Part shown: positions 1-64,000 of the stretch, piece after piece | Position numbering within the stretch: position 1 is the stretch's first letter | How the letters are laid out: the number at the start of each line of letters is the position of its first letter | Origin: Phycisphaeraceae bacterium | GTDB lineage: Bacteria; Planctomycetota; Phycisphaerae; Phycisphaerales; UBA1924 | Length of the DNA: 64,000 nucleotides | Direction: 5' to 3' | Assembly: GCA_021299385.1 (NCBI GenBank) | Contig: JAJTGZ010000008.1 | Coordinates: 1 to 64,000, forward strand | The notes under the pieces: generated by a model | The model's database searches: none | Seen by the model: the letters and a program-made list of their open reading frames with translations, nothing else | Told to the model about the DNA's origin: nothing | Translations under genes and position numbers: made by a program

Positions 1-1
1 G

Positions 2-184
2 TATCTGGTGCTGGTCCGCAAGCTCCTAAGAGAACGGCTGTATGACGGGGCCTGCTTCATGCTCTCGGAGGCACTAGCCATCGAGAGTGGCAAGTTTGTC
101 GAGCCTGACCCCGAGCTGATGTTTGCTGGGTTTGTGGGGTCTCTTATCGGGCATGTTCAGGTGGGTATCAATAGGATTGCTTAA
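2..184 (+). CDS. C-terminal end of an unknown protein (partial)
   Basis: The reading frame is already open at the window edge and ends at TAA 182-184, leaving 60 residues. The visible part starts YLVLVRKLL and reads as mixed helix with hydrophobic stretches (FVGSLIGHVQVGI near the end). No motif allows a family call. The start lies outside the window. It could instead be chance open frame, but it has no internal stop and GC-rich third positions. Confidence 0.4.
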   Translation, partial: YLVLVRKLLRERLYDGACFMLSEALAIESGKFVEPDPELMFAGFVGSLIGHVQVGINRIA

Positions 185-299
185 GAATGTATGTGATGTT
201 CGGCCCTTGCGGGGGGCTTGATGCCGTTGTTTGCTGGGGGGGATAAGCGGATGGCTGCAAAATCGCGTGAAACTGTGGGTATCGAGGCCTGAGCGCTGG

Positions 300-305
300 T
301 ATGCT
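300..305 (+). promoter_or_regulatory. TANNCT box (TATGCT), putative -10 for leaderless transcript
   Basis: TATGCT preceded by TGG (extended -10 form) lies 8 nt before the ATG at 314, and no Shine-Dalgarno sequence is present. One of thirteen such boxes in the window. Confidence 0.5.
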
Positions 306-313
306 TTTGGCCT

Positions 314-1369
314 ATGACCACCCCTGACCAGTTACGGCTGGCGCAACCCGCGGCCAGGCCAAGCCCGCCTATGGCCGGGGGGGGCGTGCCCCCTGTGGCG
401 GGGGCGTTTTCGTGTGCGGCGGTGATCGACATCGGGTCCAACTCGATCCGCCTGGCCGTGGCCCACCGGCAGGGGAGCGGGGATTACAAGGTCGTCTATG
501 AGCAGCGTGCCGCGACCCGGCTGGCCAAGGACCTGGACCATACCGGGCACCTTGATGACGGGGCCGTGCGCAAGAGCGTCGAGGGGATCACGGCGATGGT
601 GCACGCCGCACGGGGGCATGGGGCTGAGGTAGTGCGTGCGGTGGCAACGAGCGCGGTGCGTGAGGCGAGCGATGCGTGGGTGTTTGTCGATGCCGTGCGT
701 GCCGCGTGTGGCGTTGAGGTTGAGGTCATCACCGGGCATGAGGAGGGGCGGCTGGCGTTTGTCGGCGCGGCAAGGGCCTTTGACCTGCGCAAGGGTGCCA
801 GCGCGGTGCTGGATGTCGGCGGCGGCAGCAGCGAGCTGGTGATGGCCGAGCATGGGAAGATCAGGCGGATCATCTCCTGGCCCGTCGGCGCGGTTCGGCT
901 GACGGAGCGTTTCGGCGGGCCGGCGCTGGCGCCGACGGAGGGGTACAAGGAGATGAAGAAGTTTTTGGACAAGCTCGTCAGCCGGGGTGCTCGGCGTGTG
1001 GATGCGCCGATCAAGACGTTCGTGGCGACAGGGGGTACGCTGAGCAGCTTGGGGCTGATGAAGGCGGTGGCCCAGGGGGGTGCGCGGGGAGCGGGGCGGG
1101 TTGAGCCGCACGACCGGGTGGCGTTGCAGAGAGCGGTGCAGGGGTTGGAGGTCTCACGCGGGGAGGTCAAGGAGATGCTCGCATCGCTTCGGCAGATGAG
1201 CGCCAGCGAGCGTGCGCGGGTGCCGGGGCTGAGCAGGGACCGCTCGGAGATCATCGTCGCGGGTGTGCTGACGGTGCATCGGGTGATGAAAGCGCTGGGG
1301 TGCAAGCGCGTGTTGATCCACAGCGGGAGCATCCGCGATGGGGTGCTGGCGGAGATGTTTGCGCGGTGA
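314..1369 (+). CDS. Ppx/GppA family phosphatase (exopolyphosphatase / pppGpp phosphohydrolase)
   Basis: A 351-residue protein of the ASKHA fold. The phosphate-1 motif DIGSNSIRLAV is near residue 40 and the second loop DVGGGSSELV near residue 160. A Gly-rich motif, FVATGGTLSSLG, follows near 240. Family members hydrolyse polyphosphate or the 5'-phosphate of pppGpp in the cytoplasm. The length fits the short form that lacks the C-terminal HD-type domain of E. coli Ppx. The first 35 residues are Pro/Gly-rich and outside the domain, but the upstream TATGCT box supports this ATG. Which substrate it uses cannot be told from sequence. Confidence 0.9.
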   Translation: MTTPDQLRLAQPAARPSPPMAGGGVPPVAGAFSCAAVIDIGSNSIRLAVAHRQGSGDYKVVYEQRAATRLAKDLDHTGHLDDGAVRKSVEGITAMVHAARGHGAEVVRAVATSAVREASDAWVFVDAVRAACGVEVEVITGHEEGRLAFVGAARAFDLRKGASAVLDVGGGSSELVMAEHGKIRRIISWPVGAVRLTERFGGPALAPTEGYKEMKKFLDKLVSRGARRVDAPIKTFVATGGTLSSLGLMKAVAQGGARGAGRVEPHDRVALQRAVQGLEVSRGEVKEMLASLRQMSASERARVPGLSRDRSEIIVAGVLTVHRVMKALGCKRVLIHSGSIRDGVLAEMFAR

Positions 1370-1458
1370 GGGGGCTTTGCGCCCAGCTGCGCCGGCGTGG
1401 ACGCAGCCGGGGCAGTAGGGCCGGGGTTGTGGGGTTGTGCTCGGGCAATAATTTCTGG

Positions 1459-1464
1459 TATGCT
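1459..1464 (+). promoter_or_regulatory. TANNCT box (TATGCT), putative -10
   Basis: TATGCT preceded by TGG is 6 nt before the ATG at 1471. A TTGTGC hexamer 18 nt upstream (1435-1440) could serve as -35. No Shine-Dalgarno sequence is seen. Confidence 0.5.
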
Positions 1465-1470
1465 CTCGGC

Positions 1471-2775
1471 ATGGCACAGCTCCCCGCACCGGTGATTGTG
1501 ATCCCTGGGATTACCGCGACGTACCTTCGCAACGAGTATCCGCTGCCGCCTGAGGTGCTCTGGACGGTGCTGCACAACGACTATCAGCGGATCACACTGC
1601 ACCCGGACGATTTGCGGTACGAGGCCCTGGGGCCGGCGCGTGTGGTGCCCGACCAGGTCTTTGAGGTGGCCTACCGCGAACTGATCAGCGAACTGCGGTA
1701 CAACCTGCAAGCCAGCGAGGAGAAGCCGGTGCCGGTGTACCCGTTCGGGTACGACTGGCGGCAGCCGTTGGCGGCGACGGAGGAGCGCCTGGCCGGGTAT
1801 GTGCGGGAGGTGATCGGCCGGACCAAACTCCTTCGGCATTACGACGCGGAGGGGTATGGGGATGACCCGCGTGTGAACATTGTTGCGCACTCGATGGGTG
1901 GTTTGATTGCCGCGGGGTATATCGAACGGTACAAGGCAGAGGCACGGGTGGGGAAGGTTGTGTCGCTGGCGACGCCCTTTAACGGTTCGTTCGAGGCGGT
2001 GCTGAAGATCACCACGGGCACGGCGGCTCTGGGCGGCAGCGAGCCGGCCTCGCGCGAGCGCGACGCGGCGCGTTTGATGCCCGCGCTCTACCACCTGATC
2101 CCGGACTTTGCCGGGGCGTTGGAGGTGGATGCGGGGTTACCGGCGAGCCTGTATGACCCTGGGCTTTGGCAGCCGAGCGTGGTCAAGACGCTCTCGGGGT
2201 TCATCAAGGAGCGTGGGCTTGTCAAGGTGGACCCGGAAGCGCAGGCGGGTGCGCTTTTTTCATCGATGCTTGCCGAGGCGCGGGCGCACCGCGCACGCTT
2301 GGACGCGATGCGTCTAGCCGATGCGGGCCTTGCTGATGATGACTGGCTGTGCGTGGTCGGGTGCGGCTCCAAGACGCGTGTTCGGCTGCGGATCGGCACG
2401 CGGAACGGGAAGCCGGAGTTTGACCTGGCCTCAGACGACCGCGAAAACAAATGGGGGGACGGCGACCCGGCGACGGCCCGCCTGACCGGGGACGGGACGG
2501 TCCCGTTCAACGCCGCGGTCCCGGCGTTTGTGCCCATCGAGAAGGTTGTGTGTGTAACGCCCGAGGACTATGGGTATTGGGAGGTGCAAGACCGCCTGAC
2601 CAGTGCCGCGGCGGGGTTCCACGGCATCTTGCCCAATATGGACATGCTGCACAGGTTGATCGTGCGGTTCTTTGCCGGCAAGCCGGACGGGCACAAGAAC
2701 ACGTGGGGGCGGCCCGCGCCGGGGGTGGCGGCGGCGCGGTGGAAACCGCCGTTGAAGCTCGAGGGAAAAGTCTGA
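1471..2775 (+). CDS. LCAT-like alpha/beta hydrolase (acyltransferase or lipase)
   Basis: The protein has 434 residues. It opens with a hydrophobic strand and oxyanion-type segment (PVIVIPGITATYL), has a YPFGYDWRQP motif like the FPYDWR segment of lecithin:cholesterol acyltransferases near residue 90, and carries the nucleophile elbow AHSMGG with Ser141. A possible catalytic Asp sits in the LTGDGTVPF segment, a motif common in this family. The open frame extends upstream to 1300, but homology and the TATGCT box favour this ATG. The substrate is unknown. No signal peptide is seen, so it is probably cytoplasmic. Confidence 0.8.
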   Translation: MAQLPAPVIVIPGITATYLRNEYPLPPEVLWTVLHNDYQRITLHPDDLRYEALGPARVVPDQVFEVAYRELISELRYNLQASEEKPVPVYPFGYDWRQPLAATEERLAGYVREVIGRTKLLRHYDAEGYGDDPRVNIVAHSMGGLIAAGYIERYKAEARVGKVVSLATPFNGSFEAVLKITTGTAALGGSEPASRERDAARLMPALYHLIPDFAGALEVDAGLPASLYDPGLWQPSVVKTLSGFIKERGLVKVDPEAQAGALFSSMLAEARAHRARLDAMRLADAGLADDDWLCVVGCGSKTRVRLRIGTRNGKPEFDLASDDRENKWGDGDPATARLTGDGTVPFNAAVPAFVPIEKVVCVTPEDYGYWEVQDRLTSAAAGFHGILPNMDMLHRLIVRFFAGKPDGHKNTWGRPAPGVAAARWKPPLKLEGKV

Positions 2776-2817
2776 ACCGAGGCGAACGGATTTCGGCCTC
2801 GGCGTTGGGTGTGGGCG

Positions 2818-4365
2818 CTACCGGCGCAGCAGCAAGCCCCCGGCCAGGCCGTAGAGCATGGTCAACGCGACGATCGCGAGGATGTTGACAACGATGCCCG
2901 CGCGGATCATGTGCGCGGTGCGGAGCCGGCCAGTGGCATAGACGATGGCGTTGGGCGGGGTAGCCACCGGGAGCATGAACCCGAAACTCGCTGATAAGAC
3001 GGCCGGAAAGATCAGCAACAGCGGGTCGACGCCCATGCCATTGGCCGCCGAGGCGAGCACGGGGATGACCGTCGCGGCGACGGCCGTGTTGCTGGCCAGC
3101 TCGCTCAGGGCGGTGATGACGACGGCCACAACAAAGATGAGCACGACGGGGTTGACGCCCTTGAGGAAGGTAAAGATCGAGCCGATGGCGTTGGTCAACC
3201 CAGAGGTGTCCATCGCGGCGGCGAGGGAGAGCCCGCCGCCGAAGAGGACGAGCACCTCCCAGGGGACGCGTGCAAAGTCTGCTGCGCGCAGCACGAAGCG
3301 GTCGCGCCGGCCCGCGGTCGGGAGTGCGAACAGGAGCACCGCCGAGGCGATGGCCACACCGGCGTCGGAGAGGCGCGGCACCCATGTGCCGTCGGGGTGG
3401 AGGTCGCCAAGCCCGAGCAACCGGCAGAAGGTTTCGCGACCGGTCCACCACGCCACGGCAGCGAGGAAGACGGCGACGGTGGTCCACTCCGCGCCCGAGA
3501 GTGGGCCAAGCTCCTTGAGCTTGGCCCTGGCGAAGGAACGATCCGCCAAGGCCGGCACGCCCCCCAGCGGGTGCAGGACGCGCGTGAGCAGGAGCCAGAC
3601 CAGCGGCAGCAGGATCAAGACCAGCGGCATCGCCGCGGTCATCCAACGCGCAAAGTCGAGCTCGTGCCCCTGGTGCCGGGAGAGGTAGGAGACGGCAAAG
3701 GCGTTCGGGGGCGTCCCGATGGGGGTGGCGATCCCGCCGATGGACGCGGCATAGGCAACCCCCAGGAGCATGCAGCAGGCGAACGGGCCTGGCGAAGGGG
3801 GTGTGCCCGGCGGATCGACAGCAGGGTCAGCGCCCGTCAACGCCCTTTGCTCGCTCATGGCGACAAGCCCCATGGCGATCGGGAGCATCATCAGCGCCGA
3901 GGCGGTGTTGGAGACCCACATCGACAAGATCGCGGTGGCGAGCATCACGCCGGCGACCAAGGCCGACGGGCGAGTGCCGAAGACCTGCACGATCAGCAGG
4001 GCGATCCGGCGGTGCAGCCCGGATTTTTCAAAGGCGATCCCGAGCAGAAAACCACCCAGGAACAGGAAGATCAGAGGATCACCATACTGTGCCGCGATCG
4101 ATCCGATGCCCATGACCCCGAGGATCGGGAACAGCAGCAGAGGGAGCAGGGCCGTCGCGGCCAGGGGCACCGCTTCGGTCAGCCACCATGTGGCCATGAG
4201 AACCCCCACGGCACAGACCATCCGCGGGCTTGCACCCAGCCCGGGCGCCAGGGAAGGAAACGCCAGGTAGACGGCAACGGCCAGCAACGGCCCGAGCAGC
4301 AAGCCCGCACGGGCCGGGATGCCCCAGGGGGTGCTCTGGGGGTTGTGGGTTGCGGGCTCATTCAT
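2818..4365 (-). CDS. SLC13/DASS family sodium-coupled anion transporter
   Basis: A 515-residue inner-membrane protein with about eleven hydrophobic segments. Both Ser-Asn-Thr signatures of the divalent anion:Na+ symporter family are present: SNTASALMMLP in the first half and ASNTAVAATVIP in the second, the latter followed by LPVATPPNAIVYATG. These hairpins bind sodium and the carboxylate or sulfate substrate. It begins 11 nt after the ndk stop on the same strand and is probably co-transcribed with it. Substrate choice (dicarboxylate, citrate or sulfate) is not readable from sequence. Confidence 0.88.
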   Translation of the reverse strand: MNEPATHNPQSTPWGIPARAGLLLGPLLAVAVYLAFPSLAPGLGASPRMVCAVGVLMATWWLTEAVPLAATALLPLLLFPILGVMGIGSIAAQYGDPLIFLFLGGFLLGIAFEKSGLHRRIALLIVQVFGTRPSALVAGVMLATAILSMWVSNTASALMMLPIAMGLVAMSEQRALTGADPAVDPPGTPPSPGPFACCMLLGVAYAASIGGIATPIGTPPNAFAVSYLSRHQGHELDFARWMTAAMPLVLILLPLVWLLLTRVLHPLGGVPALADRSFARAKLKELGPLSGAEWTTVAVFLAAVAWWTGRETFCRLLGLGDLHPDGTWVPRLSDAGVAIASAVLLFALPTAGRRDRFVLRAADFARVPWEVLVLFGGGLSLAAAMDTSGLTNAIGSIFTFLKGVNPVVLIFVVAVVITALSELASNTAVAATVIPVLASAANGMGVDPLLLIFPAVLSASFGFMLPVATPPNAIVYATGRLRTAHMIRAGIVVNILAIVALTMLYGLAGGLLLRR

Positions 4366-4376
4366 GGCCCGGAAGC

Positions 4377-4847
4377 CTACTCGGGCTTGCCGCCGGCGTG
4401 GTCGTAGATCCAGGCGTCGGCGTTGCGGGACCAGTTGAGGAGTTCGCCGGGGGCGAAGAAGAGTTTGAGTTCGCGCTCGGCGGCCTCGGGGGAGTCTGAG
4501 CCGTGGATGAGGTTGAAGGAGTTGCTGACGCCCAGGTCGCCGCGGATGGTGCCGGGGTTGGCCTTGGAGCCGAAGGTGGCGCCCATCATGTTGCGTGCGA
4601 TGGCGATGGCGCCGTTGCCACGCAGGGCCAGGACAACGACGGGTGAACTGGTCATGAACTTGACGAGGCCGGGGTAGAACCCACGCTCCTTGTGCGCCTC
4701 GTAGTGCGTCGCGGCAAGCTGCTGGCTGATCTGCATGAGCTTGATCCCGACGACCTGCAGGCCTTTTTGCTCGAAGCGCGAAAGAATCTGCCCACAGAGG
4801 CCACGCTGCACGGCGTCGGGCTTGAAGATGATGAGGGTGGTTTCCAT
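4377..4847 (-). CDS. ndk: Nucleoside diphosphate kinase
   Basis: A 156-residue enzyme that transfers gamma-phosphate between nucleoside tri- and diphosphates through a phospho-histidine. The start METTLIIFKPDAV matches the family N-terminus, and the active-site motif NLIHGSDS holds the catalytic His115. An AAGGAAG Shine-Dalgarno sequence sits just upstream of ATG 4847, so longer open frame upstream is not used. It is slightly longer than the usual 140-150 residues because of a C-terminal extension. Likely operon with the SLC13 transporter downstream. Confidence 0.97.
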   Translation of the reverse strand: METTLIIFKPDAVQRGLCGQILSRFEQKGLQVVGIKLMQISQQLAATHYEAHKERGFYPGLVKFMTSSPVVVLALRGNGAIAIARNMMGATFGSKANPGTIRGDLGVSNSFNLIHGSDSPEAAERELKLFFAPGELLNWSRNADAWIYDHAGGKPE

Positions 4848-4929
4848 AAGGGTCTTCCTTTGGTGGAGTGGTGAATGGGGGCGGAGTGTAGGGGGTGTTT
4901 GTGCGGGTTGGAAGCCTGCATCGCGGGGG

Positions 4930-5973
4930 TTACCTCGCCGGGAGCTCCCACGGCGTGCCCGGGGTGTAGCCGATGAGGTTGTAGAGTTCCTGGCGTGTCT
5001 GCATCTTGGCCAGGAAGGGTTGGACACTGCCGGCGGTTTGCAGCTCGGCCAATGCCGCGGCGACTGCGCCCATCGCCACGCGCAGGAGGCTGACGGGATA
5101 GATGACGACGTGATAGCCCATCTGCTTGAACTGGCTCAGGGGTGTGATGGGGGTTTTGCCAAACTCGGTCATGTTGGCCAGCAGAAGGACGCCGGGTGCG
5201 CGGGCCTTGAGCCTGGTGGCAAAGGTGGCGAACTCGTCGAGGGTCGTCAGGCCCTCGGGGAAGATCATCTCGGCCCCGGCTTGGCAATAGGCGTGGGCAC
5301 GGTCGATGGCGGCGTCCAAACCTTCGACGCCACGCGCATCGGTGCGGGCACAGATGATGATGGCCGGGGGGGACGGGTACCCCCACGCTCCGCGTGGGGA
5401 GTCGGTTGATTCTTTGGTCGTGTCTTCACGGCCGGGGGTTTGGAGATCCCCCACACGGAGTGTGGGGGTACCCGGCCCCACGCGGAGCGTGGGGGTACCC
5501 ATAGCACTCAAGTCTTGTGCGGCTTTGGCGGCCCAAGTGATTTTCTCGACCATGTGCTCGGTGCTGATGAGGGCCTTGCCGTCGAGGTGCCCGCAACGCT
5601 TGGGGAATGCCTGGTCCTCGATGTGCAGCCCCGCGGCGCCGGCGGCGTGGTAGTCAATCACCGTCCGGCGAACCATCTCGGCCTCCCCAAAGCCCGTGTC
5701 GGCATCGGCTAAGACCGGCAGGCCGGTGGCCTGGTGAATCTCCCTAATCACCCGACAAAAGTGCTCGACCGTCAGCAGCCCAACATCCGGCACGCCGGCG
5801 CAGACGCTCGTTGCCGCCCCGGAGACATACGTGCCCGAGAACCCCGCCTGAGCCACGGCACGGGCGCACAGGGCGTTGAATGAGCCGGGCATCGGGATAC
5901 ACCCTTGCTCGGCGATCAGGGCACGCAGGCACTCGGCGGGGGTGCGGGGGTTTGTGGGTGAGGGGGAAGTCAT
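4930..5973 (-). CDS. prpB: Methylisocitrate lyase / PrpB-like isocitrate lyase superfamily protein with repeat insertion
   Basis: A 347-residue PEP mutase/isocitrate lyase superfamily enzyme. It carries the metal-binding ADADTGFG motif, the catalytic KRCGH loop, ARTDAR and ANMTEFG. PrpB cleaves 2-methylisocitrate to succinate and pyruvate in propionate breakdown. Usual length is about 295 residues. The excess is an insert at about residues 156-200 (GTPTLRVGPGTPTLRVG... SPRGAWGYPSP), encoded by three palindromic repeat copies at 5375-5500, in a surface region before the ARTDAR strand. No other propionate genes are nearby, so a related lyase activity is possible. A TAACCT box 5 nt upstream sets the ATG. 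Confidence 0.85.
   Translation of the reverse strand: MTSPSPTNPRTPAECLRALIAEQGCIPMPGSFNALCARAVAQAGFSGTYVSGAATSVCAGVPDVGLLTVEHFCRVIREIHQATGLPVLADADTGFGEAEMVRRTVIDYHAAGAAGLHIEDQAFPKRCGHLDGKALISTEHMVEKITWAAKAAQDLSAMGTPTLRVGPGTPTLRVGDLQTPGREDTTKESTDSPRGAWGYPSPPAIIICARTDARGVEGLDAAIDRAHAYCQAGAEMIFPEGLTTLDEFATFATRLKARAPGVLLLANMTEFGKTPITPLSQFKQMGYHVVIYPVSLLRVAMGAVAAALAELQTAGSVQPFLAKMQTRQELYNLIGYTPGTPWELPAR
5375..5500. repeat. Three palindromic repeats inserted in the prpB-like gene
   Basis: Copies at 5375-5399, 5448-5473 and 5475-5500 share a GGTACCCCCACGC / GCGTGGGG palindromic core. The first is inverted relative to the other two. The block keeps the reading frame open and adds about 45 residues to the enzyme. 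Confidence 0.85.
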
Positions 5974-5978
5974 GCGCG

Positions 5979-5984
5979 AGGTTA
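5979..5984 (-). promoter_or_regulatory. TANNCT box (TAACCT) upstream of the prpB-like gene
   Basis: On the minus strand TAACCT is 5 nt before ATG 5973. No Shine-Dalgarno sequence is seen. Confidence 0.4.
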
Positions 5985-6104
5985 GGTGGGAACATGCCGG
6001 TGCAGGGGGCGCATGGGTGCGGGGGCAGAAGTAGCAAACCCGTGCTGCCGGGGGGCGATATGATCTGCCGAGCGAACTCCTGAGCCTTGTTTGAGGGAAG
6101 ACCC

Positions 6105-7781
6105 ATGCACCGCGCGATCCGATCACTCTTGGCCAAGGCCCGCACGCACATCAGCAAGGGGGCGGCAAGGCCGCGGGCGAGCAGAAGCCTGTTTGAGGCG
6201 CTCGAACGGCGCGAGATGATGATCGTATCGGTCGCTACGCCGCTGCCGGACATCACGGCGGTGCCGCGTGGGAGTGGGGCGGTTACGGTGGGCCTGGCGG
6301 GGCGTTTCAACGACCCGGCGTACACCAACCGCGTGCGGTTTGCGACCAACTCAGGGGACTTGGATATCAACCTGACACCGGGTGTAGCACCGAACACTGT
6401 GGCCAATTTTTTGGCGTATGTCAACGCCGGGCGTTACGACAACACCATCTTCCACCAGACGCTCCGGGTCGCGGCCGACCCGCTGGGCACGAACACCGCC
6501 AATGGGATTGGGATTCTACAAGGTGGGGGCTACCGGGTTCCGACGGCGACGTACACGTCGACGCCCCCGACGCAGGCGATGAGGCCGCAACCGATCACAA
6601 CCAACGCGCCGATCAACCTTGAGAATGCGACAGGGAACGTGCGCGGGACGATTGCGATGGCCCGTGGGGCGTCGCCAAACTCGGCGACAAGCCAGTTCTT
6701 TTTCAACGTAACGAACAACCCGACGCTGAACCAGACATCGTCGGGCACGGGCAGCGCGGTCTTCGGGCAGGTGCTGCCCGAGAGCCTTCCGGTGCTGGAT
6801 TCGCTCTTTGGCTTCACGCGGACGAACTTTGCCGACGACTTCAACTCGCCCGCTTTCGGGTCGATGCCGCTGCGGACGCAGCCGACGGACCCGGGCTTTG
6901 TGCCGCTGCCGATCGCCCCCTCGGCGTACCTGCGGATCAACACTGCCACGAGCGTCGTCGCGGGGTACGCGGCCACGAGCAGCAACACCAATATCGCCAC
7001 TGTGGCGATCGTCAACGGGGAGTTGGTTGTAACCCCTGTGCTCGGTGCGCTGGGCACCGTGAGCATCACCGTGCAGGCGATCTCCTTCAGCGGCAACGCC
7101 GTCGACAATGCCAGCGACACCTTCAACGTTACCATCGTCCCCGCCGCGCCCACGGCCAGCACGCTGCAGACGCGCGACAACCGGGCGGTCGGGACTTCGT
7201 TGAACCTCTACGCCGTCGGCGTGCGCGACACCGACAGCGCCATCGCACGCGTGGACTTCTACCGCGATACCAACGGCAACGGTACCTTCGACGACGGCGT
7301 CGACCTGGAGCTGGGCAGCGACAGCTCCCAGCTCAACGGGTACAGCGCACGCGTTGACACCAGCACGTTCAGCGTCGGCGCCAACACCATCTTTGCCCGC
7401 ATCGTCGATGCCGACGGGCCGGCGACGATCATCACACAGACGGTCAATATGGTCGCACGCCCGACCTCGACAACCGTTACGCCCCCGGCCGGTGCCGTCA
7501 ACGCGCGCGACAGCTACACGGTGGAGATCGCCGGTGTTACGCCGACGAACACGAATGTCCGCCGTGTCTCGGTCTTCCTGGATGCCAACGGCGACGGGAA
7601 CTTCAACCCCTTCACCGACCGCCTGCTCGGCAACGCCGTCTACAACACCACGACTGGCAACTGGGTCTTCACCGGCAAGGCCTCGCAGCTGGAGGTGGGC
7701 GCCAACCGCCTGTTCATCCGCGTGCAGGACATCTTCGCCAACCTGGGAACGGTGCAGAGCACGACGGTTACGGTTGGGTGA
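6105..7781 (+). CDS. Secreted cyclophilin-like protein with LEPR-like motif, paralogue 1
   Basis: The protein has 558 residues. A basic N-terminus (MHRAIRSLLAKAR) leads to LFEALERREMM, the planctomycete LEPR-XLL-type motif of exported proteins. Residues about 75-240 are a cyclophilin-type peptidyl-prolyl isomerase domain (TIFHQTL, ILQGGGY, SQFFFNV, AVFGQV). The Arg of the usual FHR catalytic motif is Gln118 here, and the His of HTVFG is Ala, so activity may be lost. After a cadherin/Ig-like stretch come Asp/Asn-rich loops (DTNGNGTFDDGVD, DANGDGNFNPFTD) resembling calcium sites. GAGGGAAG before ATG 6105 is the ribosome site. A tandem paralogue follows. Confidence 0.8.
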   Translation: MHRAIRSLLAKARTHISKGAARPRASRSLFEALERREMMIVSVATPLPDITAVPRGSGAVTVGLAGRFNDPAYTNRVRFATNSGDLDINLTPGVAPNTVANFLAYVNAGRYDNTIFHQTLRVAADPLGTNTANGIGILQGGGYRVPTATYTSTPPTQAMRPQPITTNAPINLENATGNVRGTIAMARGASPNSATSQFFFNVTNNPTLNQTSSGTGSAVFGQVLPESLPVLDSLFGFTRTNFADDFNSPAFGSMPLRTQPTDPGFVPLPIAPSAYLRINTATSVVAGYAATSSNTNIATVAIVNGELVVTPVLGALGTVSITVQAISFSGNAVDNASDTFNVTIVPAAPTASTLQTRDNRAVGTSLNLYAVGVRDTDSAIARVDFYRDTNGNGTFDDGVDLELGSDSSQLNGYSARVDTSTFSVGANTIFARIVDADGPATIITQTVNMVARPTSTTVTPPAGAVNARDSYTVEIAGVTPTNTNVRRVSVFLDANGDGNFNPFTDRLLGNAVYNTTTGNWVFTGKASQLEVGANRLFIRVQDIFANLGTVQSTTVTVG

Positions 7782-8078
7782 TGGGAGTTTGACTCCAGTG
7801 GTCTCTGAGGCCCCAGAGAAGAAACCGATGGGGTTTACTCAGAGAGCAGAGGTTCAGAGGGGAAATGCCGAGTCTCGGTTTGGGTTGTGTTTGGATTATC
7901 GGTCTGGTTTTTTGCTGGGGGAACAAAGGTGCATTGGGGCGCGTATGGATGGCGGGGTGCGAATGATGCATACTGACCAACTTTGATTGGCAAAGCGGGT
8001 GGGCGTGTGGTATGACGTTGTAGCCCAGCCGAGCCTTTGGCCCCCCCACTGCTGACTGAACCGACTGCAAGGAGCCGC
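7782..8078. other. Spacer between the two cyclophilin-like genes
   Basis: No gene is seen. At 7800-7860 there is a CTCAGAG-AGCAGAGG repeat that also follows the second paralogue (9775-9840), so the 3' flank was duplicated with the gene. The rest probably holds the promoter of the second gene. Confidence 0.5.
7987..8016 (+). promoter_or_regulatory. Candidate promoter of cyclophilin-like paralogue 2
   Basis: TTGGCA (7987-7992) and TATGAC (8011-8016) are 18 nt apart, about 60 nt before the start codon. Matches are partial. Confidence 0.35.
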
Positions 8079-9764
8079 ATGCACCGCACGATCCGATCAC
8101 TGCTGACCAAGGCCTGCACGCACGTTGGCAAGGGCGCGGGGCGGGCGCGGGCGAGCACGAGCCTCTTCGAGGCCCTCGAAGGGCGCGAGATGATGAGCGT
8201 GTCGATCGCGACGCCGCTGCCGGATGCGACGGTGGTTGGCTCGGCACCGGTAACGATCCCGCTTGCGGGGCGGTACACAGACACGGGCGTGAGCAACGTT
8301 GTTCGACTGAGCACGAGCCAGGGCGATGTATACATCGGGCTCTTCGGGCCGCTCGCGCAGGCGACTGTCAACAACTTCCTTGCATATGTCAACGCTGGGC
8401 GGTATGACGGGACGATCTTCCACCGCCTCACGGCCCTCTCCAGCGACGGGATCGCGGTGCTGCAAGGGGGTGGGTTCACGCTGCCGACGACGAACCTGAC
8501 GGGCGCGGGCACGCCGACTACGGGCATCCCCGGCCAAGTCGCTACGTTCGCGCCGATCAACCTTGAGAATCCGACGGGGAACGTCAGATACACGCTGTCG
8601 ATGGCCAGGACCAACGATCCGAACTCGGGCACGAGCCAGTTCTTCATCAACACGGCCGACAATCCCTCCCTGAACGCCGCCGGCACAAACGCGGGCTACG
8701 CGGTCTTTGGTGGCGTGGTCGCCTCCTCCCAGGCTGTCATCGACCAGCTCTACACGCAGGGGAGCGCCAACCCGCTGAGCAACCAGTGGGATCTCCGCAG
8801 TGTCCTCAGCGGCCCCGTGGCGGGCGCGTTCGGGCAGGTGCCACTGGTGAGCAACTTCAACGGGGAGTTCCCGCTCCGGCCAACCGATTATCTGTCCATC
8901 ACAACGGCTGCCGAGGTACCCGCACCGGCCGCAGCAGCGGTCGGGATCATTGCGCGGCTCTCTGTAACCAGCAGCAACCCGGCGATCGCCACCGCCGCGA
9001 TCGTCAACGGGCAGTTGGTTGTAACACCCGCGCCCAACGGGTTTGGCCCCGTCAGCATAACGGTGCGGGCAACGGGCTTTGACAACGCCTTTGCCGACGA
9101 TACCTTCACCTTTGACATCACCAACGCCTCGCCAACGGCCAGCACGCTGCAGACGCGCGACAACCGGGCGATCGGGCAGTGGTTGGGCCTCTACGCAGTC
9201 GGCGCTCAGGACGCCGACAGCGGGATTGCACGCGTGGACTTCTACCGCGACACCAACGCCAACGGCACCTACGACGCCGACGACCTGCTGCTGGGCACCG
9301 ACAGCAACGCCGCCGGCGGGTACAACGCACGCGTTGACACCAGCGCGTTCAGCGTCGGTGCCAACACCATCTTCGCCCGGATCGTTGATAACGAGGACCT
9401 GGCAACGGTCATCACCCAGACGGTCAACATGCTCGCACGCCCGACCGCGACGACCATCACCCCCCCGGCCAGCGCCGTCAACCCGGGCCAGACCTACACC
9501 GTGCAGATCGAGGGCGTTACGCCGACGAATAGCGCGAACGTCCGGCGCGTCTCGGTCTTCCTGGACACCAACGGCGACGGCACGCTCAACCCCTTCACCG
9601 ATCGCCTGCTCGGCAACGCCGTGTACAACTCAAGCACGGGCAACTGGGTCTTCACCGGCAGGGCCTCGGGCTTTGAGACCGGCGCTAACCGCCTGTTCAT
9701 CCGCGTGCAGGACATCTTCGGCAACCTGGGCCTGCCGCAGAGCACGACCGTTACGGTCGAGTAA
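8079..9764 (+). CDS. Secreted cyclophilin-like protein with LEPR-like motif, paralogue 2
   Basis: This is the 561-residue tandem paralogue of the preceding gene, with the same layout: MHRTIRSLLTK, LFEALEGREMM, cyclophilin domain at about 75-240, Ig-like middle, and two Asp/Asn-rich calcium-type loops (DTNANGTYDADD, DTNGDGTLNPFTD). The cyclophilin motif is TIFHRL, so the catalytic Arg116 is kept, unlike in paralogue 1, together with LQGGGF and SQFFINT. AAGGAGC lies 5 nt before ATG 8079. It is probably an exported or cell-surface prolyl isomerase. Binding of calcium is inferred from the loop pattern only. Confidence 0.8.
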   Translation: MHRTIRSLLTKACTHVGKGAGRARASTSLFEALEGREMMSVSIATPLPDATVVGSAPVTIPLAGRYTDTGVSNVVRLSTSQGDVYIGLFGPLAQATVNNFLAYVNAGRYDGTIFHRLTALSSDGIAVLQGGGFTLPTTNLTGAGTPTTGIPGQVATFAPINLENPTGNVRYTLSMARTNDPNSGTSQFFINTADNPSLNAAGTNAGYAVFGGVVASSQAVIDQLYTQGSANPLSNQWDLRSVLSGPVAGAFGQVPLVSNFNGEFPLRPTDYLSITTAAEVPAPAAAAVGIIARLSVTSSNPAIATAAIVNGQLVVTPAPNGFGPVSITVRATGFDNAFADDTFTFDITNASPTASTLQTRDNRAIGQWLGLYAVGAQDADSGIARVDFYRDTNANGTYDADDLLLGTDSNAAGGYNARVDTSAFSVGANTIFARIVDNEDLATVITQTVNMLARPTATTITPPASAVNPGQTYTVQIEGVTPTNSANVRRVSVFLDTNGDGTLNPFTDRLLGNAVYNSSTGNWVFTGRASGFETGANRLFIRVQDIFGNLGLPQSTTVTVE

Positions 9765-9911
9765 GCGATTTTCACTCCATAGGGCCCAGAGGGCCCAGAG
9801 AAGAACCTCGGTGGTTACTCAGAGGGCAGAGGGTCTGAGCAATACACGAGAGTTGTGAATTGGCTGTTGCGCGCGGGGCGGGCTTGGTTTGGGCTATCAA
9901 GGCAGGCCCGA

Positions 9912-10490
9912 TTATGCCACCGGGCTGACGACGCTCTCGATCGCCTCGACGACCTGGCGGACCTGGAAGGGCTTCTTGAGCGTTGCGTCAAAGCCGTTGG
10001 TGCGGAGCTGGGCGAGCTGCTGGTCGGTCATCTTGCCGCTCATAGCGATGACACGCGTGAGCTGGAAGTCGTCGTGCCCGCGCAGGAAGCGTGCAACATC
10101 CCGGCAGTCGCCCTCGTGCAGGTGCAAGTCCAGCAGCACGACGTGCGGCTTGAAGCGGTCGCACTCGACGCCGGCCGAGAAGGGGCTGTTGGCCGTGCGC
10201 ACCTCGTAGTTGCCCTGCTCGCTGAGGACCTTGGCGAGCACGTCGAGGACCTCCTGCTCATCGTCGACGATCATCACGCGTGTGCGGCCCGAGAGCACGC
10301 CGTCGAACGGGATGCCGTGGGCCTTCATAAACTTGACGAGCTGCGACGCGGGGATTCGGCGGTCCTTGCTGCCGGGGATGCGGTAACCCTTGAGGCTGCC
10401 GGAGTCGAACCATTTGCTGACCGTACGTGGGGCGACGTTGCAGATTTTGGCGACCTCGCCGGTGGTCAGGACGTCTTTTTCGATGTTCAT
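9912..10490 (-). CDS. HTH (excisionase-type) - receiver domain regulator
   Basis: A 192-residue protein with a reversed domain order. An N-terminal excisionase/MerR-like helix-turn-helix (TTGEVAKICNVAPRTVSKW, then RRIPASQLVKFM) is followed by a C-terminal response-regulator receiver with acidic pair D76-D77, phospho-acceptor Asp121 (VVLLDLHLHEG) and Lys in LKKPF. Most response regulators carry the receiver first. An AGGAG site is 8 nt upstream of ATG 10490, so the longer frame is not used. No histidine kinase is adjacent, so the signal is unknown. Confidence 0.88.
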   Translation of the reverse strand: MNIEKDVLTTGEVAKICNVAPRTVSKWFDSGSLKGYRIPGSKDRRIPASQLVKFMKAHGIPFDGVLSGRTRVMIVDDEQEVLDVLAKVLSEQGNYEVRTANSPFSAGVECDRFKPHVVLLDLHLHEGDCRDVARFLRGHDDFQLTRVIAMSGKMTDQQLAQLRTNGFDATLKKPFQVRQVVEAIESVVSPVA

Positions 10491-10532
10491 GCCTGGTCTC
10501 CTACCAAGGTGCGCCGCGTCGTGCATCATGCC

Positions 10533-10559
10533 GGGGCCGCTGAATCCATCGGCGGCCCC
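10533..10559. repeat. 8-bp perfect inverted repeat in regulator upstream region
   Basis: GGGGCCGC (10533-10540) and GCGGCCCC (10552-10559) are separated by 11 nt, about 45 nt upstream of the regulator start. No T-run follows on either strand, so this could be an operator or a leader hairpin. The rest of 10491-10748 shows nothing clear. Confidence 0.4.
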
Positions 10560-10748
10560 GCGCGGTGCGTGGTGAGAGGTTGATCGGCGCAGCGCGGGGG
10601 GGTCTTGACGACCATGCCGGTGAGAGCGTGCAAGAAGGGAAGAATTATCTCAACTCCACGCCGGTCGCGCGGATATGCGGACGTTGGGGCACATTACCAG
10701 ACGCGCCGGCCGAGGGTTATCCGGGCGTTCCACCTCATTGGTGGTCTC

Positions 10749-12227
10749 TTAGCCGAACATCCAGCGCAGCCCGCTGCGCATGCGCGCCAGCATTGCCGGC
10801 GCGATCGGTCCCACCGGCAACCTCGGCCACCCCGTTACTGTGATGGCCACGGGGCGCGTCAGGGCCAATAACCCATCCGCCCCCCGGCTGGTGCCCCACC
10901 CCGAGCGCCCGTGCCCGGTGATCCCGATGCCCGGGTGCCCGCCGGGCACGACGCAGTCGTTGATCGATACGCCCCCGCTGCCACGCTCGACGAGCTTGGG
11001 CACCAGCGCCCACGCTTGCCCAACGACCGAGGCATCACGCGAGAAAATACTCGTTAAAAGGTGCTGCGTGCAGCTGGCGTGCAGGCGCAAGAGCTGTGCC
11101 TCATCACGCACGGGCAGCACCGCCAGCACCGGGCCAAAGTGCTCGCACGATGCGCTGGTGGCCAGGTCGCACCCAGGGGGGCAATCGACGATGACCCTGG
11201 CCGGGTATGGGACAAAGCCCGGCCCCCCACTGCCCAGCCCCCCACCGCCCGGCACATCGCCAGCCGAGACCTCCGCCGGGGCAAGCTCGCGCCCACCATG
11301 GGCCATCGCGTCGCGTGCCATCGAGTCGCACCGCTGGGCCGAGGCGTGGTCGATGACCGCCAGGCCATGCCCGATGACTCCATCGCCCGCTCCATCGCCG
11401 CGTGTTTTCGTCAGCAGAGCCTCCAGCTCGGCGACGAACGGGGCATAGACGCGCTCGTCTACCAGCACACGCCGGGGGGCCAGGCACGTCTGCCCGCTGT
11501 TGAGCGTCAAGGCCGCAAAGATGCTCCGTGCGGCCACGGCCAGATCAGCATCGGCCAGCACGATCGCGCTGTCGTTGCCCGAGAGTTCCAGCGTCGTCGA
11601 GACCAACTGCTGCGCCCCCCACAGGGCAATCTGCCTCCCCACGGCTGTCGAACCCGTAAAGACAACGTGGTCGAGCCTGACCTTCCCCTGCTCGTGCGCT
11701 TGCAGCAGCGCAGGCCCGTGCTCGCGCGTTGCCCGAGTCCATGTCAACCGCCCTGCCGGCAGCCCGGCGCGCACGGCTAGGTCGAGCAATAACCCCTGCG
11801 AGGCCGGGGCACGCTCGCTGGGCTTGACGATCACGCGGTTGCCCGCCAGCAGGGCCTGGAGCAACTGAATCCCCAGCAGCTGCACCGGGTAGTTCCATGT
11901 GGCGATGATCGCAACGGTCCCCATTGGGTAGTGCCGGATCACCGCGCGCGTGCCGGGCAGGAATGCCCAGACCCGCCCCACGGCACGCTCGCGCAGCACC
12001 CGGCGTGCGTTCTTGCGGTGCCACTTGCACGCGGCCAGCAGGGTCATCACGTCGCCGGTCAGGGCCTGCCACTCGGGCTTGCCGACGTCGGCACAGATGG
12101 CAGCGGTCAGGGCGCGCTCGTGCGTGATGATCTGGCGTGTGAAGGCCTTGAGCCAGTCGAGGCGTTCGTGCAGAGGCCACGGTGGGGTATCTGCCGGGGG
12201 TGGTGCGGTTGGAAGTTGCAGTTCCAT
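10749..12227 (-). CDS. Aldehyde dehydrogenase (possible carotenoid-aldehyde dehydrogenase)
   Basis: A 492-residue NAD(P)-dependent aldehyde dehydrogenase. The catalytic Cys is in LNSGQTCLAPRR and the general-base Glu in TTLELSGNDSA. The cofactor segment GTVAIIATWNYP and the FTGSTAVG loop are typical of the fatty/aromatic aldehyde branch (family 3-like). It is divergent from the phytoene desaturase-like gene with a 99-nt gap. In C30 carotenoid pathways an aldehyde dehydrogenase oxidises the terminal aldehyde made by such a desaturase/oxidase, so that role is inferred. A TACCCT box 6 nt upstream sets ATG 12227. A Gly/Ala-rich insert sits near residue 320. Confidence 0.87.
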   Translation of the reverse strand: MELQLPTAPPPADTPPWPLHERLDWLKAFTRQIITHERALTAAICADVGKPEWQALTGDVMTLLAACKWHRKNARRVLRERAVGRVWAFLPGTRAVIRHYPMGTVAIIATWNYPVQLLGIQLLQALLAGNRVIVKPSERAPASQGLLLDLAVRAGLPAGRLTWTRATREHGPALLQAHEQGKVRLDHVVFTGSTAVGRQIALWGAQQLVSTTLELSGNDSAIVLADADLAVAARSIFAALTLNSGQTCLAPRRVLVDERVYAPFVAELEALLTKTRGDGAGDGVIGHGLAVIDHASAQRCDSMARDAMAHGGRELAPAEVSAGDVPGGGGLGSGGPGFVPYPARVIVDCPPGCDLATSASCEHFGPVLAVLPVRDEAQLLRLHASCTQHLLTSIFSRDASVVGQAWALVPKLVERGSGGVSINDCVVPGGHPGIGITGHGRSGWGTSRGADGLLALTRPVAITVTGWPRLPVGPIAPAMLARMRSGLRWMFG

Positions 12228-12233
12228 CGGCTG

Positions 12234-12239
12234 AGGGTA
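12234..12239 (-). promoter_or_regulatory. TANNCT box (TACCCT) upstream of the aldehyde dehydrogenase
   Basis: On the minus strand TACCCT is 6 nt before ATG 12227, with no Shine-Dalgarno sequence. Confidence 0.45.
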
Positions 12240-12326
12240 GTAGAGCCGTACACTGCCCACACAAGCCAGGTGCGCCTCTGCTTCATTTGACCATTTGGCT
12301 CTTTTCCAAGCCCCCGGAGCCCGACA

Positions 12327-13949
12327 GTGCCCCCCAACGCCCCCAAGCCCCCATCTGTTGCGATCATCGGTGCCGGTCCCGGCGGCCTTGCCGCGGCGGT
12401 GCTGCTGCTGGCCTCGGGCGCGCACGTAACGATCTATGAGCGCATGGACCGCGTCGGGGGTCGCTCGGCCCGCCTGACCGAGCAGGGCGCCTCGGGCACG
12501 TATCACTTCGACACCGGGCCAACGTTCTTCCTGATGCCGTATGTCTTGGGGGAGGTCTTTGCCGCCGCGGGTCGCAAGATGGAAGACTACCTCGACCTGA
12601 CACGGCTGGACCCGATGTACCGCCTCGTCTTCGGCGCGGCCAAGGGGCCCGACGGTGGTGAACTCAAACTCGACTGCACCCAAGACCTGCACGAGATGGC
12701 CCGGCGCATCACCCAGATCGAGCCGCACGACGGCCCGGCGTTCACGCGGATGATCCTCGAGAACCGCGCCAAGCTCGCGGCGTTCGAGCCTGTGCTCCGC
12801 AAGCCCTTCAAGAGCGTGCTCGATTGCCTCGCCCCCGAGATGCTGCGCGCGCTGCCCCACCTGAGCCCGACGCAGAGCGTTGCCGACTGGCTCGGCAAAC
12901 GCTTCACAAGCGAGCACGTCAAGATGGCGATGAGTTTCCAGACCAAGTATCTGGGGATGTCTCCCTTCAAGTGCCCGAGCCTTTTTACGATCCTGCCCTT
13001 TATCGAGTATGAATGGGGCATCTGGCACCCCGCGGGTGGTTGCAACGCCATCATGACGGCCCTGGCACGCCTGGTCGAGGAACTCGGCGGGCAGATCAAA
13101 ACGCTGCACCCGATCGAGGCGCTCACCTTCGCCGGCAACGCCTGCACGGGCGTCGTCAGCGGCGGGCGCACCTTCGCCCACGACCACGTCGTGCTCAACG
13201 CCGACGCGAGCTGGGCGATCAAGAACCTCATCCCGGCCAGCCTGCGCTCGGGCTTCACCGGCGCGGGCACCGATGCCAAGCTCGACGCGATGGACTACTC
13301 GTGCAGCACCTTTATGATCTACGCCGGCGTGCGTGGCACGCTCCCGCTGCCGCACCACACCATTTACATCAGCCGGGACTATCAGACCAACATCCGCCAG
13401 ATCAGCCAGAGCATGGAGCTCTCGACCGACCCGTCGATATATATCTGTAACCCGAGCGTCATCGACAGCACGCTGGCGCCGCCGGGTTGCTCGTCGGTCT
13501 ACATCCTCGTCCCGACGCCCAACGCCAAGAGCGGCATCGACTGGCGGCAAAGTGCCCAGCGCGTCAAGAGGGACGCCTACGACCGTGCCGAGGCGCTCTG
13601 TGGGTTCCCCCTGCAAGACCGCGTCGAGTGCGAGCGGGTCTATACCCCCGACGACTGGGAGGGCCAGAACATCAACTTCGGCGCGACGTTCAACCTGGCG
13701 CACAACCTCGGGCAGATGCTGCACCTGCGCCCACGGCATGAACTGCCGGGGGTCAAAAACGTCTGGCTCGTCGGCGGGGGCACACACCCCGGCTCGGGGC
13801 TGCCGGTGATCTTTCTCTCCAGCCAGATCACCGCCAAACTCCTCTGCGAGAAGACCGGCCTGGACTACGCCGGGCAGGCGACGCCGATCGCCAGCGTGCT
13901 GGACCCGCAGAGTAAACTGCATGAGATGGTGGGGGCGAGGGGGAAATAG
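12327..13949 (+). CDS. Phytoene desaturase-like FAD-dependent oxidoreductase (CrtI/CrtN/CrtP family)
   Basis: A 540-residue FAD protein. The N-terminal dinucleotide fold VAIIGAGPGGLAAAVLL is at about 10-30, followed by the VGGRSARL motif and FDTGPTFFLMPY. The C-terminal segment GGGTHPGSGLPVI is the diagnostic carotenoid desaturase signature. The start is GTG 12327, with GGAG about 8 nt upstream. Members desaturate or oxidise carotenes at the membrane. Whether this one acts on C40 phytoene or on a C30 backbone is unknown, but the divergent aldehyde dehydrogenase points to an oxidised carotenoid end group. Confidence 0.88.
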   Translation: MPPNAPKPPSVAIIGAGPGGLAAAVLLLASGAHVTIYERMDRVGGRSARLTEQGASGTYHFDTGPTFFLMPYVLGEVFAAAGRKMEDYLDLTRLDPMYRLVFGAAKGPDGGELKLDCTQDLHEMARRITQIEPHDGPAFTRMILENRAKLAAFEPVLRKPFKSVLDCLAPEMLRALPHLSPTQSVADWLGKRFTSEHVKMAMSFQTKYLGMSPFKCPSLFTILPFIEYEWGIWHPAGGCNAIMTALARLVEELGGQIKTLHPIEALTFAGNACTGVVSGGRTFAHDHVVLNADASWAIKNLIPASLRSGFTGAGTDAKLDAMDYSCSTFMIYAGVRGTLPLPHHTIYISRDYQTNIRQISQSMELSTDPSIYICNPSVIDSTLAPPGCSSVYILVPTPNAKSGIDWRQSAQRVKRDAYDRAEALCGFPLQDRVECERVYTPDDWEGQNINFGATFNLAHNLGQMLHLRPRHELPGVKNVWLVGGGTHPGSGLPVIFLSSQITAKLLCEKTGLDYAGQATPIASVLDPQSKLHEMVGARGK

Positions 13950-13961
13950 ACAAATGGCAGA

Positions 13962-14035
13962 TAAACCAGCGAGGCAATAGGGAATGGGCAATCGGCAATA
14001 GGCGCGCATGTTTCATTTGCTATTTGCTCTTTGGC
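13962..14035. repeat. Degenerate heptamer array (GGCAATAG / ATTTGCT)
   Basis: The spacer before the YgfZ-like gene holds repeated GGCAATA-type heptamers followed by ATTTGCT repeats. The same family recurs at 22180-22215. Confidence 0.6.
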
Positions 14036-14071
14036 CCTTTTCCTTTCCCTCCTGCATACTGATTCCCTCCC

Positions 14072-15280
14072 ATGCACCCCACGCCCCTGACAAGCCTCTT
14101 TGACCGTGCCGAGGCCCTCTGGCTTCCCTACGGCCCGTCGGCGTCGCCGATCATGCTGGCCGGGGCCTTTGACCACGTCGACCTCGAGTACGCCGCGATC
14201 CGCAAGGCGTGCGCGCTGCTGGACCAACCCACACGCGGCACGCTGGTCATCACCGGCAACGACCGCATCCCCTTCCTCAACCGGATGGTTACGCAGGAAC
14301 TCAAGAGCTGGCCCGACTACACCGGCGTGCGTTCCTTCTGGCTCAGCCGAAAGGGGCGCATCGACGCGGACTTGCGCCTCATCAACATCCCGGCGACTCC
14401 GTCGGCCCCGGCCCGCGTCATCGTTGATTGCGATGCCTTCGCCGTCGATCGCGCCCGCGCGGGGCTTGAAGCCTACATCATCGCAGACGACGTGCAGATT
14501 GCCGACGCAACACGCACACTGCACCACCTCGCCCTGCACGGCCCGGGTGCCCCGGCCATCCTCGCACGATTCTCCACGCACGCCGCCGGCACGCCGGTGC
14601 AATCGCTCCAGCCCGGGCAGGCGTGCATCGTGGCGATCAACAACGCCGAGGTCATCGTTGACCGCTGCGACTCCACCGGCGAGGTTGGCCTCGAACTTGC
14701 CGTGCCCGCGGCACGAGCCCAAGAAATCTACGAAACGCTCCTGCAAGCGGCCCACGCGCCCGAGGCAACTCCATCGCTCAACCCCAAGGTCCACCTCCGC
14801 CCGATCGGTTGGCACGCTTACAACGTCGCCCGCATCGAGGCCGGAACGCCTTTGTACATGGTCGACTTTGGCCCCGACGCCCTCCCGGCTGAGACGGGCG
14901 TGCTGGCCGGCCGCGTCAGTTTTAGAAAGGGGTGCTACCTGGGCCAAGAGGTCGTCGCCCGCATGCACGCGCTCGGGCACCCCAAGCAGGTGGTCGTCTC
15001 CTTGCGCCTGCACGAGGCCCCCCGCCCCGACGGGCAGCCGATGCGCCAGCCGCAGGCCGGTGCGCCGGTCTTTACCGAGAACCCGGCCTCAGGGGAGCAG
15101 CCAGTCGGTGCCGTGAGCAGCTCGACCACCTCCCCCATGCTGGGTGGGGAGGCGATCGCCTTAGGGACCGTCAAGTTCAAGCATGCCAGCCCGGGGACCA
15201 AACTAGCCGTGCTCGCCGATGGGACCACCCTGCTCCCGGCTACGGTGCAACCGACCCTAGCAAGTTGGACGCGGGGGTGA
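14072..15280 (+). CDS. ygfZ: YgfZ/GcvT-family folate-binding protein
   Basis: A 402-residue member of the aminomethyltransferase fold. The YgfZ signature KGCYLGQE is present near residue 290, preceded by RIEAGTPLYMVDFGPDALPAE. YgfZ supports repair or assembly of iron-sulfur clusters with tetrahydrofolate. The KGCY motif argues against a true glycine-cleavage T protein, although gcvP is present 26 kb away. It is longer than E. coli YgfZ (326 residues), with extra sequence near the C-terminus. No Shine-Dalgarno sequence precedes the ATG, and a CATACT hexamer lies 11 nt upstream. Confidence 0.85.
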   Translation: MHPTPLTSLFDRAEALWLPYGPSASPIMLAGAFDHVDLEYAAIRKACALLDQPTRGTLVITGNDRIPFLNRMVTQELKSWPDYTGVRSFWLSRKGRIDADLRLINIPATPSAPARVIVDCDAFAVDRARAGLEAYIIADDVQIADATRTLHHLALHGPGAPAILARFSTHAAGTPVQSLQPGQACIVAINNAEVIVDRCDSTGEVGLELAVPAARAQEIYETLLQAAHAPEATPSLNPKVHLRPIGWHAYNVARIEAGTPLYMVDFGPDALPAETGVLAGRVSFRKGCYLGQEVVARMHALGHPKQVVVSLRLHEAPRPDGQPMRQPQAGAPVFTENPASGEQPVGAVSSSTTSPMLGGEAIALGTVKFKHASPGTKLAVLADGTTLLPATVQPTLASWTRG

Positions 15281-15351
15281 GGCCGGTTTTTTTGATTCCC
15301 CTGCCAGTTTGGCACCGACCGGGCGGCTCCCCCCGCCGTCTGTCAGGTTGG

Positions 15352-15380
15352 CTTGTATTTGTGGATTTGTTTCCGTATCT
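15352..15380 (+). promoter_or_regulatory. Candidate heat-shock-type promoter upstream of groEL1
   Basis: CTTGTA (15352-15357) and CCGTATCT (15373-15380) are 15 nt apart. This resembles the RpoH consensus CTTGAA-N13-15-CCCCATNT but with mismatches. No CIRCE inverted repeat is visible in 15281-15538. Confidence 0.25.
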
Positions 15381-15538
15381 AACTACCTGTCAGATAGAGA
15401 CTTACGATTCATTCCGGGTGGGGCACGCCGCTTGCCCGTGTTCGTTACCTTCCGGTGCGCCGGAGGGGTGTTGTTGTCCGTTGGTCAGTCGTCGATCCAC
15501 CCTCTGAAACCGAATACAAACCGAACAAGGAACCACTT

Positions 15539-17311
<1,773 letters not shown>

Positions 17312-17374
17312 AGACCGCCCACCCGTGATGCGCACAGCTGTCTAACACGATCCCCGATCAAGAGAGGAACAGAC

Positions 17375-17905
17375 ATGAGCAGACTCAACACCTTCATCCG
17401 CTTCCCACTCGCCGCGGCGATGCTCGCGGCGATGGGCACGCTGGCGACGGGTTGCCGGATCGAGCAGCCCGTACACCCCGAGGGTGAGGCCGTGGCTATC
17501 GAGACGCTTCCCGATGCCGCCCGCGCGAGCATCCAGGCCAACGCGGGCAAGGAGGGTGTCAGCCGAGTCACGGCGTTCCAAGAGGAGGGCGAGCAGATGT
17601 ACCTGGCGCGGACCATCAAGGACGGGCGTGCGACGGACATCGAGGTCTTCTCCAGCGGGCAGATCGCTTGCATCCAGACGCAGGTGCGGCCGGAGGAGCT
17701 GCCAGCGCCGGTCAAGCGCGTGGCCGACGCTGAAACGCTTGGCTACCCGCAGCGGGTCTTCTGGAAGAAAGAGAACCGGGATAAGGCCGCGGGCTTCGGC
17801 GTGGTCGTTACGTACGTCGTCGAGGCGGCCAGCACGTCGCGGGACAAGCAGGTGGAGATCGACCCGTCGGGGAAGGTGCTGCGGAGCGCGTTCTCGAACA
17901 ACTAA
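17375..17905 (+). CDS. Putative lipoprotein, PepSY-like
   Basis: A 176-residue protein with a signal peptide ending in the lipobox LATGC (Cys about 27), so probably a lipid-anchored envelope protein. The mature part contains LPDAARASIQANAGKEGVSRV and strand-turn-strand segments that resemble PepSY-like domains; this is a weak, pattern-based match. GAGAGGAAC provides the ribosome site. It sits between groEL1 and dedA on the same strand with short gaps and may belong to the same transcript. Confidence 0.6.
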   Translation: MSRLNTFIRFPLAAAMLAAMGTLATGCRIEQPVHPEGEAVAIETLPDAARASIQANAGKEGVSRVTAFQEEGEQMYLARTIKDGRATDIEVFSSGQIACIQTQVRPEELPAPVKRVADAETLGYPQRVFWKKENRDKAAGFGVVVTYVVEAASTSRDKQVEIDPSGKVLRSAFSNN

Positions 17906-17945
17906 GCAAAGCCCTCGCGTCAAGTAGGTTTCGAGCAACACACTT

Positions 17946-18626
17946 ATGTCTGAACTGATCCACCAATTCCTGCACCTTGACCAGACCCTTGACGGGTTGC
18001 TTGGTCAGTATGGGCGGTGGGTGTATGTGCTGTTGTTTGCGATCATCTTTGCCGAGACGGGGCTGGTGGTGATGCCCTTCTTGCCGGGCGATTCGCTGCT
18101 GTTTGCTGCGGGCATCTTCACGGCCGGGGAGAACGCCAGGCTGAACCTCTTGCTGCTGCTGGGGCTGTTGATCGTCGCGGGGATTCTGGGCGATGCGGTC
18201 AACTACGCCGTGGGCAAGTGGATCGGGCCAAGAGTTTTCAAGCGTGAGGGGTCGGTGGCGTGGGTGGACAAACTCCTCAACCGCAAGCACCTTGACCGTG
18301 CGCACGCGTTCTACGAGAAATACGGCGGCAAGGCGGTGGTGCTGGGCCGGTTCGTGCCGATCATTCGCACGTTTGTGCCGTTTGTTGCCGGGGCGGGGTC
18401 GATGAACTACGGGAAGTTTGTCTGGTACAACATCAGTGGGGCGATCCTGTGGGTGGGTGTCTGCGTGCTGGCGGGGCATTTTTTCGGGAACATCCCCGCG
18501 GTGCGGGACAACTTTGGGCTCATCGCCATCGGGATCGTTGTCGTCTCGCTGCTGCCGATTGTTATCGAGATCATCATCGCCAAGCGGAAGCCCGCACCAG
18601 TGGAGAAAGTCGAGAACACGACCTGA
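17946..18626 (+). CDS. DedA family membrane protein
   Basis: A 226-residue inner-membrane protein with several hydrophobic segments. It carries the DedA signatures ETGLVVMPFLPGDSLLF, GDAVNYAVGKWIG and GRFVPIIRTFVPFVAGAGSM with conserved Arg and Pro residues. DedA/VTT proteins act as lipid scramblases or transporters, including recycling of undecaprenyl phosphate. The exact cargo here is unknown. It lies inside the chaperone block, 40 nt after the lipoprotein gene. Confidence 0.88.
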   Translation: MSELIHQFLHLDQTLDGLLGQYGRWVYVLLFAIIFAETGLVVMPFLPGDSLLFAAGIFTAGENARLNLLLLLGLLIVAGILGDAVNYAVGKWIGPRVFKREGSVAWVDKLLNRKHLDRAHAFYEKYGGKAVVLGRFVPIIRTFVPFVAGAGSMNYGKFVWYNISGAILWVGVCVLAGHFFGNIPAVRDNFGLIAIGIVVVSLLPIVIEIIIAKRKPAPVEKVENTT

Positions 18627-18716
18627 AGACTGTTTGATGCTGGGCGCGTGCCCGGCCTGCTGACCTGAGACCACCAACCTGTAACCACTTTTTTTAGCAC
18701 GATAAAGGAGACCACC

Positions 18717-19007
18717 ATGGCCATCAAACCACTCGAAGACCGCATCCTTGTTGAGCCGATCGAGAACGAGACCAAGACCGCATCGGGCATCTACCTGCCC
18801 GAGAGCGCCAAGGAGAAGCCCGTGCGCGGCAAGGTCGTCGCCACCGGGCCGGGCAAGCGTCTGGAGAACGGCAAGCGTGCCGAGATGAGCGTCAAGGTCG
18901 GCGCGACGGTCGTCTACGGCAAGTACGCCGGCAGCGAGGTCGAACTCAAGGGCAAGAAACTGCTCATCATCAAGGAGAGCGAACTGCTCGGCGTGCTGGA
19001 GGGTTGA
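18717..19007 (+). CDS. groS: Co-chaperonin GroES
   Basis: A 96-residue co-chaperonin. It has [21 protein letters not shown] at the start, the mobile-loop segment [13 protein letters not shown], and the closing [17 protein letters not shown]. It caps the GroEL ring. AAAGGAG lies 8 nt upstream of ATG 18717. It is followed by the divergent groEL2, 125 nt downstream, so this is the groES-groEL pair in gene order. No CIRCE operator is visible upstream; only one loose half-site-like TTTAGCAC precedes the ribosome site. Confidence 0.96.
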
Positions 19008-19132
19008 TCGCCAAGCCCCCGCCCACACATGTGGTCGCCGGGGCACGCCGTCTTCTGCCAGACTGAGAGTTGTTCGAAACCACCGCACCCGACCAGTTGG
19101 CGCCCGCGCCGGCTGGCACATTGGAGCCATTC

Positions 19133-20746
19133 ATGTCCACCAAGCAAATCATGTTCGACGACGCCGCACTCTTAGAGATGAAAAAGGGTGTGCAGCTGCT
19201 CGCCCGGACCGTCAAGGTAACGATGGGCCCGAGTGCCCGGCACGTGATCGTGCAGAAGAGCTACGGCTCGCCGATGATCAGCAACGACGGGGTCTCCGTC
19301 GCCCGCGAGATCACGCTCCCTGAGACCTTCGAGAGCATGGGGGCCAAGATGGTCGCGGAGGTCTCTAAGAAGACCAACGACCAGGCCGGCGACGGGACGA
19401 CCGCCGCGACCGTGCTGGCCGAGGCGATCTATCTCGAGGGCCTGCGGTTTGTTGCAAGCGGCGCGAACCCTGTGCTGCTGCAGCGGGGCATCAACAAGGC
19501 CGCGGAGGTGGCCGCCGAGGCGATTGATAAACTCGCGGTGCCGTGTAAAGGTAAAGCCGATTATCTGAAGGTGGCGACGGTCTCTGCGTCGCACGACGAG
19601 CAGATCGGCGCGTTGATCGCCGAGGCGATTGGCAAAGTCGGGCCCGAGGGTGTTGTCGAGGTCGAGGAGGGCAAGGGGGCAACGACGACGCTGGAATACA
19701 CCGAGGGAATGTCCTTTGACAAGGGGTACATCAGCCCCTATTTCATGACCGACCCCAAGACGGCCGAGTGCGTGCTCGAGGATGCGTACATCCTGCTCTA
19801 CGAGAAGAAGGTGGCCAACCTGGCCGACTTCTTGCCGTTCTTGAACAAGGTCGCGCTGGACGGCAAGCCGATCCTGGTTGTTGCTGAGGATGTTGAGAGC
19901 GAGGCCCTGGCCGCGCTGGTGGTCAACCGCCTGCGTGGCGCGTTGAAGATTTGTGCCGTCAAGGCGCCTGGGTTTGGGGACCGGCGCAAGGCGATGATGG
20001 GGGACATCGCGGTGCTGACGGGTGGCACGTTCATCGCCGAGGACCTTGGGCGTAGCCTTGAGAGCGTCGAGCTCTCGGAGCTTGGTCGAGCCAAGAAGAT
20101 CATCATCAACAAGGACGAGACGACGATCATCGAGGGTGCGGGCAAGAAGAAGGAGATCGAGGCCCGTGCCGCACAGATTCAGGCCCAGCACGACCGGAGC
20201 ACCAGCGACTACGACAAGGAGAAGCTCAAGGAGCGTCTGGCGAAGTTGACCGGGGGTGTTGCGATCGTGAGCGTCGGCGGGTCGTCGGAGGTGGCGATGA
20301 AGGAGAAGAAGGACGCCGTGGACGACGCGCTGAACGCGACGCGCCACGCGGCCAAGAGCGGGTACGTTGCCGGGGGGGGCGTGGCGCTCATCCGCACGCA
20401 GGGTGCGATCGAGGCCGCGATGAAGAAGGCCAAGGGTGATGAGGCCCTGGGCTTCCAGATCGTGCACGCTGCCGTCGAGAGCTGCTGCCGGCAGATCGCC
20501 ATCAACGCCGGGGCCGACGGGGAGATGGTCGTTGCCAAGGTCAAGGAGGGCACGGGCGGCTTCGGCTTCAACGCGATGACGCACGAGTACCAGGACCTGG
20601 TCAAGGCCGGGATCATCGACGCGGCGCTGGTGCCAAAGACCGCCCTCATCAACGCGGCGTCGGTCGCGGGGCTGATGCTGACGACCAAGGTGATGGTCGC
20701 CGAGCTGAAGGATGATGCCAAGAGCCAGGTCGGGGCGACAAAGTAA
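19133..20746 (+). CDS. groL2: 60 kDa chaperonin GroEL, divergent paralogue 2 (no GGM tail)
   Basis: A 537-residue GroEL paralogue next to groES. It keeps the ATP site ([15 protein letters not shown]), [17 protein letters not shown] and the Asp of [13 protein letters not shown]. It differs at the first conserved loop: [17 protein letters not shown] instead of the usual LGPKGRNVVL. It ends in AKSQVGATK without any Gly-Met tail. Such paralogues in planctomycetes are thought to handle specialised clients. GGAG is upstream of ATG 19133. The near-normal length and intact ATP motifs suggest it is functional. Confidence 0.93.
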
Positions 20747-20752
20747 GATCAC

Positions 20753-20780
20753 CCGCCCACCGCCGAGAGGTGGTGGGTGG
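20753..20780 (+). terminator. Hairpin after groEL2, possible terminator
   Basis: CCGCCCACC (20753-20761) pairs with GGTGGGTGG (20772-20780) with one G-U pair, followed by ATTTATC. The T-run is weak. Confidence 0.4.
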
Positions 20781-20796
20781 ATTTATCGAAGGCGGT

Positions 20797-20881
20797 TGAC
20801 CACAGAGGCACAGAGGCACCGACAAGAGAGGTGAGAGTCCTCGTTGCTTCCTGTCGATTGCTCTCTCGCCCTCTGTGGTTC
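20797..20881. repeat. ACCACAGAGG inverted-repeat element
   Basis: ACCACAGAGGCACAGAGG at the left and CCCTCTGTGGTT at the right face each other across the spacer before dnaJ. It belongs to the dispersed CAGAGG/GCGGAGG repeat type also seen at 44800 and 62890. Confidence 0.5.
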
Positions 20882-20900
20882 ACTTTGTATCTGAAAGACT

Positions 20901-22061
20901 ATGGCCACCACCAAGCGCGACTATTACGAGGTCCTGGGCATCGAGAAGGCCGCCGACGCCGAGGAGATCAAGCGTGCGTACCGCCGGCTGGCGATGAAAT
21001 ACCACCCCGACCGCAACCCTGGGGACGCCGACGCCGAGGCCAAGTTCAAGGAGGCCGCGGAGGCGTACGAGGTGCTCTCTGATGAGAGCAAGAAGCAGCG
21101 CTACGACCAGTTCGGGCACGAGGGGCTGCGCTCGCAGGGTGGCCCGGCGACGCACGACTTTAGCCGGATGAACGCCGAGGACATCTTCTCGATGTTCAAC
21201 GATATCTTCGGCGGCGGCGGTGGACGCGCCGGCGGGCGCGGGCAACGCGCACGTGGGCCTGCGCGCGGGTACGACCTTGAGACCGAGGTCGTTCTGACGC
21301 TTGAAGAGGCCTTCACCGGCGCTGAAAAGGACGTCGAGTTCACGCGCCTGGACACCTGCCAGAAGTGCACCGGCACCGGCGCAAAGCCCGGCAGCAAGCC
21401 CGTAACGTGCACCACCTGCAAGGGCCAGGGGCGCGTCATCCAGACCGGGCTGGGCGGCATGTTCCGCATGGAGGCCCCCTGCCCAACCTGTGGCGGGCGG
21501 GGCAAGGTCGTCAAAGACTTCTGCGACGCGTGCCGGGGTAAGGGTCGCGTGCCGACGAGCCGAAAACTCGCCGTGCACATCCCGCCGGGGATCGCCGACG
21601 GGCAGGCGGTGCGCGTGCGCGGGGAGGGCGAACCGCCGGCGATGGAGGAAAGCCCATCGGGTGAAGGGGTGCGAGGGGACTTGCACGTCGTCGTGCGCGT
21701 GAGGCGGAACGAGATTTTCCAACGCGACGGGGACCACCTGATCCTGGAGATGCCGATCAGTTTCACCAAGGCCGCGCTGGGTGCGGACCTGGACGTTCCA
21801 ACGATCGACGGCAAGCGTGCGACGCTGAAACTGCCCAAGGGGACGCAGTTCGGCACGATCTTCCGCCTGGCCGGTCAGGGGATGCCGAGCGTCCGCTCGG
21901 GCCAGCGCGGCGACATGCTCGTCGTCGCCAAGGTCGAAATCCCGAAAAAACTCTCGCCCGCACAGGAAAAACTCCTGCGCGACTTTGCCGTCAGCGAGAA
22001 CGAGACCGTGATGCCGGAGAGCCAAGGATTTTGGAAGAAGATTAAGGATGTGTTGAGTTAG
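20901..22061 (+). CDS. dnaJ: Chaperone protein DnaJ
   Basis: A full-length type I DnaJ of 386 residues. The J domain (about 6-70) has HPD at 35-37. A Gly/Arg-rich linker follows (GGGGGRAGGRG). Four CxxCxGxG zinc motifs are visible (CQKCTGTG, CTTCKGQG, CPTCGGRG, CDACRGKG), then the C-terminal substrate-binding domains. It delivers clients to DnaK and stimulates its ATPase. It is followed by grpE and an FmdB gene on the same strand; dnaK is not in the window. The spacer upstream has repeats and no strong promoter. Confidence 0.96.
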   Translation: MATTKRDYYEVLGIEKAADAEEIKRAYRRLAMKYHPDRNPGDADAEAKFKEAAEAYEVLSDESKKQRYDQFGHEGLRSQGGPATHDFSRMNAEDIFSMFNDIFGGGGGRAGGRGQRARGPARGYDLETEVVLTLEEAFTGAEKDVEFTRLDTCQKCTGTGAKPGSKPVTCTTCKGQGRVIQTGLGGMFRMEAPCPTCGGRGKVVKDFCDACRGKGRVPTSRKLAVHIPPGIADGQAVRVRGEGEPPAMEESPSGEGVRGDLHVVVRVRRNEIFQRDGDHLILEMPISFTKAALGADLDVPTIDGKRATLKLPKGTQFGTIFRLAGQGMPSVRSGQRGDMLVVAKVEIPKKLSPAQEKLLRDFAVSENETVMPESQGFWKKIKDVLS

Positions 22062-22081
22062 TGGAGGGATAGGCAATAGGG

Positions 22082-22215
22082 ATGAGCGATGAGCGATGAG
22101 CGATGAGTAAGGATCGACGAATAAGGAGTGGGTCGGCAGTGCATTTCAAGCTTCGATAGCAACGTTTGCTTCTTCCCGATTGCCTATTGCCTATTGCCTA
22201 TTGCCCATTGCCCCG
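22082..22215. repeat. Heptamer arrays between dnaJ and grpE
   Basis: GATGAGC heptamers (22082-22110) are followed by TTGCCTA heptamers (22180-22215). The 22062-22273 spacer shows no gene apart from these. Confidence 0.7.
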
Positions 22216-22273
22216 CCTGTTTTCCATCCCCCGATTCCCCCATCCCCACGCCCCCACGCCCCCAGAACCACCC

Positions 22274-22891
22274 ATGTTCAACCCATTCAAAAAAGAGAGA
22301 CCCGAAACCGAACATGACGCACCGAAGGAAGGGACCATGCGCGCCGATGCCGACGATGAGAGTTTGCACAACGACCCCCAGAGCGTGCCCGCCGATCCGG
22401 CAGATCAGCACGCACGGATCGCGCAGCTCCAGGCCGACCTGGCCCAGGCCCAAGCCGAGCGCCAGCGTGCGCTGGCCGACTACGCCAACTTCCAGCGCCG
22501 CAGCATCCAGAACGAGCGCGACGCCAAGGAGGCCGGCTTGCGTGGCGTGCTGCACAGCGTCATACCCGTCATCGACCACTTCGACATGGCCCTGGGCCAG
22601 AACCCCGAGCAGGCGACAACGCAGAGCGTCCTAGCCGGCGTCGGGATGATCAAAGATGAACTCCTCCGCGCCCTGGCCGTGCATGGCGTGAGCATCATCC
22701 GCCCGGCCAAGGGGGACGCGTTCGACCCCGTGCGGCACAAAGCGATCGCGCAGCAACCATTGCCGGGCGTGGCCCCCGGTGCGGTGGCGATCCTGACGCG
22801 CCCGGGCTTTGCCATCGGCGAGCGGATCGTGCGCCCGGCGGAGGTCGTCGTCGCGCCCGAGCAAACCGGCGACGCACAACCAGGAACCTGA
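22274..22891 (+). CDS. grpE: GrpE nucleotide exchange factor
   Basis: A 205-residue protein with an acidic, disordered start, a long N-terminal helix (ARIAQLQADLAQAQAERQ), the conserved YANFQRRSIQNERD core, and a C-terminal beta domain with FDPVRHKAIAQ and VLTRPGF-like segments. GrpE releases ADP from DnaK. The start MFNPFKKE is chosen from homology; the upstream frame reads through repeats. The fmdB-type gene begins 3 nt after the stop, so the two are translationally coupled. Confidence 0.93.
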   Translation: MFNPFKKERPETEHDAPKEGTMRADADDESLHNDPQSVPADPADQHARIAQLQADLAQAQAERQRALADYANFQRRSIQNERDAKEAGLRGVLHSVIPVIDHFDMALGQNPEQATTQSVLAGVGMIKDELLRALAVHGVSIIRPAKGDAFDPVRHKAIAQQPLPGVAPGAVAILTRPGFAIGERIVRPAEVVVAPEQTGDAQPGT

Positions 22892-22894
22892 CCC

Positions 22895-23305
22895 ATGCCG
22901 ACCTACGACTACCGCTGCACCAACTGCCGGCACACCTGGGAACTGCTCCAGCCGATGTCGGCCAAGCCGGTCAAACTCTGCCCCGCTTGCGGGCAGAAGA
23001 CCGCCGAGCGCCTCATAGGCATGGGGGCGGCGGTGGTCTTCAAGGGTGGCGGCTTCTACCAGACCGACTACCGCAGCGAGGGGTATAAAAAAGCCGCCGA
23101 GGCCGACAAAAAAGCCTCCGAGCCAGCCACAGCGACTGCAACCCCTGCCACGCCCGCAGCCTCAGAGAGCACATCGCCGCAGACGGGCAAAGCATCCAAG
23201 GCCGAGCAATCGCCCCCCGCCACGACACCCACGCCCCCTGTGCCGAGCAAGGCGAGCGAGCGTTCAGAGAGCAAACCGCCGGCAAAGAAGCCAAGCAAGC
23301 GCTAG
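22895..23305 (+). CDS. FmdB-family zinc ribbon protein
   Basis: A 136-residue protein. The first 40 residues form the FmdB/CxxC_CxxC zinc ribbon: MPTYDYRCTNCRHTWE and then CPACGQKTAERLIG, followed by GGGFYQTDYRS. The rest is a low-complexity tail rich in Lys, Ala, Pro, Ser and Thr. The role of the family is uncertain; regulatory or nucleic-acid binding has been proposed. It is the last gene of the dnaJ-grpE group. Confidence 0.88.
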   Translation: MPTYDYRCTNCRHTWELLQPMSAKPVKLCPACGQKTAERLIGMGAAVVFKGGGFYQTDYRSEGYKKAAEADKKASEPATATATPATPAASESTSPQTGKASKAEQSPPATTPTPPVPSKASERSESKPPAKKPSKR

Positions 23306-23329
23306 CCCGGGCAGACCAGCACAATCAGA

Positions 23330-24466
23330 CTACCGACGGACGGTCATCAACTGTGCCGCCAGGTTGTCCATCACGCCGGCGTAAGCGACGTTGCTGGCCA
23401 AATACCCCTCGGCCTTGGCGCAGGAGTCCAGCCCCTTGGCCAGGCGCTCGGCCCGCGCGCCGTCGCCGGCGCGGGCCGCCGAGAGCATCTGCCGGCGGAT
23501 GCGGTCGGCGACAAAGCCGATCATCCTGCGACCCCAGAGGCGGTTAGCCGCTTCCTTGCTGGCGTTCTTGTTGTTTTTGACGGCCTCGGTTGTGCGTTCG
23601 TCGATGCACCTGCTCATGGCCGGGCCCAGGGCGTTGGCCCGCGCGGGCGCTGCCTCGAGCGCGTCGAGCATCGGCGCAAGGGCCTGGTGCCAGCCGAACA
23701 GCCCATGCTCGATGGCCACGATGAGCAACCCCGGCGATCCACCGGCGTAACTCATCAGCCAGACCCGCTGCGCCTCGGGCAGCTCCAGCCCGCGTGCCGA
23801 GAGCCACTGCTGCATCGCGTTGTCCGTCAGCGTGCCAAAGCCGACACGCTGGCACCGCGAGCGGACGGTTGTAAACAACCTGTTCTCATCGCTGGTGACC
23901 AGGATGATCGCGGTGCCCTCGGGCGGTTCTTCGATCAACTTCAGCAGCGTGTTCTGCCCGCGGGTGTCGATCATCTCCGCCTCGTCGACGACAAAGACCT
24001 TCCCGACCGGCGTGCCCGACTGCACGACGCGGGACCGCGCCGCTGGGGCGATCATGAACTCGCGCAGCACTTCCAGCGGGATGTTCGACTGCTTCTGATC
24101 GCGTGTCTTGGAGTCGCTGCTGATTAGACCCAGTTCCTTGGTGATGACATGCAAGTCCGGGTGCCGGCCAGCGTGCAGCAGCGTCATCGCCTCGGCGGCC
24201 TGTGCCGGGTCCGGCGTGCTTCCCGCCAGAAGTTCAGCGGCAAACGCCCGCGCAGCCGTCATCTTCCCGACACCGAGCGGCCCAGAAAAGATCCACGCGT
24301 GGTGCACGCGCCCGCTGGCGATGGACTGCCGGAGCACGCCCACGCCCCGCGCCTGCCCGATGACCGCATCGAGCGACACCGGCGCGGCTTCCGCCGTGGC
24401 AACACCACCACCCTCGGGCCTCACCCCGAGCACCTCTTCAACAGGCTTTGCGGCACGCTTGGCCAA
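23330..24466 (-). CDS. holB: DNA polymerase III delta'-like clamp-loader ATPase
   Basis: A 378-residue AAA+ protein of the clamp-loader type. It has IGQARGVGVLRQSI at the start of the domain, a Walker A GPLGVGKM (Met where Thr or Ser is usual), a Walker B VFVVDEAEMI, and the arginine-finger motif RSRCQRV. NTLLKLIEEPPEGT is characteristic of delta'/tau subunits. The unusual Walker A suggests weak or no ATP hydrolysis, as in E. coli delta'. The start is TTG 24466, with a TACGCT box 8 nt upstream. It converges on the fmdB-type gene. Confidence 0.85.
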   Translation of the reverse strand: MAKRAAKPVEEVLGVRPEGGGVATAEAAPVSLDAVIGQARGVGVLRQSIASGRVHHAWIFSGPLGVGKMTAARAFAAELLAGSTPDPAQAAEAMTLLHAGRHPDLHVITKELGLISSDSKTRDQKQSNIPLEVLREFMIAPAARSRVVQSGTPVGKVFVVDEAEMIDTRGQNTLLKLIEEPPEGTAIILVTSDENRLFTTVRSRCQRVGFGTLTDNAMQQWLSARGLELPEAQRVWLMSYAGGSPGLLIVAIEHGLFGWHQALAPMLDALEAAPARANALGPAMSRCIDERTTEAVKNNKNASKEAANRLWGRRMIGFVADRIRRQMLSAARAGDGARAERLAKGLDSCAKAEGYLASNVAYAGVMDNLAAQLMTVRR

Positions 24467-24474
24467 CGTGCACC

Positions 24475-24480
24475 AGCGTA
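24475..24480 (-). promoter_or_regulatory. TANNCT box (TACGCT) upstream of the delta'-like gene
   Basis: On the minus strand TACGCT is 8 nt before the TTG start at 24466. Confidence 0.4.
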
Positions 24481-24502
24481 GACACCCACACTGGCCGCAG
24501 GC

Positions 24503-26770
24503 TTAGTTTGGCGTTGGCTTGTGCCCCTGGGCCGTGGCCGTCTTGGCCGCGGCGCTCTGGGTGCGGAGCAGCAGCAGCGCCGTCTCCAGTTGCAAGTCGA
24601 AGCCTTCGTTGATCAGCCGGTCGGGGTTCGGGTCCCCCAGCGGCTCCTCCCCATCGCGCGGCTTGCGCACAACGCGCCCCTCAGGCGGTGCGTCGGCGTC
24701 CAGCCTGAGCGTCAACGCATCGCCGATCTGCTTGGGCAGCATCTCCACGTGCAGCGTCGGCTCAACGCCCCAGCTCTTGGCACCCTCGCGCCTGTGGATC
24801 AGTTCACCCCCCGGGAGGTGGTAATACTGCGTCGTCAACTTCATCTGCATGTCCCTGCCCAGCGGCATGACGTTCTGCACGCTCCCCTTGCCAAAGCTCC
24901 GGCTGCCCATGACCAACGCAGGAATCTCGTTCAATCGTGAATAGTGCCTGATCGCCCCAGAGACGATCTCGCTGGCCGACGCCGAGCCGTCGTTGATCAG
25001 CACAATCACCGGGATGTCCTTGACCAGCTGCCCCTCTGGCTCGGCGCCCTCGGTCTGCTCGCGCTTGCCCCCGGCTGATTCGGTATACACGATCGTCCCC
25101 TTGGGGATAAACGTGTTGGAAACGGTAACCGCCTCGTTGAGCAAGCCGCCCGGGTTAAACCGCAGGTCCAAGATCAACCCGCGCAAACCCGCGCCCATCG
25201 CCTTGACGGCGTCGTGCAACTCCTGCGTCGTCGTCTCGTTGAAGCCCGAGAGGCGGACATACCCGATCCCCGCGTCGCGGTCGATGAACCAGTCCCAGTC
25301 AACATCGGCGTTACCCGTCCGCTTCCAACCCTTGGCCGTGCGGATCGGGATGCGGTTGCGGATCATGTTAAAGACGATCTCCTTGCCGTCGCGGTCCATT
25401 GTCATGCTCACCGGCGTGCCCGCCTTGCCGGTGATCTGCTCGATCGCCTGGTCAAGGCCCATGCCCACGGCTGACTTCTCGTTGATCTTCTTGATCAAGT
25501 CCCCCGATTGCACGCCCGCCTTTGCCGCCGGTGTTCCCTCGATCGGCTGGACCACTTTGATCAGTTGGCTCTCCTCGTCCATCTGAATCTGTATCCCCAC
25601 GCCAATAAACGACCCCTCGGTCATCCTGCGGAACCGCGCGACCTGGTCGGGCCAGATGATCTCGCTGAACTCATCGAGCCGGTCAAACGCACCGCTGCCA
25701 AACTCGTGCAATATTGCTCCGTCGGGCACCTTGATCGTCCGTGCAGACAACGCCCCAAGCTCGCCGAGCAGCTGGTCAACCTGCAACGGCGTCGGCTGCT
25801 GCGCCGGCGCGCTCAACTGGGCAATCTTGCGGTCGATGAACCCCACAAAGTCCGCCAGCGCGGCCTGGTCGTTCAGGCCAGGGAAGACCTCGTCAAGATC
25901 GTGCGTTGTTACCAATGTCCGCACGCTCGTCAGACCACCGATGAGCATGTCGCTGGTCTTGCGACGCTCGACGTGCCGCTCGGCCGCACGCTGGAGGGCC
26001 GTCACCACGCTCCGCCGGTCAATCCCCCGCAGTTTGTCGGCATAGTTCTCCCCGGTGTCGTTGTAGGGCGGCAGGGGCTTCTTATCCTCCTCGAGCATCT
26101 GCCGGGCGCTGCGCAGGTCGTAAAAACGCTTGGGGTTATACAGCCGAAGCATCGTCAGGCGCTCGCTCATCCGACGCCAGTCATGCTTGTACGTCCCCGG
26201 CTCCTCCAGCAGCAGGTGCAGACGGGCAAACAACTCGTTGGCCAGAATCCAATCACCCTTTGCCTCCGCATCGCGTGCCGCGGCGTCGGCCTCCTTGATC
26301 AAATCCTGCATCTGCGGCTGCGCGAGTAGCGCGTCTCGCTCGCCCGCCTTGGTCAGCATGTGCAGCTCAACGCCCTCCTTGAGGGCGTTGGAGAGGTTCA
26401 ACGGCGTGTGCTCCTTGGCCAGCAGCTCGGCGATCTTGGCGCTCAACTTCGCCCCCTGCGCCTGCCGCTGCGCCTCACGCTTGGCCAGGTTCGCCTCCAG
26501 CTGGGCGTATGCCTGCGCCAATGCCGTGCCCTGCGCATCGCCGGTGCCCTTGAACTGCTCGCCAAGTTGGAGCAGCCCTTCGATGTCGTCCTTCCGCGCC
26601 AGGGTCCAGGAGTTGGCCGCCAGTTGCGACAGCGATGCGGGCTTGGGCACGACCACGGCGGGGGGCGCGACGGGCGCTGGCTGGGCACCGGCCCAGGCCG
26701 GGGGCAACAGCCCCGCCGAGAGGAAGAGTGCAAACACGACTCGAGCGCGCAACCCTTGGCCGATGTTCAT
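24503..26770 (-). CDS. S41 family C-terminal processing protease (Ctp/Prc-like)
   Basis: A 755-residue exported protease. A signal peptide covers about residues 1-28 (VVFALFLSAGLLPPAWAGA). A helical N-terminal region follows, then a PDZ domain near 390-470 (GVGIQIQM, AAKAGVQSGDLIKKIN) and the S41 catalytic domain with Ser in NDGSASASEI and Lys in RSFGKGSVQ. It likely trims or degrades periplasmic proteins at the C-terminus. ATG 26770 directly starts the signal peptide. The long N-terminal region resembles Prc/Tsp rather than the short CtpA form. Confidence 0.9.
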   Translation of the reverse strand: MNIGQGLRARVVFALFLSAGLLPPAWAGAQPAPVAPPAVVVPKPASLSQLAANSWTLARKDDIEGLLQLGEQFKGTGDAQGTALAQAYAQLEANLAKREAQRQAQGAKLSAKIAELLAKEHTPLNLSNALKEGVELHMLTKAGERDALLAQPQMQDLIKEADAAARDAEAKGDWILANELFARLHLLLEEPGTYKHDWRRMSERLTMLRLYNPKRFYDLRSARQMLEEDKKPLPPYNDTGENYADKLRGIDRRSVVTALQRAAERHVERRKTSDMLIGGLTSVRTLVTTHDLDEVFPGLNDQAALADFVGFIDRKIAQLSAPAQQPTPLQVDQLLGELGALSARTIKVPDGAILHEFGSGAFDRLDEFSEIIWPDQVARFRRMTEGSFIGVGIQIQMDEESQLIKVVQPIEGTPAAKAGVQSGDLIKKINEKSAVGMGLDQAIEQITGKAGTPVSMTMDRDGKEIVFNMIRNRIPIRTAKGWKRTGNADVDWDWFIDRDAGIGYVRLSGFNETTTQELHDAVKAMGAGLRGLILDLRFNPGGLLNEAVTVSNTFIPKGTIVYTESAGGKREQTEGAEPEGQLVKDIPVIVLINDGSASASEIVSGAIRHYSRLNEIPALVMGSRSFGKGSVQNVMPLGRDMQMKLTTQYYHLPGGELIHRREGAKSWGVEPTLHVEMLPKQIGDALTLRLDADAPPEGRVVRKPRDGEEPLGDPNPDRLINEGFDLQLETALLLLRTQSAAAKTATAQGHKPTPN

Positions 26771-27053
26771 CAGTGTTGTCCCTGCGTGCCCTGCACGCTC
26801 AAAGCCCGATCAAAGAGGTGGATCAAACGCAAGCATCACGACCCAAGCCAACCCATCCCGACACGGCACCATCGTGCCAAAGGGTGTACACCCTTGAGGC
26901 CCGGGCCGTTGCAAGGAGGATATCGGCCCAGGCCACACCCTGTACGCCGTGCGCGAGAGTTTTCGTTCACCCCAAACCCACCCAGCCCCGCAAAATCAGA
27001 ACCCAGGATCAGGTCCTAGGGGCACGCCGACGGCCTGAAGGGCACCAAAACCA
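26771..27053. other. Spacer between the S41 protease gene and the Arg/Gly-rich gene
   Basis: No gene, hairpin or clear promoter is recognised. Both flanking genes are on the minus strand, so it should contain the protease promoter and the end of the upstream transcript. Confidence 0.4.
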
Positions 27054-28199
27054 CTATTTGGGCTGCCTAGGTGCATCCGTTGGTGGCCCAGGTGGAGGCG
27101 GCGGAGCATCCCCATCCCCACCCTCATAACCCTCCCCTGGCCGGGGACGATCCCGACCCGGCCCTGGCCGAGGGCCTGGCCCGCGCTCCATCGCGCGCAG
27201 CAGGAGTTCCATCTTCTCATCGACCGTCTTGGCCCGTGCATTGGCGGCACCGTCGAGCTCACCTTGCAGCCGTTCCAGCCGCTTGCGCACCGCGTCGATC
27301 TGCCTACGCTGCATGGCGACGCGTACGTCAAACTGCCGGTCCATCACCTCGCGCAGCGCACTCTTGCTCTTGGCGATCTCCTCTTCGGGCGCTTTCTTGC
27401 GCTGCGCCTCGATGACCAGGCGTGAGAGGCGCATGATCTCGATGGTGTTCTTCAGTTCATCAATGCGGACGGCAAACTCCGCCGGGTCGTGCTCGCGCAC
27501 ACCCTCAAGGGCCTTGAGCCGAGCGCCCAGACCATCGACCAGCCGCTCTGCGGCACGGGGGTTGGCCCCCGCCAGTTCGTCGATCTTGGCGATGATCTCC
27601 GGGCTGCGCTCGGCGATAAACGCACGCACACGCCGGCGTTCCTCTGCGCTGAGCCGAGGCCCCGGGGTCAAGGGCGGCAGCAGTTCCCCCATCGCCGAGG
27701 GCGCGTTTACGCCATCACCACCCGGACCACCTGGACCACCTGGACCACCGGGTCCTTCCGGGCCACCATCGCGGCGCGGGCGCGGTCCCTCGCCACGTCC
27801 ATCGCCACGGCCCTCGCCACGGCCCTCGCCACGGCCCTCGCCCGGTCCATCATCCCTGCGTGGGTTGCGTGGGCCGCCCTCGCGGATCGCCTCGCGCAAA
27901 CCCCGCGCAACGGCCCCTGGCTCCTCACCCTTGTCTAAGGCCAACAGCGCCTCGCGCAGCCGGGCCTGCGCCTTGTCGATCTCTCCGAGCCGTCGGTTGA
28001 TAAAATCCCGCAACTCATCAGCGTCCATCGGTGCCCCATCGCGAGCACCCTCACGCCCCCCCTCACGCTCCCTTGGCGGGGGTTGGTCCGGGCCGCCCGG
28101 CTGCCCCGACGCGCCGGCGGGGACCGCAGACCCCACGGCTAGGCCCGCCACCAGCAACAGCCGGGCGATCGAAAATGAGCGGGTGTTTGCAAGCATCAT
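27054..28199 (-). CDS. Secreted helical protein with collagen-like Gly/Arg/Pro tract
   Basis: A 381-residue protein with a signal peptide (IARLLLVAGLAVGSAVPAGA). A short helical segment (DELRDFINRRLGEIDKAQARLREALLAL) is followed by a low-complexity tract of GEGRGEGRG and GPGGPGGPGG repeats, then a long charged helical region (about 210-340), and a Pro-rich end. No family is recognised; the helical part recalls periplasmic sensor or chaperone proteins. AGGAG is about 9 nt upstream of ATG 28199. It follows the ECF sigma and membrane-protein genes on the same strand and may be their effector or sensor. Confidence 0.65.
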   Translation of the reverse strand: MMLANTRSFSIARLLLVAGLAVGSAVPAGASGQPGGPDQPPPREREGGREGARDGAPMDADELRDFINRRLGEIDKAQARLREALLALDKGEEPGAVARGLREAIREGGPRNPRRDDGPGEGRGEGRGEGRGDGRGEGPRPRRDGGPEGPGGPGGPGGPGGDGVNAPSAMGELLPPLTPGPRLSAEERRRVRAFIAERSPEIIAKIDELAGANPRAAERLVDGLGARLKALEGVREHDPAEFAVRIDELKNTIEIMRLSRLVIEAQRKKAPEEEIAKSKSALREVMDRQFDVRVAMQRRQIDAVRKRLERLQGELDGAANARAKTVDEKMELLLRAMERGPGPRPGPGRDRPRPGEGYEGGDGDAPPPPPGPPTDAPRQPK

Positions 28200-28249
28200 C
28201 GCACGACTCCTGCGGGTTGCTTCCAACCCTGGTTGATCCAGCCAACCTG

Positions 28250-28762
28250 TTACGAGTTTCCATCCTGCTCGATCAAGTCTGAAAAGTTCCACACCCCCCC
28301 ACCGCCCGCACTCCCACGGATCGCGCTCTCGACCTGCTCGGCCTCGGTCGCCAAATCCCCGATCGACGCCGAGCGGTCCGCGCCCACGCCGTCCATCGCC
28401 TCGAGCCCGGCCAAGAGCGTATCAACATCCACGGGCACCACCGCGAGGGCCTGGGGCGAGGGCCTTAGGCCGATCCACGCCACGCTCGCGCACACCATCA
28501 CCCCGAGCACCAGGCCCGCGTGCCTCAGCCGAGTCATCACACGCCGGGCGTGCACGCGTGGCAGGCGAGGTGCGGGACCCTGCACGCCGCTCTTGACGCC
28601 ACCAGCAACCACACCCCCGGCAATGATCCCGCGCGTCCCGGCCAGGATCCGCCCTTCCAGCCCCTCCCCCGCCGACGCGCCCTGCGCACGCGCCAGCGCA
28701 TCGAGCCGCTCGGCGATCCCGCGGGCCTCGTCATCAAGTTGTATGTGCTGGTTCATGTTCAT
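28250..28762 (-). CDS. Putative membrane anti-sigma factor
   Basis: A 170-residue protein with an N-terminal cytoplasmic helix region (DDEARGIAERLDALARAQG), one transmembrane segment (AGLVLGVMVCASVAWIGL) and a short outer part. It overlaps the ECF sigma gene by 4 nt (ATGA), so the two are co-translated. The position and topology fit an anti-sigma partner, but there is no zinc-binding HxxxCxxC motif, so the role is inferred from context. Confidence 0.6.
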   Translation of the reverse strand: MNMNQHIQLDDEARGIAERLDALARAQGASAGEGLEGRILAGTRGIIAGGVVAGGVKSGVQGPAPRLPRVHARRVMTRLRHAGLVLGVMVCASVAWIGLRPSPQALAVVPVDVDTLLAGLEAMDGVGADRSASIGDLATEAEQVESAIRGSAGGGGVWNFSDLIEQDGNS

Positions 28763-29388
28763 CCTCGCTTCTGCACGCCCAGCGTGCGTGGGTCTTGATC
28801 TGGTCCTGCATTCGTCAACATTTCCTTGAGCTTCTTGAGGGCGCGGTGGTGCCTGGCCAGGAGCGTTCCGATCGGTTCATCGAGCAGCTCTGCGATGGCG
28901 GCAAAGGGCATCCCGCCCTGGTGCCGAAGCTCGACAACCTGCCTGTCCACCTCGGGCAGCCGGGCCATGGCCGACTGCAAGGCCTCAAGTTCGTCGCTGG
29001 CGAGGCCCACGCTTGCCGCCGGCGCCACCGCCGAGCCGGCCATCTCACCATCGCCGCTGGCAAGCCGCCGACCCGCGCTGCGCACCTGGTCGCGCACCCG
29101 GTTGACGGCGATGCGAAACAACCACGCCTCAAACCGCCCGCTCTCGGCATAGGCACCCTCCTTCAACTTGGTCGCGACCGTTACAAACACCGACTGGGTT
29201 ACCTCCTCGGCCAAGTCCCGATCCCGCAACCGGCTCCGGCACAGCGCAAAGACACGCCGGCCGTACAAAGAAACCAGCTCACGCCAGGCACCCTCATCAC
29301 CCGATGCCGCCCGCGCAAGCAACGCACCAAGCTCGGCGGATTGCTCCACCCAAACCGGCTGGCTCTGCTGATCCGCCAAGTGCTTCAT
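28759..29388 (-). CDS. ECF RNA polymerase sigma factor
   Basis: A 209-residue sigma-70 family protein. Region 2 reads DLAEEVTQSVFVTVATKL with FEAWLFRIAVNRVRD; region 4 reads LPEVDRQVVELRHQGGMPFAAIAELLDEPIGTLLARHHRALKKL in sequence order. It directs polymerase to a small regulon. It is first in an operon with the membrane protein and the secreted helical protein. No good Shine-Dalgarno sequence or TANNCT box precedes ATG 29388. The divergent neighbour starts 110 nt away. Confidence 0.9.
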   Translation of the reverse strand: MKHLADQQSQPVWVEQSAELGALLARAASGDEGAWRELVSLYGRRVFALCRSRLRDRDLAEEVTQSVFVTVATKLKEGAYAESGRFEAWLFRIAVNRVRDQVRSAGRRLASGDGEMAGSAVAPAASVGLASDELEALQSAMARLPEVDRQVVELRHQGGMPFAAIAELLDEPIGTLLARHHRALKKLKEMLTNAGPDQDPRTLGVQKRG

Positions 29389-29487
29389 CCAACAGACTCA
29401 CAAAGGCACAACGACCCGAGCCGGGCAATATTTCCCAAACGCCGAATATCCCTACACCTGTCCAGACCGACGCCGGACTTTGTACGG

Positions 29488-29493
29488 TATCCT
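29488..29493 (+). promoter_or_regulatory. TANNCT box (TATCCT) upstream of the DUF4286 gene
   Basis: TATCCT ends 5 nt before ATG 29499. Confidence 0.45.
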
Positions 29494-29498
29494 CCCCC

Positions 29499-29822
29499 AT
29501 GACCAGAGCCGTTGCCTACACCGTCCGGGCCACCCTCCCATCCGCCCAGATTCAGCAGGCCTATCTCGCCTGGCTCATCGACGGCCACATCGCCGAGGTG
29601 ATGGCCGTGGGGGCGGCGTCGGCGCAGGTGGTTTCTCTCGATACCGAGCCGGGTGGCCCGATGACCGTCGAGGTCCGCTACACCTTTGCCGACCGCTCGG
29701 CACTGGAGCACTACCTTTCCAAGCACGCACCAAGGCTCCGCGCAGCCGGGGGCGAGAAGTTCGGCCCCGACACGGGCGTGCGCTTCCAACGCACCGTCGG
29801 CGAGATTTACTGCCAAAGATAA
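29499..29822 (+). CDS. DUF4286 family protein
   Basis: A 107-residue protein that reads as a single ferredoxin-like alpha/beta domain. Segments AVAYTVRATLPSAQIQQAYLAWL, DGHIAEVMAVGA and VEVRYTFADRSALEHYL in order fit the DUF4286 family, whose function is unknown; members resemble stress-responsive dimeric alpha/beta barrel proteins. The frame is open further upstream, but the TATCCT box and the homologous start place the ATG at 29499. Confidence 0.75.
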   Translation: MTRAVAYTVRATLPSAQIQQAYLAWLIDGHIAEVMAVGAASAQVVSLDTEPGGPMTVEVRYTFADRSALEHYLSKHAPRLRAAGGEKFGPDTGVRFQRTVGEIYCQR

Positions 29823-29974
29823 CGCAACACCTTGCCAGGGTCGTGGGTACACTCCTTGGCAACCTCAGCAGGCCCGCTCGGTAGTTTTTCTGGTCCATTG
29901 AACGCTTTGGACGATTCTCAGTAACTTTCAAGCACCGGCCTAGCAACCACCCCAGCAACAAGATTGGAGCATCG

Positions 29975-30565
29975 TTGGAGCAGCGGACAGATGAACAGCT
30001 TTTAGAGGCTTATCGGGGTGGTGAGGCCTCAACGCTCGAGGTTTTGGTCCGCCGGCATCACGATGACCTGCTCCGGTTTTTGTACCGCCTGACAGGTTCG
30101 CGGACCTTGGCCGAGGACGTCTTCCAGGAGGCGTTTTTACAGGTCCACCTCTCGGCGAGCACCTTTGACACATCCCGGCGGTTTAAGCCTTGGCTTTTTA
30201 CGATCGCGGCGAACAAAGCCCGGGACATGCTGCGTAAGAACGCCCGCCGAAGGGCCTTGGACCTTGATGCACCGGTCAGAGGCTCAGAGGGTGAGGTTAC
30301 GTTCGTGGACCTCATGGCCATCGAAGGCCCGTCGCCGTCGCAGGCCATGGACGTAACTGAACGGGACGCAAAGGTGCAGCAGGTGGTCTCGGAGTTGCCG
30401 TTGTTGATGAGAGAAATTTTGCTCTTGGCCTACTTCCAGAAGATGTCCTATGCGCAGGTCGCCGAAGCACTGGATATCCCGCTGGGGACCGTCAAGAGCC
30501 GTTTGCACTCGGCCGTGGCGGCCTTCGCCAAGAAGTGGGAAGCGGCTAACGAGGTCGATGTGTGA
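29975..30565 (+). CDS. ECF RNA polymerase sigma factor
   Basis: A 196-residue sigma factor. Region 2 has LVRRHHDDLLRFLYRLTGS, LAEDVFQEAFLQVH and FKPWLFTIAANKARDM; region 4 has MSYAQVAEALDIPLGTVKSRLHSA. The start is TTG 29975 with GGAG 9 nt upstream; no in-frame ATG fits before region 2. The next gene, a membrane protein, starts 64 nt downstream and is probably its partner. Confidence 0.9.
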   Translation: MEQRTDEQLLEAYRGGEASTLEVLVRRHHDDLLRFLYRLTGSRTLAEDVFQEAFLQVHLSASTFDTSRRFKPWLFTIAANKARDMLRKNARRRALDLDAPVRGSEGEVTFVDLMAIEGPSPSQAMDVTERDAKVQQVVSELPLLMREILLLAYFQKMSYAQVAEALDIPLGTVKSRLHSAVAAFAKKWEAANEVDV

Positions 30566-30629
30566 TGTGAACCTTGACCAGTGATCTGGGTGTGTGGGCC
30601 GGTGTGTGGGATTGCAAGAAGGACCGCTG

Positions 30630-31952
30630 ATGAGTCGTGTTTCTGAACCAGATCCCAACCAACCCGACGAAGGGTCTGAACCCTCGGCCCACCTCTGCCC
30701 CAAGAGCGACGCCGCGATGCAGGCCCTGGTCGATGCACGCTTTGATCCCGCCGCCGTCCCACCCGAGCACAAGGCCCGCTGCATGCACATCGATGCGCTC
30801 CTGGGGCCGCTGAACGAGTGCCTGCACCCCAAGGAGAGCGCCGAGACGCTCTGGGCCAAGACCATCATCCGCCTGCGCGGGCAAGCGGCCAACCAAGCAG
30901 CCAACCAAAGGGGCGACGTGCCCTTGGCGCAGCTCTGCCCCGACGATGACGGTGCACTCGAACTGCTCGTAAGCGAGCACTTTGAGACTCGGCACATCAC
31001 CCAGGCGATGCGCCCGCGTGCCGAGCGGATCAGCGCACTGCTCAAGGGGCTTGACCAGCCCAGCGTGCCGATCACCGATGCCGGGCGCGATGAACTTGTC
31101 TCCCGCGTGCTGACTGCGGTGCAGGCGCAGCGAACGCTGGCCTCCTCGCGTGTGCATATCCACGAGGCAAGCCCGCGTGGCGGCCGGCACCTGCGGTTTA
31201 TCGACCTGTCGAGCATCGCCGCGTTGTTCGTCGTCGGTGCCGCGCTGCTCTGGCCGACTGTCAGCGCGATGCGCCAGCGTGCGATGCAGGTGGCTGGTGC
31301 TTCGCGGATGGGGTCGGTCGGCTCGGCGGTCGGGCAGTATGCCCTGGACCACAACGCCGCGCTGCCAATGGCCTCCGCCTCCCTGGCCGGGCGGACGTGG
31401 TGGAACGTCGGCAAGCCTGAAGAATCCAACTCGGCGAACCTCTTTACCCTCCGCCGGACGGGGTACGCCAGCCTCGAACAACTCGCCTCACCTGGCAACG
31501 CCAAGGCTCAGGGCCTGGCGCTCCCGCCTGATGCGTGGGACTGGCCCGACCTCGAGTGCGTCAGTTATTCTTACCAGAACCAGTTTGCCACACAGCGCCG
31601 GTGCATGAACGACCGGGCGGTTGGCTTTATCATCCTGGCCGACAAATCACCCGTGGCCCTGCGTGCCTGGCGCGGCGAGCTGGTCGTCTACGCCGATGAA
31701 AACTCGCCCAACTTCGCCGGGCGCGGGCAGAACGTCCTGCACTCTGATGGCCAGGTCGTCTGGCTGCAAACACCCTCCACGGCCAGCGGGGACGACCTCT
31801 GGCTCCCCGCCAGCATCGAGCGCGGCATCAAGGCTGCCCAGCGCAAGGGTCAAGGCCAATCCCAGGCCCAGGGCAACCACGAGATGCCCTGCCAAGCCCT
31901 CCGCGGCGTCGAGCAGCCCGAGACCATCAACGACACCTTCCTCTGCCCGTAA
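30630..31952 (+). CDS. Membrane protein with pseudopilin-like C-terminal domain, putative ECF partner
   Basis: A 440-residue protein. The N-terminal ~200 residues are cytoplasmic-like, with two similar blocks (LCPKSDAAMQALVDARF and LCPDDDGALELLVSEHF). One transmembrane segment follows (LSSIAALFVVGAALLWP). The outer domain ends in NVLHSDGQVVWL, the H-x-DG pattern of planctomycete DUF1559-type pseudopilins. AAGGA is 6 nt upstream of ATG 30630. Its place after an ECF sigma gene suggests an anti-sigma or signal-sensing role; this is inferred. Confidence 0.65.
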   Translation: MSRVSEPDPNQPDEGSEPSAHLCPKSDAAMQALVDARFDPAAVPPEHKARCMHIDALLGPLNECLHPKESAETLWAKTIIRLRGQAANQAANQRGDVPLAQLCPDDDGALELLVSEHFETRHITQAMRPRAERISALLKGLDQPSVPITDAGRDELVSRVLTAVQAQRTLASSRVHIHEASPRGGRHLRFIDLSSIAALFVVGAALLWPTVSAMRQRAMQVAGASRMGSVGSAVGQYALDHNAALPMASASLAGRTWWNVGKPEESNSANLFTLRRTGYASLEQLASPGNAKAQGLALPPDAWDWPDLECVSYSYQNQFATQRRCMNDRAVGFIILADKSPVALRAWRGELVVYADENSPNFAGRGQNVLHSDGQVVWLQTPSTASGDDLWLPASIERGIKAAQRKGQGQSQAQGNHEMPCQALRGVEQPETINDTFLCP

Positions 31953-31959
31953 CCAATCC

Positions 31960-32146
31960 CCCTGGTGCAGGTTTTCAACCTGCCCGCGAGCTCGGGCCGG
32001 TCAAGGAGTTGAACTCCAGAGGTGCTATCAACCGCCGCGTTGGTGGTGTTCAAGAAATAAACGTTCGCGGCTTGGGCACCCAATACAGTCAACGCAAGCG
32101 TAGAAAACAGAGCGGCAAAGACGGGGACATGGCGAGAGCTCCTCAA
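31960..32146 (-). pseudogene. Truncated exported-protein start (signal peptide relic)
   Basis: Reading on the minus strand from TTG 32146 gives a plausible signal peptide (RSSRHVPVFAALFSTLALTVLGAQA) and about 20 mature residues (NVYFLNTTNAAVDSTSG). The frame then runs into the GCAGGTTTTCAACCTGC repeat and the 3' end of the convergent gene. No domain follows, so it looks like a gene truncated by the repeat. A chance frame cannot be excluded. Confidence 0.3.
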
Positions 32147-32271
32147 TGCGCCCGACCGGAGTAAACCTGCGACAGGGATAGCTCTCTACCTGTTCGGCGT
32201 GAGCACACCCGACGATTGTGCATCGTGCAAGCGAAGTTCGCATAAAAATCGTGCCCGGGGCGTGCCCAGTT

Positions 32272-32341
32272 TGCGGGGGGCAGCCTGATAGCACGTCGGC
32301 CGATAACCCAATAGTCCTGGGCTCAAACCCCGGCCCCGCTA
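32272..32341 (+). pseudogene. Degenerate tRNA-fMet-like sequence
   Basis: The segment aligns by eye to initiator tRNA: GCGGGG / CCCCGC acceptor stem, AGC-ACGTCGG and ATAACCC around the anticodon arm, and T-arm CTGGG-CTCAAAC-CCCGG. It has lost about three nucleotides of the D-stem, one nucleotide of the anticodon stem, the invariant G19, T33 and the CAT anticodon (GAT at that place). It is followed 8 nt later by a strong terminator hairpin. It is probably a decayed tRNA gene rather than a working one. Confidence 0.4.
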
Positions 32342-32348
32342 TATGCAT

Positions 32349-32385
32349 AACCCCCGGGTCGCGAGGCTCGGGGGTTGTCGTTTTT
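32349..32385 (+). terminator. Rho-independent terminator after the tRNA-like sequence
   Basis: AACCCCCG (32349-32356) pairs with CGGGGGTT (32369-32376), followed by GTCGTTTTT. Confidence 0.7.
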
Positions 32386-32421
32386 GCCAGTTGCACGCGG
32401 CGACTGCACCTCACGAAACGA

Positions 32422-32451
32422 CCACGGCCCGGGCGTGTGCCCGGGCCGTGG
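32422..32451 (-). terminator. 13-bp perfect hairpin at the 3' end of the first PEP-CTERM gene
   Basis: CCACGGCCCGGGC and GCCCGGGCCGTGG are separated by 4 nt, 40 nt beyond the stop codon. Diverged copies occur at 33823-33851 and 34842-34871 after the second and the decayed gene. The T-run on the minus strand is short (GTCGTTT). Confidence 0.6.
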
Positions 32452-32490
32452 AGGATTGAACTTAGGGTGTGCGGTCAGAGCCGCCCGAAC

Positions 32491-33492
32491 TCAGCGGCGG
32501 CGACGCGCGGCGAGCAGGCCGCCGAGGCCGAGCAATACCGCGGTGCCGGGGGTGGGGATGATCACGAAGTCCGCCGAGACGAACATGCCGAAGACGTTGT
32601 CGTCGTCGGACGGATTGAGCGTGTTCAGCTCCACCCAGGTATCGCCGAGGGAGATAAACGGGTTGGCATCGACCACGTTGCCAAGCGCGAGGTTGTAGAG
32701 CTCGTCGTCGGGATTCGGGTTGGGCTCGAGCGGACTCGGATTCGCGAACGGGTCTACGTTGGCCGGATTGTCGCCTATACCGCCGACAGTGATCAGGTTT
32801 CCGTTCGCAGAGGTCTGGCCCGAGATCCTATCGTCGGCCCCGCCGGCACTGGAGGACAGGCGACGAGCATTCGGATTGCTGCTCGTGCGCACATCGATCA
32901 GGGAGAATTGAGGGGCCCCGCGGGCCGGTTGAACGCTGAAGCTCGACGCGAGCGACATGAGCATGTTTCCACCACTGTAAGGATTCGCCAAGTTGAACCG
33001 CGTGACGCCGCCGGTCGTCGCGAGCTCCCCGTCGTAGATGAGCGCGGAGCGCCCTTGCGTGGACGCATTGCTGTAGGCGACCACCAGCACGGATCCGTCG
33101 TGGTCGCCGTGCTCCTGAAGGTTGAAGTTGTACAGGCCACCGGGGCCGCCATCGACCACCGAGCGGACGACGCTCGTCACGTCGTACCGAATGGTCGTCG
33201 CAGGGTTCCTGTTCGGGCCAAGAAGCGTGCCACCGCTCGGATTGAACCGCGTGCCGTTGAATGTCGTCGAATCGACCGTAGAGCGGTTCCAAATGCTCGC
33301 GGTGTACAGATATGCTCCGAGCACCTGAGAGCCAACAGGCACGTTGGCCTGCACCTGTCCGCTTCCGGCGCCCAGCGTGCCAAGCCCGTCTATGCTGAGA
33401 TCAGCGTTAACGAAGTATTGACTGAGACGAAGGTCGCCAAAGGCCGGGAAAGTCGCAAGAGCCAACGCACCGACAGCAACCCAAATCTTCAT
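32491..33492 (-). CDS. PEP-CTERM sorted secreted protein 1
   Basis: A 333-residue exported protein. The signal peptide is MKIWVAVGALALATFPAFG, and the C-terminus is the PEP-CTERM sorting signal (IPTPGTAVLLGLGGLLAARRRR across its last 22 residues, read as Pro motif, hydrophobic span, Arg cluster). Such proteins are processed by an exosortase, which is not in this window. The mature part is Ser/Asn/Gly-rich with no recognised domain. The ribosome site GGAGAGAGT precedes ATG 33492, behind a structured leader and a strong promoter. The gene is the first of three repeated units. Confidence 0.85.
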   Translation of the reverse strand: MKIWVAVGALALATFPAFGDLRLSQYFVNADLSIDGLGTLGAGSGQVQANVPVGSQVLGAYLYTASIWNRSTVDSTTFNGTRFNPSGGTLLGPNRNPATTIRYDVTSVVRSVVDGGPGGLYNFNLQEHGDHDGSVLVVAYSNASTQGRSALIYDGELATTGGVTRFNLANPYSGGNMLMSLASSFSVQPARGAPQFSLIDVRTSSNPNARRLSSSAGGADDRISGQTSANGNLITVGGIGDNPANVDPFANPSPLEPNPNPDDELYNLALGNVVDANPFISLGDTWVELNTLNPSDDDNVFGMFVSADFVIIPTPGTAVLLGLGGLLAARRRR

Positions 33493-33504
33493 ACTCTCTC
33501 CTCT

Positions 33505-33561
33505 GCCGCCCTTCGGCGGCGATGTTTGCTGGCGACTCGCGCACGGCACCAGCCGTGCGCG
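33505..33561 (-). promoter_or_regulatory. Structured 5' leader of PEP-CTERM gene 1 (two hairpins)
   Basis: Hairpin A pairs 33505-33510 with 33515-33520 (GCCGCC / GGCGGC, tetraloop), 6 nt upstream of the ribosome site. Hairpin B pairs 33538-33547 with 33552-33561 (10 bp perfect). Both are kept in the second gene's leader although the sequence has drifted. Confidence 0.55.
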
Positions 33562-33579
33562 GAGAAAATCCGCCACGGA

Positions 33580-33608
33580 ACTATACGCGGCCCACCCTGC
33601 CCTGTCAA
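33580..33608 (-). promoter_or_regulatory. Sigma-70-type promoter of PEP-CTERM gene 1
   Basis: On the minus strand TTGACA (33608-33603) and TATAGT (33585-33580) are 17 nt apart. It is about 90 nt upstream of the start codon and fits the housekeeping consensus closely. Confidence 0.8.
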
Positions 33609-33619
33609 TCCAAACTCCG

Positions 33620-33855
33620 AAAGAATTGTTGCTGGCAAGAGGGGAAATTCCGGTTGGAGCGGTCGGCTGGCCGAATCGAGGCCAATCCGGGTTATCGGAT
33701 GCAACTTGCGGATGGGCGTCGTGGTCTTCGTGAGAGGCCTCGGCATCTTGTCGACGTCTCGACTTCTCGCTCTGGCGAGCAACTGGGTGAACAACTCCGT
33801 TCCGGGCCGGTTGATCAACGACTACGGCCCGAGCGTGTGCCCGGGCCGTGGAGGA
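33620..33855. repeat. Upstream half of repeated PEP-CTERM unit, copy 1
   Basis: About 235 nt matching 34640-34876 by eye, including GGTTGGAGCGG, GGCTGGCCGAATCGAG, CCGGGTTATCGG and the 3' hairpin. Together with 33493-33619 this accounts for the whole gene-free stretch 33493-33890. Confidence 0.75.
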
Positions 33856-33890
33856 TTAAACTCATGTTGCGAGGTCAGTGTCGGACAAAC

Positions 33891-34505
33891 TCAGCGGCGA
33901 CGTCTCGCGGCGACGAGGCCGCCGAGGCCCAGCAGCGCGGCTACGCCGGGGGTGGGGATCAGCGTGTAAGTGAAGTTCGAGACCGTTGCACTCGCAACTT
34001 CAGAAACCCCGTTGACTTCGATGCTCATTCCAGCGATCTCGCTCAGGTCAAAGTCGGGACCAATGGTAGCGACGCTGAAGTTCAGGGTCTGGGTGCCGGT
34101 GCCGGACACAGACACGGGCGAACCAAGCTGAATGAGATCATAGCCATTCGCATCAAAGAGGTACCAGTTCAACCGGACTTGGCCGGTCACGGCGATGTCG
34201 AAAGACAGCGACGCGATCCCTGAGAGATCGATCGTCGAGCCGGCACTGTTCTGCCGATAGCCGAGCTTGGCGATGCCATCTGGGTTGGTGAAGGCGAACG
34301 TCCACGCGCCACTCCCGACGGAGGCGGTTGAGTTATTGAACCGCTGGACCCGCCGCTCCGCAAAGAGCGAACCGGGGATGCTTGACCAAGGCGCGCCAGC
34401 ACCGCCGCCAGCCTGCGCGGTCGTGAACGAATCCACAATACCCGCCTGCGCAAAGCCCGCGATGGCCGCGAGGGCCAACGCACCGATAGCGATAGAAGTC
34501 TTCAT
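33891..34505 (-). CDS. PEP-CTERM sorted secreted protein 2
   Basis: A 204-residue exported protein. The signal peptide is MKTSIAIGALALAAIAGFAQA and the C-terminal signal is IPTPGVAALLGLGGLVAARRRR in reading order, nearly the same as in protein 1. The mature domain (DSFTTAQAGGG, FAFTNPDGIAKLGY, LNWYLFDANGYD) reads as a beta-sandwich of carbohydrate-binding type, with no firm family. AAGGAGAGAGT precedes ATG 34505. The mature parts of the two proteins are unrelated, so only the leader, signal and tail are shared. Confidence 0.85.
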   Translation of the reverse strand: MKTSIAIGALALAAIAGFAQAGIVDSFTTAQAGGGAGAPWSSIPGSLFAERRVQRFNNSTASVGSGAWTFAFTNPDGIAKLGYRQNSAGSTIDLSGIASLSFDIAVTGQVRLNWYLFDANGYDLIQLGSPVSVSGTGTQTLNFSVATIGPDFDLSEIAGMSIEVNGVSEVASATVSNFTYTLIPTPGVAALLGLGGLVAARRRR

Positions 34506-34518
34506 ACTCTCTCCTTCT

Positions 34519-34574
34519 GCCACCCTTCGGCGGCGATATTTGTCTGCGGATCACGCACGGCGACAGCCGAGCGT
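34519..34574 (-). promoter_or_regulatory. Structured 5' leader of PEP-CTERM gene 2 (two hairpins)
   Basis: Hairpin A (34519-34524 with 34529-34534) has a G-U change relative to copy 1. Hairpin B (34553-34561 with 34566-34574) has a different sequence but still pairs with one mismatch. Confidence 0.5.
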
Positions 34575-34596
34575 TAGGAAAATCCGAACAAGGAAA

Positions 34597-34625
34597 ATAA
34601 TACGCTGGACCCGGCCCCCCGTCAA
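34597..34625 (-). promoter_or_regulatory. Sigma-70-type promoter of PEP-CTERM gene 2
   Basis: On the minus strand TTGACG (34625-34620) and TATTAT (34602-34597) are 17 nt apart, in the same place as in copy 1. Confidence 0.75.
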
Positions 34626-34639
34626 CCCAAAATCCGTAT

Positions 34640-34876
34640 AAAATTGTCCCTTGGTAAGATGGGCAACTCCGATTGGAGCGGCCGGCTGGCCGAATCGAGA
34701 CCAATCCGGGTTATCGGGTGCGACGCTGCGGATGGGCGACGCGGTCTTCGTGAGTGGCTTTTGCATCCTGTCAACTTCTGGACTTCTCGCTTTGGCGAAC
34801 GGCTGGTTGGACAACTCTGTTCTGAGCGGGCTGATCAACGACCACGGCCCGATCGTGTGCCTAGGCCGTGGAGGAA
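34640..34876. repeat. Upstream half of repeated PEP-CTERM unit, copy 2
   Basis: Matches 33620-33855 by eye, ending in a diverged 3' hairpin (34842-34871). The gene-free stretch 34506-35394 therefore holds leader, promoter, this repeat, a decayed PEP-CTERM tail and one doubtful small gene. Confidence 0.75.
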
Positions 34877-34910
34877 TGAACCCAAGGTGTGCGGTCAAAG
34901 CCGGGCAAAC

Positions 34911-34990
34911 TCAACAGCGGCAACGGGCCGAAGCAAAGCCGGCGAGGGCAAGCAGCCGGCGGCAGCCGCGCCGAGGACAACAAGTTGACC
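34911..34990 (-). pseudogene. Decayed third PEP-CTERM gene (tail only)
   Basis: Behind the third hairpin copy, the minus strand reads RRLLALAGFASARCRC and a stop, aligned with the LLGLGGLVAARRRR tail of the two intact proteins. Spacing to the hairpin is the same as in the intact genes. No open frame or signal peptide extends upstream. Confidence 0.5.
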
Positions 34991-35057
34991 CTTCGACGGT
35001 TGTCGCCGGGGGACGGCATCCGCTCGTTCTGTCTTTGGTTCTCCGAAACGGACGTCG

Positions 35058-35243
35058 TCAGACTACCCCCCCGCCTCTCTTTGCCAGGCCCGTTGCGAGA
35101 GCAGCCGGCCCCTTGGTTTTCAGGGCAACCTTCACGTTGGGCCGCCGAGAGGCCTCCACGGCGTTTTCGCATCTTGCCACGATGAGCTCAGAGGATTCTC
35201 CCGGCAGAGCATGCGTCAGGCCTTGGACAAGTTGCTCTTGCAT
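35058..35243 (-). CDS. Candidate small protein of unknown function
   Basis: From ATG 35243 the frame gives 61 residues, MQEQLVQGLTHALPG at the start and ALKTKGPAALATGLAKRGGG near the end, with a helical middle containing one Cys. The composition looks protein-like, but the only ribosome site (GGAG) is 14 nt upstream and no family is recognised. Confidence 0.3.
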   Translation of the reverse strand: MQEQLVQGLTHALPGESSELIVARCENAVEASRRPNVKVALKTKGPAALATGLAKRGGGVV

Positions 35244-35394
35244 CGTTGAATCAGAACTCCGTTTCCTTGAGGATGAAGGAGGCTTGGCGATCCTGCGAAC
35301 GTGCGTGCACCCAAGGCCCTGGCCATGGCCTGCACGCCGCCCCCTGATACACTCCGTCAGCGTGCCCACCCCGGCACGCCCGGAGCACTCTGTC

Positions 35395-36006
35395 ATGGTC
35401 AAGCTCAACCGCATCTACACCAAAACCGGCGACACCGGGAGCACCGGCCTGGGCGATGGCCAGCGCGTCCGCAAGGACGACCCGCGCGTCGAGGCCTACG
35501 GCACCGTTGACGAGGCCAACGCCCAGCTCGGCGTCGCCCTCGTCATCGCCGCGCAGGCCGTACCGGGCACGCTCACCTCCCGCATCGCCGACCTGCTCCG
35601 ATCGATCCAGCACGACCTCTTTGACGTCGGCGCCGACCTCTGCTGCCCGATCCTCAAGGAGGAGGCCGCGGGCAAACGCCTCCGCATCACCGCCGCGCAG
35701 ACCAAACGCCTCGAAGACGCCATCGACGCGCACAACGACCACCTCGCCCCGCTGAACTCCTTCATCCTGCCCGGCGGCTCCCCCCTGGCCGCGGCGTTGC
35801 ACGTCGCCCGCACCGCCGCCCGGCGTGCCGAGCGCCTGACCGTAACCCTCCACGAGGCCGACAAGCACCGCACCAACCCCGAGGCGATCCGCTACCTCAA
35901 CCGCCTGAGCGACCTGCTCTTTGTCCTCGCCCGCGTCGCCAACGAGAACGGCGCGGGGGACATCCTCTGGGTCCCGGGCGTCAACCGCCCGAACGCCAAG
36001 CAGTAA
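35395..36006 (+). CDS. Cob(I)yrinic acid a,c-diamide adenosyltransferase (PduO-type)
   Basis: A 203-residue enzyme that transfers the adenosyl group of ATP to cob(I)alamin. Motifs IYTKTGDTGSTGLGDGQRV (ATP loop), VEAYGTVDEANAQLG and AALHVARTAARRAERL with LNRLSDLLFVLAR are all in place for the PduO family trimer. The start is ATG 35395. A TACACT hexamer 40 nt upstream may be its promoter. It is followed 34 nt later by the SpoIIE-type phosphatase. Confidence 0.95.
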   Translation: MVKLNRIYTKTGDTGSTGLGDGQRVRKDDPRVEAYGTVDEANAQLGVALVIAAQAVPGTLTSRIADLLRSIQHDLFDVGADLCCPILKEEAAGKRLRITAAQTKRLEDAIDAHNDHLAPLNSFILPGGSPLAAALHVARTAARRAERLTVTLHEADKHRTNPEAIRYLNRLSDLLFVLARVANENGAGDILWVPGVNRPNAKQ

Positions 36007-36040
36007 GTGGTGGCACCGGCCAGCCCGGCACGAGCAAACC

Positions 36041-37696
36041 ATGGCCGCCGCCCCCATCCATGACGACTTCCGCTTCGAGTACGACCAGGTGCAGCGTGCA
36101 CGCCTGCGCCGGCGCGTGCAGTGGTACGCCGGGGTGCTCATCGCCCTGAGACTCATCTCGCTGCTGGTGATGACCCTGAACGTGCTCAGCCAGGAGCAGG
36201 TTCACACCCCGTCGATCGCGCTGCTCGTATCGTTCGGCAGCAGCGCCTTTGCGATCTTCGCCTACGGGTGGGTCTTTGTCGACGCCTGGCAGACCGACCG
36301 ACCGCGACAGGCCCAGCTGCGCGTGCTGCGCTGGGTGCTCATCGCCACCACCATCCTGAGCACGCTTGTCTCGCTGCTGGTGGCCTACCTCATCAGCCCC
36401 GTCGAGCAGGACCCATCACAACTGGGGGTCTGGTCCTCCTGGCGCAATGCGTTGCTCTTTGCCGGCCTGCAGATGTTCACGGTCTTCCAGGTCCACTTCA
36501 TCGCGTGCGTCTTCCTCCCCTGGTCGCCACGCGAATCGGTGCGCCCGATGTTCCCCGTCCTGGGCCTGACAACCGGCTGCCTCTTGGTGCTGGCGTTCCT
36601 GGTCGGGTTTGCCGGCAGCAAGCCGACGGCCCCCTGGGTAACCATCCCCGCCGCCTTGATCCTGTCAATCGGCTGCGTCGCCGCGTTGCTCCCCGGCATC
36701 GCCGTCAGCTGGTGGAAATCCAGCCGGTTCGCCCGCGACTTCCTGATACAGCACCTCCGCCGCGGCTACACCGACATCCGCCGCGAGATGACCGACGCCC
36801 AGCGCATCCACGAGAACCTCTTCCCCCGCCCCGAGCAGCGTGGCGGCCTGCAACTCGACTACCGCTACGCACCCATGCGCGCCATCGGCGGCGATTACCT
36901 CTACGCCAAGTTCATCAACGGGCAAATCCTGGGCGCCCTCCGCACAGGCGAACTGCCCGACGGAACCGGCACACAACCACCCGACATCGAGCCATGCGAA
37001 CTCGTCCTCATCCTGGACGTCTGCGGCCACGGCATATCCGCCGCGCTGACCGTCAACCGCCTGCACGGTGAACTCGAACGCCAACTCGCCGAGCAGCCCA
37101 ACATCACCCCGGCCGAGCTGCTCTGCGCCCTCAACCGATACGTCTACCTCACCCTCGCGCACCACTCGATCTTTGTTACCGCCGTCGCCTTCCGCGTCAG
37201 CGAATCGACCGACCGCCTGCACTACGCCAGCGCGGGGCACCCCCCGGCAATCGTCCTACGCCCCGACGCCCCGGCCGAGTTGCTCGCCCCCACCGCCATG
37301 GTCCTGGGCGTCGACCGCGACCTCATGATCGAGGACCAGAACGCCTCGGTCCCCTTCCGCCCGGGCGACACGCTCATCGCCTACACCGACGGCGCTACCG
37401 AAGCACGCAACGTCCAGGGCGAAATACTGAGCACCAACGGCCTCTCAGACCTCGCCCAGGCCAGCGTCGGGGCCAGGAAGCCCCAGCCCGCACCCCGGCC
37501 AACGCCCCAGACCGCACCGCCACACTCGCCGGGCGTCTGCACGCGCCTCATGTCCGCGATCAACCAGCACCGCTTCGGCCCACCGACCGACGACACGCTG
37601 ATCGTGCACGTCTGCCGGGCATCCACCCCCGCCAGCACGCCCCCGCACGCGCCCGCCCCGCGACCAATACCGGCTACTCAAACCGCAGGTGCTTGA
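36041..37696 (+). CDS. Membrane PP2C/SpoIIE-type serine phosphatase
   Basis: A 551-residue protein. About six transmembrane segments fill residues 30-225. The C-terminal PPM domain has the metal-site motifs AIGGDYLYAKF, LILDVCGHGISAAL, IAYTDGATEARN and TDDTLIVHV. Such proteins dephosphorylate anti-sigma antagonists in partner-switching pathways; none is adjacent. A Pro-rich insert lies between the last two motifs. It overlaps the 3' end of the convergent AMP nucleosidase gene by 23 nt. Confidence 0.87.
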   Translation: MAAAPIHDDFRFEYDQVQRARLRRRVQWYAGVLIALRLISLLVMTLNVLSQEQVHTPSIALLVSFGSSAFAIFAYGWVFVDAWQTDRPRQAQLRVLRWVLIATTILSTLVSLLVAYLISPVEQDPSQLGVWSSWRNALLFAGLQMFTVFQVHFIACVFLPWSPRESVRPMFPVLGLTTGCLLVLAFLVGFAGSKPTAPWVTIPAALILSIGCVAALLPGIAVSWWKSSRFARDFLIQHLRRGYTDIRREMTDAQRIHENLFPRPEQRGGLQLDYRYAPMRAIGGDYLYAKFINGQILGALRTGELPDGTGTQPPDIEPCELVLILDVCGHGISAALTVNRLHGELERQLAEQPNITPAELLCALNRYVYLTLAHHSIFVTAVAFRVSESTDRLHYASAGHPPAIVLRPDAPAELLAPTAMVLGVDRDLMIEDQNASVPFRPGDTLIAYTDGATEARNVQGEILSTNGLSDLAQASVGARKPQPAPRPTPQTAPPHSPGVCTRLMSAINQHRFGPPTDDTLIVHVCRASTPASTPPHAPAPRPIPATQTAGA

Positions 37697-38447
37697 CGCT
37701 CTCGCCGCTGTCGCGCAGGTCTGCCAAAGCGTCGATACCGATCTCCAACTGCTTGAGCACATGCTCGCGCGTCACCGCCGCATCACTCGCGGCCGTCTTC
37801 ACCCCCTCGGGCGTCATCGGCATGTCGCTCACCAGCAGCAACGCCCCCTTGGGGATGTGGTTGACAAACCCCACAATAAAAATCGTCGCCGTCTCCATAT
37901 CAATCGCCTCGGCACGGATCAGACGCAGATAGTCCTTGAACGGCTCGTCATGCTCCCACACACGCCGGTTGGTCGTATACACCGTCCCCGTGAAGTAATC
38001 ACAATCATGCTCGATGATCGACTGGCTCACCGCCCGCTGGAGCCGAAAACTCGGCAGCGCGGGCACCTCACGCGGCAAGTAATCATCGCTCGCCCCCTCA
38101 CCGCGGATCGCCGCGATCGGGAGAACAAAGTCCCCCACCTGCGCCTTCTTCAGACCGCCGCACTTGCCCAGAAAGAGCACCGCCTTGGGCTCGACGGCCG
38201 ACAGCAGGTCCATGCACGTCGCGGCCATCGCGCTGCCCATGCCAAAGTTGAGCATCGTGATGTTCTCTGCCGTTGCCGACTGCATCGGCCGGTCGCGCCC
38301 CAGCACCGGCACCCCGAACCGCTCGGCAAAGCGGTCCACATAATCCGTGAAGTTCGAGAGCAAAATATACTGCCCAAAGTCCTCCAGCCGGCGGCCCGTG
38401 TACCTCGGCAACCAGTCGCGGACGATCTCATCCTTGGTCCGGAGCAT
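37674..38447 (-). CDS. amn: AMP nucleosidase
   Basis: A 257-residue phosphorylase-fold protein corresponding to the catalytic part of AMP nucleosidase, which splits AMP to adenine and ribose 5-phosphate. Typical segments are NFGMGSAMAATCMDLL, VLFLGKCGGLKKAQ, YTTNRRVWEHDEPF, EAIDMETATIF and LLLVSDMPMTPEG. It lacks the N-terminal domain of E. coli Amn (484 residues), as in the short form of other phyla. A GTG lies two codons upstream, but the TACGCT box 6 nt before ATG 38447 favours this start. Confidence 0.85.
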   Translation of the reverse strand: MLRTKDEIVRDWLPRYTGRRLEDFGQYILLSNFTDYVDRFAERFGVPVLGRDRPMQSATAENITMLNFGMGSAMAATCMDLLSAVEPKAVLFLGKCGGLKKAQVGDFVLPIAAIRGEGASDDYLPREVPALPSFRLQRAVSQSIIEHDCDYFTGTVYTTNRRVWEHDEPFKDYLRLIRAEAIDMETATIFIVGFVNHIPKGALLLVSDMPMTPEGVKTAASDAAVTREHVLKQLEIGIDALADLRDSGESVKHLRFE

Positions 38448-38453
38448 GCCCAC

Positions 38454-38459
38454 AGCGTA
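38454..38459 (-). promoter_or_regulatory. TANNCT box (TACGCT) upstream of the AMP nucleosidase gene
   Basis: On the minus strand TACGCT is 6 nt before ATG 38447. Confidence 0.45.
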
Positions 38460-38507
38460 CGGCAGCAGACCCGCCCACGCCGACTACGGATCGCCAATCT
38501 TGCTCGC

Positions 38508-38645
38508 ACAGAACCCCTCCCCCGAGCAAGTGGGCAGGGGTGGGGTTGGCAACTTCGGACACACGGCAATCACTGGCGACCATATCAAGAGGGTGTTTCA
38601 GAAATCAAAAACCACGGGCTAGAAGCCCCTGCCACCCGGTTCAGA
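38508..38645. repeat. GGGGAGGGG-hairpin repeat and AGAAGCC repeat
   Basis: AACCCCTCCCCCGAGC with GGCAGGGGTGGGGTTGGCAACTTCG is a copy of the dispersed hairpin repeat best seen at 57843. A GGGCTAGAAGCCCCTGCCACC-type repeat follows at 38620. Confidence 0.6.
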
Positions 38646-38653
38646 AACAGCCT

Positions 38654-39256
38654 CTAGCACCCACCCTCGCCGCCCACCAGCCGCTTGCTCAGCACCAAAC
38701 TGTTGTAATTCGTATACGGCCACTTCCACACACCCACCACCCGGTACCCACGACGCAAGTAGTAATCACGCAGCCCATGGTCCGGCTCGGCCATCGACAA
38801 CGCCAGTTCCGTGCTCCCAAGCTCAACCGCCCGCGCCTCCACCGTGCCAAGCAACTTCCCACCCACGCCCGCGCCCTGCAACCACGGGTCCACCGCAAAC
38901 TGGCTAAACGCCAACACGCCCGCACGCATAAAAAACGGCGGCCCCTCATCCGGCTCCTTCTCGGCCAGGATAATCACCCCCACAATCTGCTCACCTGCCT
39001 CCGCCGACAAAGTGCCCGCCCCCGGCACGCACACAGCGATATAGCACTCACCGCTTGATAGACGCCGGAGCGTAACCTGCTCATCCTGCCGGCCCGCGAG
39101 CGGCCGTAGACCCATCCCCACCTGCTTGGCATACGCCCGGTGCAAGAGAGCCGTTACCTGCCCAACCCCATCGCCGGGCGTCCAGCGCCGAACAACCACC
39201 CCCGGGGCGTCCTTGCCGTGCGCATGTGCCCGGGCTGGTTGAGGTGATGTCAACAA
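38654..39256 (-). CDS. GNAT family N-acetyltransferase
   Basis: About 200 residues with the GNAT fold. The acetyl-CoA loop is WLQGAGVGGKLLGTVEARA, preceded by FSQFAVDPW and followed by LRDYYLRRGYRVVG. The substrate is unknown. The start is taken as TTG 39256 because a TACTCT box ends 5 nt upstream; two further TTG codons upstream are in frame but overlap the box. A tandem repeat lies directly upstream of the gene. Confidence 0.8.
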   Translation of the reverse strand: MLTSPQPARAHAHGKDAPGVVVRRWTPGDGVGQVTALLHRAYAKQVGMGLRPLAGRQDEQVTLRRLSSGECYIAVCVPGAGTLSAEAGEQIVGVIILAEKEPDEGPPFFMRAGVLAFSQFAVDPWLQGAGVGGKLLGTVEARAVELGSTELALSMAEPDHGLRDYYLRRGYRVVGVWKWPYTNYNSLVLSKRLVGGEGGC

Positions 39257-39261
39257 CGCCA

Positions 39262-39267
39262 AGAGTA
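39262..39267 (-). promoter_or_regulatory. TANNCT box (TACTCT) upstream of the GNAT gene
   Basis: On the minus strand TACTCT is 5 nt before TTG 39256. Confidence 0.35.
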
Positions 39268-39274
39268 CGCGCTC

Positions 39275-39412
39275 CCAGCCGGATGGCGCCGGCTTCCAGC
39301 CGGGTGGCGCCGGCTTCCAGCCGGGTGGCGCGGGCTTCCAGCCGGTGGCGCGGGCTTCCAGCCGGTGGCGCGGGCTTCCAGCCGGTGGCGCGGGCTTCCA
39401 GCCCGCGCTCCA
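39275..39412. repeat. Tandem repeat of GGCTTCCAGCCGGGTGGCGC units
   Basis: About seven head-to-tail copies of a 19-20 nt unit (GGCTTCCAGCCGGxTGGCGC). Single related copies are found near 4909, 53815 and 54520. Confidence 0.9.
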
Positions 39413-39421
39413 ACACCCCCA

Positions 39422-39913
39422 TCAATCATCCTTGATCCCAATCGCACGGTGCCCCTTCTCGCGCAGCTCGGCTACAGCCTTGATGTCCGCGCTGGCCGCC
39501 TCAACATTGCCCTCGATGATGTTCTGCTCGCACACCAGCAGCCGCTGCAGCACGGCGATGAGATTGACACGGTTCGCAACCTTTATCGCCGACCGCTCGG
39601 CATCGTCCTTCGCCCTGTCGAGCACATCACCCGGCACCGGCGCACTCTTGGCCCACAAGCACGCACGCTGCATCTCGCTGACAAGCCGGAGCGCCTCCTC
39701 CTTCTTGCTCGCATCGCCGACAATCCCCCGCAGCGCCTTCAGCGACCGGCCCATCGTCTTCATCGCCCCCTCAACGCTCGAAGGCTCACCCCGCGCCGGC
39801 GGCGCCTTGCTCCCCGGTTCACGCGCCATCGCCACCAGCCCGACCCCGGCAACCGCCAGCACCACCAGCATCAATCCGAGCCGGCCCTTGAACGTCCCGC
39901 AACTGCTCATCAT
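39422..39913 (-). CDS. Cytochrome b562-like periplasmic protein
   Basis: A 163-residue protein with a signal anchor (LGLMLVVLAVAGVGLVAMA) and a four-helix-like mature part. AMKTMGRSLKALRG aligns with the start of cytochrome b562, where Met is a haem ligand, and the end REKGHRAIG places a His where b562 has its second ligand. A soluble b-type haem role is inferred. GAGGAG is 4 nt upstream of ATG 39913 and 7 nt upstream of a second ATG at 39910; either could be used. Confidence 0.6.
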   Translation of the reverse strand: MMSSCGTFKGRLGLMLVVLAVAGVGLVAMAREPGSKAPPARGEPSSVEGAMKTMGRSLKALRGIVGDASKKEEALRLVSEMQRACLWAKSAPVPGDVLDRAKDDAERSAIKVANRVNLIAVLQRLLVCEQNIIEGNVEAASADIKAVAELREKGHRAIGIKDD

Positions 39914-39945
39914 CGATCTCCTCAACCTTTCACTGCTCTCTTATC

Positions 39946-39985
39946 AGAACCCCTCCCCGAAGGGGAGAGGCAGCGGTGGGGTTGC
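39946..39985. repeat. GGGGAGGGG-hairpin repeat copy
   Basis: AACCCCTCCCCGAAGGGGAG with CAGCGGTGGGGTT, a degenerate copy of the family at 57843. Confidence 0.6.
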
Positions 39986-40036
39986 TTGACCCCAAAGGCA
40001 CCAGTAAACGCTGACAAACCAACCCAACCACCACCC

Positions 40037-43000
40037 TCACGAATATGAACTCATCGGCGGGCACGTACACACCAGGTTCCTGTCCCCATACGGATTATCC
40101 ACTCGCGAAACAGGCGGCCAGAACTTCGCCGCCCGCAGCCACGCCGCCGGGTACGCCGCCTTCTCCCGCCCATACGCCCGCTCCCACACATCCGCACCGA
40201 CCACCTCCTGCGTGTGCGGCGCGTGCTTGAGCACGTTGTTGCTCTTGTCCGCCTTGCCCGTGGCGACCTCCTCGATCTCACGACCGATGCCGATCATCGC
40301 ATCGCAGAACCGGTCCAGCTCCGCACGGTCCTCGCTCTCCGTCGGCTCGATCATCAAGGTCCCGGCCACGGGCCAGCTCATCGTCGGGCCGTGGAACCCA
40401 TAGTCCTGCAACCGCTTGGCAATGTCGTCCACGCTCACGCCCGCGCGTGCGTTCGCACCGCGCACATCCAAGATAAACTCGTGCGCGCACAACCCCGACT
40501 TGCCCCTAAACAGCACCGGGAAGTGCCCCTCCAGACGCTTGGCCATGTAGTTGGCGTTCAGGCACGCCACCTGCGTCGCCCGCCGAAGGCCCTCGGCACC
40601 CATCATCGCAATATACATCCAGCTGATCGTCAAAATACTCGGCGAGCCAAACGGCGCCGCCGAAACAGGCCCCGTTGCGCTCCTGCCACCACCCGCCTCC
40701 CGATTCACCTTGCTCTGGCCCGCAAACGGCGACGCCACCGGGTGCCCGGCCATGAACGGCGCAAGGTGCCTCTTCATACAGATCGGCCCCATCCCAGGCC
40801 CACCACCGCCGTGCGGGATGCAAAAGGTCTTGTGCAAGTTCAGGTGGCAAACGTCCGCCCCGATCACGCCCGGGCTGGTCAGCCCGACCTGCGCGTTCAT
40901 GTTCGCACCGTCCATATACACCTGCCCGCCCGCCTCGTGCACAAGCCGGCAGATCTCCTTGATCGACTCCTCAAACACGCCATACGTGCTCGGATACGTA
41001 ACCATCAGCGCACCAAGGTTGGCCTTGTGCTCGTCGATCTTTGCCCGCAGGTCCGCCAGGTCGATGTCCCCCTGCGCATCGTTCTTGACGGGCACAACCC
41101 GCATCCCCGCGATCACCGCCGATGCAGGGTTCGTGCCGTGCGCAGAATCCGGGATCAAGCAAACATCGCGGTGGTGCTCGCCACGCGAGTGGTGATACGC
41201 CCGTATCACCAGCAGCCCGGCATACTCACCCTGGCTCCCCGCGTTGGGCTGCAAACTCACCGCATCAAAGCCCGTGATCTCCGCCAGCCACGCCTCAAGG
41301 TCCTGGAACAACCGCGCATACCCCTTGGCCTGCGCCGCCGGGGCGAACGGGTGCATCCGCCCAAACTCCGGCCACGTAACCGGGGTCATCTCACTGGTCG
41401 CGTTCAGTTTCATCGTGCACGAGCCCAGCGGGATCATGCTCTGCGCCAGCGACAAGTCGCGCCCCATCAGCCGGAAGATGTACCGCAGCATCTCATGCTC
41501 AGAATGGTGCGTGTTGAAAACCGGGTGCGTCAGGAACGCGCTCGCACGCGCAAAAACCCCCGGCACCGGCACCACGCCCTTGCCCAGCAGCGCGTCGATA
41601 TCCTCGCGCCCCGAACCGCCAAAGGCCGCCAGCACCCCCTGCACGCACGCGCGGTCGGTCGTCTCGTCGCAAGAAATCCCCAGACTCCCATCCCCAAAGT
41701 CGCGAAGGTTGATCCCGCGCTCCGCCGCCGCGGCCAGCACAACCCCGGCACTCTTGCCCACGGGCCGCACACGCAGCGTGTCAAAGACCAGATCATCATC
41801 GCTGATCTGGTGCCCCTGCTTGCGCAGGCCGGCCCGGAGCGCGTGCGCATACGCCCGCACCCTCTGGGCAATCCGCACCAGCCCACTGGGCCCGTGATAC
41901 GCCGCATACATCCCCGCGCAGATCGCCAGCAGCGCCTGGGACGTGCAGATATTGCTCGTCGCCTTGTCGCGCTTGATGTGCTGCTCGCGCGTCTGGATCG
42001 CCATCCGCAACGCGGGCTTCCCCTGCGCATCCCGGCTCACACCGATGATCCGCCCGGGCATCTTCCGCGCGTGCTCGGCCCGCGTGGCAATAAACGCCGC
42101 GTGCGGCCCCCCGAACCCCATCGGCACCCCGAACCGCTGCGCCGAACCCACCGCCACATCCGCCCCCCACTCCCCAGGGGGCGTCAACAGCGTCAGCGCC
42201 AACAGGTCCGTCGCCGCAACCACCACCACCCCAGCACCCTTGGCCCGCGCGCACAACTCTCGATAGCACTCCACACGCCCGTCGCTGGTTGGATACTGCA
42301 CGATCAACCCGCAGACATCCGCATCGAGCTTCATCTCGCCCGGCGAAGAGACCCGCACCGTCAGCCCCATGCTCTCCGCACGCGTCTGCACCACCGCGAT
42401 CGTCTGCGGGTGGCAGTCGTCGGCAACCAAAAACGCCGGCTTCTCATGGTTCCCGATCGCGTAACACATCGCCATCGCCTCCGCCGCCGCCGTCCCCTCA
42501 TCCAACAGCGACGCGCCCGCCAACGGCAACCCCGTCAGGTCGCTGACCATCGTCTGGAAGTTCAGCAGCGCCTCCAACCTCCCCTGCGCGATCTCCGCCT
42601 GATACGGCGTGTACTGCGTGTACCACCCCGGGTTCTCAATAATGTTCCTCAGAATCACCCCAGGCGTGATCGTGTCAAAGTAACCCATCCCGATCATCGA
42701 CCGCGCAACCACATTCCCCCCCGCGATCTCCTTCAACCGCGCCAACGCCTCACTCTCAGTCAACGCCACGGGCAGGTTCATCGCCGACCGATTCCGAATC
42801 CCCTCGGGCACCACCGCATCCGTAAACGACTCGATGTCATTAAACCCCACCACCGCAAGCATCTCGGCGATCTCATCAGCACCCGGCCCGATGTGCCGAT
42901 GCGCAAAGGTATCCGAAGCATCTAAAATCGAACCCGCACCCCCACTACCGCCCGTCGGCGCTGAAGGCGGAGCACCCACCACCGGCGCAGCTGCGCCCAT

Positions 43001-43042
43001 GCTGTGCGTGTGGACCGGGGTTGAAGATCGCGTCATGGTCAT
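40037..43042 (-). CDS. gcvP: Glycine dehydrogenase (decarboxylating), P protein
   Basis: A 1001-residue single-chain P protein of the glycine cleavage system. It decarboxylates glycine with pyridoxal phosphate and passes the aminomethyl group to the H protein. FAHRHIGPG starts the first half, [19 protein letters not shown] and [12 protein letters not shown] follow, and the PLP lysine is in [19 protein letters not shown] in the second half. It is longer than the usual 950 residues by a Ser/Gly/Ala-rich N-terminal extension. gcvT and gcvH are not in the window. AGGCGGGAC is a possible ribosome site for ATG 43042. Confidence 0.96.
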
Positions 43043-43217
43043 GGTTGTCCCGCCTCAAAGGCGATGCGGTCGAGCGAATCGCCGGGTGTGTGAATAAACA
43101 TCGAGAACAGGCAATAGTAGCGGCCGCCGCCCGCACTTTGCACACCCAAACCACACCCAACGCCCTCCCACCTACCCTGCACCGCACACGCACCGCACGC
43201 ACAGCACGGACCCACCC

Positions 43218-44762
43218 ATGCCCAACCACACCCCCCTCTTTAAACGACTGGGCCTCGTCAACCACCCACGCTTTGTCGCCAAGCCACCCGCCCAACCCGG
43301 CACCACCATCATCACCTCCCATAACCCCGCTACAGGACAAACCCTCGCCGGCGTCCGTGCCGATACCCGCGCTTCCTACGCACGAACCCTCGATACCGCC
43401 GAGCGTGCCTTCCGGTCCTGGCGCTCCGTCCCCGCGCCCGTCCGCGGCCAGCTCATCCGCGCCCTCGGCGACGCCTTCCGCGCCCACAAAGCCGACCTGG
43501 GCATGCTCGTCAGCCTTGAAGTCGGCAAGATCATCGCCGAGGGCCAGGGCGAAATCCAAGAGATCGTCGATATCGCCGACTTCGCCGTCGGCCTCTCCAG
43601 GCAACTGCCAGGCCACGTCTTCCCAAGCGAACGCGCCGGGCACCGCATCATCGAGCAGTGGCTCCCACTCGGGCCAATCGGCGTCATCTCGGCCTTCAAC
43701 TTCCCCGCCGCCGTCTGGGCCTGGAACGCCACACTCGCCGCCGTCTGTGGCAACCCAATCATCTGGAAGCCCAGCCTCCTCGCACCCCTGACCGCACTCG
43801 CCTGCAACGCCATCGCCACCCGCGTCGCCGCCGACCACGGCCACCCCGACATCTTCCAACTCCTCCTCGGCACCGACGAAGAAATCGCCAAGCCACTCGT
43901 CGCCGACAAACGCCTGCCCCTCATCAGCGCCACCGGCAGCACACGCATGGGCCGCGCCGTCGGACAGGCCGTCGCCGCTCGCCTCGGGCGCTCCCTCCTC
44001 GAGCTCGGCGGCAACAACGCCGTCATCCTCGCCCCCGACGCCGACCTCAAACTCGCCATCCCCTCCATCGTCTTCGGCGCCGTCGGCACCGCCGGCCAAC
44101 GCTGCACCACCACACGCCGGCTCATCGTCCACGAAAAACTCGCCAACAAAGTCTGCACCAGCCTCGTCAACGCCTACGCCCAGGTCATGACCAAAATCGG
44201 CGACCCGACCCGCCCAGGCACACTCGTCGGCCCACTGATCAACGCCCACGCCGTCGCTTCCTTCGAGCACGCTGTCGCCGCCGCGCGGGCGCAAGGGGGC
44301 ACCATCCTCGCCGGCGGCGCACGCGTCAAACGCCCAAGCCTCAAAGGTGGCCACTACGTCCAGCCCACCATCATCCGCGCCCCGGCGACCAACAAACTCC
44401 CCATCGCCCAGGAAGAAACCTTCGCACCCATCCTCTACATCTTCACCTACAAAACCACACAGCAGGCCATCGATATACAGAACAGCGTCCCCGTTGGCCT
44501 CTCCAGCGCGATGTTCACCGAGAGCTACCGCACCGCCGAGGCCTTCCTCAACAACGACGGCTCCGGATCCGATTGCGGCATCGCCAACATCAACTGCGGC
44601 ACCAGCGGCGCCGAAATCGGCGGCGCATTCGGCGGCGAAAAAGAGACCGGCGGCGGACGAGAGTCCGGCTCCGACTCCTGGAAAATCTACATGCGCCGAC
44701 AAACCTCCACACTCAACTTCTCAGGCTCCATCCAACTCGCACAAGGGATCACGTTTCAGTAA
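43218..44762 (+). CDS. Aldehyde dehydrogenase, ALDH7 (aminoadipate semialdehyde) type
   Basis: A 514-residue dehydrogenase. Features of ALDH7/antiquitin are SAFNFPAAVWAWN, ISATGSTRMG, LLELGGNNAVIL (base Glu), and GTAGQRCTTTRRL (catalytic Cys), with GGAFGGEKETGGGRESGSD near the end. Family members oxidise alpha-aminoadipate semialdehyde in lysine breakdown or betaine aldehyde-type substrates. It is divergent from gcvP, with 175 nt between. No clear ribosome site or TANNCT box is seen. Confidence 0.9.
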   Translation: MPNHTPLFKRLGLVNHPRFVAKPPAQPGTTIITSHNPATGQTLAGVRADTRASYARTLDTAERAFRSWRSVPAPVRGQLIRALGDAFRAHKADLGMLVSLEVGKIIAEGQGEIQEIVDIADFAVGLSRQLPGHVFPSERAGHRIIEQWLPLGPIGVISAFNFPAAVWAWNATLAAVCGNPIIWKPSLLAPLTALACNAIATRVAADHGHPDIFQLLLGTDEEIAKPLVADKRLPLISATGSTRMGRAVGQAVAARLGRSLLELGGNNAVILAPDADLKLAIPSIVFGAVGTAGQRCTTTRRLIVHEKLANKVCTSLVNAYAQVMTKIGDPTRPGTLVGPLINAHAVASFEHAVAAARAQGGTILAGGARVKRPSLKGGHYVQPTIIRAPATNKLPIAQEETFAPILYIFTYKTTQQAIDIQNSVPVGLSSAMFTESYRTAEAFLNNDGSGSDCGIANINCGTSGAEIGGAFGGEKETGGGRESGSDSWKIYMRRQTSTLNFSGSIQLAQGITFQ

Positions 44763-44799
44763 CGATTCTCCCACGATCGCGGCCTCAAACACGGCCCTG

Positions 44800-44990
44800 A
44801 AGAGGTTCGCGGAGGGGGCGGAGGTCAGCGGAGGAACGCGGAGAAATGCTGGAGTTACAACGAAGGGAACAACTGGCCCGCGCACGCAAGGGCCGTGTTT
44901 TCAACAGACGTGGCAGGGTGCCCATGAGTGCGGACCAAAACCTCTTCTCCGCGTCCCTCCGCAATACTCCGCCCCCTCCGCGAACCTCTT
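44800..44990. repeat. 191-bp element with long terminal inverted repeats
   Basis: A perfect 24-nt inverted repeat (44800-44823 and 44967-44990, core AGAGGTTCGCGGAGG) is extended inward by a further 18-nt pair with one mismatch (44829-44846 and 44945-44962). The inner ~100 nt are unique. The right end touches the acpS stop. It is MITE-like in shape but shows no transposase or clear target duplication. Confidence 0.8.
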
Positions 44991-44991
44991 A

Positions 44992-45375
44992 CTACCCCCC
45001 AAACGCCAGCACACTCGCCACCGACACCACCTTCGTGTGCGAAATCGAAACGCTCCACCCGGCGATCCCGCGCTCCCGCGCAATCTCCCCCGCCCGTCCA
45101 CTGATCACCAACTCAGGCCGGCCCGATGCCTGCGTGTGCAACGCCACGTCCTGCCAGGTGATCCCGCACGAAAGCCCCGTACCCAAGGCCTTCAACGCCG
45201 CCTCCTTGGCCGCGAACCTTGCCGCCAGCCGCTGGTCCAGCCTCGAGTCCTCGGCACAATCCTCCAACTCCCGCGCTGTGAACACCCGCTCTAAAAACCG
45301 CCCCCCGTGCTCGGCACGCATCCGCCCCACACGCGCAACCTCGATGATGTCCACGCCATGACCAAACACACGCAT
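44992..45375 (-). CDS. acpS: Holo-[acyl-carrier-protein] synthase
   Basis: A 127-residue phosphopantetheinyl transferase that activates acyl carrier protein. GHGVDIIEVARV holds the magnesium-binding Asp and RFAAKEAALKALG the catalytic Glu/Lys. GWSVSISHTKVVSVASV closes the fold. The frame is open upstream through a 12-mer repeat, but the start MRVFGHGVDII at 45375 matches the family. It is divergent from the OsmC-like gene, 84 nt away. Confidence 0.94.
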   Translation of the reverse strand: MRVFGHGVDIIEVARVGRMRAEHGGRFLERVFTARELEDCAEDSRLDQRLAARFAAKEAALKALGTGLSCGITWQDVALHTQASGRPELVISGRAGEIARERGIAGWSVSISHTKVVSVASVLAFGG

Positions 45376-45398
45376 CCCCCATTCTTGCCCACCCGCAA

Positions 45399-45446
45399 CC
45401 GCCACGCTCACCGCCACGCTCACCCCCACGCCCACCCCCACGCCGA
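45399..45446. repeat. Four tandem 12-mers (CCGCCACGCTCA type)
   Basis: Two copies of CCGCCACGCTCA and two of CCCCCACGCCCA/GA between the acpS and OsmC-like starts. They keep both frames open, which creates false N-terminal extensions. Confidence 0.85.
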
Positions 45447-45448
45447 TC

Positions 45449-45454
45449 TACCCT
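45449..45454 (+). promoter_or_regulatory. TANNCT box (TACCCT) upstream of the OsmC-like gene
   Basis: TACCCT ends 5 nt before ATG 45460. Confidence 0.45.
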
Positions 45455-45459
45455 TGCAC

Positions 45460-45867
45460 ATGCTCACCATCAACGTCCGCTACGCCGGCAACAAAAAGTG
45501 CGACCTCACCCACCCCGAGGGCCCCACGATCCGCACCGACGCCCCCAAAGACATCGGCGGCGACGCCACCGCCTTCTCACCGACCGACCTCGTCGCCGCG
45601 GGCCTCGCATCGTGCATACTCACCACCATCGCCATCGTCGCCGAACGCCTCGGCACCAGCATCGCCGGCGCCACCGCGAGCGTCGAAAAACACATGACCA
45701 CCCCGCCCGCACCCCGCCGCATCGGCCGCCTCCCCGTCCTCATCAAACTCCCCGCCTCGGTCCCCGCCGACCTCCGCGAACGCCTCGAACGCGCCGGCCA
45801 CACCTGCCCCGTCCACGCCAGCCTCCACCCCGATATCGACGCGCCAATCCACTACGAGTACGTTTAG
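45460..45867 (+). CDS. OsmC family peroxiredoxin-like protein
   Basis: A 135-residue protein of the OsmC/Ohr fold. The two redox cysteines are in LAAGLASCILTTI-like context (LVAAGLASCILTT) and in GHTCPVHASL. FSPTDLVAAGLA is the typical entry to the central helix. It probably reduces organic or other hydroperoxides. The His-rich stretch that could be read upstream comes from the 12-mer repeat and is not part of the protein; the TACCCT box marks ATG 45460. Confidence 0.88.
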   Translation: MLTINVRYAGNKKCDLTHPEGPTIRTDAPKDIGGDATAFSPTDLVAAGLASCILTTIAIVAERLGTSIAGATASVEKHMTTPPAPRRIGRLPVLIKLPASVPADLRERLERAGHTCPVHASLHPDIDAPIHYEYV

Positions 45868-45887
45868 CACACGAGTAGTTTGCATCC

Positions 45888-45990
45888 AACCCCTCCCCCG
45901 AGGGGAAGATTATCAAATGGTCAAATAACCAAATAACCAAATTACCAAATCGCCAAATGAACTGTCCCATTTGGCTATTTGGCAATTTGT
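45888..45990. repeat. Octamer array (AAATNNCC) plus hairpin repeat fragment
   Basis: AACCCCTCCCCCGAGGGG (45891-45907) is followed by six AAATNNCC-type octamers and then three inverted ATTTGGCT-type octamers (45968-45992). Confidence 0.85.
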
Positions 45991-46003
45991 CTATCCCTCC
46001 CCC

Positions 46004-47416
46004 TCACAGCGACGGCAGCTTGTTCAACGCATTCATCGCCGCCACCTTGTAGCACTCGGCCAGCGTCGGGTAGTTGAACACCGTGTTCACAAAGTACTCC
46101 ACCGTCCCCTTAAACGCCATCACCGCCTGCCCGATGTGCACCAGCTCCGTCGCGTTGGTCCCGATGGCGTGCACGCCCAAAATCGCGTGCGACTCCTGGT
46201 GCACCAGCAGCTTGAGCATCCCCGTCGTGTCCCCCAGCAACTGCCCACGTGCAATCTCCCGGTAATGCGCAACACCCGATTCAAACGGCACGCCCTCAGC
46301 CGTCAGACGCTCCTCCGTCCAACCCACCATCGAAATCTCCGGCACCGAGTAAATCCCATAAGGCACCAAATCCAGATACCCCTCGTGCGACCGCCCAAAC
46401 ATGTGCATCGCCGCGATCCGCCCCTGCTCCATGCTCGTGCTCGCCAAGGCCGGGAAACCGATCACGTCCCCAACCGCATAAATATTCGGCACCTTCGTCT
46501 GATACTCCCCGTTGACGACGATCCGCCCCCGATTGTCCGTATCCAACCCCGCCGCCGCCAGGTTCAACCCCGCCGTCGAACCCTGCCGGCCCACGCAATA
46601 CAGCAGGCAATCGGCCGTGATCGACTTGCCCGACTCCAGCAACGCCTCGACCATCCTCCCGTCGCTCGCGCGCGACCCCGCCGGCGCATCGACCAACTTG
46701 ATCGTCGCCACCTTCTCCCCCAGCCGCAGTGTGCACCCGCTGTTACGCAACTGATACTGCAACGCCTCGCCGATCTCCGCATCGATAAAGTCCAGCAGGC
46801 GGCTGCGACCTTCCACGATGGTCATCCGCACCCCCAGCATCGCCAGCATGCTGGCGTACTCCGTCCCGATCACGCCACCGCCGACGACGATCATGCTCTT
46901 GGGCAGCTGCGACATCCCCAGCACATCATCGCTGGTAATCACATCATCCCGATTAAACGGCACGCCCGCAGGCTTCGACGGCGCGGTCCCCACCGCGATC
47001 ACCACGTGCTCGGCATAAATCGTCTCGACGCCCCGCGGGCCGTCCGCCTGCACCGTGTTGGCATCGATAAACGACCCGTGCCCGTTGACCACGTCGATCC
47101 CGTTGCTCAGAAAGTGCCCACGCACCAGCGCAACCTCCGCCGCGATCACTCGGTTGCACGCCCCCATCAACTCACCGAGCCGGTTCGGCCCGCTCAACGC
47201 CTCCTCAACCCTCGGCATCAAAATCCGAACCCCCGTCACCGCCATCACCGCCTCGCGCAACGCCTTGCTCGGGATCGTCCCCGTGTTGATCGCCACACCC
47301 CCCACCACGTCCATCTTTTCAACAACACAAACACTCTTCCCCAACTTTGCGGCCTGTATAGCCGCCTTCTGCCCCCCAGGCCCCGAACCAATCACGCAAA
47401 GATCAACGTGGCGCAT
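46004..47416 (-). CDS. sthA: Soluble (Si-specific) NAD(P)+ transhydrogenase
   Basis: A 470-residue flavoprotein. The FAD fold starts VDLCVIGSGPGGQKAAIQAAKLG. At the place of the disulfide in lipoamide dehydrogenase it reads VGGVAINTGTIPSKALRE, without redox cysteines, which marks SthA. The NAD fold is MIVVGGGVIGTEYASML. It moves hydride between NADPH and NAD+. A TAGGCT box 5 nt upstream sets ATG 47416. Divergent from the membrane protein gene, 84 nt away. Confidence 0.93.
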   Translation of the reverse strand: MRHVDLCVIGSGPGGQKAAIQAAKLGKSVCVVEKMDVVGGVAINTGTIPSKALREAVMAVTGVRILMPRVEEALSGPNRLGELMGACNRVIAAEVALVRGHFLSNGIDVVNGHGSFIDANTVQADGPRGVETIYAEHVVIAVGTAPSKPAGVPFNRDDVITSDDVLGMSQLPKSMIVVGGGVIGTEYASMLAMLGVRMTIVEGRSRLLDFIDAEIGEALQYQLRNSGCTLRLGEKVATIKLVDAPAGSRASDGRMVEALLESGKSITADCLLYCVGRQGSTAGLNLAAAGLDTDNRGRIVVNGEYQTKVPNIYAVGDVIGFPALASTSMEQGRIAAMHMFGRSHEGYLDLVPYGIYSVPEISMVGWTEERLTAEGVPFESGVAHYREIARGQLLGDTTGMLKLLVHQESHAILGVHAIGTNATELVHIGQAVMAFKGTVEYFVNTVFNYPTLAECYKVAAMNALNKLPSL

Positions 47417-47421
47417 ACAAA

Positions 47422-47427
47422 AGCCTA
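47422..47427 (-). promoter_or_regulatory. TANNCT box (TAGGCT) upstream of sthA
   Basis: On the minus strand TAGGCT is 5 nt before ATG 47416. Confidence 0.45.
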
Positions 47428-47489
47428 TCGACCCGCCAAGCCACCCACCTTGAAGCCTTCACCGCAAGACCCCACAACCCACACCCCTC

Positions 47490-47495
47490 TAACCT
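47490..47495 (+). promoter_or_regulatory. TANNCT box (TAACCT) upstream of the membrane protein gene
   Basis: TAACCT ends 5 nt before GTG 47501. It supports GTG over the ATG at 47558. Confidence 0.4.
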
Positions 47496-47500
47496 ACTCC

Positions 47501-48547
47501 GTGCCCCACCCCCCCGGCAGCATCATCCAGTTCCCCCAACACCCGCTCAAGCGGGTCATGCCGCTCGTGATGCTCATCTCTATCCTGGCCATACCGGCAT
47601 GGTTCATCTGGCTCAAGGTGCTGTCGGAAACAACCCTCGGCCAGAGCCTCTGGTCCGTCTACCGATCCACCCAAAAACAGACGGCTACGCCCGGCACTGA
47701 GACCACGATCATCACTATTGCACTGTCGCTCGTTACGGGCCTGATCATCGGGTCGGTATTCAGCCTTCCTGTGATGTTCCTCCAGGTCATCACAACCAAA
47801 CTCCTGGCACGCCGAGGCCTCAGAAAAGCCATCGCCGCCGAGGCCGATCCCGCACGCCTGGCCGTGCTTGCAAATATGGAGTCGCGCCGCAAGGCCATGT
47901 GGTTCTACGTCCCCGCCCGCATTTTCGCGGGCATCGATGCCAAGGCCCTCCTCGGCGCCCTCCCCCAACCACGCCCACTGATCCTCTCCCTCGGCGTCCC
48001 CCTCCCCCAAGACGCCGAGACCCCACCACCACCGACCGCGCCGGGCGAAGAAATCAACCTGCTCGAACTCCGCCAGAACCCACGCCGGAGCAAAATGCTC
48101 TGGTTCAGCGCGATCTGCATCTCCCTCGTGCTCGGCGGTTCGATCTTCTTCTATGTCTGGCTCTTCCGCACAGCGCCAACGCCAGGCGGCGGCATGCCAC
48201 TGGGCATCTTCCTGTTGATGATCACACCTGTTTTCGCACCCACCCTCCTGATCCTCGGGGCGTTCTTCCTCATCAAAGTCGTCCCCATCCGCTCGGCCAT
48301 GCTCACCCCAGGCCGCCTGGAAGACTACCGCTTCCTCCGCAGGTTGTGGCCCTTCAACCGCGCACGCCACCAGTCTGGCCTGCTCACCTTCACCCCCCAA
48401 GACTCCATCCTGGTACTCACCGAGCCCTACAGACGCAGGCCCGTCGGCACCTTCATCCGCCGCGACGGCGAACGCGTGCAATACCGCCTCATCCCCGACG
48501 ACAAACTAGACCCCCTCGCCGAGGTCCTCGACCGCTGGCGGGCCTAG
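47501..48547 (+). CDS. Membrane protein of unknown function
   Basis: A 348-residue protein with four hydrophobic segments: MPLVMLISILAIPAWFIWL, ALSLVTGLIIGSVFSLPVM, WFSAICISLVLGGSIFFYVW and a last pair around GIFLLMITPVFAPTLLILG. A cytoplasmic loop and a C-terminal soluble domain (TFTPQDSILVLTEPY) complete it. No family is recognised. The start is GTG 47501 by the TAACCT box; ATG 47558 would shorten it by 19 residues without losing a membrane segment. Confidence 0.65.
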   Translation: MPHPPGSIIQFPQHPLKRVMPLVMLISILAIPAWFIWLKVLSETTLGQSLWSVYRSTQKQTATPGTETTIITIALSLVTGLIIGSVFSLPVMFLQVITTKLLARRGLRKAIAAEADPARLAVLANMESRRKAMWFYVPARIFAGIDAKALLGALPQPRPLILSLGVPLPQDAETPPPPTAPGEEINLLELRQNPRRSKMLWFSAICISLVLGGSIFFYVWLFRTAPTPGGGMPLGIFLLMITPVFAPTLLILGAFFLIKVVPIRSAMLTPGRLEDYRFLRRLWPFNRARHQSGLLTFTPQDSILVLTEPYRRRPVGTFIRRDGERVQYRLIPDDKLDPLAEVLDRWRA

Positions 48548-48554
48548 CCGCCCC

Positions 48555-49691
48555 TCACCGCTCCCCAATCCTCTTGTACGCCACCCCGTGCGGCCCCGTG
48601 TACTCCGCATCCGGCCGGTACAGCCGGTTGTCCGCGAGCTGCTCGATGATGTGCCCAGCCCACCCCGAGATCCGCGACAACGCAAACATCGGCGTAAACA
48701 AGTCCAACTTCAGCCCGATCGAGTGGTACGTCGTCGCGCTATAAAAATCGACGTTCGGATAGATCCCCTTGGCCGCCTTCTCGCGCAGCATCACGCCCTC
48801 CACCGCCACGCTCTTGGCGTACAACTCCTGGTTCCCCGTGTCCTCCGCCAACTGCTTCGCCAGAGTCTTCAGATACGTCGCACGCGGGTCATACGCCTTA
48901 TACACCCGGTGCCCAAAGCCCGTGATCTTGTCCTTCTTCGCCAGCCGCTCTTGCACATACTTCTCACACCCAGCAACCCCGTCGATCTCGCCGAGCATCA
49001 CCATCACGCCCTCGTTGGCCCCGCCGTGCAACGGCCCACGAAGGCTCCCGATCGCCCCCGTGATGGCCGAGTAGACGTCGCTGAGCGTGCTGGTGATCAC
49101 CCGTGCCGTGAACGTGCTGTTGTTCAGCCCGTGGTCGGCGTGCAAAATCATGCACACATCAAACGCACGCGCCATCGTCTCAGTCGGCTCCACCCCGTTG
49201 AGCATGTACAGGAAGTTGGCCGCGAAACTCAGGTCCTTCCTCGGCTGCACCAACGGCAGCCCACGCCGGTACCGGTCAAAGAACGCCACAAGCGTCGGCG
49301 CCTGCGCCAAAATATTCAACGCCTTCTCCCGCGCGCTCGCAACGTCCACCTTGTTCGGCTCAGGGTCGTGCATCGCAAGCGCACTGACCATCGTCCGCAG
49401 CATGTGCATCGGCTGCGCCGTCGGCGGCAGCGAGATCAGCCGCCCGGCCATCCCCGCAGGCAACTCATACCGCGAACGCAAGTCCTTGGTAAACCCATCG
49501 AGCTCCCCAGCGCTCGGCAACCGACCGTTCCAGAGCAAAAACGCCGTCTCCTCAAACGTGCTGTTCCGCGCCAGATCGTCGATCGAAATCCCCACATACT
49601 CCAGCACCCCCTTCTCCCCATCGATAAACGAAATCTTCGTCCCCGTGGCTACCACGTCCTCAAGCCCCTTCTTCCACGTTCCAACACTCAT
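48555..49691 (-). CDS. gltA: Citrate synthase
   Basis: A 378-residue citrate synthase that condenses oxaloacetate and acetyl-CoA. The catalytic residues are visible: His in ILHADHGLNNSTF, His in LRGPLHGGANE, and Asp in YPNVDFYSA. The length fits the short, archaeal/Gram-positive-like type II-independent form, in which methylcitrate synthases are also found; the PrpB-like gene in this window leaves that open. GGAG lies 9 nt upstream of ATG 49691, so the two upstream in-frame codons are not used. Confidence 0.93.
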   Translation of the reverse strand: MSVGTWKKGLEDVVATGTKISFIDGEKGVLEYVGISIDDLARNSTFEETAFLLWNGRLPSAGELDGFTKDLRSRYELPAGMAGRLISLPPTAQPMHMLRTMVSALAMHDPEPNKVDVASAREKALNILAQAPTLVAFFDRYRRGLPLVQPRKDLSFAANFLYMLNGVEPTETMARAFDVCMILHADHGLNNSTFTARVITSTLSDVYSAITGAIGSLRGPLHGGANEGVMVMLGEIDGVAGCEKYVQERLAKKDKITGFGHRVYKAYDPRATYLKTLAKQLAEDTGNQELYAKSVAVEGVMLREKAAKGIYPNVDFYSATTYHSIGLKLDLFTPMFALSRISGWAGHIIEQLADNRLYRPDAEYTGPHGVAYKRIGER

Positions 49692-50246
49692 AGTCATCAC
49701 TCCAGCACTCGCAACAACCCCAGAAATGCACCCCAGTCTAGCCGAACGGCGTGCGCTCCAGATAACCCTTCACCCGAAGGACAGGGGGGGAGCTGGTGCC
49801 CGGCAACCCAAATGCCCGGGGCGGTTAGACACAGTGGCAGAGCGACAAAGCAGCAAAGTGGCAAAGTCCCAAGCCCCCCACCACTTTGCACCTTTGCCAC
49901 TTTGCACCTTTGCCACTCTGAACCTATGTCACTATGTGTTTACCCCACCCGCCCCACACCCGAGAACACCTCACCCCCAAAATCCACCCCAATTTGCCCA
50001 TTTAGCCATTTGACCATTTGACCATTTCTCCCCCTACCCCGCACCCGCCCGACCCCGGGCGTGTATAGTCCATGCACAACCCACAGGGCATCTGTTCGTA
50101 TCCTGTTCGCTGTGCACTCTTGACTTCTACGCCACCTTCCCTCAAACTCCCTTCACACAATCCACACACGCACCCCCAGGGCAGGAAGCCCAAAGGTGCC
50201 CGACCCCGCCCAGCCCAGCCCACAACCCATCTCCAAGGACAAGGAC
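49692..50246. repeat. Gene-free spacer with octamer arrays before accD
   Basis: It contains CAAAGNNG octamers and CACTTTGCACCTTTGCC 16-mers (49828-49915) and ATTTNNCC octamers (49993-50030). A TATAGT hexamer at 50065 may be the accD -10, but no -35 fits. No gene is seen. Confidence 0.7.
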
Positions 50247-51131
50247 ATGGCCTCAAACAACCCCAACAACCCCACCTCTACACCCTCCCGCGCCGCCACC
50301 GCCACGGCTACCTGGCAAGAGGTCAAGCCCACGCGCAAGGTCGTCGTCTCCGAGGGCCTCTGGCTCCGCTGCCCCGCGTGCTCGGCACTCATCTACCGCA
50401 AACAGATGGAGGCCAACCTCCACTGCTGCCCAGAGTGCCAGCACCACTACCGCGTCGGCGCCACCCAACGCGTCGAGCAACTCCTCGACGCCGGCACCTT
50501 CGAACCACTCTTTACCAACCTCCGACCCACCGACCCGCTCAACTTCCGCGACCTCAAATCCTACAAAGACCGCCTCCGCTCCGAACAAGCCAAATCCGGC
50601 CAGTCCGACGCCTGCAAAGCCGGCGTCGGGTTCATCAAGGGCCGACCCGTCATGCTCGCCGTCCTCGACCTTGACTTCTTGATGGGCTCCATGGGCTCCG
50701 TCGTCGGCGAGATCGTTACCCGCGCCATCGAGGGCGCACAAGATCGCGGCATACCCCTGCTCATCGTCTCAGGCTCCGGCGGCGCACGCATGCAAGAGGC
50801 TGGGCTTTCGCTCATGCAGATGGCCAAAACCTCCGCCGCCCTCCACCGCTTCCAATCCGCCGGCGGGCTGTTCATCAGCCTCCTGACCGACCCGACCACA
50901 GGCGGCGTTACCGCCAGCTTCGCAATGCTCGGCGACGTCATCCTCGCCGAGCCAAAGGCCCTCGTCGGCTTCGCCGGGCCACGCGTCATCGCCCAGACCA
51001 TCCGCCAAGAACTCCCCGACGGCTTCCAACGCAGCGAATACCTCCTCAAAGCCGGCATGGTCGACCGCGTCGTCCCCCGCAAAGACCTCCGCAACGAGAT
51101 CGCACGCCTGATCGACTATTCGGGCCGGTAG
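50247..51131 (+). CDS. accD: Acetyl-CoA carboxylase, carboxyltransferase subunit beta
   Basis: A 294-residue AccD. An N-terminal four-Cys zinc finger (CPACSALIYRKQ and CCPEC) is followed by the crotonase-like carboxyltransferase domain with GGARMQEAGLSLMQMAKTSAAL and GGVTASFAMLGDVILAEP. It forms malonyl-CoA with AccA. CAAGGACAAGGAC precedes ATG 50247. accA is not in the window. Confidence 0.95.
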   Translation: MASNNPNNPTSTPSRAATATATWQEVKPTRKVVVSEGLWLRCPACSALIYRKQMEANLHCCPECQHHYRVGATQRVEQLLDAGTFEPLFTNLRPTDPLNFRDLKSYKDRLRSEQAKSGQSDACKAGVGFIKGRPVMLAVLDLDFLMGSMGSVVGEIVTRAIEGAQDRGIPLLIVSGSGGARMQEAGLSLMQMAKTSAALHRFQSAGGLFISLLTDPTTGGVTASFAMLGDVILAEPKALVGFAGPRVIAQTIRQELPDGFQRSEYLLKAGMVDRVVPRKDLRNEIARLIDYSGR

Positions 51132-51262
51132 TGGAAGGGGTCAGGTTTTAGGTGTTAGGTTTTAGGGTCGCTGCGCGGACACTTCACCCTATTCTTCTCT
51201 GCTAACCCTTCTTCTCTGCTAACCCCTAACCCCTAACACCTAACCCCAACCCCTTCCCCCGG
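51132..51262. repeat. Heptamer array (TTAGGTG / CTAACCC) after accD
   Basis: GTTAGGTTTTAGG-type units on the left face CTAACCCCTAACCCCTAACACC units on the right, forming an imperfect inverted arrangement. Confidence 0.8.
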
Positions 51263-51269
51263 CTAACCC

Positions 51270-51671
51270 ATGTTCGATTCCCTCAAAGCAATGGGCGCGA
51301 TGGCCGCGCTGGTCAAGAACAAGGAGGCGGTCGCCGAGGCCTTCGCTCGTGTGCTGCGCGAGCTCGAGTCCCGCACCGTAACCGTCGAGGGCGCCCGCCA
51401 GCCCGACGGCACGCCGGGCATCGTCGTCATCGCCTCGGGCAAACTCGAGATCGTCAGCATCACCCTCGCCCCGGCACTGCTGGCCGCCAGCGGCGATGAT
51501 CCGGGGCGTGCGAGGTTACAACAACTCATCAGCGGGGCGACCAACGCCGCGCTCAAGCGGGCCAAGGAACTGCTCATGGGTGAAATCTCCCGCGAGGCCA
51601 AAGCGCTCGGCCTGCCCGAAATGCCGGGCCTGGAAACCCTCCTCGGCACGACGGTGCCGGGCCAGACGTGA
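51270..51671 (+). CDS. YbaB/EbfC-like nucleoid-associated protein
   Basis: A 133-residue protein starting MFDSLKAMGAMAALVKNKEAV, with a helix-strand-helix order like YbaB/EbfC (LESRTVTVEGARQPDGT, strand GIVVIASGKLEIVSITL, and a C-terminal helix). The family binds DNA as a dimer. Sequence similarity is moderate, and the usual neighbours dnaX and recR are absent. The Nudix gene starts inside its last codon, so the two are coupled. Confidence 0.75.
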   Translation: MFDSLKAMGAMAALVKNKEAVAEAFARVLRELESRTVTVEGARQPDGTPGIVVIASGKLEIVSITLAPALLAASGDDPGRARLQQLISGATNAALKRAKELLMGEISREAKALGLPEMPGLETLLGTTVPGQT

Positions 51672-52384
51672 TCGATCTTCCCGCGGGTCTTCCCCCGGTG
51701 CGTGTGTTGCCGCGTGATGCCGCTGTTCCAGCCGCGTCCTGGAGCACCACGCACGAACAAGTCTGGTCCGAGATGCTCGACGGCAACGCCCAGCTGCACG
51801 ACGGCCCGATCTGGGCCGTGCGCTCGATCGGGCCAGAGGAGCTCGTTGTCCAAACGGATCAGTACAAGCGCCTGGCCGTGCAGGCCGACCCGCGCATCGG
51901 CGACCTCGGCGTGCGCCTCCTGGGCGTCAAAGGGCTCCTTGTTGGCCGCGACGCCTCGGGCACCGAGCGCATCCTCCTGGCCCGGCGTGGCGGCCAGACG
52001 CGCATCTACCAGGGCCTCTGGGAGACCGCCCCCGCCGGCGGCATCGACGCCCGCCAAACCCTCGGCCAGACGGCCGTGCACGAAACACTGCAAACCGAAC
52101 TGCACGAAGAACTCGGCCTGACCATGCCCGAGGGCGCGCACGAGCGCATCATCGCCGCCGTGCGCGACCCGATCGCCCGCTCGGTCGACCTCATCACCCG
52201 CATCGACTGGCCCAAGCCCGTCAACCCCCACGCCACCCTCTGCCACACGGGCGCGCACGCCTGGGAATACATCGACTCAGCCTGGACCAGCACACAGGAT
52301 GTGCACACCATGCTGGCAAACAACCCGGCGACGCTCTCGCCGCCGACGCTGGCGGTGCTGCGGTGGTTGGGGTGGGTGGGGTGA
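51668..52384 (+). CDS. Nudix hydrolase
   Basis: A 238-residue protein with a Nudix box (GGIDARQTLGQTAVHETLQ then TELHEELGL) near residue 125, including the EExGL core. Nudix enzymes hydrolyse nucleoside diphosphate derivatives; the substrate here is unknown. The N-terminal 75 residues are a separate region. The start is GTG 51668, overlapping the YbaB-like stop by 4 nt (GTGA). Confidence 0.85.
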   Translation: MIDLPAGLPPVRVLPRDAAVPAASWSTTHEQVWSEMLDGNAQLHDGPIWAVRSIGPEELVVQTDQYKRLAVQADPRIGDLGVRLLGVKGLLVGRDASGTERILLARRGGQTRIYQGLWETAPAGGIDARQTLGQTAVHETLQTELHEELGLTMPEGAHERIIAAVRDPIARSVDLITRIDWPKPVNPHATLCHTGAHAWEYIDSAWTSTQDVHTMLANNPATLSPPTLAVLRWLGWVG

Positions 52385-52585
52385 GCGCGCAAAGAGTTGG
52401 CGTTGCGATCTCCACATCTTTACGCCGACCCCCACGGCGGCCCCTAGCAGCCCGGCTGCCGGGCGCGAGTTTGGGAGGGTCCAGATGTCCACCCGACCCC
52501 GCCGGGTGGCTCCTGGGGCGTCTGGGTGCATCTCCGGTTTTGATCGCACATTTGTGGAGATGCGCGGGGGGTGGGGGTGGGTTGA

Positions 52586-52591
52586 TATCCT
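52586..52591 (+). promoter_or_regulatory. TANNCT box (TATCCT) upstream of the DUF3592-like gene
   Basis: TATCCT preceded by TGA (extended -10 form) ends 5 nt before ATG 52597. Confidence 0.45.
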
Positions 52592-52596
52592 CTGGT

Positions 52597-53607
52597 ATGT
52601 CGATGGGTAAAGTGCTGTTGATGTGGGGGCTGACGCTTGTTGCGCTGATGGTGTGGGCCTGGTTTACGTTGAATTGGGCCGGGCTTGTTCTTGAGCTTGA
52701 GGATGCTCGCACCTGGCCAACGGTGCAGGGGACGGTGACGGACCAGAGGATCACCGAGGTGATCGGGGCCAACGGGAGGCGGAGTTATCGACCTGAGGTG
52801 CGGTACAGCTATGTAGCTCGCGACGGGCAGTTGCGCGTGGGGTATCGCGTCCACAGGGGCATAGAGCCTGACAAGAGCCGGTCGTGGGCGCAAGCCCGGC
52901 TGAGCGGGTTCCCGGTCGGCAAGAGCGTGCCGGTGTATGTTGACCCCGGGGACCCGGGGGTGTCGCTCTTGGAACCTGGTATCGGCGCGGATGAATGGCG
53001 CGAGGCGTGCCTGCTGGTGGCCTTGGGGCTTGTGGTTGTTGCGATGCTGGCCAACGCGCTGCACCTGGTGCGTCGGCGTGGGCGCGGGTATGTGGCGGGG
53101 GTGCGGATCATCCCCGGCCCGCCGGTGTGGTGCAGGCAGGAGTCGTGCGGTGCGCTGGCCGGGAGCCTGTATGCGGGGGCGGTGGTTGCGGTGGTGGTTG
53201 GGGCGTTGGCCCACGTGCTCGACGGGGGGAGCGTGCTGTGGGTTCTCGGCACGCTCGCGGCGGGGCTTGGCGTTGCGGTGCCGGTGTGGTTGGTGCAGCG
53301 TGCGCTGCCCGACCGGCCCGCGTCGGGGGACTTGGTGCTGGACTATGACAAGGAGGTCGTCGTTACGCCGAAGGTCTTTGAGTCAGAGTCCAGCACGGTG
53401 CCGATGGCGGAGGTTGTGGACCTGGTGATCTTGGCGGTAACGCGTGGGTCGGGCAGGAGCAGGACGACGACGCAGCAGGTGCACCTGGTGCTCAGCGACG
53501 GCGGTGAGCGTGAGGTTGGGCCCATCGCCATGGGTTTTTCGTCTGTTGGGACGGCGCGGGAGTTTGCCAAGTGGCTCGCCGGTGAGCTCGCGCTTGAGCC
53601 GGGGTGA
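52597..53607 (+). CDS. DUF3592-like membrane protein
   Basis: A 336-residue protein. A first membrane segment (LLMWGLTLVALMVWAWFTL) is followed by a DUF3592-like extracytoplasmic domain (WPTVQGTVTDQRI, YRPEVRYSYVARDGQ, GKSVPVYVDPGDPGVSLLEPG), then three more hydrophobic segments and a soluble C-terminal domain. Function unknown. A second ATG two codons downstream is possible, but the TATCCT box supports 52597. Confidence 0.75.
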   Translation: MSMGKVLLMWGLTLVALMVWAWFTLNWAGLVLELEDARTWPTVQGTVTDQRITEVIGANGRRSYRPEVRYSYVARDGQLRVGYRVHRGIEPDKSRSWAQARLSGFPVGKSVPVYVDPGDPGVSLLEPGIGADEWREACLLVALGLVVVAMLANALHLVRRRGRGYVAGVRIIPGPPVWCRQESCGALAGSLYAGAVVAVVVGALAHVLDGGSVLWVLGTLAAGLGVAVPVWLVQRALPDRPASGDLVLDYDKEVVVTPKVFESESSTVPMAEVVDLVILAVTRGSGRSRTTTQQVHLVLSDGGEREVGPIAMGFSSVGTAREFAKWLAGELALEPG

Positions 53608-53917
53608 GGTGGGTGGGCAATGAAAGTCGTGTGTGCGAAGTGGCCAACCCCACCCCTGTTCCTCCGCTCGGGGGAGGGGTTCTAAAGACCCCGTCCCTGC
53701 ATCTCGGCTCGGGGAGGGGTTGGTGAGATGGACTGTTGCCGGTCTTTTGAGATTGCTGCGATCGGTATGAAAACGGCCTGCCGGGGGCAGGCCGTGGGGT
53801 GGTGTGATTTGTTTGCTGTGGAGGCTTGAAGCCTGCACCACCGTGAGCCGACCTGAACGCAACCACTGCCCGCCGGAGTCTTCTGGGGGAGGGTTGAGGG
53901 GGAGAGATTGGGCTGGA
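53608..53917. repeat. Gene-free spacer with hairpin repeats
   Basis: Two degenerate copies of the GGGGAGGGG hairpin repeat (53640-53730), including GTGTGCGAAGTGGCCAACC, then a terminator for the minus-strand lipoprotein gene and a GGCTTGAAGCCTGCACCACC repeat (53822-53841). No gene is seen. Confidence 0.7.
53771..53794 (-). terminator. Rho-independent terminator of the Cys-rich lipoprotein gene
   Basis: CGGCCTGCC (53774-53782) pairs with GGCAGGCCG (53786-53794); on the minus strand it is followed by TTTT. It lies about 120 nt beyond the stop. Confidence 0.7.
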
Positions 53918-54316
53918 TTACTTGTTGCAGCTGGCGGGCTTGGCGTCGCAGCAGCAGCCGCAGGACTTGGCTTCACTCGAGCAGGAGCCTGACTTGGCAT
54001 CGCCCGAGCACGAGCCCGACTTGGCTTTGCCCGAGCAGGAGCCCGACTTGGCTTCGCCTGAGCAGGAGCCGGACTTGGCTTCGCCCGAGCAGGAGCCTGA
54101 CTTGGCCTTGGCCTCGTTGTCGGCGCATTCTTTGCTGCCGCAGCACTTCTCGCCCTTGGCGATCTTGGCGGCCTTGGCCTCGGCGTTGCCCTTGCAGCAC
54201 TCGGAGGACTTGGACATCTTGTTGCTCTCGGCGCTGCCGGTGCTGGTGGGGTTGATCGTGCAGGCGCCGAGTGTACATGCGGCAAAGAGAGCGGTGACGG
54301 CGAGGAACTTGTTCAT
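53918..54316 (-). CDS. Cys-rich repeat lipoprotein
   Basis: A 132-residue protein. The signal ends in lipobox LGAC (MNKFLAVTALFAACTLGAC). The mature part has CC and CCGSKEC groups and then about five 9-residue repeats of the AKSGSCSGE type, closing with SCGCCCDAKPASC. About 19 cysteines in all. No family is recognised; the composition suggests metal binding or cross-linking in the envelope. The repeat units are 27 nt. GGAG is 6 nt upstream of ATG 54316. Confidence 0.75.
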   Translation of the reverse strand: MNKFLAVTALFAACTLGACTINPTSTGSAESNKMSKSSECCKGNAEAKAAKIAKGEKCCGSKECADNEAKAKSGSCSGEAKSGSCSGEAKSGSCSGKAKSGSCSGDAKSGSCSSEAKSCGCCCDAKPASCNK

Positions 54317-54471
54317 CGAAGACTCCATGTGTTTGTGCGGTCAGTGCACGGGTTGAGGCAGGCTGGGAGCGGAGGACACTCTGCTCCAAATAAACAGCCG
54401 GTGCCTCGCACCAGGCACGGGAGATGATACGTCGGCCGGGGCGTGCCGGATCGGTGGTGGGGTGTGGGAAT

Positions 54472-54497
54472 AAAAAAACCCCGCACGGGCGGGGCTT
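54472..54497 (-). terminator. Rho-independent terminator of the ribosomal operon
   Basis: On the minus strand AAGCCCCGC and GCGGGGTT flank CCGT and are followed by a run of T. It lies about 50 nt after the rplQ stop. Confidence 0.85.
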
Positions 54498-54548
54498 GGG
54501 GGGTTGTGAAGCTTGGATCAAGCGTAAGTTGGAAACCTGCACCAGGCG

Positions 54549-55163
54549 TTAGGACTTTGGCTGGGAAAGGGTTTTGGCGAAGGCTTTTCGGCGGTTGGCG
54601 ATGGCCTTGCGTTGGCTTGTGCCACCTGCGCCGATCTCGGGGCCTTGCTCGGCACCGACGAACTGCAGGACGCAGAGCTCGCCGCCGTCGCCGATGCGGT
54701 GCTTGCCGAGCTTGACGATGCGTGTGTAGCCGCCGTTGCGGTCCTTGAAGCGTGGTGCGACGTGGTCGAAGATGTGCTTGACGAGTTTGGGGGCCTTGCG
54801 GAGCTCGCCGTAGCGGTTGCGCTCGACCTGGTCGCTGGCAGGGACGTCGAAGTATTTGCTCGCGCGGTCGCGGAGGGCGTTGACGGCGGCTTTTTCGTCC
54901 TCGGTGGCGGCCTTGGCGATGTAGAGCCACTCGAAGGCTGGGCGGTCCCAGCCGAGCTTGGCGATGACCTGCCGGCGGGCGTGGAGGGAGCCGGCCTTAG
55001 CTTTGGTAACGATTTTTTCGATGAAGGGCTGGACGGCCTTGGCGCGTGGGATGGTGGTGACGATCTGGCCGTGCTCGAAGAGGGATGCGGCGAGGTTGCG
55101 GAGGGTGGCCTCGCGGTGGCTGCTTGTGCGGCCGAGTTTGTATCCTGCTTTGCCGTGGCGCAT
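54549..55163 (-). CDS. rplQ: 50S ribosomal protein L17
   Basis: A 204-residue L17. MRHGKAGYKLGRTSSHREATLRNL is the conserved start, followed by IVTTIPRAKAVQPFIEK. E. coli L17 has 127 residues; here there is an insert after the first domain and a C-terminal extension (ALCVLQFVGAEQ-type strand, then a Lys/Arg-rich tail). It is last in the ribosomal operon and is followed by a strong terminator. Confidence 0.95.
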   Translation of the reverse strand: MRHGKAGYKLGRTSSHREATLRNLAASLFEHGQIVTTIPRAKAVQPFIEKIVTKAKAGSLHARRQVIAKLGWDRPAFEWLYIAKAATEDEKAAVNALRDRASKYFDVPASDQVERNRYGELRKAPKLVKHIFDHVAPRFKDRNGGYTRIVKLGKHRIGDGGELCVLQFVGAEQGPEIGAGGTSQRKAIANRRKAFAKTLSQPKS

Positions 55164-55208
55164 GGGTGGACCCTTTGCAAACGTGCCGGGGTTGTCCGGC
55201 TGGGGGGC

Positions 55209-55262
55209 TTGACTGTCTGACTAACTGACTAACTGACTATCTGATGAACGAACTGACTGACT
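55209..55262. repeat. Octamer array (CTAACTGA) between rpoA and rplQ
   Basis: Repeated CTGACTAA/CTAACTGA units, including GATGAACGAACTGACTGA, in the 116-nt spacer inside the ribosomal operon. Confidence 0.75.
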
Positions 55263-55279
55263 TGTTGACGAACGGAGGC

Positions 55280-56299
55280 TTACTGCTCTTCGCCGCTGCC
55301 GACGGTTGTTGCGACGCCCTCGGGCAGGGGCATGCCCAGTTCCAGGCCGATGGCGGTGAGCTTGGCCTGGACTTCGCGGAGGCTAGTGCGGCCGAAGGAG
55401 CGGATCTTGAGCAGCTCCGGCTCGCTCTTGACGACCAGATCAGCGACCTTGATGATGCGGAAGGACTCCAGGCAGTTGCTGGCGCGGACGGAGAGGTCTA
55501 GGTCGGCGATCGGCATGTTGAGCTTGCGGATGAGGTCTTCATCGACGCTGGCGGCGGCGGCGGCCTCGGTGCTGACGCGGGCGGCGCCGAGCTCGAAGTA
55601 TTGCACGAAGGCGTTGAGGTGCTTGCGGAGGATTTTGCCGGCCTCGACGAGGGCCATCTCGGGGGTTACGGTCCCGTTGGTCCAGATGTCCATGACGAGC
55701 TTGTCGTAGTTGGTCTTCTGGCCCACGCGGGTCTCTTCGATGGCGTAGCGGACGCGCTGGACGGGGGAGTAGGCGGCGTCGAGGAGGATGGTGCCGACGT
55801 CTTGCTCGGCCTCGGCGTTGTAGCGTTCGCTGGCGGGGACGTAGCCACGCCCTTTTTCGACCTTGATTTCCATCTCAAAGTCGATGCGGTCGGTGAGGGT
55901 GGCGATGACGACGTCGCGGTTGAGGATGGTGATCGAGGGGTCGGCCTCGATCATCTCGGCGGTAACTTCGCCCGGGCCGCGTGCGGCGAGCTTGATGGTT
56001 TTGGGTTCGTCCCCTTCCATCTTGACGATGAGGCTTTTGACGTTGAGGACGATGTCGGTTACATCTTCCATAACGCCTGGGATGCTGCTGAACTCGTGCT
56101 GGACGCCCTTGATTTTGATGCTGGTCAGGGCAGCGCCTTCGAGCGCGGAGAGGAGGACCCTGCGGAGGGAGTTGCCGATGGTTACGCCGAAGCCTTGCTC
56201 GAAGGGCTCGACGATGAACCGGCCGAAGGTGCCGGTTTTGAACTTGGTGTCCGCGACTACTTTGCTGGGCAGCTCGAGGCCTCGCCATTTGATCCGCAT
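55280..56299 (-). CDS. rpoA: RNA polymerase subunit alpha
   Basis: A 339-residue alpha subunit. It has IVEPFEQGFGVTIGNSLRRVLLSALEGAA in reading order for the N-terminal dimer domain and ELDL-like DLDLSVRASNCLESFRI and FGRTSLREVQAKL for the C-terminal domain that contacts promoters. AGGCAGGATG precedes ATG 56299. Unlike in most bacteria, rpsD is not between rpsK and rpoA; the 164-nt gap there holds no gene. Confidence 0.97.
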   Translation of the reverse strand: MRIKWRGLELPSKVVADTKFKTGTFGRFIVEPFEQGFGVTIGNSLRRVLLSALEGAALTSIKIKGVQHEFSSIPGVMEDVTDIVLNVKSLIVKMEGDEPKTIKLAARGPGEVTAEMIEADPSITILNRDVVIATLTDRIDFEMEIKVEKGRGYVPASERYNAEAEQDVGTILLDAAYSPVQRVRYAIEETRVGQKTNYDKLVMDIWTNGTVTPEMALVEAGKILRKHLNAFVQYFELGAARVSTEAAAAASVDEDLIRKLNMPIADLDLSVRASNCLESFRIIKVADLVVKSEPELLKIRSFGRTSLREVQAKLTAIGLELGMPLPEGVATTVGSGEEQ

Positions 56300-56463
56300 G
56301 TTTTCATCCTGCCTTGCCCGACGGGGGCCAAATGTTCGGGCCAAGCCGGTGCCGTTGTCAGGCCCACCCTCCCGTCGGAACAAGGGGGGCCTCTCTATCG
56401 GCACCGGGGTTTGAGACGATCGCGGCGGGTTTGGTTGTTCCCGTCTGCCGCGGGGTTTTGGTG

Positions 56464-56841
56464 TTAGACGCGGCGCCGCTTGGTGGGCCGGCACCCGTTG
56501 TGTGGGACTGGTGTGTGGTCTTCGATAGCGGTGATGCGGAGGCCCGCGGCGGAGAGGCCGTTGACGGCGCTCTCGCGGCCGGCGCCGGCGCCTTTGATGC
56601 GGATTTCTATCTCCGAGACGCCGACCTTGCGGGCCTTGTTGCCGCAGGACTCACCTGCGCGTGTAGCGGCGAAGGGCGTGCTTTTGCGTGTGCCCTTGAA
56701 GCCCATGGTGCCCGAGGAGTCCCAGGCGAGCGTCTCGCCGTTGGTATCGGTGATGGTGACCATGGTGTTGTTCTGGCTTGCGCGGATGTGCGCGATGCCG
56801 CGGACGACGTTTTTGCGGACTTTTTTGACCTTCTTGGCCAT
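56464..56841 (-). CDS. rpsK: 30S ribosomal protein S11
   Basis: A 125-residue S11 with [28 protein letters not shown] and a basic C-terminus [12 protein letters not shown]. It is the usual neighbour of rpsM and rpoA. Length is standard (129 in E. coli). Confidence 0.97.
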
Positions 56842-56916
56842 GTGTTTGTCTCGTGGGGGCGTTGGGCGGTGATCGGGGTGGGGTGCTGGTGATGTGGGAG
56901 TGGCGTCGGGGCTTGA

Positions 56917-57294
56917 TTAGCCCTTGACACCCTTCTTGCCTGCGACGGTCTTGCGTTTGCCCTTGCGGGTACGGCTGTTGCTGCGTGTGCGCTGGCCGCG
57001 TGTGGGCAGGCCCTTGCGGTGGCGGTCGCCGCGGTAGCTTTTGATGTCTTTGAGGCGCTGGACGTTCTGGCTGACCTGGCGGCGGAGGGCACCTTCGACG
57101 AGGAAGGTGGCGTCGATGATGGCGCTGATGCGAGCGGCGGCCTGGTCGTCGACGTCCTTGGCGCGGAGGTCGCCGTCGACCTTGGCCTCGGCGAGGATGT
57201 CGCGGGCGAACTTGGCGCCGATGCCGTGAACATACTGCAGGGCGTAGTAGATCTTTTTGTTCTCAGGAATGTCGATACCAGCAATACGCGGCAC
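56917..57294 (-). CDS. rpsM: 30S ribosomal protein S13
   Basis: A 125-residue S13 with PRIAGIDIPENKKIYYALQ, YVHGIGAKFA and the basic end RGQRTRSNSRTRKGKRK. Same strand as rpmJ upstream and rpsK downstream. Confidence 0.97.
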   Translation of the reverse strand: MPRIAGIDIPENKKIYYALQYVHGIGAKFARDILAEAKVDGDLRAKDVDDQAAARISAIIDATFLVEGALRRQVSQNVQRLKDIKSYRGDRHRKGLPTRGQRTRSNSRTRKGKRKTVAGKKGVKG

Positions 57295-57407
57295 GGTTGG
57301 CTCCCAGTTTTCTTTGAATCAGTTCGGTCGGCTTGCCTCGATGGAGGCGGGTTGATGAGGGATAGATGCGGGGCGGGCGGGGTTGGCCGCGGGGGTGATC
57401 GGTTCGA

Positions 57408-57524
57408 TCAGCCCTGCACCTGCTTGTGCTTGGGGTCGGCCTTGCAGATCACGCGGACCTTCCCCTTGCGGCGGACGATCTGGCAGAGGTTGCACATCCG
57501 ACGGACACTGGCGCGAACCTTCAT
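57408..57524 (-). CDS. rpmJ: 50S ribosomal protein L36
   Basis: A 38-residue L36, [19 protein letters not shown] at the start and [11 protein letters not shown] at the end. The zinc ligands Cys11, Cys14, Cys27 and His33 are all present. AGAGGA is upstream of ATG 57524. It is the first gene of the cluster; secY and infA do not precede it. Confidence 0.97.
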
Positions 57525-57904
57525 GGGTGAGTCCTCTTGATCCTGGCCTGCTGCTGCTACTACTTGCTACTACTTCTTACCATGGCACGGTGCGGTACTC
57601 GCGGGGGACGTGCCGACAACGCTACCCTTGGCGGACGGCTCCGCACCAGGGGGGGAAGTATTGGCCCCTCGCTGGCCCAAGTCGAGCGGGGGGGGTTGAC
57701 AAAACTTGAAAAAGGATGGTCGGGTGGGGGTAGGTGTATGCGCGGAGTGGGATGGGATGCCGAGCAAAGACCGAAATGATGGGTAGGTCGGCTCTCCGAG
57801 CCGAGCGTGGTGGGTGTTGTGTTTTTCTGGATAAATGCGTGAGCCAACCCCACCCCTGCCCCTCCCCTCGGGGGAGGGGTTCTGAAGGGGGTGTAAGCGT
57901 ACGA
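57525..57904. other. Gene-free spacer between rpmJ and smpB
   Basis: It should contain the ribosomal operon promoter, but no good -35/-10 pair is seen. A TACTACTTGCTACTACTTC short repeat (57556-57576) and the hairpin repeat at 57843 are present. Confidence 0.6.
57843..57884. repeat. GGGGAGGGG-hairpin repeat, best copy
   Basis: AACCCCACCCCTGCCCCTCCCC, TCGG and GGGAGGGGTTCTGAAG form a strong hairpin. A near-identical copy is at 63036-63075 and degenerate copies are at 38508, 39946, 45891 and 53640. It lies just beyond the smpB stop and might act as a transcription stop there. Confidence 0.8.
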
Positions 57905-58411
57905 CTATTTGCGGTCGCGTTGGCCCATGGCGCGGTCGATGTCCCTGCGGGTTTCGCGGTCTTTGATGGCGTTGCGCTTGTCGTGGGCTTTGCGGCCGGT
58001 GCCGACGCCGATGAGGCACTTAGCGTACCCGTTTTTGAAGTAGACTTTCAGGGGGAGGATGCTGACGCCCTTGACGATGGTGGCCTTGGCGAGGCGGAGG
58101 ATTTCTTTTTTGTGGGCCAGGAGTTTGCGTACGCGGAGGGCCTCGGGCTGGTTGTTGCCGGCGGGGCCGTAGTGCCCGATGTTGCACCCTTGGAGGTAGA
58201 GGCCCGGGCCGCCGCGGGTGTCGGGGCCGTCGGCGCGGACCCATCCCTCGGCGATGGAGATTTTTCCTTCGCGCACGGCCTTGACCTCGCTGCCTGCCAG
58301 GACGATGCCGCACTCGAGGGTCTCGGAGATTTCATAGTCAAAGCGTGCCTTGCGGTTCTCGATGGTCGGGGTGTCTTGGGTCTTCTTGGGCACGGTGGAG
58401 GATAGGGGCAT
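57905..58411 (-). CDS. smpB: SsrA-binding protein SmpB
   Basis: A 168-residue SmpB, the partner of tmRNA in rescue of stalled ribosomes. ENRKARFDYEISETLECGIVL, GSEVKAVREGKISIAEGWV and the C-terminal KAHDKRNAIKDRETRRDI are characteristic. ATG 58411 is chosen by homology. The divergent outer-membrane-like gene starts 24 nt away, so their promoters overlap. Confidence 0.96.
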   Translation of the reverse strand: MPLSSTVPKKTQDTPTIENRKARFDYEISETLECGIVLAGSEVKAVREGKISIAEGWVRADGPDTRGGPGLYLQGCNIGHYGPAGNNQPEALRVRKLLAHKKEILRLAKATIVKGVSILPLKVYFKNGYAKCLIGVGTGRKAHDKRNAIKDRETRRDIDRAMGQRDRK

Positions 58412-58422
58412 AGGCGGGTGCC

Positions 58423-58428
58423 TACCCT
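58423..58428 (+). promoter_or_regulatory. TANNCT box (TACCCT) upstream of the outer-membrane-like gene
   Basis: TACCCT ends 6 nt before ATG 58435. Confidence 0.45.
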
Positions 58429-58434
58429 CGGGCC

Positions 58435-59400
58435 ATGAAAAACACACAACTGCCGGTGGTGCTTGCGGCCTTGACGACAATCGCGCTTTCGCCCGCCGCG
58501 TTTGGGCAGGGGGATGCGCCAGCGACCAGCCCGATCCCCTCGCCCGGTGCGGCAACGCGTGAGGCGTTGGAGCGGCGTGAAGAGGGGGTGCGTGCATCGC
58601 TAGAGTTTACGGGCAGCCATGCTTTCCGCACAGACCTTTCTGACAGCCCGGGGGAGGTTGCTGTAACGCAGGCGGGGGCGGCGTTGAGCCTTGGGTACAA
58701 CCTGGGGCAGAACCTGATTTTGTCGGGGGTGATCGGGACGGACTTGTACTGGTACAACTTCAACAACGCCAGCGGGATCATCCCCGGTGCGGTGGACCCG
58801 GTGAACCAGTTTGAGCAGTTGTTTATCCGGCCGCAGTTGATCTACGCGGAGCCTGGGAGCCAGTATGCGTACATCCTGGGCGGGCAGGGGACCTACAGCG
58901 GCGAGAGCGGGGCGGATTTTTCAGACTCGCTGACGGGAAACATCTTCGGCGCGGTGCAGTATCGCGTGAATGATTCGTTCAACTTTACGCTGGGCGTGGG
59001 TGTGTCGACGCAATTGGAGGACTCGCTGCTGGTGATCCCGATCGTTGGCTTTGAGTGGAAGATCAGCGAGGAGACGATCTTGGCAACGCGCGGGCTGGGC
59101 TTGCGGTTTACGCAGGAGATCTCTGAGGGCTTGCGGTTTGTAGCCGACGGTGAGTATCAGGTGCGTGAGTTCCGGCTTGGGGAGGATGCACCGCAGAGCG
59201 GGGGGGCGTTCCGGGACAAGTACATCCCCGTCACGGCGGGCGTGGTGTGGAGCCCGAGCAAGAATATTGATGTAACCTTCAAGGGTGGTGCCGTGGTCTG
59301 GCAGCAGTTCCAGGTCTACTCCAGCGGGAGCAACCGTCTGAGCGAGAACGACGTGGATGTTGCGCCGATAGTCTCGCTGGGGCTGGAGTGGACATTCTGA
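58435..59400 (+). CDS. Putative outer membrane beta-barrel protein
   Basis: A 321-residue exported protein. The signal peptide is MKNTQLPVVLAALTTIALSPAAFG. The mature part is built from alternating amphipathic strands (LSLGYNLGQNLILSGVIGTD, FNFTLGVGVST, VTAGVVWSPSKNI) and ends in LEWTF with a terminal Phe, as in barrels assembled by BamA. No specific family is recognised. Confidence 0.7.
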   Translation: MKNTQLPVVLAALTTIALSPAAFGQGDAPATSPIPSPGAATREALERREEGVRASLEFTGSHAFRTDLSDSPGEVAVTQAGAALSLGYNLGQNLILSGVIGTDLYWYNFNNASGIIPGAVDPVNQFEQLFIRPQLIYAEPGSQYAYILGGQGTYSGESGADFSDSLTGNIFGAVQYRVNDSFNFTLGVGVSTQLEDSLLVIPIVGFEWKISEETILATRGLGLRFTQEISEGLRFVADGEYQVREFRLGEDAPQSGGAFRDKYIPVTAGVVWSPSKNIDVTFKGGAVVWQQFQVYSSGSNRLSENDVDVAPIVSLGLEWTF

Positions 59401-59438
59401 CACCGGCCACTGAGAAGCCCGGGCAGAGGTAATGGACG

Positions 59439-60902
59439 ATGCAACTGGGCGACCCGAGCGATTCTGATGTTGTCAAGGCCGGGAGGGCTGGGCTGTCTCG
59501 GCGCGGGGTGCTGAAGGTTGGTGCGCTGGGTGTTGGGTCGCTGCTGCTGGGTGTGGGCGGGGGCCTGGGTGCGGGTGTACCTGCCGTTGGCCGGCGGGTC
59601 GCAACCAGGGGGGTGCGGAATGTGATCTTTGTGATTGCCGACGGGATGAGCGCGGGGACGCTGGGGTTGAGCGAGCACTATTCGCGGGTGGTGCTGGGCA
59701 AGCAGACGAACTGGTTGCGGCTGGCGTCGGAGGCGGGTGCTCGGCGGTGCGTGGTTACGACGCACAGTTATGACTCGGTTGTAACCGACTCGGCGGCGGC
59801 GAGCAGCGCGTGGAGCATCGGGGTCAAGTGCCGGAATGGCTCGCTGTCGGTCGCGCCGGATGGGAGTACGCCGGCGCCGATCTTGATGCGGGCGAAGCAG
59901 GGTGGACGGGCGGTGGGGTGTGTTACGACGACGACGATCACGCACGCAACGCCTGCGGGGTTTTATTGCAACGTCAGCGATAGGGCGGACCAGAAGGATG
60001 TTGGGGTGCAGCTCGTCGAGCGGGATGTGGATATTGCCCTCGGCGGCGGGCGTGTGTATGTGCCCGATGCGGCCGAGGGGGCGGGGGTGCAGCGGGTACA
60101 GACCCGGCAGGAGCTCAAGGCGTGGGCCGACAGCGAGCACGCGGGGCGGGCCAAGCGCGTGATCGGGACGTTCAACGACGGGCATATTTCGATGTCGCTG
60201 GAACGCCGGGATGATGAGCCGAGTTTGGTGGAGATGGCGCGTGCGGCTATCGAGCACCTTGGGACGTTAGCCGACGGGTTCTTTCTGCAGATCGAGGGTG
60301 GTCGTGTGGACCACGCCGGGCACAGCAATGACGTGTGCGGGATATTGACCGAGCAGTTGGAGCTGGACACGGTGCTGGGGCTGGCCGCGGAGTATGCGTT
60401 GTCGCGGGATGACACGCTGCTGATCGCGGCGACGGACCACGGCACCGGTGGGCCGAGCGCGACGTTCTATGGCCGGCACGGGGTCGAGTGCATCAAGAAG
60501 CTCAGCGGTGCGAGCAAGAGCTTTGAGTGGGTGATGCAGAAGTTTGGCGCGTTGCCCGGCACGCTGACGCCCGAGCAGCAGGGTGGGGAGCTTGCCAAGC
60601 TGCTCAAGCAGGCGACGGGGATCGATATTGGCAGCGATGGGCGGAAGGTGCTGGCTCGCAAACTGGCTGGCGAGCAGGTGGACCCGTCGATCCGCCGAAA
60701 TGAGTTGACGAGCGTGATGGGGTCGATTGTGGGCAATGGGTTTGGTGTGCAGTGGGTCAGCCCGGACCACACGGGCGAGCCGGTGGAGATGCTGGTGCTC
60801 GGTGCCGGGAGCGAGACGGTGCGGGCGGGGATGGACAACACCGAACTGACGGCATGGATCGCGGGGCTGATGGACCTGCCGCCCGGGAAGCCGTTGCAGT
60901 AG
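59439..60902 (+). CDS. Tat-exported alkaline phosphatase
   Basis: A 487-residue alkaline phosphatase of the PhoA superfamily. The twin-arginine signal is LSRRGVLKVGALGVGSLLLG. The metal site has IADGMS, the nucleophile Ser is in VTDSAAASSAW, and further ligands are HATPAGFY, RVDHAGHSND and TDHGTGG. It frees phosphate from esters outside the cytoplasm. AGAGGTAA is upstream of ATG 59439. Confidence 0.92.
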   Translation: MQLGDPSDSDVVKAGRAGLSRRGVLKVGALGVGSLLLGVGGGLGAGVPAVGRRVATRGVRNVIFVIADGMSAGTLGLSEHYSRVVLGKQTNWLRLASEAGARRCVVTTHSYDSVVTDSAAASSAWSIGVKCRNGSLSVAPDGSTPAPILMRAKQGGRAVGCVTTTTITHATPAGFYCNVSDRADQKDVGVQLVERDVDIALGGGRVYVPDAAEGAGVQRVQTRQELKAWADSEHAGRAKRVIGTFNDGHISMSLERRDDEPSLVEMARAAIEHLGTLADGFFLQIEGGRVDHAGHSNDVCGILTEQLELDTVLGLAAEYALSRDDTLLIAATDHGTGGPSATFYGRHGVECIKKLSGASKSFEWVMQKFGALPGTLTPEQQGGELAKLLKQATGIDIGSDGRKVLARKLAGEQVDPSIRRNELTSVMGSIVGNGFGVQWVSPDHTGEPVEMLVLGAGSETVRAGMDNTELTAWIAGLMDLPPGKPLQ

Positions 60903-60973
60903 GTTTATTGGGCGGGGCGATTGTGTGTTCTGCTTGCTGTGGAGGATCGGCACGCGGGGCCGATGAACGTGCC

Positions 60974-61486
60974 ATGCGCGTGCTGGGGATTGATCCAGGG
61001 CTTCGGCTGACGGGGTATGGGTGCATCGAGCATGTGCGCGGTGCGCGGGCGGGGGTGCGTGTGGTCGAGGCCGGTGTGATCCGATTGGATAGCAAGAGGA
61101 GCGTGAGCGAGCGGCTTGTGGAGCTCGAAGCGGACCTGACGGGGTTGATCGGGCGTGTGCGTCCAGATGTTGTTGCCGTTGAGCAGTTGTACTCGCACTA
61201 CGCCCACCCGACGACGGCGATCGTGATGGGGCACGCGCGTGGGATCATCCTGCTGGTGGTGCAGAAGGCTGGGGTGCGGCTCTTGGAGTTGCGAGCGACG
61301 GAGGTGAAGAAGTCGGCAACGGGCTTCGGGCACGCCGGCAAGGGGCAGATGCAGCGTGCGATGCAGGGGGAACTGGGGCTGGCGGAGCTGCCCAAACCGC
61401 CGGACGTGGCTGATGCGCTGGCGATCGCGCTGTGCGGGCTTCGGCGGGAGTCGTTTGGGCCTGGAGTGGTGCGGGGGCGGGGGTGA
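60974..61486 (+). CDS. ruvC: Crossover junction endodeoxyribonuclease RuvC
   Basis: A 170-residue resolvase for Holliday junctions. LGIDPGLRLTGYG contains the first catalytic Asp, VAVEQLYSHYAHPTTAI the Glu, and PDVADALAIALCG the last acidic pair. ATG 60974 gives the standard length. ruvA and ruvB are not adjacent. Confidence 0.95.
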   Translation: MRVLGIDPGLRLTGYGCIEHVRGARAGVRVVEAGVIRLDSKRSVSERLVELEADLTGLIGRVRPDVVAVEQLYSHYAHPTTAIVMGHARGIILLVVQKAGVRLLELRATEVKKSATGFGHAGKGQMQRAMQGELGLAELPKPPDVADALAIALCGLRRESFGPGVVRGRG

Positions 61487-61507
61487 TAAGAAGAATTACG
61501 AGTTGGA

Positions 61508-62248
61508 TTATCCTTTGACGAAGACGCCCATGACTCGGACGTGGTCGGGTTCGCCGGGGACGGGGAGGGCCTGGGGCCGGCATAGGCAGCCGAGGCCGGC
61601 GGTGGTTAGGAGGGATTCGAGTTCGCTCGCTGAGAGGGGCCAGGGTGGTCCCTCGGCGTTGTCGCCTGGCTCTTCGTTGAGCCGGCCGCAGTCGACGGAG
61701 AGGACGATGCCGCGCGTGGCGGTGAGGCGTGCGATGTTGGCTGCGCCGATGGAGCGGATTTCGGGCGGGAGGGACTGGAGGGTGGAGACCTCGATGACGA
61801 GGTCGAAGCGGCCGGTCATGCGTGCGGGTGGGTCGAGCAGGTCGGCGCGGATGAAGCGTTGGGCACATCGCGGGTGGCGGAGGCCTGCCCAGTGGACGGC
61901 GGTGCCGGAGACGTCAAAGCCCAGGACGTCGAAGCCGCGCGCGTCAAGCTCGGCAACATCGTCGCCGAGGCCGCAGCCGACGACAACGGCCCGGCAGCCT
62001 GGGCGGACCAGGCGTGGTGCGTCGCGGTTGAGCCAGTTCAGGAGGACGTCGTCGGTGTGGCCGTGGTGCCAGGGGATGCGGTCGGGGTCGCCCTGGGCCT
62101 GTGCGTAAACACGTTCGCAATACTCGGCAACGGTGAGCGGGCGGACGGCCTCGGTGTCGGACATGTCGAGTTTGTGTGCGTGTGTAGTTGCGTGGTGGGC
62201 GTCGGAGTGTTGGGAGGGGTCTTGTCGTGATGGGGTGGGTTCAAACAT
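61508..62248 (-). CDS. SAM-dependent methyltransferase (thiopurine methyltransferase-like)
   Basis: About 246 residues. The SAM-binding motif is AVVVGCGLGDDVAELDARGFDVLGFDVS, followed by FIRADLLDPP and FDLVIEVSTLQSLPP, like the TPMT/class I group. Substrate unknown. The start is uncertain: ATG 62248, ATG 62293 and ATG 62164 are all in frame and none has a good ribosome site or TANNCT box. Confidence 0.8.
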   Translation of the reverse strand: MFEPTPSRQDPSQHSDAHHATTHAHKLDMSDTEAVRPLTVAEYCERVYAQAQGDPDRIPWHHGHTDDVLLNWLNRDAPRLVRPGCRAVVVGCGLGDDVAELDARGFDVLGFDVSGTAVHWAGLRHPRCAQRFIRADLLDPPARMTGRFDLVIEVSTLQSLPPEIRSIGAANIARLTATRGIVLSVDCGRLNEEPGDNAEGPPWPLSASELESLLTTAGLGCLCRPQALPVPGEPDHVRVMGVFVKG

Positions 62249-62564
62249 GGGAGGTCTCGATGCGTCGGCGCCTGTGTTGGCGGCGGTGGCCATAAGGGGC
62301 TGTGCTGCCGGGGGCGAGGAACGCAGAAGGGATGGGGAGCAATCGTGCTCTGTTAAGCGTACTCGTTTTTGCAGAAAGCACAAGGGGAAATCCGGATATC
62401 AAGGATAATTTGCGAAAATTTGGATAGAAAATGTGAAAAAAAGGTAAAATCGCGGTTTTTGATTGGTATTTGTTTGCATTCTTGAGCACGCCAAGGGGTA
62501 TCGTGGGATGCTCCTGTGCATGGGTTGACGGGCAATGTCGCCTCAAGTATGAAAGGAGTTTGGT
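62249..62564. other. Spacer with an AT-rich island
   Basis: 62340-62480 is markedly AT-rich compared with the rest of the window, with runs such as GAAAAAAAGG and TTTTTGATTGG. No gene is seen. It lies upstream of the short leader-like reading frame and the SEC-C gene. Confidence 0.6.
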
Positions 62565-62630
62565 ATGGAAAAGCAGACGAAGTTGTTAGGCGTGGATGTC
62601 AAGAATCTGGGTGATTGGGGGCTGCCCTGA
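62565..62630 (+). CDS. Short leader-like reading frame
   Basis: A 21-residue frame, [21 protein letters not shown], with an ideal AAAGGAG ribosome site 6 nt upstream of ATG 62565. It ends 4 nt before the SEC-C start, so the two could be coupled. It may be a leader peptide, or the true start of the next protein in another frame. Confidence 0.45.
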
Positions 62631-62634
62631 GCCG

Positions 62635-62781
62635 ATGAGCAAGCGTCGTCGGGGGTTCCCGTCGGAGACCAGCGTCAAGGGTGGTGTGCGTGGCGTTGCG
62701 ACGGGTGCCGGGTTCAAGGAGTTCCTCGAGAAGCTCGGCCGAAATGACCCGTGCCCGTGCGGGTCGATGAAACGGTTTTAA
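62635..62781 (+). CDS. SEC-C motif protein, interrupted by apparent +1 frameshifts
   Basis: The open frame gives 48 residues, [14 protein letters not shown] at the start and [14 protein letters not shown] at the end. The SEC-C zinc motif is cut after CPCGSMKRF by TAA (TTT TAA). One nucleotide forward the sequence continues [10 protein letters not shown], restoring the missing Cys residues, and one more nucleotide forward, after a second TTT, it continues DGANRADYTR to a stop at 62841-62843. Both shifts are +1 directly after a Phe codon. This may be a pseudogene, two T-run sequencing errors, or frameshifting. A strong terminator follows. Confidence 0.6.
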
Positions 62782-62849
62782 AGCCTGCTGCATGCGCAGC
62801 GGGAGGTTTCGACGGGGCGAACCGGGCCGATTACACACGGTGATAGTTT

Positions 62850-62884
62850 GACCCCGGGGGTGGCCTCGGGGTCTTTTGTTGTTT
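62850..62884 (+). terminator. Rho-independent terminator after the SEC-C gene
   Basis: GACCCCG (62850-62856) pairs with CGGGGTC (62867-62873), followed by TTTTGTTGTTT. Confidence 0.8.
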
Positions 62885-62889
62885 GGAAG

Positions 62890-63075
62890 AAGGGGATGTA
62901 CTCAGAGGGCAGAGGTGCAGAGGTTGTCTGAGAGGATTTGGGCGCAGCAACCATCACCCTCGCATTTACTCCGCGCTCCTCCGCCAACCTCCGCTGCCTC
63001 CGCGAACCTCTTCTATCAGGGCTTCGGGTGTGCGTAAACCCCACCCCTGCCCCTCCCCTCGGGGGAGGGGTTCGA
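62890..63075. repeat. CAGAGG/GCGGAGG repeat and GGGGAGGGG-hairpin repeat
   Basis: ACTCAGAGGGCAGAGG (62899-62914) and CTCCGCGCTCCTCCGCCAACC with CCTCCGCGAACCTCTTC (62969-63013) belong to the inverted-repeat family at 44800. 63036-63075 is a near-identical copy of the hairpin repeat at 57843. Confidence 0.7.
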
Positions 63076-63091
63076 TGCAGGATGAAGTTGG

Positions 63092-64000
63092 TTAGACGCG
63101 GAGTTCGGGGCGGTTTTGTTCGGGCCAGTCGAGGTGGTAGAACTCGCCGCGTGGGCGGTCGGTGCGTTCGTAGGTGTGGGCGCCGAAGTAGTCGCGTTGG
63201 GCCTGGAGGAGGTTGGCCGGCAGGAGCGGTGCGCGGTAGCTGTCGTAATAGGAGAGCGCGCTGCTGAAGGCGGGGACGGGTAAGCCGTCGACGGCGGCGC
63301 GGGCGACGACGGCGCGCCAGGCGACTTGCTCTTTCTTGACGACGCCGGTGAAGTAGGGGTCGAGCAGGAGGTTGGCGAGTTTGGGGTTGCGTGTGTAGGC
63401 GTCGGTGATTTTTTGGAGGAAGCGAGCGCGGATGATGCACCCGCCGCGGAAGATGCTGGCGATCTGCCCGAGGTTCAGGTCCCACTGCTGGTCCTTGGCC
63501 GCGGCGGTCATGAGGGCGAAGCCCTGGGCGTAGGAGCAGATTTTGCTGCAATAGAGCGCGCCGCGCACGGCCTGTACCCAGTCGGTCTTCTTCTTGCCGA
63601 GCGTGAGGCCGAAGGAGGCGAGCGATGCGGCGGATGCGCCCTTGAGTTTCTTGCTCGCGGCGACGCGTTCTTCTTTGATTGCGCTGACGTTGCGGGCAAA
63701 GACGGCCTCGGCCATCGTTGGTGCGGGGACGCCCAGGTCCAGTGCGCTGTTGATCGTCCACTTGCCGGTGCCCTTCTGGCCCGCGGCGTCTAGCACGATG
63801 TCGACGAAGGGCTTCTTTTTATTGCGTGGGTCGGTCTGGGCGAGGATGTCGGCGGTGATCTCGATGAGGAAGCTGTCGAGTTCACCTGTGTTCCACTCGG
63901 CGAAGACCTCGGCGATCTGGCGGGGTTTGAGGCCCAGGGCGTGGCGGAGGAAGTCGTAGGCCTCGCAGATGAGCTGCATGTCGCCGTATTCGATGCCGTT
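63092..64000 (-). CDS. gnd: 6-phosphogluconate dehydrogenase, C-terminal part
   Basis: The last 302 residues of a decarboxylating 6-phosphogluconate dehydrogenase; the NADP-binding half lies beyond the window edge. [16 protein letters not shown] continues the active-site helix, and [36 protein letters not shown] and [10 protein letters not shown] are family landmarks. It oxidises 6-phosphogluconate to ribulose 5-phosphate with NADPH formation. The frame remains open to 64000. Confidence 0.96.

Follow-up and report, generated by a model that had tools for sequence, protein, structure and literature searches.

The window, as we call the whole 64,000-nt stretch of Phycisphaeraceae DNA analyzed here, comes from a 2.63 Mb draft genome in 111 contigs. 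On its minus strand it carries two intact genes for PEP-CTERM proteins, each with its own promoter and a 3' block containing a terminator-like hairpin, together with the degraded remnant of a third unit:

32417..32493, minus strand: gene 1 3' block, with stop codon and terminator-like hairpin (32422-32451)
32491..33492, minus strand: gene 1, signal peptide, mature part and PEP-CTERM tail, 333 aa
33580..33585, minus strand: gene 1 -10 element TATAGT, spacer 17
33603..33608, minus strand: gene 1 -35 element TTGACA
33817..33893, minus strand: gene 2 3' block, with terminator-like hairpin (33822-33851)
33891..34505, minus strand: gene 2, signal peptide, mature part and PEP-CTERM tail, 204 aa
34597..34602, minus strand: gene 2 -10 element TATTAT, spacer 17
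34620..34625, minus strand: gene 2 -35 element TTGACG
34837..34960, minus strand: third unit, degraded, a remnant of tail and 3' block

The promoter elements were identified from the sequence and by promoter scoring, which places the hexamers of both genes in the sigma-70 type; the TTGACA-N17-TATAGT and TTGACG-N17-TATTAT promoters of a preliminary description of this locus are present as it gave them. The product of gene 1 matches the PEP-CTERM model TIGR02595 at 16.2 bits (cut-off 16) and that of gene 2 at 13.8 bits, under the same cut-off, with a tail of the same kind (IPTPGVAALLGLGGLVAARRRR). Both proteins start with N-terminal hydrophobic signal sequences, as judged by inspection, and the genome encodes one exosortase (PF09721, 147 bits). 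By tail, signal peptide and the presence of an exosortase in the genome, the two are PEP-CTERM proteins. Their mature parts are unrelated, as had been claimed, with BLASTP finding significant similarity over the last 25 residues only; that of gene 1 has a weak, below cut-off, DUF3344-like match.

The signal peptide, tail, 3' hairpin and leader described as common to the two units are indeed shared, and all of them lie, with the promoter and the intergenic DNA, within one contiguous 513-bp repeat of 77% identity. The sharing seen in the window is thus first of all a tandem duplication. This fits a reading by descent only, in which duplication and recombination of flanking sequence carry the leader along and its hairpins have no function as RNA.

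The leader itself is about 85 nt long, from just past the -10 element to the start codon. A closing stem, P1, surrounds a hairpin, P2, and is followed by a second hairpin, P3, an extended Shine-Dalgarno sequence (GGAGAGAG) and the start codon:

33493..33577, minus strand: structured leader, copy 1 (covariance model 97.6 bits; in the training set)
33530..33575, minus strand: copy 1 closing stem P1, TGGCGG/TCGCCA, enclosing P2 and starting about 5 nt past the -10 element
33539..33560, minus strand: copy 1 hairpin P2, GCGCACGGC-TGGT-GCCGTGCGC
33505..33520, minus strand: copy 1 hairpin P3, GCCGCC-GAAG-GGCGGC, adjoining the Shine-Dalgarno sequence
33494..33501, minus strand: copy 1 extended Shine-Dalgarno sequence GGAGAGAG
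34506..34591, minus strand: structured leader, copy 2 (covariance model 85.7 bits; in the training set)
34553..34574, minus strand: copy 2 hairpin P2, ACGCTCGGC-TGTC-GCCGTGCGT, with one internal U-U mismatch
34519..34534, minus strand: copy 2 hairpin P3, GCCGCC-GAAG-GGTGGC
34507..34514, minus strand: copy 2 extended Shine-Dalgarno sequence GGAGAGAG

The leader is structured, as proposed, but with three helices rather than two hairpins. RNAalifold recovers P1, P2 and P3 unaided. Against dinucleotide shuffles the folds of copy 1 (z -3.3), copy 2 (z -2.6) and a third copy from the same genome, on contig C18 (z -3.7), are more stable than expected, and that of one leader from genome G052 (G052a) is weakly so (z -1.95); the other G052 leader (G052b) and those of G067 and G021 fold no better than their shuffles. 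In G052a, G052b and G021 the single-sequence minimum-energy fold departs from the consensus structure, and adding coding sequence alters the fold of several leaders. The suggestion that one hairpin differs in sequence between the window copies and still pairs holds for a single compensatory change in P2 (G-C to A-U), but P2 also has a broken pair, and in P3 the copies differ by just one C-to-U change that turns a G-C into a G-U pair. The structural evidence from the window's two copies alone is thin, and selection on structure became testable only with homologues from other genomes.

The third leader of the source genome, on C18, precedes a gene for an FGE-sulfatase-domain protein with a PEP-CTERM tail. 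A DNA search of relatives found the leader in G052 (two copies), G067 and G021, and the covariance-model search that the preliminary description had called for added G172 (two), G015, G220 (three) and G107, the last from a different family. That search covered overlapping samples of 163 genomes of the family, 400 of the order and 397 of the class, nearly all genomes used being drafts or MAGs. The confident loci number 14, in 8 genera and 2 families. The same leader is present in two records whose names are Phycisphaerales bacterium UBA4658 and Phycisphaeraceae CoA8_V101. All 14 loci lie at PEP-CTERM genes or their remnants and none elsewhere: 11 stand before open PEP-CTERM frames (in G021 the frame is cut off by the contig end), G052b precedes a frame-disrupted PEP-CTERM gene, and the other two are remnants that retain a frame resembling a signal peptide. 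Covariance matches below about 30 bits, mostly within coding sequence, were rejected as largely due to chance, and weak matches at PEP-CTERM genes in G037, G161 and G688 are not claimed as homologues. A pattern scan of GTDB contigs returned two Phycisphaerales matches already known and one unrelated chance match. The proposal of a leader for exosortase substrates thus stands as regards specificity but not generality: in the source genome it precedes 3 of about 28 PEP-CTERM genes, which rules out a homologue before every one, and no confident match came from the majority of the family's genomes, the three others of the same genus among them, so that its distribution is patchy. Rfam searches gave nothing near a gathering score in the window and no leader match at the other loci, where the only matches were to a tRNA and a TPP riboswitch, both located elsewhere.

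Across these homologues the pairing is well kept, at about 94% of cells. In the seven sequences found without the covariance model, 93.7% of cells are paired and three pairs have changed on both sides, where shuffles give 0.8 (9 of 500 reach three). Twelve distinct sequences give 94.2% and four two-sided pairs against 1.4 (9/500), and adding two weak model-found matches gives 94.9% and seven against 1.8 (0/500); these two (G037 and G161) belong to our alignment A2 and were left out of A1 and A3. Sliding the pairing partner lowers the paired fraction to 25-53% (25-51% for the seven). These statistics ignore kinship, the two-sided changes are few, one P2 column is frequently mispaired, and the sequences past the first seven were picked by the covariance model and hence are biased toward structure.

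On average the leader copies are 0.62 identical, compared with 0.41 for the promoter stretch, 0.40 for the DNA beyond it and 0.57 for the signal-peptide codons; in the region encoding the mature domain (the cargo) the mean falls to 0.28, which is the chance level (0.26 for shuffled cargo; shuffled values 0.22-0.29). That an untranslated leader is better conserved than both the promoter before it and the coding sequence behind it indicates that it is under selection. Taken together, these data support the assignment of the leader as a conserved, structured 5' UTR, and this pairing and identity among homologues lend support to the earlier suggestion of selection on structure. They also weigh on the reading by descent only. 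The high identity between genera of flanks beyond the leader is what that reading predicts, but in G021 and G052b the leader still aligns where the upstream DNA no longer does, the leader is the best conserved segment, its pairing outlasts base changes, and a docked hairpin of the same kind recurs in PEP-CTERM leaders of unrelated sequence. We regard descent as the sole explanation as quite unlikely.

Descent and recombination nevertheless shape the units around the leader. The 3' block, about 140 bp comprising tail codons, stop codon and hairpin, is 75-94% identical between genera (approximate values) and more widely spread than the leader. G067 and G172/G052 have their 5' flank (at 93%) and 3' flank (at 84%) in common but differ in cargo, the G067 and G172 proteins matching significantly over the tail only. 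Window gene 2 has the same cargo as G067 (58% identity), the cargo of G172 recurs in a G163 unit under another leader (48%), and that of C18 has relatives among the PEP-CTERM genes of G172. Common flanks around differing cargo mean that mature domains have been swapped while the blocks around them stayed fixed. These cassette comparisons rest on MAGs throughout, and the 4.3 kb that G172 and G220 share at 97.8%, while assigned to different genera, may reflect either a binning error or a very recent transfer. Many leader copies sit at contig ends, as expected of repeats. The sequence sharing is thus largely the result of duplication and recombination of flanking blocks, and the leader has been copied from gene to gene and from genus to genus along with promoter, secretion signal and often tail.

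A tyrosine integrase gene or fragment is found just behind the 3' block in G052, G067 and G172, and in degraded form in G220; G052 and G172 have a sharply bounded 1.4-kb segment in common at 96%; and tRNA-Met lies behind the 3' block as a gene in G065 and as a remnant in the window, where a tRNA scan found no intact tRNA. A search of viral contigs for the exact 3' hairpin found none. Such neighbors might suggest that the hairpins of the leader act as DNA, providing a recombinase with the sites at which it mobilizes the cassette, much as in integron-like cassettes. This we consider very improbable: the ends of the shared segments vary from pair to pair and miss the hairpins of the leader, G052, G067 and G172 seem to represent a single lineage, and the fixed distance from P3 to the Shine-Dalgarno sequence would be unneeded in a DNA site.

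The leader is a real and previously unrecorded structured element, and it is part of a recombining cassette. We favor, with a probability of roughly 0.55, the reading that it is a constitutive, ompA-like stabilizing and translation leader, which forms the 5' UTR of an expression and secretion cassette that recombines and encodes exosortase substrates. The 5' block of this cassette consists of promoter, the approximately 85-nt structured leader, the GGAGAGAG Shine-Dalgarno sequence and signal-peptide codons, and the 3' block of PEP-CTERM codons, stop codon and terminator-like hairpin, with exchangeable mature domains between them. In most copies with a recognizable promoter the -10 element is followed by P1 at a distance of 5-8 nt, which would put P1 at or beside the expected start of the transcript, and a P1/P2 stem-loop at the extreme 5' end may hinder decay that depends on that end. 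P3, docked on a strong purine-rich Shine-Dalgarno sequence, would leave the ribosome site accessible and protect the mRNA. The predicted output is a stable, well-translated mRNA for surface proteins that would be abundant, with no control by a ligand.

The closest functional parallel is the E. coli ompA 5' UTR, in which, according to PMC7509114 (citing Emory and Belasco 1990, Emory et al. 1992 and Arnold et al. 1998), a 5' stem-loop and a strong Shine-Dalgarno sequence protect the mRNA. Like it, the leader has a stem-loop apparently at the very 5' end, a second element at a strong Shine-Dalgarno sequence, and mRNAs for surface or outer-membrane proteins, and it probably functions in a similar way. 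Unlike the ompA element, it is common to many unrelated genes and its start site is predicted from promoter position; the likeness is one of layout, and we claim no sequence homology.

The main alternative takes the leader as a true cis-regulatory RNA in which the leader would bind a small ligand, a protein or an sRNA and thereby expose or block its Shine-Dalgarno sequence, coordinating a set of exosortase substrates. It has in its favor the conservation of a multi-helix leader, including loop and junction stretches, and a pyrimidine stretch inside P1 of copy 1, UUUUCUCC, that is able to pair fully with GGAGAGAG; if the transcript begins at GCGG, this closed form is the minimum-energy fold of copy 1. 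It is not so in any other leader, however, no regulator or ligand was found, and the leader stands before just 3 of some 28 PEP-CTERM genes of the source genome, so that we think it unlikely. CsrA-type control through a loop GGA was set aside, as the P3 loops lack GGA. The leader resembles Rfam riboswitches and leader RNAs in being a structured 5' UTR with covariation that serves one functional class of genes, and differs from them in its small size and in the lack of a family match or a known ligand.

To our knowledge, little is known of the expression of exosortase substrates outside the Proteobacteria. The tails of TIGR02595 type and the single PF09721 exosortase place the system with the known PEP-CTERM/exosortase (EpsH) systems, while our finding concerns the mRNA leader and DNA blocks rather than sorting. 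Upstream of proteobacterial PEP-CTERM genes Haft et al. 2006 (PMC1569441) described a conserved region with a sigma-54 site, linked to PrsK/PrsR, and expected further undiscovered motifs outside that phylum. Both are shared cis-elements before many PEP-CTERM genes with unrelated mature parts, but theirs, confined to Proteobacteria, acts as DNA and includes a sigma-54 promoter, whereas the leader combines a sigma-70-like promoter with a structured RNA in Planctomycetota. Structured 5' UTRs are known as a kind; what is new is this leader, its Shine-Dalgarno signature and the exchange of cargo, in which unrelated surface proteins are swapped between fixed expression and sorting blocks.

The signature reaches beyond the leader. 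In the source genome GGAGAG occurs in the last 22 nt upstream of 9 of 25 other PEP-CTERM genes and of none of 178 control genes (2/248 before filtering, with crude gene calls), and three of the five occurrences of GGAGAGAG-N0-6-ATG mark the start of a real gene, in each case a PEP-CTERM gene. In 31 genomes there are about 125 instances of GGAGAGAG-N0-5-ATGA and 9 of the reversed pattern. Ninety GGAGAGAG sites were read: at 32 a PEP-CTERM gene begins (including site L302, which was reassigned to this group), at 20 another frame whose N-terminus is signal-like, at 9 some other frame, and at 29 no long frame. The signature thus flags PEP-CTERM and other exported genes.

Many of these genes also have a docked hairpin, defined as a perfect stem-loop of at least 5 kcal/mol that ends 0-8 nt before the Shine-Dalgarno sequence. 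An initial comparison of PEP-CTERM genes with crude gene-call controls in the source genome gave no excess (p=0.84); because the controls were GC-richer and partly mis-called, we turned to dinucleotide shuffles and GGAGAGAG-anchored genes, a test devised after the GGAGAGAG signal had been noticed. By this measure 15 of the 32 other GGAGAGAG PEP-CTERM genes, fewer than half, have a docked hairpin, against 4.5 in shuffles (p=0.001; maximum 13 in 1000), while windows further upstream give 6 each, as expected by chance, and there is no excess at other exported genes (2/20) or non-gene sites (5/29). A shuffle test in the source genome gave 8 against 3.3 (p=0.007). The looser trait of a hairpin docked on GGAGAGAG is therefore supported as enriched in PEP-CTERM genes across the family. 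The docked stems vary in sequence from gene to gene, a poor fit to the common aptamer that regulation by a ligand would require.

More tentatively, the exosortase substrates of these planctomycetes may as a class be true exchange cassettes, with fixed 5' and 3' modules between which mature domains are swapped within and between genera, possibly with the help of an integrase, and with a docked-hairpin leader that marks the mRNAs of the class for common control of stability or translation. The leader, its signature and the exchange of cargo open a direct way to test how planctomycete surface proteins are controlled after transcription and how their domains are swapped. The layout is also seen in the G163 units, whose leader of unrelated sequence has the same order of promoter, 5' stem-loop, a docked hairpin GAGCC-GAAA-GGCTC and GGAGAGAG.

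In four of the genomes examined, a tyrosine integrase gene or fragments of one terminate beside a PEP-CTERM 3' block (tail codons, stop and terminator-like hairpin), and the integrase of one of them (G067) has a domain match to PF00589. The loci, each numbered in its own coordinates, are as follows.

L057 7155-8549, minus strand: tyrosine integrase gene or fragment
L056 6545-7114, plus strand: the same
L097 near 3797, plus strand: the same
L101 near 4756, plus strand: the same

L056 and L097 also have in common a sharply bounded 1.4-kb segment (6594-8004 and 3620-5032, respectively; 96% alike) that contains a PEP-CTERM gene with its flanks; the surroundings are unrelated and the host genomes are assigned to different genera. 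By eye, an IS3-like transposase reading frame lies closely downstream of the PEP-CTERM unit of a further genome (G107, L169).

The position behind the 3' block can also be taken by tRNA-Met, intact in genome G065 and as a degenerate tRNA-Met-like counterpart directly downstream of gene 1 of the window's PEP-CTERM pair. The window's copy has its own terminator.

L163 6920-6995, minus strand: intact tRNA-Met, G065
Window 32271-32346, plus strand: degenerate tRNA-Met-like sequence

In genome G093, many contigs (C1, C3, C12, C14, C25, C37, C38 and C56) have PEP-CTERM tails inside their first 75-400 bases, as if the assembly had been broken by the repeated tail blocks. Two further features lie near cassettes of the window's genome.

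L059 2553-5530 (contig C18): tandem repeats near the third cassette, long and degenerate (65-70% alike)
Window 29975-30565, plus strand: ECF-type sigma factor gene, separated from the PEP-CTERM pair by a few kb

Dockerin-like GDxDGDGxVDxxDL repeats form the C-terminal end of several exported, non-PEP proteins whose genes have a GGAGAGAG Shine-Dalgarno (L311, L310, L317, L247 and L259).
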